NCBI GenBank assembly: GCA_034620365.1
Contig: JAQGEQ010000369.1
Location: forward strand, 1-64,000
Length of the DNA stretch: 64,000 nt
Origin: Pegea sp. RAD2-039
Taxonomy: Eukaryota; Chordata; Thaliacea; Salpida; Salpidae
Direction of reading: 5' to 3'
A model generated the notes under the pieces. It was not told where the DNA came from and made no database searches. It was given only the letters and a program-made list of their open reading frames with translations. Below are positions 1 through 64,000 of the stretch, one piece after another; position 1 is the first letter of the stretch, and each line of letters starts with the position of its first letter. The position numbers were made by a program, and so were the translations under genes.

Positions 1-605
1 TTTATAATAAAAGTTCCAGTAACAATATTAATTGATTGAAGCACGCATGATAATTTGATCAAATCACAATATACAATTTCTTACAGCTTTTGTATATCCG
101 CAGATATTTATAATTTTGGAAACATTTCTTCAAGTTATAATCAATAATTTGAAAGATGCTTTTTTATATTCACTTATTCAAATAAGTTTTGTTATATATA
201 GAAAACAGACAAAATGAATAATTTTCAAAAATTTTGTATCCTTTGTTTTGTAATTCTTTAATTTCGGAAATACACTTTAAAAATAATCAATTTTTTTATT
301 TTGGTTTTGAAAAATTTTCCTTTTGTATTAGTAATACAAATTTAATTGCATATTTAACCTTGTAAATATGAAAATTATTAAATTTTTTTTTTTTTGAAAA
401 TAACGAAAATAATTAGTTTAAGGTTTTTGCTAATAATAATTATAATAATTATATTTTTAATTAATTAATCTGAAACACACAGCTTGTAATAGAATGCTCG
501 TAAGAAATAAAAATTTAAATATTTACTAACTTACTTGAAAAATTAATTCATTAATACATTTAAAAGTTTAATACCTTCAATTTGGAAGTTATTATTTGTA
601 AATTA

Positions 606-705
606 TGAAAGGCGTTTCGCCCTGTACATGTGGACTTCAAGCACTTTCACTGACCATAAGCATTTTGAAAATTGCTTGTCATAGCATTCTACGTATCTTA
701 ATTTT
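606..705. other. G+C-richer block of unknown role, copy 1
   Basis: From GAAAGGCGTTTCGCCCTGTA onward, about 100 bp stands out from its surroundings with balanced base use. It includes a GGCG-TTT-CGCC hairpin at its start. It is repeated almost unchanged in copy 2 at about 26718-26817. No known RNA fold or reading frame is recognised. Confidence 0.4.
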
Positions 706-2139
706 AAATATTTTGTTCCTTTACGAAATCTAAAGGTCAACTTTGATTCAATTATTATATATATACTATTATACTTATTATAATATTAGTTATTAATATA
801 ACATTTTTATTTTATAATTCGTCGTGATTATGCAAGACAAAAATTGTAAAATTCATTTTAATTTCCTTATATTAAATAAACGCTTAATACTAATAAAATA
901 TTCAAATTAAATTTTGGATTAAATTTTGTTTTGTATATCTTTTATTTTGATTAGATTTGTTTTTTCAATTTGTTTTGTTAGAGAAATGAAAATCAAGAAA
1001 GCAGTTCTTTTTTATTTAATAAAGACCACAATGTTTTTTATTGCAAATTGTATAAACGTTTCTACAAATCCATAAATAAATTTATCAAATGATTATAATT
1101 AACAATGAAAAGATGTGAAATACATGACTTACTAATAAATTTTACCCAACATATAGCAGGAATTATTAATCTTAAAGTAACCTGGTTCATAAAGTTTATT
1201 ATCTTTTAACAAAAAAAGGATTTTCAAGAAATATTTATTTTGACAAAAAAATGAGGATTTAACTCATAGAATATAGATTAAATTGTTGTTAAACCTTTTT
1301 GAAAATTCTTTTAAAGATCAAACGAAAAAATTCTGAGTCTTATAGTACTCTCAATTTACTATTATAAAAACAAAAAGTCACATGGCTTTTGACATAATTT
1401 AAATTTGTCAAAACGACGGATAATATTTAAAATTAATCATTGAAGTAGAAATAACTTTAAATATAAATCAAATAAAACTTCATAAGAAAAATTAAACTAA
1501 TTTGGTTTGTATAATATTAAACTTGTAAAACATTTTCTTATCAACTTTAAAATCAAATTTTCTATTTGAAAAATATTTGTCAACAAAATGCTTATCGATA
1601 AAATTATAAAATTAATTTCATTTGAACTTGATCCCATACACTTCAGATTGCAACAACGTTTATAATAAATGAAAAGTTAAATAAAACTCAATCTTTCGTA
1701 AAGAATTTTTTTTCGTACTTTACAACGAAACTTTAAATAATAAATAATAGGTAATATGACAGATTTTTTACTAATTGAAAACTTTTCATTCAACAAAACT
1801 ATTATTTTTCTTTTTATTATCATCTATTCGAAATCATTAAATATCAGCTTGGCAATTCTGTTTTTATCTATCATGAGATAAAATATCAAATAGTATAAAT
1901 CTGTTTCTAAAATTTTTAAAGTTGTAAATTGTTGCCTTCGATATATCAATTTACAAAAAGTAAAATTTACTTTTATGAATGGAAAATTTATGAATTACTA
2001 TCCTTTTCTAGATCCTTAAAAAAAACATATATATTTAAATGTATTATTTAATATCTTCTGTAAACTGAAAGTAATACCATATTAAAATTTTACAAAATAA
2101 TGTATTTTTGTAAGTGTTTTTTTAATAACAAACCGTCTA

Positions 2140-2153
2140 GCGCCAAGTAGCGG
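2140..2153 (-). promoter_or_regulatory. CTCF-like palindromic site (CTACTT type)
   Basis: The minus strand reads CCGCTACTTGGCGC. The outer halves match a CTCF-type site, but the centre CTACTT replaces CTAGGT. The same site and flanks occur at 28253 and 62746, and inverted at 59646. Confidence 0.45.
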
Positions 2154-2434
2154 AAAAGGAAACAGTCGACTTGTTTTTTGTAGGTTTATCTTATTTTCCT
2201 GATTTGTTTACATTATCTAAAACAATAAAGATTTTAAATAGTCCTATTAATCAATGTACTATTAATTTTTAATTTATAAAATACTTAATATTTGAGTTAA
2301 ACAAAGAAATAAAATAACAGTTTTTGATAGAAGCTCAGTTTAATGATACTTATATTTAATTTGAACTAATGTATCATTATAAAAATATTATCAACAATAA
2401 CTTTATCGATTAATTAAAGCCATCAAAAGATTTA

Positions 2435-2570
2435 CCGATACCACAAACCTAAGATTGAATGAAAATTATATATTACCGTAAAGCTTACGGAGAAATGAAA
2501 TCGTTTTATCTCGTAATTTGAAATTAAGATAATAATTTGGAAGATGAACTTTTGCATCTGGTTGTCAAGT
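2435..2570 (+). repeat. Core-plus-hairpin module, type 1
   Basis: In order this holds ACCACAAACCTAAGATTG, CGTAAAGCTTACG-like sequence and an AGATGAA/TGCATCT hairpin (2542-2559) followed by GGTTGTCAAG. The same order occurs at about 4935, 28545, 31065, 46340, 55500 and 63040, and inverted at about 59205-59340. This is a repeated architecture of unknown function. Confidence 0.7.
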
Positions 2571-3466
2571 ATGTTTTTTCCAAGGTAAAAATAAGATTTT
2601 GCGTTTATTTGAGATTGTTTGATGTTTACAAATTCCTTGTTAAAAAGTATAACTTAAATTTTCTTTTAATCTTTTGTTATGCATTTAAGTCAATATTTTT
2701 AACAAACAACCGTTTTTTTGCCCAATATCTATCGAACAAACTAATATTGTTTTTTGTAAGAACATCAGGATTGAGCGTTTTCTCTAAATTGCTCGAAGGT
2801 TTTTAAATTCTGTTTGCTGTTAGAAATTTTCTTTTTAATTTGTTTTAAATATTTTAAGATTCATCACATATTAAATTCCTTACTTTCTTCATTGAATATT
2901 TTATGCTATCTAAACAATTTTCATACTAACAATATGTTTTAAATTTTTCATGATCAGTAAGAAACAACTAAAATCTTAATTTGACGTTTTTAAAGACTGT
3001 TTCATGATAAATCTTTTCTTTGAATCAAAAATGAATAATTGAAAATGCGAGTTATAATTTCAACAACTCTTAAATCTCTCTATAATAATAAATAGATCTA
3101 AAATCTGTGAACTACTTCAAAACTACTGCGTGTCGGTCAAAAATAATCAAAATATTCTTCCAATTAATTCAAAAATATAAAATTAGTTCCTTAATGACTT
3201 TTAATTTCCTTAATCTTTTGATCAGAAGATGTTTTTAAATCAATATAAGTGTTATCTCACCATACCATCTTATAAGTCAAATCTTATTGCAAAGAATGAA
3301 TACTGAAGATATTAAACTTTTTGATAAATGGAGCTTGACGAAGAAATATAATGATTTTGATTAAACGATATAAAAAGGAAATAACTATAAACTAATCAAG
3401 TGTTTTGTCATTTTTTTAGAAAGTACTAACTTATAATTTTCCACCGATTCACTTAAATGAAGTTTC

Positions 3467-3484
3467 GTTGAAAAGTATTTCAAC
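3467..3484. repeat. GTTGAAA hairpin
   Basis: GTTGAAA-AGTA-TTTCAAC, a perfect 7-bp stem with a 4-nt loop. Near-identical hairpins lie at 29580-29597, 37915-37932, 43531-43548 and 50953-50970, each about 70-200 bp from a CCACAAAC-type core. Confidence 0.7.
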
Positions 3485-4162
3485 TCAAAATTATGTAAAC
3501 GATTTGTTATCAGGAAAAAATGCTTGAAAGATATACTTTTCATTACTTATAAACGTTATTGCAATCTAGAGTTTGTGGCATAAAGCTAGAGTACGATATT
3601 TTTATAATTTTAATAATAAACTATTTGTTGACATATACTGCTTACACAGAAAATTTGACTTAAAGGTGAAAAGCAATTTTTATTGTAACTTAATTATTGG
3701 TAAAACCAAAATTAGTATAAAATTGTAACAATATAAAATTTACCAAAATTTATTAGTTTAAAATTGATCCCAAAAACTCTAAACTGTAATCAATTAATAA
3801 TAAATAAAAAGGTTGTAAGATCCATTGTAGTGTAAGAAACCTGTTATTATTTGTTTGAATTTGAATGACTTTTAACGAAAATTGATTAATATATACTAAG
3901 ACTACTTTGAGTTTTAATTTGCTACATTTAGCAGCATAAAAGTAATTTATGTTTAACATTTACTTTTTGACGTAAAAACATGTAACTGATAAAATGAGCG
4001 AATGTTTACAAATTTTTATGAAACAAAATGTTTTAGCAAAATTAGTAATTTTAAAACAGACATTTTAAACACATTTTTCAGTCTGGATAATTATAAAACT
4101 TTCTATTCTTAATATTTTAGCAGAAATGAATTAAAAAAATAGTTATTCAAAATTGTTATTTT

Positions 4163-4176
4163 ACGCTACTTAGCGC
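4163..4176 (+). promoter_or_regulatory. CTCF-like palindromic site (CTACTT type)
   Basis: Reads ACGCTACTTAGCGC, close to a perfect palindrome, followed by AAAAGAGG. The counterpart in copy 2 is at 30276. Confidence 0.35.
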
Positions 4177-5022
4177 AAAAGAGGTTTATTTTAAAAAATA
4201 CTAAAATCAGAAATTAAAAACTTTTTTTTAAATTCTTAATTGTATTTAGCAACTTTTTGAAATTTTTAATCGAGAGTTTTGTTGAGGTTACCATTTGTAG
4301 ACTGCTAATAATTGCTGATGTCAATAAGCAGTTGATTACCAAATTGATGGTTAGACTCAACTATTAGGCTCCATTAGTTTTGTTAAACTCTCTTTGAGTT
4401 AAATTTCTAACTAAGTTTGGTTTTTAAATTTCATTTTAGGATTAGTTCAAACAGTTTGACGCTATTAAAACTTTTTTCTAGTTATTAGTAAACTGTTTGT
4501 ATATTATTTTTAAATAGGATTTTACAAATGAAAATTTTGATTCGATTAGCGACAATTGTTCAACAAATCATTTATATATTTTAATAATTTATAATAGTAA
4601 TTTATCATAATAATTTATAATAGTATAATAATAATAATTAATTTGTTTTTAAAACATTCAACTGCTACTTGGCAGATAAAAAGTTAAAAGAATAAAGTTT
4701 TTTAAAGAATCACACTGACCAATGTACCATCAATTTCTATTTTATGAAATACTATTTACACTATAAAATTGTTTAATTTTCAGTTTTAATTAAAATGCAA
4801 TATTATATAACAATAAAGAAAAACAAAAAAATAATTTATTGAGAAGAATAAATAAATAAAATAATCGTTAAGATAGAAGTTCAGTTAAAAATGAAATTTT
4901 CTATAACATTATTGATTGATTAAAGCAATCGAAAAATTTACCGACACCACAAGCGTAAGATTGAATGAAGATAATATATAACCGTAAAGCTTACGTAGAA
5001 GTGAAATCATTTTATTACTCAT

Positions 5023-5146
5023 CTAGATTAAAGATACTAATTTGGAAGATGCACTCTTGCATCTGATTATCAAAATTTTTTGTTCTAGATTAAAGATACT
5101 AATTTGGAAGATGCACTCTTGCATCTGATTATCAAAATTTTTTGTG
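5023..5146 (+). repeat. Tandem duplication, 2 x 62 bp
   Basis: Two adjacent units start at 5023 and 5085, each beginning CTAGATTAAAGATACTAA and each holding a perfect AGATGCA-CTCT-TGCATCT hairpin (5047-5064 and 5109-5126). The same doublet stands in copy 2 at 31144, so it arose before the long duplication. Confidence 0.9.
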
Positions 5147-6660
5147 TTACATTTTTCTTTTACTTTTTATTCATTGATTTATTCATTTAAATCAACATTT
5201 TTTAAGAGCAACAGTTTTTCTGCATAAAATCTATCGTTACCACAAACGAAGATTATTTTTAATAAGAATATCAAGATTGAACGTTTTCTCTAAATTGCTT
5301 AAAATTGTTAAAATCTGTTTGCTATTAGTAATTTTCTTTGTAATTTCTTTTAAATATTTTTGGGTTCATCATTCCTTATTTTCTTAATTGAGTATTTTTG
5401 GCTGTTTAAAAACTAAAAATACGTTTTCGCATTTGTAATGAGTATTTTTTTACAAAAAATATAATTGTTTTGAAATTGGTCAATCGTTTTTAAATTATAT
5501 AAATTGTGAAGGTACTTGTTAACAGGATATTACTAAAAGATTAAAATCGGATTTTTCAAAAATGTTTAAAGTCTGTTGTTTATGGTGCTAGAAATCTAAA
5601 CAAGTTTAACATTTTTTAAGAAAGTACAATGTAATCGGTGTACAAAATTACTGCATGAAATATCAAAACATGTTAACTTCTTTTACTTTTATTAAAGCAA
5701 ATTGTTTAAGTTCATTTGAAATCTCAGACAATGCCAGTTGAAAAATTGTTACAATGTTATACATGTTACTTAAATACATCAATTTGCATATAACATTAAA
5801 AATTCAGTTCATTATAAAAACTATACTTTATTTAAACTTCAATGTTATTTGAAATAATTGGTTAATTTTGAATTTTATTTTTAACGATTTAACTATCTGT
5901 GCTTTAATGTACTTATTAATTTTAATTCTGAATTAATTAAAATTCAGTTTTTAATAGCTGAATTATTTTTTGTACAATAATAAATTCTTTTCGATTTCTT
6001 TTAAAAAATCAAGTATGGTTTAAAGTAAATTAGTAAAAGTTAATAAAATCTAATAATTTTTAAAGATTTTTTTCTAAATATTAGATAATAAAAAAATAGG
6101 AAAAAGTATTAACACATATATTAATATATATATATAGAGAGAGATTTTGATAAATTAAGTGAAATCTTTACCACACAATGATTAACTTTTATTATGGATA
6201 AAGTATACAAACACGTACGTCTGTAGTCTAACAACATCATCAATTGATTGATATAATTATTAAAAATATTGCTGTTTTTAATGTTATTCTTGGTCCAGTT
6301 CTAAATCTGTTTATCAGTAAAATAACTATTTTCATTTTTTCACTTCAAAACCAAAATTGAACTTTTTGCTGAAATTTATAAAACAAACACTCTCTAAATT
6401 TTAAGTTGTAAATATAAAAAGCAATTTGCTAATCTACAAAAATATAAAACTTTCAAATATTTAAGTTTAAATGTATCTAGAACATACGAACTGATATTAA
6501 TATGGTGTAATATCAACTTTAAATAATACAGCAAGTATTTTTTGATACTTAAACACAAATTGATTTTGAGAATTTGAATACTTTATACAGTTTACAATAG
6601 ATTAGCTTTTTATTACTAGTCCAAATTCCAATGAAATATATTTGTATGTTTTTATTTTAT

Positions 6661-6674
6661 AGGTCACCTAGCGG
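6661..6674 (-). promoter_or_regulatory. CTCF-like site, decayed
   Basis: The minus strand reads CCGCTAGGTGACCT. The copy-2 counterpart at 32769 keeps CCGCTAGGTGGCGT, so this one has probably lost its right end. Confidence 0.35.
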
Positions 6675-7789
6675 ATGTAATATTTTACTTACAATAAAAA
6701 AAATCTAAAACTTTAAAAGTCTTCTAATAACTTACTTCAAAGATTTTTATCTTTGTGTAATGGTTTGTGCTATTGTTTATTGTTTTAATATAAGATTCTA
6801 CCGATTTATCAAAACTTTTCAATGATTTAAAATCCCAAAATTGTTTAGAATATAATTCATTTCAACTTGTTATTCAATTTATTAGTTATTAACAACTGAC
6901 TAATTTTGCGGAAATAAAAATGTTATTTGTAAAGATTCTGGCATTTTATCGGTAGCATGATTACAACAATGTAATGAAATTCTCATGTGAATAATCTTTA
7001 TTTCTTTATTTCTACAAAATAAAAAATAAATTCACTCAATTGTTTTACTAACTAAACTTCTGTAGAAAAGTGTTTCAACTCAAAATTAAAATAATCTTTT
7101 TTTTAATTACGCTATCAAGAAAATTAGATAATTATACTTTTCCTTTAATATATCAAATGTAGAGTTTGTGGGATCAAGTTCAAGATAAATATATTTTTTA
7201 AATTTTAATAGAAAACTTCTTGTTGACAAATAATACTTAAATCAAATTTGACTTTACAGTTAATACATATATATTATCAATCTTTTTTCTAATTTAATTA
7301 AGCTTAAGTGGTATCATCAAATCTTGTATGTATGCTATTGTATGTATGCCTTAATAAAAAAAAATTAATTTAATTTAATTTTAATTTCTATCATTTTCTC
7401 TGTTTACCAGTATTGCAAACTGTATGATAATTTGAAATCATTTTAAAAGTTTCACATGCTTTTTATTATTATGCTCGACAATAAATTCAAATGAGATTAA
7501 ATCTTTACAGATAACAAGAACTTTTAAAAAAAAGTTATTTAGTATTTTCTTAGATTGATCGTTATCAAAAGTTTTTATATTTTCTCGAAAACAATGGAGT
7601 CAAAAAATTTATCTTCTATTAAAAATAATTTATGAAATTTAATTATGTATTATAACCTTTTTTAACAGTTTATTTTATATTTGATTTTAAAAACAGAAAG
7701 AGAAACTAACGGTCTTTTTATTTTATAGATTTTACAAGTTGTAAGCGTTTACTTCAATCTTGGGAAAATAAATAAAAATTAAAAACTTA

Positions 7790-7814
7790 TTCTTGCGTAA
7801 TCATTTAGCAAGAA
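7790..7814. repeat. TTCTTGC/GCAAGAA hairpin
   Basis: A 7-bp stem with an 11-nt loop. Copies lie at 54497-54521 and, with a changed loop and a 6-bp stem, at 24421-24443. In copy 2 near 33895 the left arm is damaged. Confidence 0.5.
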
Positions 7815-9000
7815 AATAACTTATTTAATATTTGCAAATTATTTGATAACATTGAAATTGTAAAAATATTATCAAACAAGAGAAAAATGTTGTTTTAAAA
7901 AAATAAAATAACTTTTTAAAAATTGAAAACATTTTAAAGAGTGCTTTAAAAGATTTCAAAAATATTCTAATTGTTTTTTGAAAATCTCAAGTTTTTTATT
8001 TTTTTGTAAAAAGAAAACAATTTGGTTTAATAGTTGTATAAACACATCTTTAGAATTGTGAATCTGTAATTGGTGAAATATGTACTAGATCATGTCTATA
8101 TATGGCTTGTATATATTAATTTACAAACAATTAATTTAAATACTTTGTGGCAAAATCTTTTTCTGCTCTGTTATATAAACAAGTTTCTTCAAAATATTTG
8201 TGCTTTTCTACAAGATTCAATATTTTAGAAGTTGTATCAAACAAGTCGTTTATTGAAGATTTTAAAACCATTTAAAAATTTTAAAATATATGAAAACGTT
8301 ATTACAAAAAAGTTACTTTTTTAGATTAATGTAAATAAACTGTTTATAAATGTTTACAAATATTTTGACTTTTCTTATATTATTTGTAAAAAGTAAACAC
8401 AATAAAATGAACTGAAAAAATTGTTTGAAAAAACAGAAGTTTAAAATTTGTGCTAATAATTAAAATAACTGTAAACATTTTATATTTCTTAGTATTATAA
8501 GTAATTGTTTAATACATAGATATAAGACTGCATCTTGCAAAATACGTAGTGGTAATAGTTTTTTAAACAATTCAATTAATAGAAGAAATATATTGATTTA
8601 TTTATGCTTATATATATATAATTTCTAGATATATATAGATAAATTTTGTAAAATATGGAAATTCAAGTTATTCAACTTATTTACTAATTGAATTTTCGTT
8701 TAAAAGTACTTGGACTCCAAGTTAAATTTTAAGTAGCCACTGATTATTTTTAAATAAGGCATTCTTTAGTTTTTGATTATTTATTACTTTGTTGCAATCT
8801 AAAGTTCAGTTGGTATCAACTTCAGACAAATTCTTTCTTAAATTTGTCAAAAGATTTTTAAAAACTTTCACTTGCAATCTTAAATTTGCAATTTAAAAAT
8901 CATACACTTCAGATTGCAACAACGTTTATTATAAGTGAAAAGTAAAATAAAACTCAATCTTTCGTAAAGGATTGCAAAGTTTTTTAATTTGGAGTTAAAG
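7800..9000 (+). repeat. Module R, copy within long repeat 1
   Basis: About 1.2 kb with copies at 34000-34980 (in long repeat 2), 23490-24230 (partial, forward) and 53370-54600 (inverted). It contains the strongly conserved block at 8155-8270. No coding capacity is seen. Confidence 0.78.
8155..8270 (+). repeat. Conserved 116-bp block, copy 1
   Basis: This block starts CAAAATCTTTTTCTGCTCTG, includes TTATATAAACAAG, and ends GTCGTTTATTGAAGATTTTA. The four copies (here, 23533, 34254 and inverted 54044) differ at only a handful of positions by eye, while flanking bases have drifted much more. It has no recognised function. Confidence 0.72.
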
Positions 9001-9139
9001 TACTTTACAACTAAACTTTAAATAATAAATAAGTTTAATAACTTGAGTTATTATTTAATACAAAATTTTTTTGTAAACATGTTGTTTATCTTGTTGTAAA
9101 TATTTTCGATAAAATTAAAAATGTATTTATAAAATGAGC

Positions 9140-9275
9140 AACATTTAACGACGCCACAAACATCAGATTTTATGCCGATATTATATAGGTGTATAAATGA
9201 AAATTGAAGCAACAAGAAAATATCAGGCTCCCAATTTTTGAAGATGCATATTTGCGTCTGTTTATCAAACAAGTT
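9140..9275 (+). repeat. Core-plus-hairpin module, type 2
   Basis: GCCACAAACATCAGATTT, then a TATTATATAGGTGTATAAAT stretch, then AGATGCA-TATT-TGCGTCT (9242-9259, one wobble pair). Copies lie at 35705-35830 and 41425-41570. It shares signal order with type 1 but little sequence between. Confidence 0.65.
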
Positions 9276-9410
9276 TTATTCATCGGAAGAATTGACACGA
9301 TTTTCATCTTTCTTAAGATTACTCGATATTTTACAATTCCGTTTGGTAGGACAAATTCTATTTTAAACTTTAATCATTTTTTATTTTCAGCAATTCAATA
9401 CAATTTTTGT

Positions 9411-9660
9411 ATGGAAAATTTTGAAATATTTTTTTGTAAAGTTTTTTTTTTTAACTTATTTCTACTATCCATAAGATAGAAAAAGAGAAATTGCCGAGCT
9501 GATATTTTATGAGTTCGATTAAATAATAATAAAAAGCAAAATACTAGTTTTTTTGAATGAAAAGTTTTCAATTAGTAAAAAATCTGTCATATTACTAATA
9601 ACATGTTTACAAAAATATTTTGTGATGAATAATAACTCAAGTTATCAAACATATTCATTA
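9411..9660. other. Gene-free stretch with a dispersed repeat
   Basis: Similarity to long repeat 2 ends here. From about 9470 the sequence matches 52610 and 59930 in the same orientation and is inverted at 46480-46985 and 1500-1870. No gene is seen. Confidence 0.55.
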
Positions 9661-10679
9661 TTTAAAGTTTCCTTGTAAAGTAAAACTTTGAATTTAACTC
9701 CAAATTTACAAACTTTGCAATCCTTTACGAAACATTGAGTTTTATTTTAATCTTATTTTCTTATAAACGTTGTTGCAATCTGAAGTGTATGGGATCAAGT
9801 TCAAATGAAAATAATTTTATAATTTTATTGATAAGCATTTTGTTGACAAAATTGTTATAATAGAAAATTTGATTTAAAGTTGATAAGAAAATTTATTATA
9901 AGTTTACTATTATACAAACCAAATTTGTTTAATTTATCTGATCCAGTTTCTTACCAAGCTGTATTTAATAAAGATTTAAAGTCATTCCTACTTTGATGAT
10001 TAAAAATAAAAACCATCAGTCGTGCTGATAATGAAAACTTAAATCAAAAGTCATGTGACTTTCTTTTTTAATTGAGAGTACTATAAGACTCAGAGATTAT
10101 ATTCGTTTGATCTTCAAAATGAATTAGAAACTTAAAAATTTAAAACTAAAAATGAGTTACAAATTTAGAAATCATACAAATCATTAAAGTAATTTATCCA
10201 TAAAATATCAATGTATTAGATATTTATTATTAGCCAAAATATTCTATTTTCTAGAGAACGCAAACAATAGAAGCAAAAAGTTAAAATTAATGGGTTTTTA
10301 ACTATTTTGAAAGATTTAATTTAACCTGCGTACGCTATTCATTTTATCAAAATTACATTTGGTTTTAACTATTGAAAAATATATTCTTTAACTGTTAAAA
10401 TTGATCTTAGTAATTATTAGCTCGAATTTTATATATACAATTTATATTTGTTAAATTTGTGTTTATAGTTGCTGTATTACGATTTAATTAATTACGATTA
10501 TTCGTTTACACTGAACTAGGAACTTTTTTATTCCTCAGAGCTATTTTACAACTTTAACAAACTTCATGATATTTAATGGTGAAATTAAATGTAGATTTTT
10601 TTGATGATCAGATTTAACTAAATTTTATTTTAAAGAAAATACAATCTCTGTATTTCTTACTTATGAAAAGTACTTAGTT

Positions 10680-10812
10680 GATAAACAGGTGCAAAAGTGC
10701 ATTTTCCAAATATTGCACTCGTAAATGGATTTTGTATTTCATTGAAAAAGGATTTGTTTTTAATGTTATATATAAGCTGCATAATACCTTATATTTGTGG
10801 CTTCAATGAAAA
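10680..10812 (-). repeat. Core-plus-hairpin module, type 3, inverted
   Basis: On the minus strand this holds the GCCACAAATATAAGGTATTA core and a TGCACTTTTGCACCT-type hairpin end. It is part of the inverted module 9660-11830. Confidence 0.58.
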
Positions 10813-11060
10813 TTATGTATACTTTAATCTTTTAAAATGAAATTCAAAAAAATATTTACAAAAATTTTTTTAAAAATGTTGAAAAATTTTTACAAAAAAA
10901 TTTTAATCAATTCTTTTTTAACAATCAAGAATGAAAAAATATTAATTTGGTTGGTACCAAAAAACATACAACAATCTACAAATTGTACAATTCATTAAAG
11001 TGGTTCAATCAAATACTAATTTAGTTTCAAATATTTGTCGTTAAAACCAAAATACACTAA

Positions 11061-11074
11061 CCGCTAGGTGGCGC
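11061..11074 (+). promoter_or_regulatory. CTCF-like site, full match type
   Basis: CCGCTAGGTGGCGC. Against the vertebrate CTCF consensus as I remember it (CCASYAGRKGGCRS), 13 of 14 positions fit. The flanking sequence is almost pure A+T. Related sites with the same flanks lie at 36930, 42668 and 49443, and inverted at 44871 and 60927. Confidence 0.55.
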
Positions 11075-12109
11075 AAACAAACAAAAAGAGAAAATTATAA
11101 TTTTTGGATTAGGTAATTGATAATAAAGATTTTTTGGTAACTATCAAAGCTTACTTATTTTGATGCGACTTTGATTTTGTTGATATGAATTCAAAAATGT
11201 CACCAAAAAGTGAAAACAGCTTTTGTACATACAATAGAATAAATAATTATATTAAAGAACATACCATATCAAATTCAGAAACAAATCATTCATTTCAGAA
11301 AACATATCAAAGTTGTTGTCTTGAAGATGTGAAATGCATTAATATTTATATATTTAACAAATAGTAAAAGTTGTCATCGACATTTAGTCGATTCGAAATT
11401 ACCTTCTTTCAAAAGTAGAAATTTTATTTTATAACTTTTGTAAAAATTTGTTTAATAAAATTCATTTTAAAACAATTATTTTTTTTAAATACTATAATTT
11501 TAAATTCGTAGAAATTACGAACATAACATTTATAGCAATATTCTTTTTTAAACTACTAACAAACTTTCCATTAAAATATTCGATGTTATGAATTTGTACA
11601 AACAATTATGACGTCAGTTATGAAGTTTTTTTTCAATTAAATTGCTTAAATGCAAAAAGATTGAGAATCTTTTGTTAGAACCTTAGTTATATTTTGCAAA
11701 TAAAATTATTCTAACATAATATAACAATTAGTTAAACGTTTATTTTTAGTTTTTTCTCATTTTTATAACTTTTCTCTTTAAGTCTACCAGTTTACACAAT
11801 GTAATTTCCATATTCATTATCTCACATCAAAAGTCAAATTGTAAACTTGTATAATCTGAAAAATAACGAAAATTTATTGGTTTAAACTTGATGCCACAAA
11901 TTGTAGATTGTAATAAAGTAATAATAAATTAAAAAAATTATGTGTTGTATGGTCCATTGTAGTCTAAGAAAATCCTGACTCTTAATTTAAAGCTGAAATA
12001 CTTTCAACGGAAATCGATTAAGAAAATAACAAGACTACCTTCAGTTTCAATTCTGTGCAAGTAGCAACATAAAATTGATTTAAGTTGAAAATTTATTATT
12101 TTGATGGAA

Positions 12110-12760
12110 ACATGTAACCGATAAATTGACAGAATGTTTACAAATAGAAAAAAAGTTTTATTTAATGATTTCGATTGATTGATATCAAAAACTAATAAAC
12201 AAATAAAAATGTTGCTGCTTAATTATTTCATCTGAAATATAAGAAGAAATAATAATTGTGTTAATTAAAAGTTTTTATATTTAAAACATTCTGTTATATT
12301 ATTATTCTGTTATTTATTGCAATTTTCGAAGATTGCTGTAATTTAGCAACAAAAAGTCTTTTTTTTGTGAGCTAAGTTCAATTTTTAGTCTTTTTAAAAA
12401 GGGAGATATTTGTATGAAAACGCATTTTCTTACTAAAGCATATACAAATTATTGAAAACAACAAAAACAGATTACTACAAGTAAAATAATTCAATTTTAC
12501 AAACAAAGGCATAACTTAAATCTTCTGAAAACTTGTAGAGAATTTCTGATTTACTTTATCAAAAAAAAAGTTGCTAAATATTGTTGACGTCAAAAAGTGT
12601 TCAACTATTGAGAACCATTAAGAACCGATTTTGCAAATAGAAACTTTTTGCTTTAAAATTATTAGTGGTTTCACTTAGATTTTAGAATGAAAAAAAAACA
12701 AGTAAATTTTAAAAATAAATTTTGTATTTTTCATTTCTTTTTGATTAGTTATTTTTTATA
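12110..12760 (+). repeat. Module V, copy 1
   Basis: Matches 47050-47720 in the same orientation, including a GTTGCTAAATATTGTTGACG stretch near 12570 and 47510. No gene is seen. The following 12760-13248 is A+T-rich with nothing recognised. Confidence 0.7.
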
Positions 12761-13248
12761 TATATATTTATTTTTATAAAAAAATTATTGTTTGAACATT
12801 TCTTGTCAACAAAAAGATTAAAAGTAATTCTTTTTTCTATATTCTAAATTGGTTTATGCAAATAAATTCTAAAAAAAAAGTAAAGTTGATTGTTTTTATT
12901 CTCGCTTACTGGTGCTAAAAGTACATTTAAAATTTAAAATTTTGTTCAATTACAAAATATTTTGTAATAAAATTTCAAAGAACAATTTTCGTATAATAAA
13001 CTTTCTTTCATATTTTTATTTGAATAATGAAAAGTATTTGAAAACTAAAATTTGTAACAACAAATTTATGAATATCATTTTACTTAACTTTCGATAATAG
13101 TTGCTAAAAATAAAACATTATAGCTCTTAAAATTTAACTTTAGATTAAAAATATTGAATAAAATTTTGGGTTAAATTAATTTTGTTTTCTTATATTTTTT
13201 TTTGATGTTTTCTTATACTTTCCATTTATGCTTCTAACTAGTTATTGG

Positions 13249-13255
13249 AAAAAAA
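13249..13255 (-). terminator. Pol III oligo-T terminator of the tRNA
   Basis: On the minus strand, seven T residues begin five bases after the last paired base of the tRNA (after G at 13260 and AAAA). A run of four or more T is the usual Pol III stop, and this spacing is typical. T runs are common in this A+T-rich DNA, so position rather than sequence supports the call. Confidence 0.7.
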
Positions 13256-13270
13256 TTTTCGGCAGCAGTG

Positions 13271-13281
13271 GGATTCGAACC
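13271..13281 (-). promoter_or_regulatory. Pol III internal promoter, B box
   Basis: On the minus strand this reads GGTTCGAATCC, a full match to the B-box consensus GGTTCGANTCC in the T arm of the tRNA. With the intact A box it argues against a long-dead pseudogene. Confidence 0.88.
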
Positions 13282-13323
13282 CACGCCATCGAAATGACTG
13301 GTGCCGTAAACCAGCGCCTTAGA

Positions 13324-13334
13324 CCGCTCGGCCA
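13324..13334 (-). promoter_or_regulatory. Pol III internal promoter, A box
   Basis: On the minus strand this reads TGGCCGAGCGG, which fits the eukaryotic A-box consensus TRGYNNANNNG. It lies in the D arm of the tRNA and is intact, so transcription by RNA polymerase III is plausible. Confidence 0.85.
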
Positions 13335-13449
13335 CGCTACCAATGACAACTTTTGAAAGTTAGAATAAAATTATTTAAACAAAAAATTGATATTTTAAAC
13401 AATAAAACAAAAATTAAACAAAAAAAAGGAAAAAGCTTTGTATATCATA

Positions 13450-13890
13450 AACGTTATTATGGTAGCGTTAAGTGAAAACAAAAAGGATTACTTCTTTATA
13501 CTACTAGTAGCATGATGGCATCAATACAACGAAAAAAGAAACAATTTGTAAGCATTTAAAATCTCAATCTACATATTTGCTTACTTACGACAGAATTATT
13601 CAGAGTTTAACAAGCAAAAGAAAGACAGAAAATATGAAAGAAATATACAAGTCCACATCATTCTTCATATCGTTATATGTCGGAGATCTTTTCGTTAAAT
13701 GCAACTGACAGTATCAGTTTTCAAATTTAAAGTAAAATTAAAAGCTATACAAGCAACAGTTTGTTAATCTGGTATAAAATTGAATGCGTTATATGACAAC
13801 TTATTTTCTTTTTGTTTGTGAGCTCATTTCAAACACTTTTATAATGCTTTTCACACAAGTGTTAAGCTATAAACATGTGTAAGACATCTT
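13450..13890 (+). repeat. tRNA-island repeat, unit A
   Basis: Begins TAGCGTTAAGTGAAAACA and holds the AACTGA-CAGTA-TCAGTT hairpin at 13703-13719, then a GTTATATGACAAC...GTGAGCTCATTTCAAAC stretch. Units B (15610-16080) and C (18485-18968) follow the same order. It starts about 110 bp upstream of the tRNA 5' end. Function is unknown. Confidence 0.7.
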
Positions 13891-14617
13891 AATTAAAGAT
13901 TATTTCTTGTTTGAAATTAATTGTTTACTTTATATATTTAAATTAGAACTTTGAAAAGAGTAAAAACAAACTTCTTGAAAGTATTTACTTTATTTAAACT
14001 ACATTTAATGTTGAATTTGCTTCAGAATAAATTCTGCTGTTGGCAGGTTATCTATGAAGGCCAACTACAAATACTAAAATGAAATGATTTCAAATCTTCT
14101 GAATATTATGCTGAGCTAAATTTGTTATTGCTTACTATAAGTCTAATTCATAAAGATGACGTCATCAGCATCTCATAGATTAACATGTCTTTTTGATTTA
14201 TACAAGAAATTGTTTATACCGTGTCAGCTTTACTAAGAACCAAATCAAGAATGTTGGATTAAATATTAAATCAAGAGAGTTTAATAATATCTCTACTAAC
14301 ATCTATAAGTGAAGAACAATTTATATCATTGATATATAGTAGCGTTAGCTTATTAAGACTAACTTCAGATATTTAACAAAAGTAAAATGACGACAATCAC
14401 ACAACAAACCATTAGATTTATGAAAAAGAAGTATATTAGTTATGATTTATTCATACCAGCGTCACTTAAAAGTGATAAGCAACTGAATAATGAAGCCAAT
14501 AAACTCGGATAACATAAAATGTTGTTATTATACATTGCAAATGGTTTGTAGTTCATCAGTGTTAATACAATTATTCAAAATATATTATGATATTATATAA
14601 ATTAGTTGTTTTTCTAA
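13890..14617. other. Gene-free stretch with a CRE-like palindrome
   Basis: No gene is seen. GATGACGTCATC at 14155-14166 is a perfect 12-bp palindrome holding TGACGTCA, the classic CREB/ATF site. GACGTCA also recurs in the repeats near 11610, 44610, 49990 and 60390. Confidence 0.45.
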
Positions 14618-14850
14618 ATAAAGATAATGACATCAACATAACAAAAGCACAAAAGTTTAGAATTTGCAAATGATTCAATGAAGATTAAGATTATAGATGC
14701 TTGTTTACTTTTGATATTGTCTTTTAGAATTAAACAAATTAAATGAAAAATTTTAGAAAAGGTTTTATGACATTGGTACGTTCTATTAAATAAAAGATAG
14801 TTTTAGGATTAAACGCAACTGACAATATCAGTTTCCAAAATCTCATGTTA
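14618..14850 (+). repeat. tRNA-island repeat, unit D (partial)
   Basis: A shortened unit with TAATGACATCAACATAACAA at the left and the hairpin AACTGA-CAATA-TCAGTT at 14817-14833. It lacks the right part seen in A-C. Confidence 0.6.
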
Positions 14851-15609
14851 TCTTTTTTTTTAATGATTCAATAAAATTTTAAAATCAGGATTTGAATTAT
14901 ATCATTAGTACTATATTAATCACTTGTCTAATTTGTACTAAAACAGTTGAAAATTTCTTTGTTTTCTATAGACGAAAACAAATTAAGGTTAGTTTTTTTG
15001 ATCTCATAGAAATGATTTTTACAAGTGAATTCTTATCTTAGTTTATTGCTGTTTTTAAAATACTTATCAAATTGTTTGCTGCTGTAATTATTTTCTATAT
15101 TTAAGAACAGTAGTTTTGTTTTCTATTGAAAGTATTTAGTTATACTTCAATGGTCTATTAGTTTTGCCAAGCAGTTATGATACCTACCTAGCAAGCAGGA
15201 GGCCAAGTTGCAGTTGCAAATAAACAAATATTACTTAGTAAGAAAACTCAAAATATATAAACAGGTAAAGGCCTATTGATTCCTGCAAAATGACAAAATT
15301 CCTACGTTATATGTTTGTAGAGAGATTTGGTGAAAGGGTCTACTTTAGTTTGTTTGCTTAGGAGACTTTTTAAATGTCGTTAATTCTTCAAATATTTGGG
15401 CAAATGCTGTCTTTTGTTGAGTTTATAAAAAGATATGAAATGTTTGATTAGCTGTGTAAATGATAATAAACCTTGACTAAATAGTATCGATGTCTTCGAA
15501 GAGTTGAAAACAGAAAACCAGTCAAGACCTGATAGAAACTTGTTTATACCATTATAATTTTCACAGAAGCAATTACTTTGCTTAAAGCTTTAAGACTTTT
15601 TTTAATAAA
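14851..15609. other. Gene-free stretch, apparently single copy
   Basis: A+T-rich with slightly more balanced base use near 15170-15320 than the surroundings. No copies are found in the window, and no reading frame or RNA fold is recognised. Confidence 0.4.
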
Positions 15610-16080
15610 AATCTTTGTTAAGTCAAATAAGATTAAGTACTTCTTTAAAGTAGTATGATGACATCAACACAACAAAAACAGAAACAAAGTGGAAATTTTT
15701 AAATGAATCATTCTACAAATTTGTTTACTGAAGACAGTGTCATTTAGAATTCACGTAACAAAAGAATGACACAACATATGAAAGAAAGGAACAAGCTCAT
15801 CGCATTCTTTTTTATCATTGAATACAATAATTTTTTTGTTAAATGCAACTGACAGTATCAGTTTTCAAAATTCTCATTGACCATAAACTACTTTGTAGAT
15901 AGACTGATATGATCGTAATAAATTATATGCTTTATATAACAACGTGTTTGCCTTGTGTTTGTGATTTCATTTCAAATGGTTTCTTTATGCTTTTAACGCA
16001 AATGTTAAATTATAAATATGTTTAAAACCTTTTTCAATCAAACTTGATGCTTTGAAAGTAAATATAATGTTTCATGGATT
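15610..16080 (+). repeat. tRNA-island repeat, unit B
   Basis: This unit is closest to unit C. The hairpin AACTGA-CAGTA-TCAGTT is at 15847-15863, and the unit ends in TTCATGGATTTATGTTTTA. No open frame is shared between B and C, so it is not coding. Confidence 0.7.
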
Positions 16081-18484
16081 TATGTTTTAGTGTTTCTTTT
16101 TTTTTTTCAGATTTATTTTGTTTTGTTTCAAAAATAGTTTTATGTTTCTGAATGTAAGTTTTTAATCGTTTCAAAAGTTCAATAGTTTTGAATCAGTGAT
16201 TTTTAACTGATTGATTTTATCACTTTTGTTAAATATTCATAATATAACATCTTAAGTTTATTTTTCAAAGCATTTCTAAAATCTTGAAAGTTAACTGATT
16301 TCAATTCTTAATAAATTTATTATATTTAAAGTGATAAAATTAAAAACTTTAAAATGCTTACAGATTTAGAAAAATCTTTAACTAAATATTTAGGTACCAT
16401 AACCAATAGAATGTTTTTACTCTGATTTTAATTCATTTTTATAAATTTTCTTTTTAAATTTATCATAAATAATTTATTAAAATAATTTTTCATTGGGAAT
16501 ATTTTAATTTAAATTGTTAAATTTAATAAAATTGTTTGATAGAATACAAAAACGATATTTGAAAATTTTTTAATTATCGTTATAATTAGTCGTACTTTAA
16601 AATTACACTTATTTATGGATAACAATATAATGGTTCTCTTTCGTATCAATCAAAATAACCAGAAATTTTCTTTTAATTTATAGAAGTGCATTAATTTTTT
16701 TTGAAAATATAGTAAAATTAATTAATTCTATGTGAATGACAGATAACTCGACGTAATTGAAAATAAATGCTTAAAATTGTTTAACCCACAAGCACAAGAT
16801 GAGTAGTTAGTTATATAAAGTAACATTGTTGATTTTAACTAACGATCTTGCTAGCTATCATTTTATTTTTGAAACTGACAGAATCAGTTGATATCGACAA
16901 GTAGGACGCAATCATTTTGTATAAAGTTGAGATTCAACAAAATGTAACAATATGATTATTTGGATTTCTTACATAAATTTCAAGGAAAACATTTTTTTAT
17001 ACCAACTTCACTCATTCAACAGTTCTTTCCGTGTACATCTGTATTAACTTTATAACATTATTACTTTTTTCCACTGTTTTAAAAAGTGTAACAAAAATAC
17101 TAATTTTTTTAAAATGGGTTCACAATAAATCTTGATACAAATCAAACATTTTCTATTCGTGCGTAAAAATTTCTAACAAATTCATTGAAATTATTTTGTT
17201 TATTTATTAAAAATTATTACAAAATTAACATTAAATTTTAATTTTTTAAATACGAAATAATCGAAAAATGTTCGTAGAATGAATGATTTGACTCGAAAAT
17301 TAAGAGATTGATTTCAAATTAACTAAATTAAATTTAATGAATTTTTTGTTTTCAACTTTAATTTTTAAATTCAAAGTTAATACAAAAGAACAAACACAAT
17401 AATTCTTTAAGGATATTAAATAAAGCAATTATTAAAATGAAAAACAGAAATAAATAAATACAAACTTAAGCTTAAATTTTATTTATTGTATGACTATAAT
17501 AAACTAAATATTCAAGTAGTTTTAAATACTTATAATAGTAACTAGTTTTTAATTGTTTCATTTTCCTAATAAATTTAAATCCATTTTAAACTGTTAATTT
17601 TTTATAACTTAAATTTGTTTGTTAAATTGTCATCTAATTTCAATTAATTTTACAACTATTAATCAACATAAAAATAAAAGAAATTTCAAAAACAAATAAA
17701 TCACTGGTTGACGTTAAAAGGAGATTTTGTTTCTTGTTTAAATTTTGATTATTTGTATTTACAAAATAAATCTTTTTGTAAATTTTTTAATTTTATTTTG
17801 ATTTATTTCTCAGTAAAATTATTTAACCAAAAAAATGTAAAATATTTTTTATAGATCTTCACCAAATTTTTTTTAGAAATATATAAGCAAAGCACAAATT
17901 TGTTAATACAATAAACTTTAGTTTTCTTGTTTTATATAAATGAAGTTGTCTTATATAATTATTAAATATTATAAAAATATTCAAATTATTTCAGTGTTTA
18001 AATGTGAATACTAGTGCATAACCATCAATATTTTTATTGTTTTAAATAGCTGCAATCACATAAAAAGTATAATAATAATAACAAAATGTACTATCAAATA
18101 ACAACCATAACTATATTATAATTAAAAAATTGAAAATATAAACAAATAGTTTCATATATTCTCTTTTTTATAAATAATTTTTTTCAAATAGTTTTATGCC
18201 TAAATGGTCATCATGTGAAAAAAATAAAATTGTTTAATGAAATTCTATACAGAAGATCTTGTGCATCTAATATATTGTAAATTGTAAACAATAATTTCAA
18301 ATAATAAAATAAGTTTGTACTATAAGTACTAATAGTAATAAGACAGGGTTGACAAAAAAATAGATTTGAACTGTTTTGTGTTTTCTTGATTTTGTAATTT
18401 ATCGTCTAAAACTAAACTTTTCAAAAAAAATTGAATTTATTTTTAACAATATTTGTATAAATGGATTTTTTATCATAAATTTCG
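16080..18484. other. Gene-free A+T-rich stretch
   Basis: Apart from the hairpin at 16873, nothing is recognised. Base composition becomes more extreme from 17200 to 18350. It is not repeated elsewhere in the window as far as I can see. Confidence 0.4.
16873..16889. repeat. Fifth AACTGA/TCAGTT hairpin
   Basis: AACTGA-CAGAA-TCAGTT with a 6-bp stem and 5-nt loop. The wider sequence is not clearly a full unit. Confidence 0.5.
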
Positions 18485-18968
18485 TCATGTTAGCGTTAAG
18501 TGAAAAAAACAAGATTACGTACTTCTTTAAAATATTATAATGACATTAACACAACGAAAACTGGAAAATATGTAAATGAATCATTCTACATATTTGTTTA
18601 CTGTGAAGACAACAGTGTCCTTTCGGGTTTAATAAACAACCGAATGACACAACATATAGAAGAAAAGAACCAGAATACAGCTTTCTTTTGTACTATTGAA
18701 TAACGGAGATCTTTTAGTTGAATCCAACTGAAAGTATCAATTTTCAAATTTCCCGAGAAAAACATCTTCAAAATGATCAATTGATAAGTTAGTAATAAAA
18801 TAGATGCTTTATATAACAACATGTTTACCTTATTTTTCTGAGCTCACTTAAGACAATTTTATAATGCATTTAACGAAAATGTTAAACCATAAATATGTTT
18901 AAAACCATGTTCACTCCAACTTGATGCTTTGAAAGTAAATGTAATGCTCCATGGATTTATGTTTTACA
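18485..18968 (+). repeat. tRNA-island repeat, unit C
   Basis: Begins GTTAGCGTTAAGTGAAAA, like unit A, and ends CATGGATTTATGTTTTAC, like unit B. The hairpin copy at 18726-18742 carries a mismatch. A 67-codon frame inside it is not kept in unit B. Confidence 0.7.
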
Positions 18969-19725
18969 ACTGAGTTTAAAATCAATTAAAATTAATCTGT
19001 TGTGTTAGTTTAAAAACTTGAGTTTTCTAGATCTTTGACATTAACAGATAGAGAAATTTTTGATGTTTTGGAAAACATTATAATTTAAAATAAAATTTCT
19101 AGCCACAAAAAGGTTAATATCAATAGAAAAAAAACAGCTAAGCTTAGGAATAGGACATTTAAACTGATGAAAAAATTGAATGTCAAAACTGCCGACGTCA
19201 ACATTAATATTATTTTATTATTTGTTGAAATTTATTCAACTCCAAAATGTATTCTATTTTTGCAGATTTTATTTGTATCGAAAAGCAAATGTTCATTGGT
19301 TTAATCAGTATTTGTAAAGTAGTTTCAGTATAAAGTTTAAGACGTACAGATTAACTTTAAATTACAAACATATGACAATATGCCCAGAATTTTTTTATTA
19401 ATGAAAAAAAAAAATAAAAACAAATTACTTTTAATTTTGGTTTGACACATAAAACTGTTTAGTTAAGAAATATTTAAAAGGCTTCATTAGTTTAAGAAAA
19501 ATAGATCTACTCGAAGCACTTTGACCGAGCCTATTTATTATAAAATTCATTTTTGTATATACTTTACCTAAATGTTAATTTTTGATTACTTTCTGTTGTT
19601 TTTTGTTAATGTTTAGTTTGTGAAGGATCTAGGCATAAGAAAGTAAATAGTTGGAAACAAATTAAGTGGGCTGATTAGTTGTATAATTTTCTTTCTGATT
19701 TCACAGATAATATTTGTGAGAAGTT

Positions 19726-19767
19726 GTGTTGATGGAAGGTGCTCTCTTTATGCACCCTCCTTCACAC
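19726..19767 (+). other. G+C-rich imperfect hairpin
   Basis: Arms GTGTTGATGGAAGGTGC and GCACCCTCCTTCACAC pair over about 14 of 16 positions around a 9-nt loop, with two mismatches and one bulge. It stands alone in A+T-rich DNA at 18970-20020, where nothing else is recognised. It is shorter than a usual microRNA precursor, and the stem extends outward only weakly. Confidence 0.45.
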
Positions 19768-20019
19768 TTATTGAAACAAAAAAAGAAAAGATTAAAACTG
19801 TTTCGAAGATGTAAAATCTATATTTTCAGTTTTTTTTCATTGAAGGGAATTTATTAAAAAAAAGAATAAAGCATTTTGTATTAAGATTAAATAAAAATGT
19901 CAATTTAAAATTACTGGCTAATCAAATTGAAATATATGTTGAGACTATTTTTAAATAAGTAAGAATTTGTTTAAATCAAATTTTAAACTTCTGATTTCCT
20001 ATAGAAATTGTCTCACTTT

Positions 20020-20300
20020 TGCAGGAAATCATTTTTATAGACTGTACATCGAAAAAAGTTTTTAAAATATAATTTCATTTTAATATTTATTTTCCAGACA
20101 CAAAAAGTCCTTATAATAGATTTAGTTCCTTGTTATATAAAATTGTAAATGTTGTAACCTTAGATCTGTTAGATAAATAGTGTAGCTCACAAATTTTGAA
20201 CTTATAAAACATTTTTTAAATATTTATGTAAGTTTTATTTGAACTCATACAAAAGGCTTAATATAAAAAGTATTCTTATTATGTTTAGATTTACAAAACT
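20020..20300 (+). repeat. Local direct repeat, copy 1
   Basis: Shares ACTGTACATC, TTAGATCTGTTAGATA, GTAGCTCACA-like sequence and TTATTATGTTTAG, in order, with 20750-20995. It is well diverged and noncoding. Confidence 0.6.
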
Positions 20301-20749
20301 ACTTGAAAAATTGAAGCTAAAAAGTATTATGCAACTATAAGTAGGATATTATCTTCTATAGGATTGATGTCAGAGAAATAAAAATCGCTCACAGTTTTTT
20401 AAAAAATCAAACTAATAGAGAAAAAGAAAAGTTTGAAAAAATACTATCTTCCGGACAAATACTAGATCGAAAGAAATTTATAAAACAAAGAAATAATTAC
20501 CAATTTATTACCCACTTTTGAAAATCTTTCTTTCACTTTTACATTTTGAAATCGACAACTTGTCGATGAACTTTATAAATTTAAATTTCTGCAAATATAT
20601 TATTTTCAAATCTTGCTGTTAATAAAACCTTTAAATTTGATAATTATAATCGTAATATTCATAAAATAACGTTTGTGAGTTTAGTATTTTAATTAAGTGC
20701 TTTACAAAACTTTTCTTATTACTAGTCAACATATTATTAGATATAGATC

Positions 20750-20995
20750 TTACTTTTATTGGAATTTATCTTAATATACTGTACATCAAAAAAAGATCAG
20801 CCACAAGATGTCACTATAAAAGTTTAATTTTCATTTTAAACAAAATTATAACTTTTGTATTCTTAGATCTGTTAGATATATAGTCTAGCTCACAGACTTT
20901 GAACCTGAAAGACTTTGTTTTTTAATATTGTAAAAGTTTTCAAACTTATACAACTAGCTTCATATAAAACGTATTTTTATTATGTTTAGTTTTAA
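20750..20995 (+). repeat. Local direct repeat, copy 2
   Basis: Second copy of 20020-20300, about 715 bp downstream. It directly precedes the inverted repeat arm at 21003. Confidence 0.6.
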
Positions 20996-21002
20996 AGAAT
21001 GT

Positions 21003-23410
21003 TTTAAGTCAAATGTAGATTTATTTAAAATAACTAAATATATAAAAACTAAAAAAGATTGAAAAACATAACCTAATTCTATTCACATTATTTAAATAAA
21101 AGAAATATTTTGACTATTGTTTCAAAAAAATTGCTTGAACAGCTAGACGGTTAATTATGAAAAAGAAAATACAACTCGTAATAAATAGTTTTTATTTTTA
21201 CTTTTCAAAAAAACTTTTCTGAAACTATTTCCAGAAATATTTTGAAGATCAAACCAACAGAATTTCTAAACCTTATAATACTCACAATTTTTAGTAAGTA
21301 AATTGTACTTAGTTTTTCAAAAACCTGAAATTGTAACAATCGCGACAAATAAATTTCTTTTAAAGCATCAAAGTAACTTTAAATTAAATTAAACTTCGTA
21401 ACAATTTTACTTTTATCTATTTATAATCTTAACCTACTTTTGTTTACTACGAAAATAGATTTATAGTCAAATTTTCTTATCAACTTAAAAATCGATTTTT
21501 CTATTTCAGCATTATCTGTCAACAAGAAGTTTATTATTGAAACTAGAAAAATTTAATCGTTTAAACTTGATCCCACAAACACTAGATTTCAGAAAAGTTT
21601 ATAAATAATAAAAAGTACATTCAAACTGGACGCTACAGACGTGTGAGAATCATTTTGAAATTTGGAGTTGAATTACCTTTAAACGAAATATTAATTAAGT
21701 AAAATAACTTGAGTTCCTATTCTTTACAACAAACAACAACAAAATAATTTAGTTCAAGGCTTGTAAACATGGTTACTGACAACGTGATAGAATGTTTAGA
21801 TAAACAAAACTTTTATTTCAGCAAAATTAGTATTTATACTTCTACTTTAGATTAAAAAATAAAATTAATCAGCACGTACATCTGAAGAAAAAATCAGACT
21901 TTATTGATTTTAACTATTTACTATTTTTAAAAATGTTCTTTTACAACCTTACACTTTAAAACATACAGTAATTCCATCAAACTTGAAATATTCATAAAAA
22001 TCTATTAAAACTGAAAACTAAATTAAAATCAAATTAAATAGAATACTTTACAAGTTGTAAATTTTTGTTTTAGTTTACTAATACTAAAATAAATTTGAAA
22101 AAGATGACATCAGTAAACGTTTTGATAATTTTTGGTTTTTAGAGGTGAAGTCATCAGATGATGCTTTTCAGCAAGTAATCAGAAGACATTTAAGTTGTTT
22201 TCTGGCTAAAATTAAGAATCATAATAAGTAAGGCTTCCAGTAATAGATTTATTAAATTAGATTTAAAGCAAGTAGATTTAAAGTAAGCAAAAATTAAATT
22301 CCTAATACTAAGCAGTTTAATAATTAATTAATATTAGGAAGATTCTTCAAGTTAGAGTTTTAGTGATACAAATATCCTTGAAAAATTGAATTATGAAGAA
22401 TTATGAATTTTATTTTCTAATTTAAACTAATATTTTCTGAGTAAATAAAAAAAGTAAATAAATGAAAAGAAAATTAATATTAAAAAGCAGAATTTTAAAT
22501 TATCAAAGAATCTCAGTAAAAGCAAATTGTTATTATTTCTTATTTTGAAAAATATCTTTTTGATAAACAGATGCAAATATAAAGTAAAAGTAGCAAACAA
22601 CTGATTTATTCAATCATAAAAATTAAAATTACTGAAGTTATTTCTTTTAGTGTTAATTTTTGATTTTTATTATAATATAAAATTCATTAATATAAGATTT
22701 CATTTAAAGTAATTACCAAATTAGGAATAATTATAGGTTTTAAGGTTAACTATTTTAATTAATAAGAAAAGAAATTTCAAATAAAACTCAATATGAAGCT
22801 GATATTAGTGATGCCATAAATAATTTTTTTTGATTAACTGAAAGTTAACTTTTTTGAACGTTTTGTCACATTATCTGATAAGTCTTTACAAAAGTAAATG
22901 AAATTATTTCGATGTCGTTTTTTCTACATAATAGATACTGAAGTTCTCTTTAGTGATAGAATTTTCGTTGAACAATGTTTCAACTCCAAATAAGGTTTCA
23001 AAAGACCATTTATAATTAGCTTAGCATTTTTTTTTAATTTCCTTATTTATCACTTTGTCGTAATCTAGAGTTTGTGGGGTCAATCTTAAACAAATTTGTT
23101 TTTACATTTTTTATATTAATTTGTTGTTGATAAACAAAGTTTTTTGTAAAGATTTAAATAAACGTTTTAATAACGTTGAAATTAGTGAAATAAAAGTAAT
23201 TAAGGTATAATAATATAATATAGAAATAATATAGTAACTTAATAAATAAAATTGAGTTCTGGATTACTGAAAACTGTTTCTTCTCTTGTTTTATCTGCAG
23301 TTTATTTGCAGATAAATACGGAGAAAATCGTAATTAGATAATTTAATAAAATACAAATTAAAAATGGATCAATCAGGCTTTTCAGTATCCAAATTCGTCG
23401 ATCTTCGAAC
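21003..23410 (+). repeat. Inverted repeat Q, left arm
   Basis: Read as reverse complement it matches 38290-40670. Matching parts here are 21003-21640 and 22780-23410, with about 1.1 kb between them that is not found in the other arm. 21467-21865 also matches 58090-58490 in direct orientation. No gene is seen. Confidence 0.72.
23290..23316. repeat. 10-bp perfect hairpin
   Basis: TTTATCTGCA and TGCAGATAAA flank a 7-nt loop. Diverged copies stand at about 38400-38435 and 44020-44055, where the stem is partly kept. Confidence 0.6.
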
Positions 23411-23489
23411 AAAAAGTCGATTTTTTATTTTTCCAATTAATTTTTATTGAAACTAAAATCCATAAAAAAACAGAACATGAAAAGTCTTA

Positions 23490-24230
23490 CACATAAAATA
23501 CTTTACAAACAATTAATTTAAATATTTTGATGCAAAATCTTTTTCTGCTCTGTTATATAAACAAGTTTCTTCAAAATATTTTTGCTTTACTAAAAGATTC
23601 AACATTTTAGAGGTTGTATCAAACAAGTCGTTTATTGAAGATTTTAAAATTATTTTAAAATATTTAAACTTACGAAAAAGTTACTACAAAAAACTTGCTT
23701 TTTAAGACTAATGTAAATAAACTGTTTATAAATGTTAATAAATAATTTGACTTTTCTTATATTGTTTCTAAAACATAAACAAAATAAAATGAACCAAAAA
23801 GTTGCTTGAAAAAACAGAAGTTTAAAATTCAAGCTAATAAATAAAAGAATATAAAAATTTTTAGATTTCTTACAATTATAAGTAATTGTAAAGTAAATAG
23901 ATGTAAGAGTGCATCTTGCATAATTCGTAGTGATAATAGCTTTTTATATAATTCAATTATTAGAAGAAGTATATTGATATATCTATAATTTTCGTAAAAA
24001 ATAGAAGTTATTCAAATTATTTTCTAATTGATTCTTGTTTAAAAGTATTTGGACTCCAAGTTAAATTTTAAGTAGCCACTGATTATTGTTAAAATAAACA
24101 ACGTGAATTTTTGATTATTTATTAGTTTGTCGCAATCTAGAGTTCAGTTGGTATCAATTTCAGACAAATTCTTTCTTAAATTTGTTATAAGATTTTCAAA
24201 AAGTTTTCACAATTAATTAATTTCTTTATT
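23490..24230 (+). repeat. Module R, partial forward copy
   Basis: Matches 8115-8830, including the conserved block. It ends in a sequence that keeps the GGACTCCAAGTTAAATTTTA stretch shared by all R copies. Confidence 0.7.
23533..23648 (+). repeat. Conserved 116-bp block, copy 2
   Basis: Second copy of the block. Differences from 8155 include GTG to TTG, TACAAG to TAAAAG and AATATT to AACATT. It sits in otherwise weakly related DNA, which makes the conservation stand out. Confidence 0.72.
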
Positions 24231-24529
24231 CTTTCATAAAATTAATACAAACAGATTCAAACGAAAAATAGTCTAAAAGTTGTAACAATATTTATGTAAA
24301 TCTAATAAAAGTAAAACTAAAAGTAAAAATAATACGTAAAACTGAATCGATTTAGAAATTGAATAAAAAACTTTCTGAGACATAAGTATTTATATTTATT
24401 TAAAACAAAGCTTAATTTTTTCTTGCGTAGTCACCAAGCAAGACATTCATCTATTTAATAGAAATAGAAATAAATTACAGAATTTAAAAAAATTCTTTCA
24501 TTATATAATAATTTTATTCAATTTACTCA

Positions 24530-25336
24530 CTAGAAAATATACTTAAATATCTTTAAAAGAAATTAAAATTAAATTTAGTTTAATCTCATCATCAAATAAT
24601 TTACATTTAATTTCACCATTAAATTTCATGAAGTTTGTTAAAGTTGTAAATTAACTCTGAGGAATACAAAAGTTCCTAGTTCAGTGTAAACGATTAATCG
24701 TAATTAAATAAATCGTTATATGGCAAATATAAACACAAATTTAACGAATATAAATCTTATATATAACATTCGAGCTAATTTTTACTAATATTAATTTTAA
24801 CTATTGCAGAATATATTTTTCTATAGTTATAAGCAAATGTAATTTTGATAATATGAATATTGTGCTCAGGTTAAATTAAATCTTTTAAATTAATTAAAAA
24901 CCCATTTATTATGACTTTTTGCTTTTATCGTTTACGTTCTCTAGCAAATAGAATATCTTGCCTAATAACAAATATCTTCTACATTAGTAGCCGCTGATTA
25001 AATTGCTTTAATGGTTTGTATGATTTTTAAATTATTTTGAAGATCAACCGAAAATAATCCGTGAGTCTTATAAAAGTCACATGGTTTTGATTTAATTTTT
25101 GATCGTCAGTACGATTGATCATTTTTAATTTTAATCATCGAAGTAGAATAAATTTTAATCTGAATTAAATAAAACTTGATCAAAAAAATTAAACTAATTT
25201 TATTCGTATAATAGTAAACTTATAAAAAATTTCTTATCAACTTTAAAATCAAATTTTCAATTTGAACAAAATTTGTCAACCAATTGCTTATCAAAAAATT
25301 ATAAAATTAATTTCATTTGAGTTTGATCCCATACAC
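24530..25336 (+). repeat. Fragment of module T
   Basis: Matches 45290-46080 and 61360-62130 directly, and 9890-10640 inverted. It ends in a broken core at the half CTCF-like site. Confidence 0.65.
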
Positions 25337-25350
25337 AATTTGGTGGCGCT
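25337..25350 (+). promoter_or_regulatory. Half CTCF-like site
   Basis: Reads AATTTGGTGGCGCT. Only the right half (GGTGGCGCT) fits. It lies directly inside a CCACAAAC-type core module, which it interrupts. Confidence 0.3.
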
Positions 25351-26112
25351 GATAAATGAAGACTTTTAGAAATTAAGTCAAAAGCCATTTGAATATTTTG
25401 TTTTTAAATTCTGAGTACTAACAGACTAGAAAGCTTATTTATATTTATAAATAAAAGTTTCTTGTTTTTTCAAAATTTAAACAATATTGTTTAATATTTA
25501 CATAATTAATAAATAAACACACTGTGTACAATATATTTTTCTTTATGATTTCAACACAGATGTTTCACCTCACCAAATACATAAGTTAATCAATTATGGT
25601 AAAAAATTAATTCAAGAAAATTAACGTTAAAAAAAATTAAATATTATTCTACAAATATACAAATTATTAAACTAATCTATCCCATGAATGTTGAAAGTTT
25701 ATTTATTTGTTTTTGTAGCCGAATTATTTTATCCGTTTAGTGACGAAAACAGTAAGAAAGGTCATAAATTTGAACTTTTTAAACAATTTATTCAAATTTA
25801 ATTTCCTGTAAGCCTTATACACTATTTAAATTCTAAAATAACTTTTACTTTTGAATATCACAAAATAAATGCGGTAATAGTTAACCTTTATATGAGTAAA
25901 TATCATCTCGAGTATCATTTATACAGTTAAATGTAAAAGTTTAAAAATTTTATATTTTTCTTTAGGAATGAAACACTTTCTTATAATTCAAATAAAATAA
26001 TTCAATGTCTGTTTTTTAAATCCAATTAAAAGGTTAAGTTTCTTTTTAAAACAAAAATTGAAAATAATTATAATACTAATAATCCAAATTAAAATCACAC
26101 CAAGTAAAGCAT
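25351..26112. other. Gene-free A+T-rich stretch
   Basis: No gene and no clear repeat copy in the window. Part of it may belong to the long repeat, whose true left end is not visible. Confidence 0.4.
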
Positions 26113-26717
26113 TTTATAATAATAATTCCAGTAACAATATCAATTGATTGAAGCACGCATGATAATTTGATCAAATCGCAATATACAATTTCTTACAGCT
26201 TTTGTATATCCGCAGATATTTATAACTTTGGAAACATTTCTTCAAGTTATAATCAATAATTTGAAAGATGCTTTTTTATATTCACGTATTCAAATAAGTT
26301 TTGTTATATATAGAAAACAGACAAAATGAATAATTTTCAAAAATTTTGTATCCTTTGTTTTGTAATTCTTTAATTTCGGAAATACACTTTAAAAATAATC
26401 AATTTTTTTATTTTGGTTTTGAAAAATTCTTCTATTTTATTAGTAATACAAATTTAATTGTATATATAACCTTGTAAATATGAAAATTATTAAATTTTTT
26501 TTTTTTTGAAAATAACGAAAATAATTAGTTTGAGGTTTTTGCTAATAATAATTATAATAATTATATTTTAAATTAATTAATCTGAAACACACAGCTTGTA
26601 ATAGAATGCTCGTAAGAAATAAAAATTTAAATATTTACCAACTTACTTGAAAAATTAATTCATTAATACATTTAAAAATTTAATACCTTCAATTTGGAAG
26701 TTATTATTTGTAAATTA

Positions 26718-26817
26718 TGAAAGGCGTTTCGCCCTGTACATGTGGACTTCAAGCACTTTCACTGACCATAAGCATTTTGAAAATTGCTTGTCATAGCATT
26801 CTACGTATCTTAATTAT
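26718..26817. other. G+C-richer block of unknown role, copy 2
   Basis: Second copy of the block at 606-705, with almost no changes by eye, including the GGCG/CGCC hairpin at its start. It has no recognised function. Confidence 0.4.
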
Positions 26818-28252
26818 AAATATTTTGTTCCTTTACGAAATCTAAAGGTCAACTTTGATTCAATTATTAAATATATACTATTATACTTATTATAATATTA
26901 GTTATTAATATAACATTTTTATTTTATAATTCGTCGTGATTATGCAAGACAAAAATTGTAAAATTCATTTTAATTTCCTTATATTAAATAAACGCTTAAT
27001 ACTAATAAAATATTCAAATTAAATTTTGGATTAAATTTTGTTTTGTATATCTTTTATTTTGATTAGTTTTGTTTATTCAATTTGTTTTGTTAGAGAAATG
27101 AAAATCAAGAAAGCAGTTCATTTTTGTTTATTAAAGACCACAATGTTTTTTATTGCAAACTGTATAAACGTTTCTACAAATCCATAAATAAATTTATCAA
27201 ATGATTATAATTAATAATGAAAAGATGTAAAATACATGACTTACTAATAAATTTTAACCAACATATAGCAGGAATTATTAATCTTAAAGTAACCTGGTTC
27301 ATAATGTTTTCTATTCTTTAATAAAAAAAGGATTTTCAAGAAATATTTATTTTGACAAAAAAATGAGGATTTAACTCATAGAATATAGATTAAATTGTTG
27401 TTAAACCTTTTTGAAAATTCTTTTAAAGATCAAACGAAAAAATTCTGAGTCTTATAGTACTCTCAATTTACTATTTTAAAAACAAAAAGTCACATGGCTT
27501 TTGACATAATTTAAATTTGTCAAAACGACGGATAATATTTAAAATTAATCATTGAAGTAGAAATAACTTTAAATCTAAATTAAATAAAACTTCATAAGAA
27601 AAATTAAACTAATTTGGTTTGTATAATATTAAACTTGTCAAAAATTTTCTTATCAACTTTAAAATCAAATTTTCTATTTGAAAAATATTTGTCAACAAAA
27701 TGCTTATCGATAAAATTATAAAATTATTTTCATTTAATTTTGATCCCATACTCTTCAGATTGCAACAACGTTTATAATAAATGAAAAGTTAAATAAAACT
27801 CAATCTTTCGTAAAGAATTTTTTTTCGTACTTTACAACGAAACTTTAAATAATAAATAATAGGTAATATGACAGATTTTTTACTAATTGAAAACTTTTCA
27901 TTCAACAAAACTATTATTTTTCTTTTTATTATCATCTATTCGAAATCATTAAATATCAGCTTGGCAATTCTGTTTTTATCTATCATGAGATAAAACATCA
28001 AATAGTATAAATCTGTTTCTAAAATTTTAAAAGTTGTAAATTGTTGCCTTCGATATATCAATTTACAAAAAGTAAAATTTACTTTTATGAATGGAAATTT
28101 TATCAATTACTAACCTTTTCTAGATTCTTAAAAAAAAACATATATATTTAAATGTATTATTTAAGATCTTCTGTAAACTGAAAGTAATACCATATTAAAA
28201 TTTTACAAAATAATGTATTTTTGTAAGTGTTTTTTTAATAACAAACCGTCTA

Positions 28253-28266
28253 GCGCCAAGTAGCGG
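28253..28266 (-). promoter_or_regulatory. CTCF-like palindromic site (CTACTT type)
   Basis: Copy-2 counterpart of the site at 2140. The 14 bases are unchanged. Confidence 0.45.
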
Positions 28267-28544
28267 AAAAGGAAACAGGCGACTTGTTTTTTGTAGATTT
28301 ATCTTTTAGTCCTCATTTGTTTATATTACTTAAAACAATAAAGATTTTAAATAGTCACAGTAACCAACGTACTATTAATTTTTAATTTATAAAATACTTA
28401 ATATTTGAGTTAAACCAAGAAATAAAATAAGAGTTTTTGATAGAAGCTCAGTTTAATGATACTTAAATTTAATTTGAACTAATGTAGCATTATAAAAATA
28501 TTATCAACAATAACTTTATCGATTAATTAAAGCCATCGAAAGAT

Positions 28545-28682
28545 TTACCGATACCACAAACCTAAGATTGAATGAAAATTATATATAACCGTAAAGCTTA
28601 CGGAGAAATGAAATCGTTTTATCTCGTAATTTGAAGTTAAGATACTAATTTGGAAAATGCACTTTTGCATCTGGTTGTCAAG
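28545..28682 (+). repeat. Core-plus-hairpin module, type 1 (copy 2)
   Basis: Counterpart of 2435-2570, with ACCACAAACCTAAGATTG, CGTAAAGCTTACG and an ATGCA-CTTT-TGCAT hairpin at 28657-28670. Confidence 0.7.
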
Positions 28683-30275
28683 TATGTTTTTTCCAAGGTA
28701 AAAATAAGATTTTGCGTTTATTTGAGATTGTTTGATGTTTACAAATTCCTTGTTAAAAAGTATAACTTAAATTTTCTTTTAATCTTTTGTTATGCATTTA
28801 AGTCAATATTTTTAACAAACAACCGTTTTTTTGCCCAATATCTATCGAACAAACTAATATTGTTATTTGTAAGAACGTCAGGATTGAGCGTTTTCTCTAA
28901 ATTGCTCGATGGTTTTTAAATTCTGTTTGCTGTTAGTAATTTTCTTTTAAATTTCTTTTAAATCTTTTAGGATTCATCATATATTAAATTTCTTACTTTC
29001 TTCATTGAGTATTTTATGCTATCTAAACAATTTTTATATAAACAATAAGTTTTAAATTCTTCATGATCAGTAAGAAACAACTAAAATCTTAATTTGACGT
29101 TTTTAAAGACTGTTTCATCATAAATCTTTTCTTTGAATCAAAAATGAAAAATTGAAAATGCGAGTTATAATTTCAACAATTCTTAAATCTCTCTATAAAA
29201 ATAAATAGATCTAAAATCTGTGAACTACTTCAAAACTACTACGTGTCGGTCAAAAATAATCAAAATATTCTTCCAATTAATTCAAAAATATAAAATTAGT
29301 TCCCTAATGACTTGTAAGTTACTTAATCTTTTGAACGGAAGATGTTTTTAAATCAATATAAGTGTTATCTCACCATACCATCTTATAAGTCAAATCTTAT
29401 TGTAAAGAATGAATACTGAAGATATTAAACTTTTTGATAAATGGAGCTTGACGAAGAAATATAATGATTTTGATTAAACGATATAAAAAGGAAATAACTT
29501 TAAACTAATCAAGTGTTTTGTCATTTTTTTAGAAAGTACTAACTTATAATTTTCCACCGATTCACTTAAATGAAGTTTCGTTGAAAAGTATTTCAACTCA
29601 AAATTATGTAAACGATTTGTTATCAGGAAAAAATGCTTGAAAGATATACTTTTCATTACTTATAAACGTTGTTGCAATCTAGAGTTTGTGGCATCAAGCT
29701 AGAGTACGATATTTTTATAATTTTAATAATAAACTATTTGTTGACATATACTGCTTACACAGAAAATTTGACTTAAAGGTGAAAAGCAATTTTTATTGTA
29801 ACTTAATTATTGGTAAAACCAAAATTAGTATAAAATTGTAACAATATAAAATTTACCAAAATTTATTAGTTTAAAATTGATCCCAAAAACTCTAAACTGT
29901 AATCAATTAATAATAAATAAAAAGGTTGTAAAATCCATTGTAGTGTAAGAAACCTGTTATTATTTGTTTGAATTTGAATGACTTTTAACGAAAATTGATT
30001 AATATATACTAAGACTACTTTGAGTTTTAATTTGCTACAATTAGCAACATAAAAGTAATTTATGTTGAAAATTTACTTTTTGACATAAAAACATGTAACT
30101 GATAAAATGAACGAATGTTTACAAATTTTTATGAAACAAAATGTTTTAGCAAAATTAGTAATTTTAAAACAGACATTTTAAACACATTTTTCAGTCTGGA
30201 TAATTATAAAACTTTCTATTCTTAATATTTTAGCAGAAATGAATTAAAAAAATAGTTATTCAAAATTGTTATTTT

Positions 30276-30289
30276 ACGCTACTTAGCGC
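30276..30289 (+). promoter_or_regulatory. CTCF-like palindromic site (CTACTT type)
   Basis: Copy-2 counterpart of the site at 4163, reading ACGCTACTTAGCGC, unchanged. Confidence 0.35.
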
Positions 30290-31143
30290 AAAAGAGGTTT
30301 ATTTAAAAAAATACTAAAATTAGCAATAAAAACTTTTTTAAAATTTTTAATGGTATTTAGCAACTTTTTTAAATTTTTATTCGAGAGTTTTGTTGAGGTT
30401 ACCATTTGTAGACTGCTAATAATTGCTGATGTCAATAAGCAGTTGATTACCAAATTGATGGTTAGACTCAACAATTAGGCGCAATTAGTTTTGTTAGACT
30501 CTCTTTGAGTTTAAATTCTAACTAATTTCAGTTCTTTAATTTCATTTTAGGATTAGTTCAAACAGTTTGACGCTATTAAAACTTTTCTCTAGTTATTAGT
30601 AAACTGTTTGTATATTATTTTTAAATAGGATTTTACAAATGAAAATTTTGATTCGATTAGCGACAATTGTTCAACAAATCATTTATATATTTTAATAATT
30701 TATAATAGTAATTTATCATAATAATTTATAATAGTATAATAATAATAATTAATTTGTTTTTAAAACATTCAACTGCTACTTGGCAGCTAAAAAGTTAAAA
30801 GAATAAAGTTTTTTAAAGAATCACACTGACCAATGTACCATTAATTTCTATTTTATGAAATACTATTTACACTATAAAGTTGTTTAACTTTCAGATTTAA
30901 TTACATATATTTAATATTTAATATTATATAACAATAAAGAAAAACAAAAAAATAATTTATTGAGAAGATTAAAGAAATAAAATAATCGTTAAGATAGAAG
31001 TTCAGTTAAAAATGAAATTTTCTATAACATTATTGATTGATTAAAGCAATCGAAAAATTTACCGACACCACAAACGTAAGATTGAATGAAGATAATATAT
31101 AACCGTAAAGCTTACGTAGAAGTGAAATCATTTTATTACTCAT

Positions 31144-31267
31144 CTAGATTAAAGATACTAATTTGGAAGATGCACTCTTGCATCTGATTATCAAAATTTT
31201 TTGTTCTAAATTAAAGATACTAATTTGGAAGATGCACTCTTGCATCTGATTATCAAAATTTTTTGTG
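31144..31267 (+). repeat. Tandem duplication, 2 x 62 bp (copy 2)
   Basis: This is the counterpart of the doublet at 5023-5146. The second unit starts CTAAATTAAAG instead of CTAGATTAAAG. The hairpins at 31168-31185 and 31230-31247 are unchanged. Confidence 0.88.
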
Positions 31268-32768
31268 TTACATTTTTCTTTTACTTTTTATTCATTGATT
31301 TATTCATTTAAATCAACATTTTTTAAGAGCAACAGTTTTTCTGCATAAAATCAATCGTTACCACAAACGAAGATTATTTTTCATAAGAATATCAAGATTG
31401 AACGTTTTCTATAAATTGCTTAAAATCGTTAAAATCTGTTTTCTATTAGTAGTTTTCTTTCTAATTTCCTTTAAATATTTTTGGGTTCATTATTCCTTAT
31501 TTTCTTAATTGAGTATTTTTGGCTGTTTAAAAACTAAAAATACGTTTTCGCATTTATAATGAGTATTTTTTTACAAAAAATATAATTGTTTTGAAATTGG
31601 TCAATCGTTTCTAAATTATTTAAATTGTGAAGGTACTTGTTAACAGGATATTACTAAAAGATTAAAATCGGAATTTTTAAAAATGTTTAAAGTCTGTTGT
31701 TTATGGTGCTAGAAATCTAAACAAGTTTAACATTTTTTAAGAAAGTACAATGTAATCGGTGTCCAAAATTACTGCATGAAATATCAAAACATGTTAACTT
31801 CTTTTACTTTTATTAAAGCAAATTGTTTAAGTTCATTTGAAATCTCAGACAATGCCATTTGAAAAATTGTTACAATGTTATACATGTTACTTAAATACAT
31901 CAATTTGCAGATAACATTAAAAATTCAGTTCATTATAAAAACTATACTTTATTTAAACTTCAATGTTAATTGAAATAATTGGTTAATTTTAAATTTTATT
32001 TTTAACGATTTAACTATCTGTGCTTTAATGTACTTATTAATTTTATTTCTGAATTATTTAAAATTCAGTTTTTAATAGCTGAATTATTTTTCAACTATAA
32101 TAAATTCTTTTCGTATTCTTTTAAAAAATTAAATATGGTGTCAAGTAAATTAGTAAAATTTAGTAAAATCTAACAATTTTTAAAGATTTTTTTCTAAATA
32201 TTAGATAATAAAAAAATAGGAAAACGTATTAACACATCTATTAATATAGAGATAGATTTTGATAAATTAAGTAAAATCTTTACCACGCAATAATTAACTT
32301 TTATTATGAATAAAGTATACAATCACGTACGTCTGTAGTCTAACAACATCATCAATTGATTGATATAATTATTAAAAATATTGCTGTTTTTAATGTTATT
32401 CTTAGTCCAGTTCTAAATCTGTTTATCAGTAAAATAACTATTTTCATTTTTTCACTTCAAAACCAAAATTGAACTTTTTACTGAAATTTATAAAACAAAC
32501 AATCCTTAGATTTTAAGTTGTAAATATAAAAAGCGATTTGTTAATCTACAAAAATATAAAACTTTCAAACATTTAAGTTTAACTGTATCTATAACATACG
32601 AACTGATATTTATATGGTGTAATATAAACTTTAAATAATACAGCAAGTATTTTTTGATACTTAAACACAAATTGATTTTGAGAATTTGAATACTTTATAC
32701 AGTTTACAATAAATTAGCTTTTTATTACTAGTCCAAATTCCAATGAAATATATTTGTATGTTTTTTAT

Positions 32769-32782
32769 ACGCCACCTAGCGG
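32769..32782 (-). promoter_or_regulatory. CTCF-like site
   Basis: The minus strand reads CCGCTAGGTGGCGT, two positions off the remembered vertebrate CTCF consensus. Its copy-1 counterpart at 6661 is further decayed. Confidence 0.5.
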
Positions 32783-34253
32783 ATATAATATTTTACTTAC
32801 AATAAAAAAAATCTAAAACTTTAAAAGTCTTCTAATAATTTACTTCAAAGATTTTTATCTTTGTGTAATGGTTTGTGCTATTGTTTATTGTTTTAATATA
32901 AGATTCCACCGATTTATCAAAACTTTTCTGTAATTTAAAATCCCAAAATCTTTTAGAATATAAATCATTTCAACTTGTTATTCAATTTATTAGTTATCAA
33001 CAACTGACTAATTTTACTGAAATAAAAATGTTATTTGTAAACATTTTGGCATTTTATCGGTAGCATGATTACAACAATGTAATGAACTTCTAATGTAAAT
33101 AATCTTTATTTCTTTATTTCTACAAAATAAAAACTAAATTCACTCAATTTATTTACTAATTAAACTTCTGTAGAAAAGTGTTTCAACTAAAAATTAAAAT
33201 AATCTTTTTTTAATTACGCTATCAAGAAAATTAGATAATTGTACTTTTCCTTTAATATATCAAATGTAGAGTTTGTGGGATCAAGTTCAAGATAAATATA
33301 TTTTTTAAATTTTAATAGAAAATAACTTGTTGACAAATAATACTTAAATCAAATTTGACTTTACAGTTAATACATATATATTATCAATCTTTTTTCTAAT
33401 TTATTTAAGCTTAAGTGGTATCATCAAATCTTGTATCTATGCTATTGTATGTATGCTTTAATAAAAAAAATTAATTTAATTTAATTTTAATTTCTATCAT
33501 TTTCTCTGTTTACCAGTATTGCAAACTGTATGATACTTTGAAATCATTTTAAAAGTTTCACATGCTTTTTATTATTATGCTCGACAATAAATTCAAATGA
33601 GATCAAATCTTTACAGAGAACAAGAACTTTTAAAAAAAGTTATTTAGTATTTTCTTAGATTGATCGTTATCAAAAGTTTTTATATTATCTCGAAAACATT
33701 GAAGTCAAAAAATGTATCTTCCATTAAAAGTAATTTAGGAAATTTAATTATTTATTGTAACCTTTTTTAACTGTTTATTTTATATTTGATTTTAAAAACA
33801 AAAGAGAAACTAACGGTCTTTTTATTTTATAGATTTTAAAAGTTGTAAGCGTTTACTTCAATCTTGGGAAAATAAATAAAAATTAAAAACTTATTTTAGC
33901 GTAATCATTTAGCAAGAAAAGAACTTATTTAATATTTGCAAATTATTTCATAACATTGAAATTGTAAAAATATTATCAAACAAGAGAAAAATGTTGTTTT
34001 AAAAAATTAAATAACTTTTTAAAAATTGAAAACATTTTAAAGAGTGCTTAAAAAGATTTCAAAAATATTCTAAATGTTTTTTGAAAATCTCAAGTTTTTT
34101 ATTTTTTTGTAAAAAGAAAACAATTTGGTTTAATAGTTGTATAAACACATCTTTAGAATTGTGAATCTGTAATTGGTGAAATATGTACTAGATCATGTCT
34201 ATATATGTCTTGTATATATTAATTTACAAACAATTAATTTAAATACTTTGTGG

Positions 34254-34370
34254 CAAAATCTTTTTCTGCTCTGTTATATAAACAAGTTTCTTCAAAATAT
34301 TTGTGCTTTACTACAAGATTCAATATTTTAGAAGTTGTATCAAACAAGTCGTTTATTGAAGATTTTAAAA
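34254..34370 (+). repeat. Conserved 116-bp block, copy 3
   Basis: Counterpart of 8155 in long repeat 2. It is almost identical, as expected for a recent duplication. Confidence 0.72.
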
Positions 34371-35704
34371 CCATTTAAAAATTTTAATTATATGAAAACG
34401 TTATTACAAAAAAGTTACTTTATTAGATTAATGTAAATAAACTGTTTATAAATGTTTACAAATATTTTGACTTTTCTTATATTATTTGTAAAAAGTAAAC
34501 AAAATAAAATGAACTGAAAAAATTGTTTGAAAAAACAGAAGTTTAAAATTCGTGCTAATATTTAAAATAACTGTAAAAATTTTATATTTCTTAGTTTTAT
34601 AAGTAATTGTTTAATACATAGATGTAAGTGTGCATCTTGCAAAAAACGTAGTGGTAATAGTTTTTTCAACAATTCAATTAATAGAAGAAATATATTGATT
34701 TATTTATGCTTATATATATGTAATTTCTAGATATATATAGATAATTTTTGTAAAATATGGAAATTCAAGTTATTCAACTTATTTATTAATTGAATTTTCG
34801 TTTAAAAGTATTTGGACTCCAAGTTAAATTTTAAGTAGCCACTGATTATTGTTAAATAAGGCATTTTTGAGTTTTTCAATATTAACACTTTGTTGCAATC
34901 TAGAGTTCAGTTGGTATGATTTTCAGACGAATTCTTTCTAAAATTTGTTATAAGATTTTCAAAAACGTTTCACAATTATTTAATTTCTTTATTTTTTCAT
35001 AAAATTATGACATTAATACATAAAAACATTAATTTTAACTTTTGCTTTTATCGTTTGCGTTCTCTAGCAAATAAAATATCTTGAACATTAATAGTCTCTG
35101 GATAAATTACTTTAATGGTTTGTATGATTTGCAAATTATTTTGAAGATCAAACGAAAATGATATCTGAGTCCTATAGTACTCTCAGTTTTTAAAACAAAT
35201 AGTCACATGGCCTTTGGTATATTTTTCATTGTCAGTACGATTGATCATTTTTAATTTTAGTCTTCTAAGTAGAAGTAAATTTAAATCTGAAATAAATAAA
35301 ACTTCATAAGAAAAATTAAACTAATTTGGTTTGTATAATAGTAAACTTAAAATAAATTTTCTTATCAACTTTAAATCAAATTTTCTATTTGAAAAATATT
35401 TGTCAACAAAATGCTTATCAATAAAATTATAAAATTAATTTCATTTGAACTTGATCCCATACACTTCAGATGGCAACAACGTTTATAAGAAATGAAAAGT
35501 AAAATAAAACTCAATCTTTCGTAAAGGATTGCAAAGTTTTTTAATTTGGAGTTAAAGTACTTTACAACAAAACTTTAAATAATAAATAAGTTTAATAACT
35601 TGAGTCTTTATTTAATACAAAATAATTTTGTAAACATGTTGTTTATCTTGTTGTAAATATTTTCGATAAAATTAAAAACGTATTTATAAAACGAGCAACA
35701 TTTA

Positions 35705-35830
35705 ACGACGCCATAAACATCAGATTTTATGCCGATATTATATAAGTGTATAAATGAAGAGTGAAGCAACAAGCAAATAGGATTCTCATATTTTTTAAAG
35801 ATGCATATTTGCGTCTGTTTATCAAACAAG
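35705..35830 (+). repeat. Core-plus-hairpin module, type 2
   Basis: Counterpart of 9140-9275, with hairpin AGATGCA-TATT-TGCGTCT at 35799-35816. The core is changed to GCCATAAACATCAGATTT. Confidence 0.63.
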
Positions 35831-36929
35831 TTTTATTTATCGAAAGAATTGACACGATTTTCATCGTTCTTGAGATTACTCTATATTTTACAATTCCGTT
35901 TGCTAGGAGAAATTCTATTTTAAACTTTATTCATTTTTTATTTTCGGCAATTCAATACAATTTTTCATACAAATAAAAATTAAGTTAATTTATTTCTACA
36001 AATAGCAGAAGTTTGTATTTCAGTTACTCAATCAAATTAATGATGTAATTAGCTTTAGTTGTTGTTTCATTCATTCTTCAAAATTCTAACAATTCTATTG
36101 AAACTGAAAATTTTTTTGCGTAATTACAGATACAAAGTCAAGGGAAAATATTTAATAAAAAACTCAATAAAATCATCTTAATTATTTGTTGGCTTGCCAC
36201 ATAAGCAAAATGTAAAAAATATTTCAATCCGTATTTTGGGTTTTTAGCTGCTTAAAAATTTAGAGTTAAACTACTTTTCAACAAAACTTCATTTATTAAA
36301 TAAGTTGAATATCTTGAGTTTTTATTCTGTACAAAAGTTGACATACAACAAATTTATACTTAGAGGTTTATATCATTAATGTACAACTTTTAGTATAATT
36401 GTATTTAATAATTACGAATAAAAACTTTTTTTTAAGCAAACTAGGTATTTCTACTCAGAATTCAAGTTAAATTAGAAAACTAAGCAGCAAATTTATTATT
36501 TATAATTAATAAATTAATAATTACACGTTTAAAATGCCAGATAAATTGTTTCTGTGACTATTGATTAGAATAAATTTAAAGTAATCTTGTATTCTACAAC
36601 TAGAATTATGTTGTTTAACCAAACATTTTTTCCACTATAATTAGAAATTCTGTTCATTTTAGAAACTATTTTGTATATAAGGTTTTATTTGGCATTTGGA
36701 AAATTTAATTAATTTGAAATTTGATTTTTAACGATTTAATTCTGTATTAAAAATATTTACAAAAAAAGCCTAATAATTATTTTTTAATAATGAGAAAAAC
36801 AAAGAAATATTTATTTTGCTTTATTGTACAAAACATCCACCAATCTAGAAATTATACAATTCATTAAAGTGGTTCAATAAAATACTAATTATGTTTCTAA
36901 ATATTGCTGTTGTAACCTAAATACACTAA

Positions 36930-36943
36930 CCGCTAGGTGGCGC
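36930..36943 (+). promoter_or_regulatory. CTCF-like site, full match type
   Basis: CCGCTAGGTGGCGC, identical over 14 bases to 11061 although the surrounding repeats have diverged. The tandem-related copy at 42668 is altered. Confidence 0.55.
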
Positions 36944-38289
36944 ACAGAGTAAAAAGAAAATAATGTTATTTTTTTATTAAGATATTAATAATAAAGATTT
37001 TTTGTTGACTATATGAGTTATTCATAATAAAAAAGATATTTATTTAGAAGCAACTTTGATTTTGTGAATATGAATTCAAAAATGTCACTAAAATGAGAAA
37101 ACAGTTTTTGTACACACAATAATATAAATAAATAAACTTATAATTTTCAAAAACTGTAAATATACTTTACAGTATACATAAAATTATTGCTAGAGATCAG
37201 CTGTAAAAATTTTCAAAAAATTTTGATAAACTTTTGTTGAAAACTGTAATTCTATTTGAAGTTTTCATTTCCACTATAGTGCGCTATCAAACATAAAAAA
37301 TATTTCAATCTTTGTATGTCTTCGAAGCATTGTAATGTTTATCTTGAAAATAAATTAAACAACTGAAATTAGTTATTATTATAAAAAGTGATTTATTTTA
37401 TAGTATTTGATAATATAAAGGTAAATCTTTGATGAGTATATAAACAAAGATTATTTAGTCTATAATTGTTATAAGCAGTTTAAGAACTAAAAACTAACAT
37501 GGCTTCTGAATTGATTTTCTTTTAATGTTTACTTGTCAGCACGACTACTAAGTTTCTATTGAAGCATCAATGTAGAAATAGATTTATATTTGACTTAAAT
37601 AAAACTTCAGAAAGTTAAATTTCTTAACTAGTTACAATCTTAGACTAATTTCGTTCGTATAACAAATTGGTTACTTCTATATTTTTTAGTAAGTTAAGTT
37701 TCAGTTTTAATGTCAAAATTATTATTTGAACATTCCTTGTCAACAAAAAGATTATTCTTATACGAAGAAAAAAATATTTTCTCAAAGCTGGGTAGTTTGT
37801 TTAAACTTGATCCCACAAACTCTAGGTTGTAATGAAGTTATATGAAATGAAAATTACCTTTACATGACCAGACCTCATATAATTTCAATAATAGGAATTT
37901 GATACAATTTTGGAGTTGAAATACTTTTCAACAAAAATTCATTTAATAAATAATCTATCTGCAAAAAATTATAGAAAAAAAAATTTAGGTTAAAAGTTTA
38001 ATCCATTATTAGAAATATGATACTGAAAATGTGACAGAAAATTTTCTAATATAAAACTTTATTTTCAGTAAAATAAGTATTTCTACTATAAAACATCTTT
38101 ATAAACTTGTTTGATACAACTTCTTCCAAATTTTGAATCTAAGAAATTTGAAGCGCATTTTATAATTTTAAAAAATTTTATTATGAAAAATTAAATGTAT
38201 ATACAAATATAGTAATAGCTTATGCAAACGAGTATTTAATTTTATTGTTTGTAAATTAATTTGATGTTTAGTTTTTATAATTAAAAAAA

Positions 38290-40670
38290 AATTAATTGGA
38301 ATATTAAAAATTTTTTAGAAAATCGTCTTATTTAGATAGTGAAAAGCCTGATTCAGCCACTTTTACTTTATATTTTGTTAAATTATCTAACTAAATATGC
38401 TTTTTCTCTGTATTTATTTGCAAATAAACTACAGATAAGACAATTGTAGAAACAGTTCTTAGTAATCCAGAACTAAATTTTATTTACTAATTTACTACAT
38501 TCTTTCTATATTATATTACTATAGCTTAATTACTTATATTTCACTAATTTTAACGTAAAAAAACATTTGTCACTCTAAAATGAGATGATAGTATAGGTAA
38601 AAGTAATTAAGTTTAACACTACAATATAAAATTTAAATACAACTATTCAAAAGTATTTTTGGGTACTGGACACTACTTTTTAAAAAAGCAACATTTAAAA
38701 TTATTATTCAATTTCAATTGACTTTGCTTTAAAAAGTTTCTGTCAATAAAAACTTTACAACTTTTAATTCAAATAAAGATTCAATATCAATATATAATGC
38801 TAAATAATGAAGCTGCATTAGTTTTTATAGTAAATTCTAAATGAAATTTAAATTTTATCTCTTTACAAAAGTTGTTAGATCAAAGTTTTATCAAAATTAA
38901 GATCTGATTTTTTATTAATATTGTAACCAACTTAAATTTAAACAAACCATTAATTTTTTTTTCACAAATCTCCACCATAAAAAAAACTTTTAAAACTTGT
39001 TTTTTTTTTGCAATTTGTTCAAACATTATGTATACTTTACTGATATTGTTATTGAAAAAATTGTTGTTATGATGTTATTCTAAATCTGAAATAGCAATTT
39101 TTAATTTTTTTATTTTAAATGAAAATATAATATTTTCATTAGAAGCAAAACACAAAGCAACTAAGCTAATATAAATAAAGAAGTCTGTAAACAAAAATTG
39201 ATTTATAAAATGTTTAAGAAAGCTTTTATAGTATTTGATTGCTGACTAACATTAAGAAAGAATTTTTCAACAATTTCTTTTATACCCTAGAATAAAATTT
39301 CTTAAAACTTGTTTTACTGAAGTTTACAACTAAAAGAAAATTACAAATATTTATAAAGAAGTTAGTCTAAACTAACAAAGGTTTCAAGTGTAATATTTTA
39401 CAAATTTGGATTAATTGTCCTTTAATTGTAAATTAGTTTTCATTTAAACAAAAACAGAATTAAGCAAAAACGATAAAGTCTGTTGGTTGTTGTCTTAGAA
39501 ATGTAAACGAGATAGAAAATTTTAAACTAATTAAAAGATAAATAATTAAATTAAAATGGAAGAGAAGTTTGTTTAAAAAGTTTTTAACTTGTAAGTTATT
39601 TAATGAGTAAACAAATTTTTGATACAAAATGTTTTATTTAAACTTTTACAAAAATACATTGTTTATCAACAACAAATTTATATTAAAATTGTAAAAATAA
39701 ATTTGTTTAAACTTGACCCCACAAACTTTAGATTACGACAAAGTGATAAACAATGAAAAATCACAAAAACTTTTCTCGAGAAATCAATGGTTGTTAAAAA
39801 CCTAATTTGGAGTGGAAACATTGTTCAACGAAAATTCGTTTAGTAAAGAGGTTAATTAATTTGAGTTTCTATTATGCAAAAAAAATTACATAAAAACAAC
39901 TTCCTTACATTTTTGTACAGATATAACTGATAATGTTACAAAATTTTCAATAAGTTAACCTTCAGTTAATCAAAGATAATTATTTATGGCATCACTAATA
40001 TCTGTTTCATATTCAGTTTTATCTGTAATAAAAATTTCAAAATTATATTAACACGTTTAAGCTTCTAGTTTTAATGTACTTTTTATTATTTATAAACTTT
40101 TCTGAAATCTAGTGTTAGTGGGATCAGGCTCAAACGATTAAATAATGCTGAAATATAAAGATCGATTTTTAAGTTGATAAGAAAATTTGACTATAAATTT
40201 ATCTTCGTAGTAAACAAAAGTCGGTTAAGATTATAAATAGATTAAAAGTAAGTTTGTTACGAAGTTTTATTTAATTTAAAGTTACTTTGAATGTTTCAAC
40301 AGAAATTTATTTGTCGCGATTGTAACAAGATGAGGTTTTTAAAAAACTAAGTCAACAGTCATGTGATCTTTTTTTTTGTTTTAAATTGTGAGTATTATAA
40401 GTTTTAGAAATTCTGTTGGTTTGATCTTCAAAATATTTCTGGAAATAGTTTCAGAAAAGTTTTTTTGAAAAGTAAAAATAAAAACTATTTATTACGAATT
40501 GTAATTTCTTTTTCATAATTAACCGTCTAGCTTTTCAAGCAAATTTTTCCAAACAATCGTCAAAAGATTTCTTTTATTTACATAATGTGAATAAAATTAG
40601 GTTATATTTTTCTATCTTTTTTGGTTTTTATATATTTAATTATTATAAATAAATCTACATTTGACTTCAA
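38290..40670 (-). repeat. Inverted repeat Q, right arm
   Basis: Inverted counterpart of 21003-23410. It has its own unmatched segment of about 1 kb (38565-39625), part of which belongs to the 3-kb duplication. The arms are about 15 kb apart. Confidence 0.72.
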
Positions 40671-41384
40671 GAAATATCAATAAAAAATTACATTTAACTA
40701 TATATAAAATATTCAAAGTGATTTTTACAAATATTAATTTTAAATGTTACTGCATTAAAGTAATAAATAATGAATAACTAACGAATAATTACTGGTTATT
40801 TAGTTTAACTTTAATTAAACTATTTTTAATTTTAATTTAGGAATTTTTTAACGAAAATTTAATTATTAAACCAGTTGAATAAACTGTTTCTATTTTTGAC
40901 GAGAAATGACATAAAAACTTTAAGTAAAAATTTTTTTTCGTTTTTTTAAACATGATACTTGTAATATGACAGAATATTACTTTCATATAAGTACTTCCAA
41001 TTAAATAAATAAAATGATTTACGGCATCACGAAAAACTGCTTCAAATGTAGTTTTATCTGAAATTTTGTATCATATAATTAAAAATATTTAATTTTATAT
41101 ATTGTTATTTTAAATTTGTGGTTTTACCAAAGTTTTGAAATTTCTATTGCAACAACAAAAGTTTTTAAATTTTTTAATTTTTATTTCTCTATTTGCAACA
41201 ATCTTTTTAATTACACTTTTTTTATTTTAGCTTAATAAAATCTCCATTTACAAGCTTAATACAATAGTTTAGAGTTTGAATAATTTTAAATTAGTCTTTA
41301 GGAACTAAAAAAAGTAAATTAATTATTTTACTGATATCTGATTTTAAAGCAAACCAATAATACCCTTATCACAATAGTATTTTC
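40671..41384. other. Gene-free A+T-rich stretch
   Basis: Lies between the Q right arm and P copy 2. No gene or clear repeat is recognised. Confidence 0.4.
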
Positions 41385-41424
41385 AATAAAAATAGAAACG
41401 AATTTATAAGATGAGCAACAATTA

Positions 41425-41570
41425 ACGATACCACAAACATCAGATTTTATGCCGATATTATATAAGTGTATAAATGAAGAGTGAAGCAACAAGCAAAATA
41501 AAAATCTCATATTTATGGAAGATCCTCATAATTCTTAATGATGCATGTTTGCGTCTGTTTATCAAACAAG
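41425..41570 (+). repeat. Core-plus-hairpin module, type 2
   Basis: ACCACAAACATCAGATTT and a weakened TGATGCA/TGCGTCT hairpin near 41540. There is about 20 bp of extra sequence between core and hairpin relative to 35705. Confidence 0.6.
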
Positions 41571-42667
41571 TTTTATTCATCGGAAGAATTGACACAATTT
41601 TCATCTTTCTTAAGATTATTCGATATTTAACAATTCCGTTTGCTAGGAGAAATTTTCTTCTAAAATTTATTCATTTTTTATTTTCGGCAATTCAATACAA
41701 TTTTTTATACAGATAAAAATTAAGTTAAATTATTTCTACAAATAACAAAAGTTTGTATTTCAGTTACTCAATCAAATTAATGATGTAATTAGCTTTAGTT
41801 GTTGTTTCATTCATTCATCAAAATTCTAACAATTCTATTGAAACTGAAAATTTTATGCGTAATTACAGATACTACGTCAAGGGAAAATTTTTAACAGAAA
41901 ACTCAATAAAATCATCTTAATTATTTGTTGGCTTGACACATAAGCAAAATGTAAAAAATATTTCAATCAGTAATTAGGGTCTTAGCTGCTTAAACATTTA
42001 GAGTTAAACTAATTTTCAACAAAACTTCATTTATTAAATAAGTTGAATATCTTGAGTTTTTATTCTGTACAAAAGTTGACATACAACAAATTTATACTTA
42101 GAGGTTTATTTCATTGATGTACATCTTTTAATATAATTGTATTTAATCATTAGGAAAAAAAAACCTTTTTTGAGCAAACTAAGTATTTTACTCAGAATTT
42201 TAGTTAAAATAGAAAACTAAGCAGCAAAATTAATATTTATAATTAATAAATTAATAATTACACGTTTAAAATGCCAGATAAATTGTTTCTCTGATTATTG
42301 ATTAGAATAAATTTAAAGCAATGTTGTAATCTATAATTAGAATTAAGTTATTTAACCAAAATTTTTTTGCGCTAACATTAGTAGTTCTGTTCATTTTGGA
42401 AACTATTTTCTTATAAGGTTTTTTTTGGCATTTGGAAAATTTAGTTAATTTGAAAATTTGATTTTTAACGATTTAACTCTGTTTAAAAAATATTTACAAA
42501 AAAAGCCTTATCAATTAATTTTTAACAATAAAAAAAACAACAAAAAATTATTTTGCTTTGTTGTACAAAACATCCACCAATCTACAAATTGTTCAATATA
42601 ATAAAGTGGTTCAATAAAATACCAATTATGTTTCTCAATATTTGTTGTTGTAACCAAAATACACTAA

Positions 42668-42681
42668 CCGCTAAGTGACGC
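42668..42681 (+). promoter_or_regulatory. CTCF-like site, decayed
   Basis: CCGCTAAGTGACGC, with two changes from the duplicate at 36930, both from G to A. Confidence 0.35.
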
Positions 42682-44870
42682 ACAAACTAAAAAGAAAAAA
42701 TTATAATTTTTTGATTAAGAATTTAAAAATAAAGATTTTTTGTTGACTATCCAAGCTAATCATAATAAAAAAGTTATTTATTTTGAAGCAACTTTGATTT
42801 TGTGAATATGAATTCAAACATGTCACTAAAATGTGAAAACAGCTTTTGTAAATGCAATAAAATAAAATAATATAATAAATAAATAAACTTTTAATTTTCT
42901 AAAACTGTAAATATACTTTACAGTATACATAAAATTATTGCTAGAGATCAACTGTAAAACTTTTCACAAAAATTTGATGAACTTTTGTTACAAACTGTAA
43001 TTCTATTTGAAGTTTTCATTTCCACTATAGTGCACTATCAAACATAAAAAATATTTCAATCTTAATATGATTTCGAAACATTATATTATTTATCTTGAAA
43101 ATAGATGAAACAACTGAAATTAGTTATTATTATAAAAAGTGATTTAAATTTAGGAGTTGATAAACTAAAAATATATCTTTGATGAGTATGTAATCAAAGA
43201 TTATCTAGTTTATAATTGTTATAAACTATTTAAGAACAAAAAAACTAACATGGCTTTAGACTGATTTCGTTCGTATAACAAATTGGTTCCCTTTATATTT
43301 TTTAATAATTTAGGTTTCAGTTTTAATGTCAAAATTTTTATTTGAACATTCCTTGTCAACAAAAAGATTATTTTTATATGAAGAAAAAACGAATTTCTCA
43401 AAGCTGGGTAATTCGTTTAAACTTGATCCCACAAACTCTAGGTTGTAATGAAGTTATAAGAAATGAAAATTACATATACATGACCAGATATCATGTAATA
43501 TCGAGTAAAATTATCTGATCCAATTATGGAGTTGAAATACTTTTCAACGAAAATTCATTTAATAAATAATTTTTCTGCAAAAAATTATAGAAAAAAAATT
43601 TAGGTTAAAAATTGATTCCATTATTATAAAGATGATACTGAAAATGTGACAGAATATTTTCTGATAGAAAACCTCATTTTCAGTAAAATAAGTATTTCTA
43701 CTTTAAAATATCCTTATAAACTCGTTTGATACATTTTTTTTAAATTTTTAATCAAAGAAATTTGAAGCACATTTTAAAAATATAAAAAATATTAATATAA
43801 AAAAAATAATATATATACAAAAATAGAAAAAGCTTAGGCAAAACAGTAATTACTTTAATTGTTTGCAAAGTATTTTGATGTTAGTTTTCGAAATTAAAAA
43901 AAAATTAATTAGAGTAATACAAAAATTTTAGAAAAGCGTTTTATTTAGATACTGAAAATCCTGATTCAGCCACTTTTGATTTATATTTTGGTAGTTTATC
44001 CAGCTATATATGGTTTTTCTCTGTATTTATCTGCATTTAAACTGCAGATGAAACAATTTAAAAAACAGTTCTCAGTAATCCAGAACTTAAATTTATTTAC
44101 TAATTTACTACATTATTTCTATATTATATTACTATAGCTTAATTAGTTTTATTTCTCTATTTTTAACAAAAAAAAAACATTTGTCACTCTAAAATGAGAG
44201 GATAGTTTAAATAATAGTAATAAAATTAAACACTACAATATAAAATTTAAAAACAACTATTCAAGATTACTTATCAGTACTGGACACTACTTGTTATAAA
44301 ATTAACATTTAAATGAATTATAATTCAATTTCAGTTGACTTTTCTTTAGAAGATTTCTATCAATAAAATTTTACATCTTTTAATTCAAAATAAAGATTCA
44401 ATGTGAGATAATGAATACGGAAATTACATTGTGTAAATATGAAGACTTAAAGAAAAAGGTTATAAAAGTGATAGAAAACTAAAAATAAACTTTGAAATAA
44501 TTGTTATATTATGTTATAATAATTTTATTTGCTTAATATAACTAGGGTTCTAACAAAAGAATCTGAAACTTTTTGCATTTAACAAATTTAATTGAAAAAA
44601 AACTTCATAACTGACGTCATATTTGTTTGTACAAATTCATAACATCAAATATTTTAAAGGAAAGTTTGGTAGTACTTTAAAAAAGAACGTTGCTATAACT
44701 GTTAGTTCGTACTTGTTAGCATGTACAAAACTGTTTTCACTTTTTGGTGACATTTTTAAATTCATATCAACAAAATTAAAGTTGCTTCAAAATAAATAAG
44801 CTTAGATAATTACCAAAAAATTTTTATCATCTATTTCCTAATCAAAAAATTAAACTTTTTTTTACTCCAT

Positions 44871-44884
44871 GCGTTACCTAGCGG
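44871..44884 (-). promoter_or_regulatory. CTCF-like site, decayed
   Basis: The minus strand reads CCGCTAGGTAACGC. It is an inverted relative of the 11061 site and is identical to 60927. Confidence 0.38.
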
Positions 44885-45119
44885 TTATCGTATTTTGGTT
44901 ACAACAACAAATATTCTGAAACTTAATTAGTGTTTTATCGAACCACTTTAATGTATTGTACAATTTGTATGTTGGTTCATGTTTTTTGCAACGAAGCAAA
45001 TTAATATTTTTTAAAAAGAATTAATTAAACTTTTTTTGTAAAAATTTTTCTACATTCAAAAAAAAATTTTTGTAAATGTTTTGTTGAATTTCATTTTAAA
45101 AGAATAAAGTATACTTAAT

Positions 45120-45260
45120 TTTCGCTGAAGCCACAAATATAAGGTTATGCAGCCTATATTTAATATTTAAAAAATTCCTTTTTCACTGAAATACCAAATT
45201 CATTTATAAGTGCAATATTTGGAAGGTGCACTTTTGCCTCTGTTTATCAACTAAATATTT
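45120..45260 (+). repeat. Core-plus-hairpin module, type 3
   Basis: GCCACAAATATAAGGTTATG followed by AGGTGCA-CTTT-TGCCTCT (45224-45241). The same module lies at about 61190-61320 and is inverted at about 10680-10810. Confidence 0.6.
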
Positions 45261-46334
45261 TTCATAAGTTAGAAATACAGAGATTGTATTTTCTTTAAAA
45301 TAAAATTTAGTTAAATCTCATCATCAAATAATCTACATTTAATTTCACCATTAAATATCATGAAGTTTGTTAAAATTGTAAATTAATTCTGAGGAATACA
45401 AAAGTTCCTGTTTCATTGTAAACGCTTTAATCGTAAATAAATAAATCGTAATGTAGCAACTATAAACACAAATCTAACAAATATAAATTGTATATATAAT
45501 ATTCGAGCTAATAATTACTAAGATCAATTTTAACAGTTAAAGAATATATTTTTCAATAGTTAAAACCAAATGTAATTTTGATAAAATGAATAGTGTACGC
45601 AGGTTAAATTAATTCTTTCAATATAGTTAAAAACCCATTAATTTTAACTTTTTGCTTCTATCGTTTGCGTTCTCTCGAAAATAGAATATTTTGGCTAATA
45701 ATAAATATCTAATACTTTGATATTCTCTGTATACATTACTTTAATGATTTGTATGATTTCTAAGTTTGTAATTCATTTTGAAGATCAAACGAATATAATC
45801 TCTGAGTCTTATAGTACTCTCAATTAAAAAAAAAGTCACATGACTTTTGATTTTATTTTTCATCATCAGCACGACTGATGGTTTTAAATTTTAATCATCG
45901 AAGTAGGAATAACTTTAAATCTTAATTTAATACAACTAGATAAGAAAAAATTAAACTAATTTGGTTTGTATGATAGTAAACTTATAATAAAATTTCTTAT
46001 CAACTTTAAATCAAATTTTCTATTATAACAATTTTTGTGAACAAAATGCTTATCAATAAAATTATAAAATTAATTTTATTTGAACTTGATCTCATACACT
46101 TCAGATTGCAACAACGTTTATAAGAAATGAAAAGTAAATTAAAACTCAATCTTTCGTAAAGGATTGCAAAGTGTTTTAATTTGGAGCTAAAGTACTTTAC
46201 AACAAAACTTTAGATAATAAACAAGTTAATTATAGTTAATATTAGTTAAAAATACGATATTAATGTTATATATAACAGTATCTTTATAACATTAATATTA
46301 ACAATAACTTTATCGATTGAATAAAGCCATCGAA

Positions 46335-46475
46335 AAATTTACCGATACCACAAACATAAGATTGAATGAAGATAATATATAACCGTAAAGCTTACGAAGA
46401 AGTTATATCATTATATTACTTATCGGGATAACAATACTAATTTGGAAGATGCAGTTTTGCATGTGATTATCTTAA
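46335..46475 (+). repeat. Core-plus-hairpin module, type 1
   Basis: ACCACAAACATAAGATTG, CGTAAAGCTTACG and an AGATGCA-GTTT-TGCATGT hairpin (46447-46464, one mismatch). It sits alone between unrelated modules, so it moves or is copied independently of the long repeat. Confidence 0.68.
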
Positions 46476-46479
46476 TTAA

Positions 46480-46985
46480 ATAAAACTGGATAAGAAAAAA
46501 TAGACTAATTTGGTTTGTATAATAGTAAACTTGTAATCAATTTTCTTATCAACTTTAAAATCAAATTTTCTATTATAACAATTTTTGTCAACAAAATGCT
46601 TATCAATAAAATTATATAATTAGTTTCATTTGAACTTGATCCCATACACTACAGATTGCAACAACGTTTATAAGAAATGAAAAGTAAAATAAAACTCAAT
46701 CTTTCGTAAAGGATTGCAAAGTTTGTAAATTTGGAGTTAAATTCAAAGTTTTACTTTACAAGAAACTTTAAATAATGAATATGTTTGATAACTTGAGTTA
46801 TTATTCATCACAAAATATTTTTGTAAACATGTTATTAGTAATATGACAGATTTTTTACTAATTGAAAACTTTTCATTCAAAAAAACTAGTATTTTGCTTT
46901 TTATTATTATTTAATCGAACTCATTAAATATCAGCTCGGCAATTTTTCTTTTTCTATCTTATGGATAGTAGAAATAAGTTAAAAA
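46480..46985 (-). repeat. Dispersed repeat Z, inverted copy
   Basis: Inverted relative to 9470-9950, 52610-53100 and 59930-60290. It contains a CCCATACACTACAGATTGCA core, a variant of the common core. Confidence 0.68.
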
Positions 46986-47024
46986 AAAAAACTTTACAAA
47001 AAAATATTTCAAAATTTTCCTTTT

Positions 47025-47038
47025 CCGCTACTAGGCGC
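47025..47038 (+). promoter_or_regulatory. CTCF-like palindromic site, variant
   Basis: CCGCTACTAGGCGC followed by AAGAGG. It lies just before the module at 47050-47720. Confidence 0.35.
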
Positions 47039-47049
47039 AAGAGGAAATA

Positions 47050-47720
47050 ATTTTCTTGACCCGATGTTTAATGATTTCAATTGAATGATATTAAAAAGTA
47101 ATAAAGAAATAGAAATATTGCTTCTAAATTTTATTCATCTGAAATATAAGTAGAAATACTAATTGTGTTAAATAAAAGTTTTTAGATTTGAAAACATTCT
47201 GTTGTATTATAATTCTGTTATTTGTTAAATGCAATTTTAAAGGATAGAAATTTTAAGAGTAATTTTGAAAATAGTTGAACGACATAAGTTTATTTTTTGT
47301 GAACTAGAATCCATTTCTTGTCTTTTTAAAAAAAGGAGATATTTGTATGAAAACGCTTTTTCTAACTAAAGTATATACAATTTAATGAAAACAAGACAAA
47401 CAGATTACTACAAGTAAAATAATTCAATTTTTCAAACAAAAGCATAACTTTAAATCTTCTGAAACTTGTAGAGAATTTCTGATTAACTTTATCAAAAAAA
47501 AGTTGATAAATATTGTTGACGTCGAAAAAGCGTTCAACTATTGAGAAACATTAAGAACCATTTTTGCAAAGAGAAAGTTTTTGTTTTAAAAATATTAGTG
47601 TTTTTACTTATATTTCACAATGAAAAAAAAAATAATTAAATTTTAAAACTAATTTTATATATTTTTTTTTGATGAGTTATTTTTGTATATACAATTTATT
47701 TGAAAATTGAAAAAATGAAA
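47050..47720 (+). repeat. Module V, copy 2
   Basis: Second copy of 12110-12760, preceded here by a CTCF-like site at 47025 that the first copy lacks. Confidence 0.7.
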
Positions 47721-47759
47721 ATTATTTGTCAACAAAAGTTTGTTCAATAAAATTATAAG

Positions 47760-48230
47760 AAAATATTCTCCTAAACTTGATTCAAAAACTCTAGATTGCA
47801 ACAAACTGATAAGAAATGAAAAGTAAAAAAATATTTCAATCAGTATTTAAGGTTTTTAACTGATTTGAAATTTGTTGATAAATTACTTATCAATAAAACT
47901 TCATTTATTAAGTAAGTTCATTATCTTAAGTTTTCATTCTATACAAAAGTTACATAAAATTTAGCCTAGCAGTTTATTTCATGGTTGTAAACTTTTTAAT
48001 ACAATTGTGTTTATTAGTTACGAATAAAAACTTTTCACTGAGCAAAATAAGTATTTCTACTCAGAATTCTAGGTAAAATAGAGAGTTCAGCAGCAAAATT
48101 AATTTTTATTATTAGTAAATTACAAATTACACGCTTATAATACCATGTAATTTGTTTCTGCAATTATTAATCGAAATAAAGTTAAAGCAATCTCTTAATC
48201 AAGAAATTGAATTATGTAATTTAACCAATG
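47760..48230 (+). repeat. Fragment related to duplication P
   Basis: Matches about 36190-36600 and 41940-42360 with considerable drift. The following 48230-48680 holds nothing recognised. Confidence 0.55.
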
Positions 48231-48679
48231 AAGGTTGCTGTAAATGGTAATTACATATTTGCTCAATGATACTAAATTTTCAAATAAAAAAAGTTTGATT
48301 TAGTTTTTACTAGTTTTTTTCGTTTAGACTTATTGCTTGTTATCTACTGAAAAAAACTTAATGTAAAAATATAAAAATATGAAGATATTTTTTAATAAAA
48401 TATAAAATCTTTTTTTCATAAAATTTGTTTCAACAGTTCTATAAATTGTTTATATCATAATGATGTCAGTTATAAGGCCTCTATACTCAAATTAATATTT
48501 TTAAAAATCAAAAACAGACTATATAACTTATGTTAGAAATATTTATTGTTGATCTTTATTACGAAGAAAGTAAGCTTGATATCTGTATTTTTATGTGGAG
48601 TAATTGTAATTAGTTTCATATACAATTTCAATCATAATTATAACTAATAAAAAGTAAGGGCCCTAAAATAAACTTTTTA

Positions 48680-50230
48680 GATAAAAGAAAAGTTTAAATA
48701 ATTAGCTTTATAATTTGGTTATTTGTAAGCTCCTTGTATATTATTTTTAAATTAGGTTTCTAAATGAAATAAAAATTCAATTAACAACAATTGTTCAACT
48801 AATCATCAATTTTGTTTGGAAATTTGTCAACTGCTATTGGCAGTTTCTAAATTATAAGTATTTTAAACCTTTCGATTGCAGAATTTTTTTAAGAGAATAA
48901 AATCGGAATATGTAAAAATGGTTTAAGTCTGTTGTTTGTGGTGCTAGAAATCTAAACGAGTTTAACATTTTTTAAGAAAGTACAATATAATCGGTGTACA
49001 AAATTACTGCATGTAATACTAAAACATGGTAAATTCTTTTGCTTTTAATAAAGCAAATTGTTTTAAGTTAGTTTGTAATCTCAGACAATGCCAATTGAAA
49101 AAATGTTACTAAAGATATACATTTTACTAAACTTAAGAAAATTTGCAGCTAACATTAGAAAGTATGTTTATTATGGTAACTAAATTTTATATAAATTCTG
49201 ATATTATTCAAAATAATTAGTTAATTTGAAATTTCATTTTTAACCATTTAGTTCTTTTTATAAAATATTTACTAAAAAAAGTGAAATACATTATTGTTTA
49301 ACAATAAAACGAAAAAAAACCTAATAATTTGCTTTGTTGCAAAAAACATGCACCAATCTACAAATTGTACATTTCATTAAAGTGGTTCAATAAAATACTA
49401 ATTAAGTTTCAAATATTTTGTATTGTAACCAAAGTACAATATCCGCTAAGTGGCACAATGAGTAAAAAGATAAAATCATAATTTTTTGATTAGAAAATTG
49501 TTAATACAGATGTTTTGGGAAATATCTAAACTATTCACAATAATAAAGTTTCTAATTTAGAAGCAACTTTGATTTTGTGGACATGAATTCAAAAATCAAA
49601 GTGTTGTAAATGCAATAAAATAAATAATTATAATAAAGAACGTATCATATCAAAGTAAGAAACAAATCATTCATTTTAGAAAACATATCAAAGTTGTTGT
49701 CTAGGAGATGTAAAATGCATTAATATTCAAATATTTAAAAATTAGTAAAAGTTGTCATAGACATTTAGTCGATTCCAAAATATCTTCTTTCAAAAGTTGA
49801 AATTTTAATTTATTACTTTTGTAAAATTGTTTAGTAAAATGTAATTTAAATCAATTATTTTTTAAAGTTATAATAATTTAGATTCGTAAAAAGTATAAAA
49901 ATAAAATTTCTAATAAGAACATTCTTGTTTAAAGTATTAACAAACTTTCCTTTAAAATATTTGTTGTTATGAATCTGTACAAACATTTATGACGTCATTT
50001 ATGAAGTTTTTTTTTTCAATTAAATTATTGAATAGCAAAAAGATTTAGAATCTTTTGTTAGAAACCTTAGTTATATTTTGCAAATAAAATTATTCTAACA
50101 AAATATAACAATTATTTAAAAGTTAATTTTTAGTTTTTTATCACTTTTATAAATTTTTTCTTTAAGTCTTCTAACTTAAATAATGTAATCTCCATATTCA
50201 TTATCTCACATAAAAACTCAAATTGTTTAT
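48680..50230 (+). repeat. Composite of fragments from the long repeat and module T
   Basis: 48700-49130 resembles pieces at 4490-4700 and 5530-5780. 49220-50230 resembles 10960-11830. It includes the CTCF-like site at 49443. 50230-50840 holds nothing recognised. Confidence 0.58.
49443..49456 (+). promoter_or_regulatory. CTCF-like site
   Basis: CCGCTAAGTGGCAC, in the same flanking context as 11061 and 36930 with two changes. Confidence 0.45.
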
Positions 50231-50844
50231 TTATATAATCTGAAAATTAGGAAAAGAAGGATTTGATAATATATTAGTAATTTTATATTTTAAATAAAAA
50301 AATTTAGTTTTAAATATTGGAAAAGTATGACAGAGAAAACTTGAAGTGAACAATTTTTTATATTTTATATTGTAAATAAATTATGAGGCTAAAACCATTT
50401 TGAAACAAATTTCTTACAAGGCTTTATTTATTTTTAGAATGTTTATATATATTCAATTTTGTTTCATTTAAAATCACTATTAAAAAATATTCATTCAACC
50501 AAATTCGCTGAGTTAATCAATATGTAAACTTTTACATTAAAGTTTACTAATGCTTAGCTGATTATTATATTTAATTAGTGTTTTAATTACAAAATGACAT
50601 ATTAAATTTTGAAGAATAAATTAATGCAGAACAGATTTGAATTATTTTATAATATCCTACAAAGTTAAATAAAGTTAAAATTTTTATAATAAACTTTTTA
50701 GAAAAATGTAGAACATCGCTTAACTGTAAATTATAAAGTCTAACTTTACAAATAAAAGATAAGTTTCTTATGACTTTTAAAATTTTACTTTAAATTTGTT
50801 TTTGTCAGCAATAAGTTATAATTAAAACTTGAATAATTTTTTGT

Positions 50845-51040
50845 TTTCAGCTGATGCCACAAACTCTAGATTACGATAAAGAAATAAATAAGGATATTTA
50901 AATATAAAAACTATAACGTGTACTCAACTGTTGTTGTATATACCATTTTGGAGTTGAAATACTTTTCAACGAATAGAATCAATTAGTAAATAAGTTCAGT
51001 AACTTGAGCTTCCGGTTTATACAAAAGATAAGATAAAAAT
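50845..51040 (+). repeat. Core plus GTTGAAA hairpin module
   Basis: GCCACAAACTCTAGATTACG core, then the perfect GTTGAAA-TACT-TTTCAAC hairpin (50953-50970), then an ATAAGTTCAGTAACTTGAG stretch. The same order is seen at 37810-37980, 43420-43570, 39700-39870 and 58190-58340, and inverted at 3420-3590, 22950-23100 and 29530-29700. Confidence 0.65.
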
Positions 51041-51259
51041 AATTTAGGTGAAAAATGTATTTCGATGTTATAAACATATTGTAAATATTGTTACAGAATG
51101 TTTAAAAATTGAAACTTTTTTTGAAACTTGATAATAAGTGAATTATTTGTCAACAAAAGGTTTATACTTAAAATAACAAAAAAATAAATCTTTTAAATTT
51201 AATCCTACAAACACTAGATTGCATTAAACTTATGAGAAATGAAAAGTAGAAAAATCTCG

Positions 51260-52470
51260 TTTATATTTAAAGATTTTAAGTTTCCTAGAAGTTAAATTAT
51301 TTGTATTTTTATTTAGAATTCAAAATAAGAAAACAAAAAACATTAACAAATATCCATATTTTTTATATCATTAAATCATTAAATATCATTTCGACAATTC
51401 TATTTTTAATCCTCTGGAAAGCTAAACGCAGCTGACTAATATCAAGAAAGTTACAATTATTCTTTCATCAGATAAAAAATCAAAAATATTTGTTCGTTTC
51501 TTGATTGTAAAAATTCTAAATTTCTAAAGTTAAAAATATAATTTGCAAAGAGTTAAACTTAATGTAATATGAAGTATACTAATGAGTATACGAAGTAAAA
51601 TGAATTACAAATCTATTTTAAGTAATCAACACAAACTATTAAAATTACTTGCAACAACAAAAAAATTTATCTGATTATGACTCTCTTATCATTATTTAAA
51701 TAGTAACTAGAAAAAGATTTTAAGGTGATCAAATTCCCTAACCACTGATATCGAATAATATTTGTAACCAAAATTTTTTGAATCAAATATAAGATATAAA
51801 AACTAAAATTTATAGAAACATATTTATTTTAATATACATCTAAATCAACAATAAACAATTTTGATTAAATTTTTTCAAAGTTTATTCTAAACGGTTAATT
51901 GCTGAGAAGATACGTATAGATTTTTAGCAAAATTAATATTTTTATTTAACTTTTAGAATTGAAAAAAAAAGAAAACCATGCAGAATAGTTATTTCGATTT
52001 TTTAACATTAAACAGCAAAATTTGTATTTTTTTGTATCTGGTAATATCTAAATACAAGCTTAAATAATCTTTTATGAGACATTACTATTATACTATTATG
52101 CATTTGACACAAATAACTAATTTTTTAAATATCCATTTTTATATAGAATTTATAAATTATAAAAAAAGTTAAAATGAAAAATTATGTAATTAAATTTACA
52201 CCAGTCTTAAAAGTAAGTTTTTTATATTTGATTTATCCTAATTTTTCGCCTAGCGAAATATCTTTTACATCTACTGTAAACAACTTCTTTGTAAAATTTT
52301 CACTCAAATACTTCTTTTTAATTTCAGATTATGAAACCTTCTGGTGCTTAACTTACATTTTGAAGACTATTTACTAAAAAACAGGTCTAATTTTAATCCT
52401 CAAGATAGTTTAAAGCAATTGATTAAAGAGATTATTTAAGTTTTAGATATTTATTATTGTAGCAAACTTA
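51260..52470. other. Gene-free A+T-rich stretch
   Basis: Nothing is recognised except a small palindrome TTTCGC-CTA-GCGAAA at 52244-52258, whose CTAGCG centre recalls the CTCF-like sites. A 67-codon open frame here shows no recognisable motif. Confidence 0.4.
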
Positions 52471-52476
52471 ATCTAT

Positions 52477-52490
52477 CCGCTAGATGGCGC
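52477..52490 (+). promoter_or_regulatory. CTCF-like site, best match
   Basis: CCGCTAGATGGCGC. CTAGATGGCGC is the form seen in many animal CTCF sites, and 13 of 14 positions fit the remembered vertebrate consensus. It is the strongest candidate in the window. Its wider flanks are related only distantly to those of 11061. Confidence 0.6.
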
Positions 52491-52609
52491 AAGCAGTCTA
52501 AACAAAAAATTATAATTTTTGCATTTTTGTAATTAATCAAACATTAAAAATTCAATATATTCTAAACTGTATAAAATATGAATTTTTAAGACTGTAAAAG
52601 CAAACCAAT

Positions 52610-53360
52610 TTTGTTTGATATTTTATCTCATGATAGAAAACAGAATTGCCGAGCTGATATTTAATGATTTCGATCAAATGATAATAAAAAGCAAATTACT
52701 AATTTTGCTGAAAGAAAGGTTATCAATTAGTAAATAATCTGTCATATTACCAATAACATGTTTACAAACATATTTTGTGATGAATAATAACTCAAGTTAT
52801 TAAACTTATTTACTATTTAAAGATTCGTTGTAAAGTACTGTAGCTCAAAACTTGAATACTTTGTAATCCTTTACGAAAGTATGAGTATTATTTTAATTTT
52901 CATTTCTTATAAACGTTGTTGCAATCTGAAGTGTATAGGATCAAGTTCAAATGAAACTAATGTTATAATTTTATCGATAAGCATTTTGTTGACAAAAATT
53001 GTTATAATAGAAAATTTGATTTTAAAGTTGATAATAAAAGTTCTTATAAGTTTATTATTATACAAACCAAATTAGTCTAATTTTTCTTATCAAGTTTTAT
53101 TTAATTCAAATTTAAATTTATTCTACTTCGATGACTAAAATTAAAAATGATCAATTGTACTGACGATAAAAAATGAAATCAAAAGCTATGTGACTTTTTG
53201 TTTTTAAAAATGAGATTACTATAAAACTCAGAAATGATTTTTATTTGATCTTCAAAATAATTTGTAAATCATACAAACCATAAAAGTAATTTATCCAGAG
53301 ACTATTAATGTTCTAGATATTTGTTCTAAGCCAAGATATTCTTTTTGCTAGAGAACGCAA
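52610..53360 (+). repeat. Dispersed repeat Z plus part of T
   Basis: Same orientation as 9470-10260 and inverted relative to 24930-25330 and 35050-35460. It ends at the inverted R copy. Confidence 0.65.
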
Positions 53361-53369
53361 ACGATAAAA

Positions 53370-54600
53370 GAAAAAGTAAAAATTATTGTTTTTATGTATT
53401 AATGTCATAATTTTATGAAAGAATAAAGAAATTAAATAATTGTCAAACGTTTTTGAAAATCTTATAACAAACTTAAGAAAGAATTCGTCTGAAGTTGATA
53501 CCAACTGAACTCTACATTGCGACAAACTAATAAATATTCAAAAACTCACTTTGTTTATTTTAATAATAATCAGTGGCTACTTAAAATTTAACTTGGAGTC
53601 CAAATACTTTTAAACGAAAATTCAATAAGTAAATAATTTGAATAACTTGAATTTCAATTTTTTACTGAAATTATACATATATATCTAGACATTTTATATA
53701 TACAAGCATAAATAAATTAATATATTTCATTATTAATTGAATTGTTTAAAAAACTATTATCACTACATATTTTGCAAGATGCACTCTTACAGCTATTTAT
53801 TAAACAATTAGATATAATAGTAAGAAATATAAAATTTCTACAGTTATTTTAATTATTAGCTTGAATTTTAAACTTCTGTTTTTTCAAACAATTTTTTTAG
53901 TTCATTTTATTTTATTTACTTTTTACAAATAATAGAATAAAAGTCAAAATATTTATAAACATTTATAAACAGTTTATTTACATTAGTCTAAAAAAGTAAC
54001 TTTTTTGTAATAACGTTTTCATATATTTTAAAAATTTTAAATGGTTTTAAAATCTTCAATAAACGATTTGTTTGATACAACCACTAAAATGTTGAATCTT
54101 TTAGTAAAGCACAAATATTTTGAAGAAACTTGTTTATATAACAGAGCAGAAAAAGACTTTGCCACAAAGTATTTAAATTAATTGTTTGTAAATTAATATA
54201 TACAAGCCATATAAAAACATGATCTACTACATATTTCAACAATTACAGATTCACAATTCTAAAGATGTGTTTATACAACTATTAAACCAAATTGTTGTTT
54301 TTTACAAAAAAATAAAAAACTTGAAATTTTCAAAAAATTTTTTGAATATTTTTGAAATCTTTTTAAGCACACTTTAAAATGTTTTCAATTTTTAAAAAGT
54401 TATTTTATTTTATTAAAACAACATTTTTCTCTTGTTTGTTAATATTTATACGATTTCAATATTATGAAATAATTTGCAAATATTAAATAAGTTATTTTCT
54501 TGCTAAATGATTACGCAAGAATAAGTTTTTAATTTTTAGTTATTTTCCCAAGATTGAAGTAAACGCTTACAACTTGTAATGTATTCTATTAAACTATTAA
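53370..54600 (-). repeat. Module R, inverted copy
   Basis: Reverse complement of 7800-9000. Part of it (53735-54000) is repeated again at 54715-54985 in the same orientation. A small hairpin TTCTTGC/GCAAGAA at 54497-54521 is shared with 7790-7814. Confidence 0.72.
54044..54161 (-). repeat. Conserved 116-bp block, copy 4, inverted
   Basis: The minus strand repeats the block, sharing AACATTTTAG and AAAAGATTC with the 23533 copy. A shortened, more diverged relative occurs in the 3-kb duplication near 38095-38160 and 43710-43780. Confidence 0.7.
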
Positions 54601-54984
54601 TGAAATTTAGTTTTTGTTTTCTTCACTTTTATTAGATTTTTATAATTATTATTAAAAGTTTTAATTTGCAGTAAGTTTTAATGTATATTTATAATAAGTA
54701 TACTTCTCCTATTAATAGAATTGTATAAAAACCTATTATCACTAAGTACTTTGCAAAATGCCCTCTTGTATCTATTTATTAAACAATTATTTATAATAGT
54801 GAGAAATATAAAATTTTTACAGTTCTTTTAATTTTTAGCTCGAATTTTAAACTTCTGTTTTTTCAAACAACTTATTTTGATTCAATTTATTTTGTTTATT
54901 TTTTACAAATAATATAAGAAAAGTCAATATATTTGAAAAACAATTATAAACAGTTTATTTACATTAGTCTGAAAAAGTAATTTT

Positions 54985-56510
54985 CTCACTCATTACACCA
55001 ATATAATAATATTTAAAATTACTTTTATGTTTCTATCTATACAGAACTGAATCTCAGGTTGCTAATTGAATTTTCGTTGGAAATTATTTCACCTCTAAAG
55101 TTAACCCTTCAATTATTTTCTAACGATTTTTTATTGTCTAGAGCATAAAAGATCAAGTTCTAACGAAATAATTTTCGTAGTTTTTATATTGAGCTCTATG
55201 TCAACAAAAAATAAATAAAACATAATATTTATTACTTTTATTGCTTATTAGCATATTTACTTTTAACCATCAATGTTGATATTGTGTTGACTATAAACCT
55301 ATTGCTTTATAACCATGATTCAGTATAATCAACATTATTATTTTATTAAGTAAACAGACGAAATTTTTTAATTTATTTTCAGAACTAAGAAAACCAAAGT
55401 AATTATTTTACTGTTACTTGATATACAGTTGAACCGATAATATTATTAAAACAATAATATTTTCAATAACATTATTAGTCGATTAAGGCGCATGAAAAAT
55501 TTAACGATACCACAAACGTAAGATTGAATATAGTTAATATATAACCGTATAGATTTCGAATAAATAAGATCCGTACGATTTGGTACGCACACAATCTAAT
55601 AATTTTAGAAGATGCACCTTTGCATCTAATTAAAAAAGGTTTATATTATAGTAAAAATAACAAGTTTCTTCGTTTTGGCGAGATTGCTTGATATTTACAA
55701 ATTTCTTCTACAAATTCAAAATTAAATTCAAATTTTCTTTTAAATGTTGATTAACGTTTTCAGTAATTTAATAAAATTATTTTGGAGCATATAGCAGTTT
55801 TTCATAATTATTAATGATTTTTAAGAAACAAAGAGACTCAATACTTTTTTTTTTAATTTGATTGGAAATTCAAAGTATTTTGACTTGTGCTTCTTATAAA
55901 GTTCATTTTAGTTAAGAATGCATAATTGTTTATGTTTTAAAATATTTTCAAAATGTATAAACTACTTATCTATTATTTTGTCTTTTTTTTATGAAAATTT
56001 AAAACATTACTTAAATCCCAACGATTTACTTTTTAATTTCCACACATAAAAATTTAAACTAATTAATATTAAATCAAATAAGTCTACAAAGTACTTTATA
56101 TCTAATGGTTGAATGAAATCAAGATAATAATCGTAGTTTAATAACTTAGTGGTTCTTTTCCATTTGTTCAAAAAAATAAATTTCCTGGAATAAATACAGA
56201 ATTGCGAAGTACCAACTAAAAAATACTAAAAGAAGATAGGATAAAATATGACGTAAACATTCCAAATGATGACTACTGACATAAATTTTCAACAAAAGAT
56301 TTGTTATTAAAAATACATAAATTGATTTATTTAAATTTGGTCCCAGAAACGCTAAACTGCAACAAAATTATAAACTATGAAACTTTGAACAACGAAATTC
56401 GATTTTGAAAACTGGTTTCATCTGTTGAATTACAAATTTGGAGGTGAATGAATTTTCAACAAGTTTAATTTTTTAAATAACATGAATTGCTTGAATTTCC
56501 ATTATCTGCA
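54985..56510. other. Gene-free stretch with isolated modules
   Basis: Contains the type 1 module at 55495-55640 and a decayed core plus hairpin at 56335-56470 (CCCAGAAACGCTAAACTGCA). The rest holds nothing recognised. Confidence 0.45.
55495..55640 (+). repeat. Core-plus-hairpin module, type 1
   Basis: ACCACAAACGTAAGATTGAA, a degenerate CGTATAGATTTCG box, and a perfect AGATGCA-CCTT-TGCATCT hairpin at 55610-55627. The spacing matches the other copies, although most bases between the signals differ. Confidence 0.65.
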
Positions 56511-58089
56511 AATGATGAGATACAAATAAATAGTCAAGTAAAAATAATAAAATAAAATTTACTAATAGTTCAAAAATTCATTTAATTATTGTAAATATGT
56601 TTCTGATAATATGACGGTTTGTTTACAAATAAACACTTTTCTTTCAAAAACATTTTTACTTTTAACTCAGTTTAAAAGAAACTAAGCAACAAAATTCGTA
56701 CTTTATAGATTTTTTTGAAATTTTTATCGAAAACATTTAATATTAGTTGGATAAATTTATTTTACTCTTCTGACTAGTTTAGTGCAGTTAAAAGCCTTTT
56801 AGAGATTTAAAAAATAGTCTTTTATTAGAAAATAATTTGATTTAAATTGATTAAAATTAGGTAGTTTGGCGGATGATAAATATATGAATATTTTGCTGAT
56901 GATGAAGAAATTATATCAAGGCTTTAAACTTCAAATATTTTATTAAGAATTAATTGACGATTAATTTTTAAATTTAATTTTAAACTTGAAGTGAATAATA
57001 AAATTCTTTTTAAATTCATCAATAATTAGCAACTAATGTTTTAAAAAATAATAGAAAATTAAAAAATAACTTTTTTTATTTTGATGAAAACTTTCGGACC
57101 TTGATGAAAGTGTGCTTTTGATTGACAAGAAAATTTATCGTTGAATATATATTATTAAGTTACAAATTTTTCACACCAAAAATTTTTAATGATAAACTAT
57201 TGTCTGTTTGAATCTGAATATGACATTCATAATTGCAAATAGTTATAACAAGTTATCACCAAAAAATTAAATTGTTTGCTTTTTATTACAAAAAAGACTT
57301 TCAAACATCTTATCAAAGAAATCCCTAGTATAATCTGGTAAATATAAAGTTTATAAATAAAATTATATTTAAGTTTTTACAGATGTAAGATAGATTAATT
57401 AAAGAAATATTCAGTTGATATAAATGAAATAACAAAATCAAGCAAAAATATTATTTACAAATTGTAGATTTTATATTATTGAGAAGTTTTGATAATTTGA
57501 GAAAAACTTATTCCATCGTAATAAACATTTAAATTAAACATAAAAATATAAATATAAATCGTTGTTTTTATAATTACAATGTAATAGTTTTTTATATTAC
57601 TTCTTTTTTAATTCCATTGAAAAATTTTATTTTTTGTTGAAATGAAAAACCAGAATTTCCAATTAACTTATACTGTGAAGTAAATTAAACCAATAATAAC
57701 ATTAGAAAAATAGTATTTTCAACAACAATAACAATAAAGTAAAGTATAGTTAATATTTGAAGAATTTGCTACTTTAGGTGATTTTATTGCTTTTTTATAA
57801 CCATAGATAGTTATGATCTGGAAAATATTTCACCAATTTCTGGTTTATTATATGAAAGATGTACTTTTATATCTAATTAATTTCAAGTTTTTTTATATTA
57901 CAAAAAGACAAAAATTTTCAGATTTCCTAAAAATACTTGGATCTTTGAGATTTTAAAATATATATTATTAAAATTAATCTTTAAAAATTTATCAACTTCT
58001 TATTATTATTATTAATCTTATTATTTTTTTATTTTCTTTGAAATAATTTTGTTTATTATTTTCTTTTCTTGTTTATGTTTAAATTTTAG

Positions 58090-58490
58090 AAATTTTCTTA
58101 TCAACTTAAAAATCGATTTTTTATATTTCAGCATTATCTGTCAACAAGAAGTTTATTATTGAAACTAGAAAAATTTAATCGTTTGAACTTGATCCCACAA
58201 ACACTAGATTTCAGAAAAGTTTATAAATAATAAAAAGTACAGTGAAACTGGACACTATAAACGTGTTAATAAAATTTTGGTATTTGGAGTTGAATTACTT
58301 TTCAACGAAATTTTAATTAAGTAAAATAACTTGAGTTTCTATTCTCTACAACAAAGAACAAAAAAAAATATTTCAAAGATCTTGTAAACGTGGTTACTGA
58401 CAACGTGCTAGAATGTTTAGAAATACAAAAGTTTTTTTTTCAACAAAATTAGTATTTCTACTTATACTTTAGATTAAAAAATAAAATTAT
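58090..58490 (+). repeat. Fragment of Q
   Basis: Direct match to 21467-21865, with a CCCACAAACACTAGATTTCA core and a TTGAATTACTTTTCAACG hairpin relative. The flanks 56510-58090 and 58490-59200 hold nothing I recognise. Confidence 0.65.
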
Positions 58491-59204
58491 TCAGCAAAAT
58501 AAATTTTTTTTTTTTATATTATTTAACCAAAATCAATCAGTATCAGTTTGACAAATCTCTTTTTAATCTTTTTAAAAAGTTCAAATCAATCGACAAATAT
58601 CAAGAAGTTTGAACATTTTTGTTCATTAGATGAAATATCATATATTATTTTTTCCTTTACAAAATTGTAAACGTTTTAATTTGTAAATGTTAACAAACTA
58701 ATTTAAAAATAGTAAATTTTATACTAATATCAAATATCAATTTTTTTTTAATTATTAGTATTGACAGTTATCTTATAGTTCATAATTTAATAAAAAATAT
58801 TTTTTTTTTCGAAACAAGAACTTTGAGGAAAAACTAAAACTTTAAATTAGATTTTCATTTTTAATTGCTGATCTTACAAGGAACCATTTAGCGTTCTATA
58901 GCCCTTATTCTAATGCTTTGAAGAATTTAGATAAAAGTATTTAAAGTTTTTGGTAAAACGTAACCAGAAAAAGTAAACATAACCCAATCTAAAAATCATA
59001 AAAATCTGTAAAATATTTTAACAGAAGACTATTGAAGGTTTAAATATTTGTTGTTGTGTGCACCTTACAAAAAAAGTTATGAACCATTTTTATTTCATAT
59101 CTGAAAAACTAAAAATATTAAAAAATTTAAATTACACTTCTACAAGGAAGATGTAAACATCAAGCAATCACAAAATTAATTAAAAGAAAATTAAAATATT
59201 TGAT

Positions 59205-59345
59205 AATCAGATGCAAGCGTGCACCTTCCAAATAAACAGGTAGACGAAGAACTAGTGGCTAACCGTTTTCACTTCCCCGTAAGCTTTACGGCTATATATT
59301 ATCTTCATTCATTCTTTTGTTTGTGATATTGGTAAAGTTTTCGAT
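59205..59345 (-). repeat. Core-plus-hairpin module, type 1, inverted
   Basis: On the minus strand this reads the usual order: a relaxed core (ATCACAAACAAAAGAATG), CCGTAAAGCTTACG, then the hairpin (59209-59226). Confidence 0.62.
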
Positions 59346-59960
59346 CACTTTATTCAGTCGATAATGTTATTGATATTATCATTTTTAGCTGAATTTCTAT
59401 CTAAACGGTTTTTTGTTATTTCTTTATTCCTCTCAATGAATAATATTGTTAGTTGTAATTATCGTTAAATAATATTAAATTTTAATTTAAACTGAATGTG
59501 TTATTGTGTAAATAGTATTTAAAAAATTTAAAATAAGTAGTACATTGGTCAGTGTGGTTATTTAAAAACTGTATTGTTTTAGATAATGTAAACAAGTAAG
59601 AACTACGAGATAAATCTACAAAAAACAAATCAACTGTTTCTTTTTCCGCTACTTGGCGCTAGACGGTTTTTTTTTGTCAAAAAACACTTTAAAAAATTTT
59701 TTTAATCATTTTTTTATAATTTTAAAATTTTTGTGGTATTACTTTCAGTTTAAAGAAAATATATTCTGACAATTTTAAATATTTACGTTTTTTAAGAATC
59801 AAGAAAAGGTTGGTAATTGGTAGTTTCCATTCATAAAAATTAATTTTACTTTTTGTAAATTGATATATCAAGAGCAAAAAATTACAACTTTTAAAACTTA
59901 AGAAACAAAATAATATTGTTTGATATTTCATCTCAAGATAGAAAAAAAAAGAATTGCCGA
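59270..59960 (-). repeat. Inverted fragment of the long repeat
   Basis: Reverse complement of about 1850-2500, including the CTCF-like site 59646 and the type 1 module. It is followed by repeat Z at 59930-60290 in direct orientation. Confidence 0.72.
59646..59659 (+). promoter_or_regulatory. CTCF-like palindromic site (CTACTT type)
   Basis: CCGCTACTTGGCGC, the inverted counterpart of the site at 2140, with the same TTTTCC and TAGACGG flanks. Confidence 0.45.
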
Positions 59961-60926
59961 GCTGATATTTAATGATTTCGATTAAATGATAAAAAAAAGC
60001 AAAATACTAGCTTTGTTGAATAAAAAGTTTTTAAATAATAAAACATCTGTCATAATACCAACAACATGTTTACAGACATATTTTGTATCAAATAAAAATA
60101 AAAGTTATTAAACTTATTTATTATTTAAAGTTTCGTTGTAATGTACTTTAACTACAAATTTAAAAACTTTGCAAACCTGTACGAAAGATTGAGTTTTATT
60201 TTACTTTTCATTTCTTATAAACGTTGTTGCAATCTGAAGTTTATGGGATCAAGTTCAAATGAAATTAATTTTATAATTTTCTTGATAAGCTCTTTCCTGA
60301 CCAATATTGTTCAAATTGAAAATTTGATTTTAAGATTCTCAATCTTTTTGCATTTAACCAATTTAATTAAAAAAAAAACTTCATAACTGACGTCATAATT
60401 GTTTGTAGAGATTTATAACATCAAATATTTTAAAGGAAAGTTTGGTAATACTTTAAAAAAGAATGTTGCTATAACTGTTATGTTCGTACTTTTTAAGAAT
60501 TCAAATTTATAGTATTTTAAAAAATAAATTGTTTTAAAATATATTTTATTAAACAAATTTTTACAAATTAATAAAATAAAATTTCAACTTTTGAAAGAAG
60601 GTAATTTCGAATCGACTAAATGTCGATGACACCTTTTACAATTTTTTAAATATCTAAATATTAATGCATTTCACATCTCCTAGACAACAACTTTGATATA
60701 TTTTCTGAAATGAATGATTTGTTCCGTAATTTGATATGGTATGTTATTTAATATAATTATTTATTTTGTTGCATGTACAATACTGTTTTCAGTTTTTAGT
60801 GACATTTTTGATATCATATCAACAAAATTAATATTGCTTCAAAATACATAAGCTTAGATAGTTACCAACAAAATTTTATGATCTATTTCCTAATCAAAAA
60901 ATTAAATTTTGTTCTTTTTACTCCTT

Positions 60927-60940
60927 GCGTTACCTAGCGG
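60927..60940 (-). promoter_or_regulatory. CTCF-like site, decayed
   Basis: The minus strand reads CCGCTAGGTAACGC, identical to the site at 44871 in the duplicated module. Confidence 0.38.
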
Positions 60941-61189
60941 TTATCGTATTTTGGTTACAACAACAAATATTCTGAAACTTAATTAGTGTTTTATCGAACC
61001 ACTTTAATGTATTTTACAATTTGTAGGTTGGTTCATATTTTTGCAACGAAGCAAATTAATATTTTTTCATTCTTGATTGTTAAAAAAGATTTGAATAAAC
61101 TTTTTTTGTAATTTTTCTACATTTAAAAAGAATTTTTCTAACTATTTTGTTGAATTTCATTTTAAAAGAATAAAGTATACTTAATTTTC

Positions 61190-61320
61190 GCTGAAGCCAC
61201 AGACATAAGGTTATACAGCTTATATTTAATTTTTAGAAAAATCCTTTTTCACTGAAATACCAAATTCATTTAAAAGTGCAATATTTGGAAGGTGCACTTT
61301 TGCCTCTTTTTATCAACTAA
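61190..61320 (+). repeat. Core-plus-hairpin module, type 3
   Basis: GCCACAGACATAAGGTTATA and hairpin AGGTGCA-CTTT-TGCCTCT at 61290-61307, a duplicate of 45120-45260. Confidence 0.6.
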
Positions 61321-62745
61321 ATATTTTTCATAAGTAAGAAATACAGAGATTGTATTTCCTACAAAATAAAATTTAGTTAAATCTCATCATCGAATAATCT
61401 ACATTTAATTTCACCATTAAATATCATGAAGTTTGTTAAAGTTGTAAATTAATTCTGAGTAATACAAAAGTTCTTATTTCAGTGTAAACGATTAATCGTA
61501 ATTAAATAAATCGTAATAAAGCAACTATAAACACAAATTCAACAAATATAAATTGTTTATAAAATATTCGAGATAATGTTCATTGATATATTGTTTAACT
61601 ATTAAAGAATATATCTTTCAACAGTTAAATCCAAATGTAAATTTGATAATATGCATAGCGTAGACAGGTTAAATTAAATCTTTAAAATTAGTTAAAAACC
61701 CATTAATTTTAACTTTTTGTTTCTATCGTTTACGTTTTCTAGAAAATAGAATATTTTGGCTGATAATAAATATCTAAGACTTTGATATTCTCTGGAAAAA
61801 CTACTTTAATGATTTGTTTGATTTCTAAGTTTTTAATTAATTTTGAAGATCAAACGAATATAATCTCTGAGTCTTATAGTACTCTCAATTAAAAAAAAAA
61901 TCACATGACTTTTGATTTAATTTTTCATCATCAGCACGACTGATGGTTTTTAATTTTAATCATCAAAATAGGAATGACTTTAAAATCTTTATTAAATACA
62001 TCTAGAAAAGAAAAAATTAAACTAATTTAGTGTGTATGATAGTAAACTTATAATAAATTTTCTTATCAACTTTAAATCAAATTTTCTATTATAACAATTT
62101 TTGTCAACAAAATGCTTATCAATAAAATTATAAAATTAATTTCATTTGAGACTTATTCCATACACTTCAGATTGCAACAACGTTTATTATAAGTGAAAAG
62201 TTAAATAAAACTCAATCTTTCGTAAAGGATTGTAAAGTTTTGAAATTTGGAGTTAAAGTCAAAGTTTTACTTTACAACGAAACTTTAAATAATAAATAAG
62301 TTTAATAACTTGAGTTATTATTCATCACAAAATATGTTTGTAAACATGTTATTGGTAATATGACAGATTTTTTACTAATTAAAAGCTTTTCATTCAGCAA
62401 AACTTTTATTTTGCTTTTTATTATTATTTAATCGAAATCATTAAATATCAGATTGGCAATTCTGTTTTTTTCTATCATGAGATGAAATATCAAATAATGT
62501 AATTTTGTTTCCAAAGTTTTAAAAGTTGCAATTTTTTGCAGTTGATCTATCAATTTACAAAAATTAAAATTAATTTTTAAGAATGGAAACTGTATGACTT
62601 ATTAACTTTTTCCAGATTCCTACAAAAACAAATATTTAAAAATATTTTAAATAATATTTTCTTTAAACTGAAAGTAATACCAAAAAATATTATAATTATA
62701 ATAAATGATGTTTTTTTAAAGTGTTTTTTGATAACAAACCGTCTA

Positions 62746-62759
62746 GCGCCAAGTAGCGG
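62746..62759 (-). promoter_or_regulatory. CTCF-like palindromic site (CTACTT type)
   Basis: Copy-3 counterpart of the site at 2140, unchanged over 14 bases. Confidence 0.45.
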
Positions 62760-63039
62760 AAAAGGAAACAGTCGACTTGTTTTTTGTAGGTTTAACTTTT
62801 TTTCCTGATTTGTTTACATTATCTAAAACAATAAAGATTTTAAATATTCATAGTAACCAATGTACTATTAATTTTTAATTTATAATCCACTTAATAATTG
62901 AGTTGAAACAAGAAATAAAATAATTGTTCTTGATAGAAGCTAAATTTAATGATACTTAAATTTAATTTGAACTAATGTATCTTTATAAAAATAATATCAA
63001 CAATAACTTTATCGATTAATTACAGCCATTGAAAAATTT

Positions 63040-63175
63040 ACCGATACCACAAACCTAAGATTGAATGAAAATAATATGTAACTGTAAAGCTTACGGAGAA
63101 ATGAAATCGTTTTATAACGTAGTATGACTTTAAGACACTAATTTGGAAGATGCAGTTTTGCATCTGGTTGTCAAG
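63040..63175 (+). repeat. Core-plus-hairpin module, type 1 (copy 3)
   Basis: ACCACAAACCTAAGATTG, GTAAAGCTTACG and a perfect AGATGCA-GTTT-TGCATCT hairpin at 63148-63165. Confidence 0.7.
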
Positions 63176-64000
63176 TAAGTTTTTTCCAAGGTAAAAATAA
63201 GATTTTGCGTTTTTTGAGATTGTTTGATGTTTACAAATTCCTTGTAAAAAAGTATAACTTAAATTTTCTTTTAATCTTTTGTTATGCATTTAAGTCAACA
63301 TTTTTTAACAAACAACCGTTTTTTTATGCCCAAAATCTGTCGATACAACAAACTAATATTGTTTTTCGTAAGAACATCAGGATTGAGCGTTTTCTCTAAA
63401 TTACTCGAAGGTTTCTAAATTCTGTTTGCTGTTAGTAATTTTCTTTTTAATTTCTTTTAAATATTTTAGGATTCATCATATATTAAATTTCTTACTTTCT
63501 TCATTGAGTATTTTATGCTATCTAAACAATTTTTATACAAACAATATGTTTTAAACTCTTCATGATCAGTAAGAAACAACTAAAATCTTAATTTGACGTT
63601 TTTAAAAACTGTTTCATCATAAATCTTTTCTTTGAATCAAAAATGAAAAATTGAAAATGCGAGTTATAATTTCAACAACTCTTAAATCTCTCTATAATAA
63701 TAAATAGATCTAAAATCTGTGAACTGCATTAAAACTACTGCGTGTCGGTCAAAAATAATCAAAATATTCTTCCAATTAATTCAAAAATATAAAATTAGTT
63801 CCTTAATGACTTTTAATTTCCTTAATCTTTTGATCAGAAGATGTTTTTAGATCAATATAAGTGTTATCTCACCATACCATCTTATAAGTCAAATCTTATT
63901 GTAAAGAATGAATACTGAAGATATTAAACTTTTTGATAAATGGAGCTTAACGAGGAAATATAATGATTTTGATTAAACGATATAAAAAGGAAATAACTTT

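Follow-up and report, generated by a model that had tools for sequence, protein, structure and literature searches.

The question raised by this locus is whether a tRNA gene copy with a leucine-type body, an ACG anticodon and a G at position 73 is a working tRNA that misreads arginine codons, or a duplicate of an ordinary leucine gene that has been released from selection. We favour the latter explanation with a probability of about 85%: the copy would be an unconstrained duplicate of tRNA-Leu(AAG) on its way to becoming a pseudogene. It lies on the minus strand of the window, which here means the whole stretch of DNA analysed, bases 1-64000 of a contig 100,509 bases long, from an assembly of 105.7 Mb in 387 contigs.

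The G+C content of the window is 19-27% in 2-kb steps, and no stop-to-stop frame of 120 codons or more is found in its 64 kb under the standard code. The low G+C, the missing standard frames and the 55 frames of at least 200 codons obtained with translation table 6 could point to a ciliate, but that reading is ruled out by the ARP1 gene of the genome, which reads through under the standard code, and by the homeodomains. There are 71 homeodomain matches in the genome against none in 14 prokaryote controls, and the genome is therefore that of an animal. A nematode source is unsupported, as the nematode SL1 leader has no match with two or fewer mismatches in the 105.7 Mb. Ribosomal L2 gave a single weak exon match in the genome, and COX1 gave none. 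From what insect tRNA and ARP1 sequences look like, an arthropod would be no more than a guess. The window is rich in internal duplications. One of these, of 8.9 kb and 96.4% identity, is found at positions 1-8871 and 26113-34973, about 26.1 kb apart, and many further stretches of 400-1900 bp are shared within the window.

The copy is an 82-nt class II tRNA, read on the minus strand from 13341 to 13260: GGUAGCGUGGCCGAGCGGUCUAAGGCGCUGGUUUACGGCACCAGUCAUUUCGAUGGCGUGGGUUCGAAUCCCACUGCUGCCG. It is no chance match; its score under the Rfam tRNA model is 50.7 bits (E 6.5e-8). ARAGORN calls just one tRNA across the 64 kb, namely this one, as tRNA-Arg(acg). By inspection, the anticodon stem pairs as CUGGU/ACCAG around the loop UUACGGC, and the variable arm pairs as well. 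The A box and the B box both agree with the usual consensus, and the trailer is AAAA followed by seven T (13255-13249). The minimum-energy fold has four arms (-35.3 kcal/mol, z -2.3), with the D and anticodon pairs out of their textbook register, and the same is true of the intact gene L032. A bacterial-type promoter scan was uninformative, this being a Pol III gene. The preliminary description had listed the class II fold, the two boxes, the paired stem and arm, the oligo-T, the ACG and the G73, all of which are present, and had called the body leucine-type, in agreement with the 79 of 82 bases that equal those of ten identical Leu(AAG) genes in the same genome. The conflict between body and anticodon is thus real, with ACG arising through the change of A35 to C. 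The copy does not have the broken fold or boxes by which a pseudogene could be recognised, since its arms and boxes are intact at 50.7 bits. The features are collected in the table.

Features of the tRNA gene copy and of the duplicated DNA around it (positions in the window)
Feature	Position	Strand	Remark
Whole tRNA gene copy, with G73 and an ACG anticodon on a body derived from Leu(AAG)	13260..13341	minus	locus L031
Anticodon ACG	13305..13307	minus	C35 (13306) replaces A35 of the ten intact Leu(AAG) genes
G at base 73 in place of A (plus-strand C at 13260)	13260..13260	minus	C in L034, U in L049
Acceptor-stem change C66->U, turning the pair G7-C66 into G7.U66	13267..13267	minus	also in L034 and L049
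A box TGGCCGAGCGG, intact	13324..13334	minus	agrees with the usual consensus
B box GGTTCGAATCC, intact	13271..13281	minus	agrees with the usual consensus
Leu-type variable arm CAU-UUCG-AUG	13287..13296	minus	as in intact genes (sequence comparison)
T7 run, likely Pol III terminator	13249..13255	minus	4 nt past the tRNA (from sequence)
583-bp block: 59 bp of 5' flank, tRNA, 442 bp of 3' flank	12818..13400	minus	93-95% identity with L039, L032, L033 and L043, besides the sister copy L034
Duplicated segment, 2.0 kb or longer	12818..14839	minus	96.2% identity with the surroundings of L034 on contig C275; 5' extent cut by the fetched locus

A search for copies elsewhere in the genome had been proposed in the preliminary description. 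With the tRNA as query against the whole 105.7-Mb assembly we found at least 25 places related to tRNA-Leu(AAG), the place counts being lower bounds, and only one of them, the window copy, has an ACG anticodon. Ten are intact Leu(AAG) genes, identical to one another and all with A73. The other 15 are non-intact: 11, including the window copy, are full-length with 3 to 9 substitutions relative to the consensus, and four are 10 nt short. Three changes separate the window copy from the ten intact genes (A35->C, C66->U and A73->G), and the first and last of them are confined to it among the 25 places, while C66->U is common to the window copy, L034 and L049. The sister copy L034 has the anticodon AAG and a C at position 73, and it lies on contig C275, 3.7 kb from L049, which has U73. 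In the related copies L031, L034 and L049, A73 has been replaced by G, C and U, respectively. Another family member, the relic L051, has the anticodon GAG together with C33. The Rfam scores are 56.1 bits for the intact genes, only 5.4 bits above the 50.7 of the window copy, 45.0 for L034 and 33.2 for L049. Odd Leu or Ser copies were looked for within the reach of this search and of the ACG-pattern search given below, and others may exist outside it.

The similarity extends beyond the tRNA itself. Besides the copies given in the table, L037 contains part of the 583-bp block at 90% identity. The 3' flank of the window copy is found at 19 places in the genome, seven of which are long (six nearly full length, counting the window, and one covering 355 of the 446 bases), and each of the seven adjoins a Leu(AAG) family copy; at the remaining 12 about 200 bases match at 77-79%. 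A mobile element carrying the tRNA was considered and appears unlikely, as the edges look like mosaic duplication and not like one clean insertion.

Between the window copy and L034, 3 of 82 positions differ in the tRNA and 68 of 1937 in the flanks (Fisher p = 0.76), so the tRNA has changed at the flank rate, which is the rate expected without selection on it. The comparison of the two sequences gives no sign of purifying selection on the window copy, although the test has low power, since only about three changes would be expected over 82 positions at about 3.5% divergence, and selection for a new role could give the same outcome as neutral drift. The intact genes L032, L033 and L039 show no difference from L037 in the 82 positions of the tRNA, whereas 54-56 of 432-435 positions differ in the 3' flanks and 13-15 of 59 in the 5' flanks; for L032 and L037 the contrast is 0/82 against 69/491 (p = 2.4e-5). 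Gene conversion could account for part of this identity among intact copies. Over the 21 copies without indels, that is with the four shortened ones left out, we counted 52 substitutions, including changes shared by descent. Two fall in the anticodon, where 1.9 would be expected if they were evenly spread, and the anticodon changes of the family appear consistent with random decay. Three fall on base 73 against 0.63 expected, which is above even drift, but the counts are tiny.

The ACG-tRNA pattern was found at 15 places in the whole genome, and the reversed-pattern control gave no match. Twelve of the places are ordinary class I Arg(ACG) genes, identical to one another, two are on contig C247, and the window copy is the only class II tRNA. 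The number of Arg(ACG) genes is a minimum because some positions of both boxes are fixed in the pattern. Their D loop reads GGATAA and that of the window copy GGUCUAA, where U, C and U follow the GG and A20 is absent (the numbering is our own). A canonical tRNA-Arg(ACG) has a class I body with A20, and the window copy is thus not one of them. Nor is it a tRNA-Ser: it has the G73, which is also present in both Ser(TGA) genes examined in the genome, and a large variable arm, but the body is that of a leucine tRNA and the arm is Leu-type with a UUCG loop. On C247, L066 and L067 (about 412254-412772) are G+C-rich, 46-52% compared with 23-38% in the other loci listed, and contain repeated B-box-like GGTTCGAGTCC motifs; ARAGORN calls no tRNA there.

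Once A34 has become inosine, an ACG anticodon reads CGC and CGA besides CGU. An expressed mistranslating tRNA, charged by SerRS, would accordingly insert serine at a low level at CGU, and through inosine 34 also at CGC and CGA. The rules of tRNA identity, as far as they are covered by the part of PMC9976931 used here, lend some weight to this: A73 is the main determinant of leucine, serine identity in eukaryotes is set by G73 together with a large variable region, and the change A73G alone gives human tRNA-Leu serine acceptance in vitro. The reasoning of the preliminary description on G73, the long arm and A73G therefore holds as far as this source goes, and charging with serine, and hence serine at CGU, is chemically plausible by analogy. 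A mature transcript would perhaps be a serine acceptor that reads CGU, and CGC and CGA as well if position 34 is inosine. Insertion of serine or leucine had been proposed; the serine half stands as plausible, while leucine is the unlikely half, since A73 is lost, and G73 is found in the two Ser(TGA) genes and A73 in all ten intact Leu(AAG) genes, just as the identity rules say. The intact A and B boxes and T run also speak for mistranslation, as does the precedent of the nev-tRNAs, class II tRNAs that can decode with a foreign anticodon (PMC4300185, in part). On the other hand, the copy is single and gives no sign of constraint, it would have to compete with 12 or more ordinary Arg(ACG) genes, and it has kept the UUCG loop of the leucine variable arm, a stable loop that opposes serine acceptance in yeast (PMC9976931, same part). 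In C. elegans cells, moreover, the nev-tRNAs gave no detectable mistranslation according to the part of PMC4300185 used here. With promoter boxes and fold intact, a low level of mistranslation is conceivable, but we regard it as unlikely. It is a little more doubtful still that we are looking at a recent double switch in a nuclear animal tRNA, where A35C has changed the decoding and A73G the charging so that serine is placed at CGU.

The copy could instead have been remoulded into a true arginine tRNA, charged by ArgRS through C35 and G36 and decoding correctly. In yeast, arginine identity depends prominently on C35 with G36 or U36 after it and base 73 plays no part, but in mammals and plants arginine identity is mainly A20 with C35 (both from the part of PMC9976931 used here). 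The lack of A20, with U, C and U after the GG of the D loop where the normal Arg(ACG) genes have GGA, would make the copy a poor substrate for ArgRS, just as the loss of A73 would make it a poor one for LeuRS; it has also retained the long variable arm and gives no sign of constraint, and we find such a remoulding extremely improbable. Errors made in sequencing or assembling a genuine Leu(AAG) gene would explain why A35->C and A73->G are confined to the window copy among the 25 places. They would not explain C66->U, which L034 and L049 share although they lie on another contig, nor the differences in the flanks around the gene, which are equally dense, and this explanation is very unlikely too.

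The unconstrained duplicate is in our opinion the most rational explanation. A segmental duplication of a cytosolic tRNA-Leu(AAG) gene would have been followed by loss of selective constraint and by drift, leaving, in a repeat-rich window, a leucine body that is intact but for the three point changes listed above. The result would be a young pseudogene, probably silent or weakly transcribed. Any transcript that matured would be charged with serine at best, being a good substrate for neither LeuRS nor ArgRS, and at CGN codons it would be in the minority beside the tRNA made from the 12 or more ordinary Arg(ACG) genes. The ACG triplet is most likely an accident of drift and not an adaptation of decoding; only one of the 25 family places has it, and L034 and L049 have also lost A73. 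Against decay speak the intact fold, both boxes and the T7 run, and the score of 50.7 bits, which exceeds the 45.0 of L034. The working misreading tRNA of the preliminary description is nevertheless not what the family indicates, with a single ACG copy, a sister that has likewise lost A73, and no indication of constraint. A clean fold and clean boxes combined with an odd anticodon should be read with caution, as they can reflect drift in a large and redundant family. If the copy were expressed and serylated, on the other hand, it would show in a natural setting how well an animal tolerates a change from arginine to serine at CGU.

On its sequence, the window copy is an anticodon-shifted tRNA gene. 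Among anticodon shifts in eukaryotes, 31 of 75 were alloacceptor shifts, with position 35 the commonest in these, and they were ascribed to tRNA gene redundancy (PMC3923123, in part). The present case is similar in that one substitution at position 35 in a redundant family has produced the anticodon of another amino acid, but those shifts were found by synteny between species and ours among paralogues of one assembly. A Met-body tRNA gene with a recent anticodon mutation, regarded as a silenced pseudogene or conceivably a specially regulated gene (PMC8450103, in part), has the same conflict between isotype and anticodon, although its body lacks a long arm, whereas the window copy has a class II leucine body and a changed discriminator. 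The nev-tRNAs of nematodes (nev-tRNA-Gly CCC and nev-tRNA-Ile UAU) resemble it in having a long variable arm with the anticodon of another amino acid. They are leucylated in vitro, are weakly expressed and matured in C. elegans, and one of them is used in an insect cell-free system, according to the part of PMC4300185 used here. They presumably carry A73, judging from their leucylation, and the window copy differs from them in being single and without this leucine determinant. With A73 lost, and SL1 absent from the 105.7 Mb at two mismatches or fewer, the nematode analogy of the preliminary description is unsupported.

Some tRNA genes of the genome are arranged in cassettes or arrays. Repeated tRNA cassettes are found at L044-L055 (contigs C136, C109, C286, C273, C275, C261, C191 and C287), with Met(CAT), His(GTG) and Leu(AAG), or a relic of it, within about 1.4 kb at six of the 12 loci, and His and Leu at four more. 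The leucine members of these cassettes are altered, and four are 10 nt short. At L003-L017 (C19 and C77) there are arrays of three to five tRNA-Cys(GCA) genes, for the most part spaced by about 196 bp.
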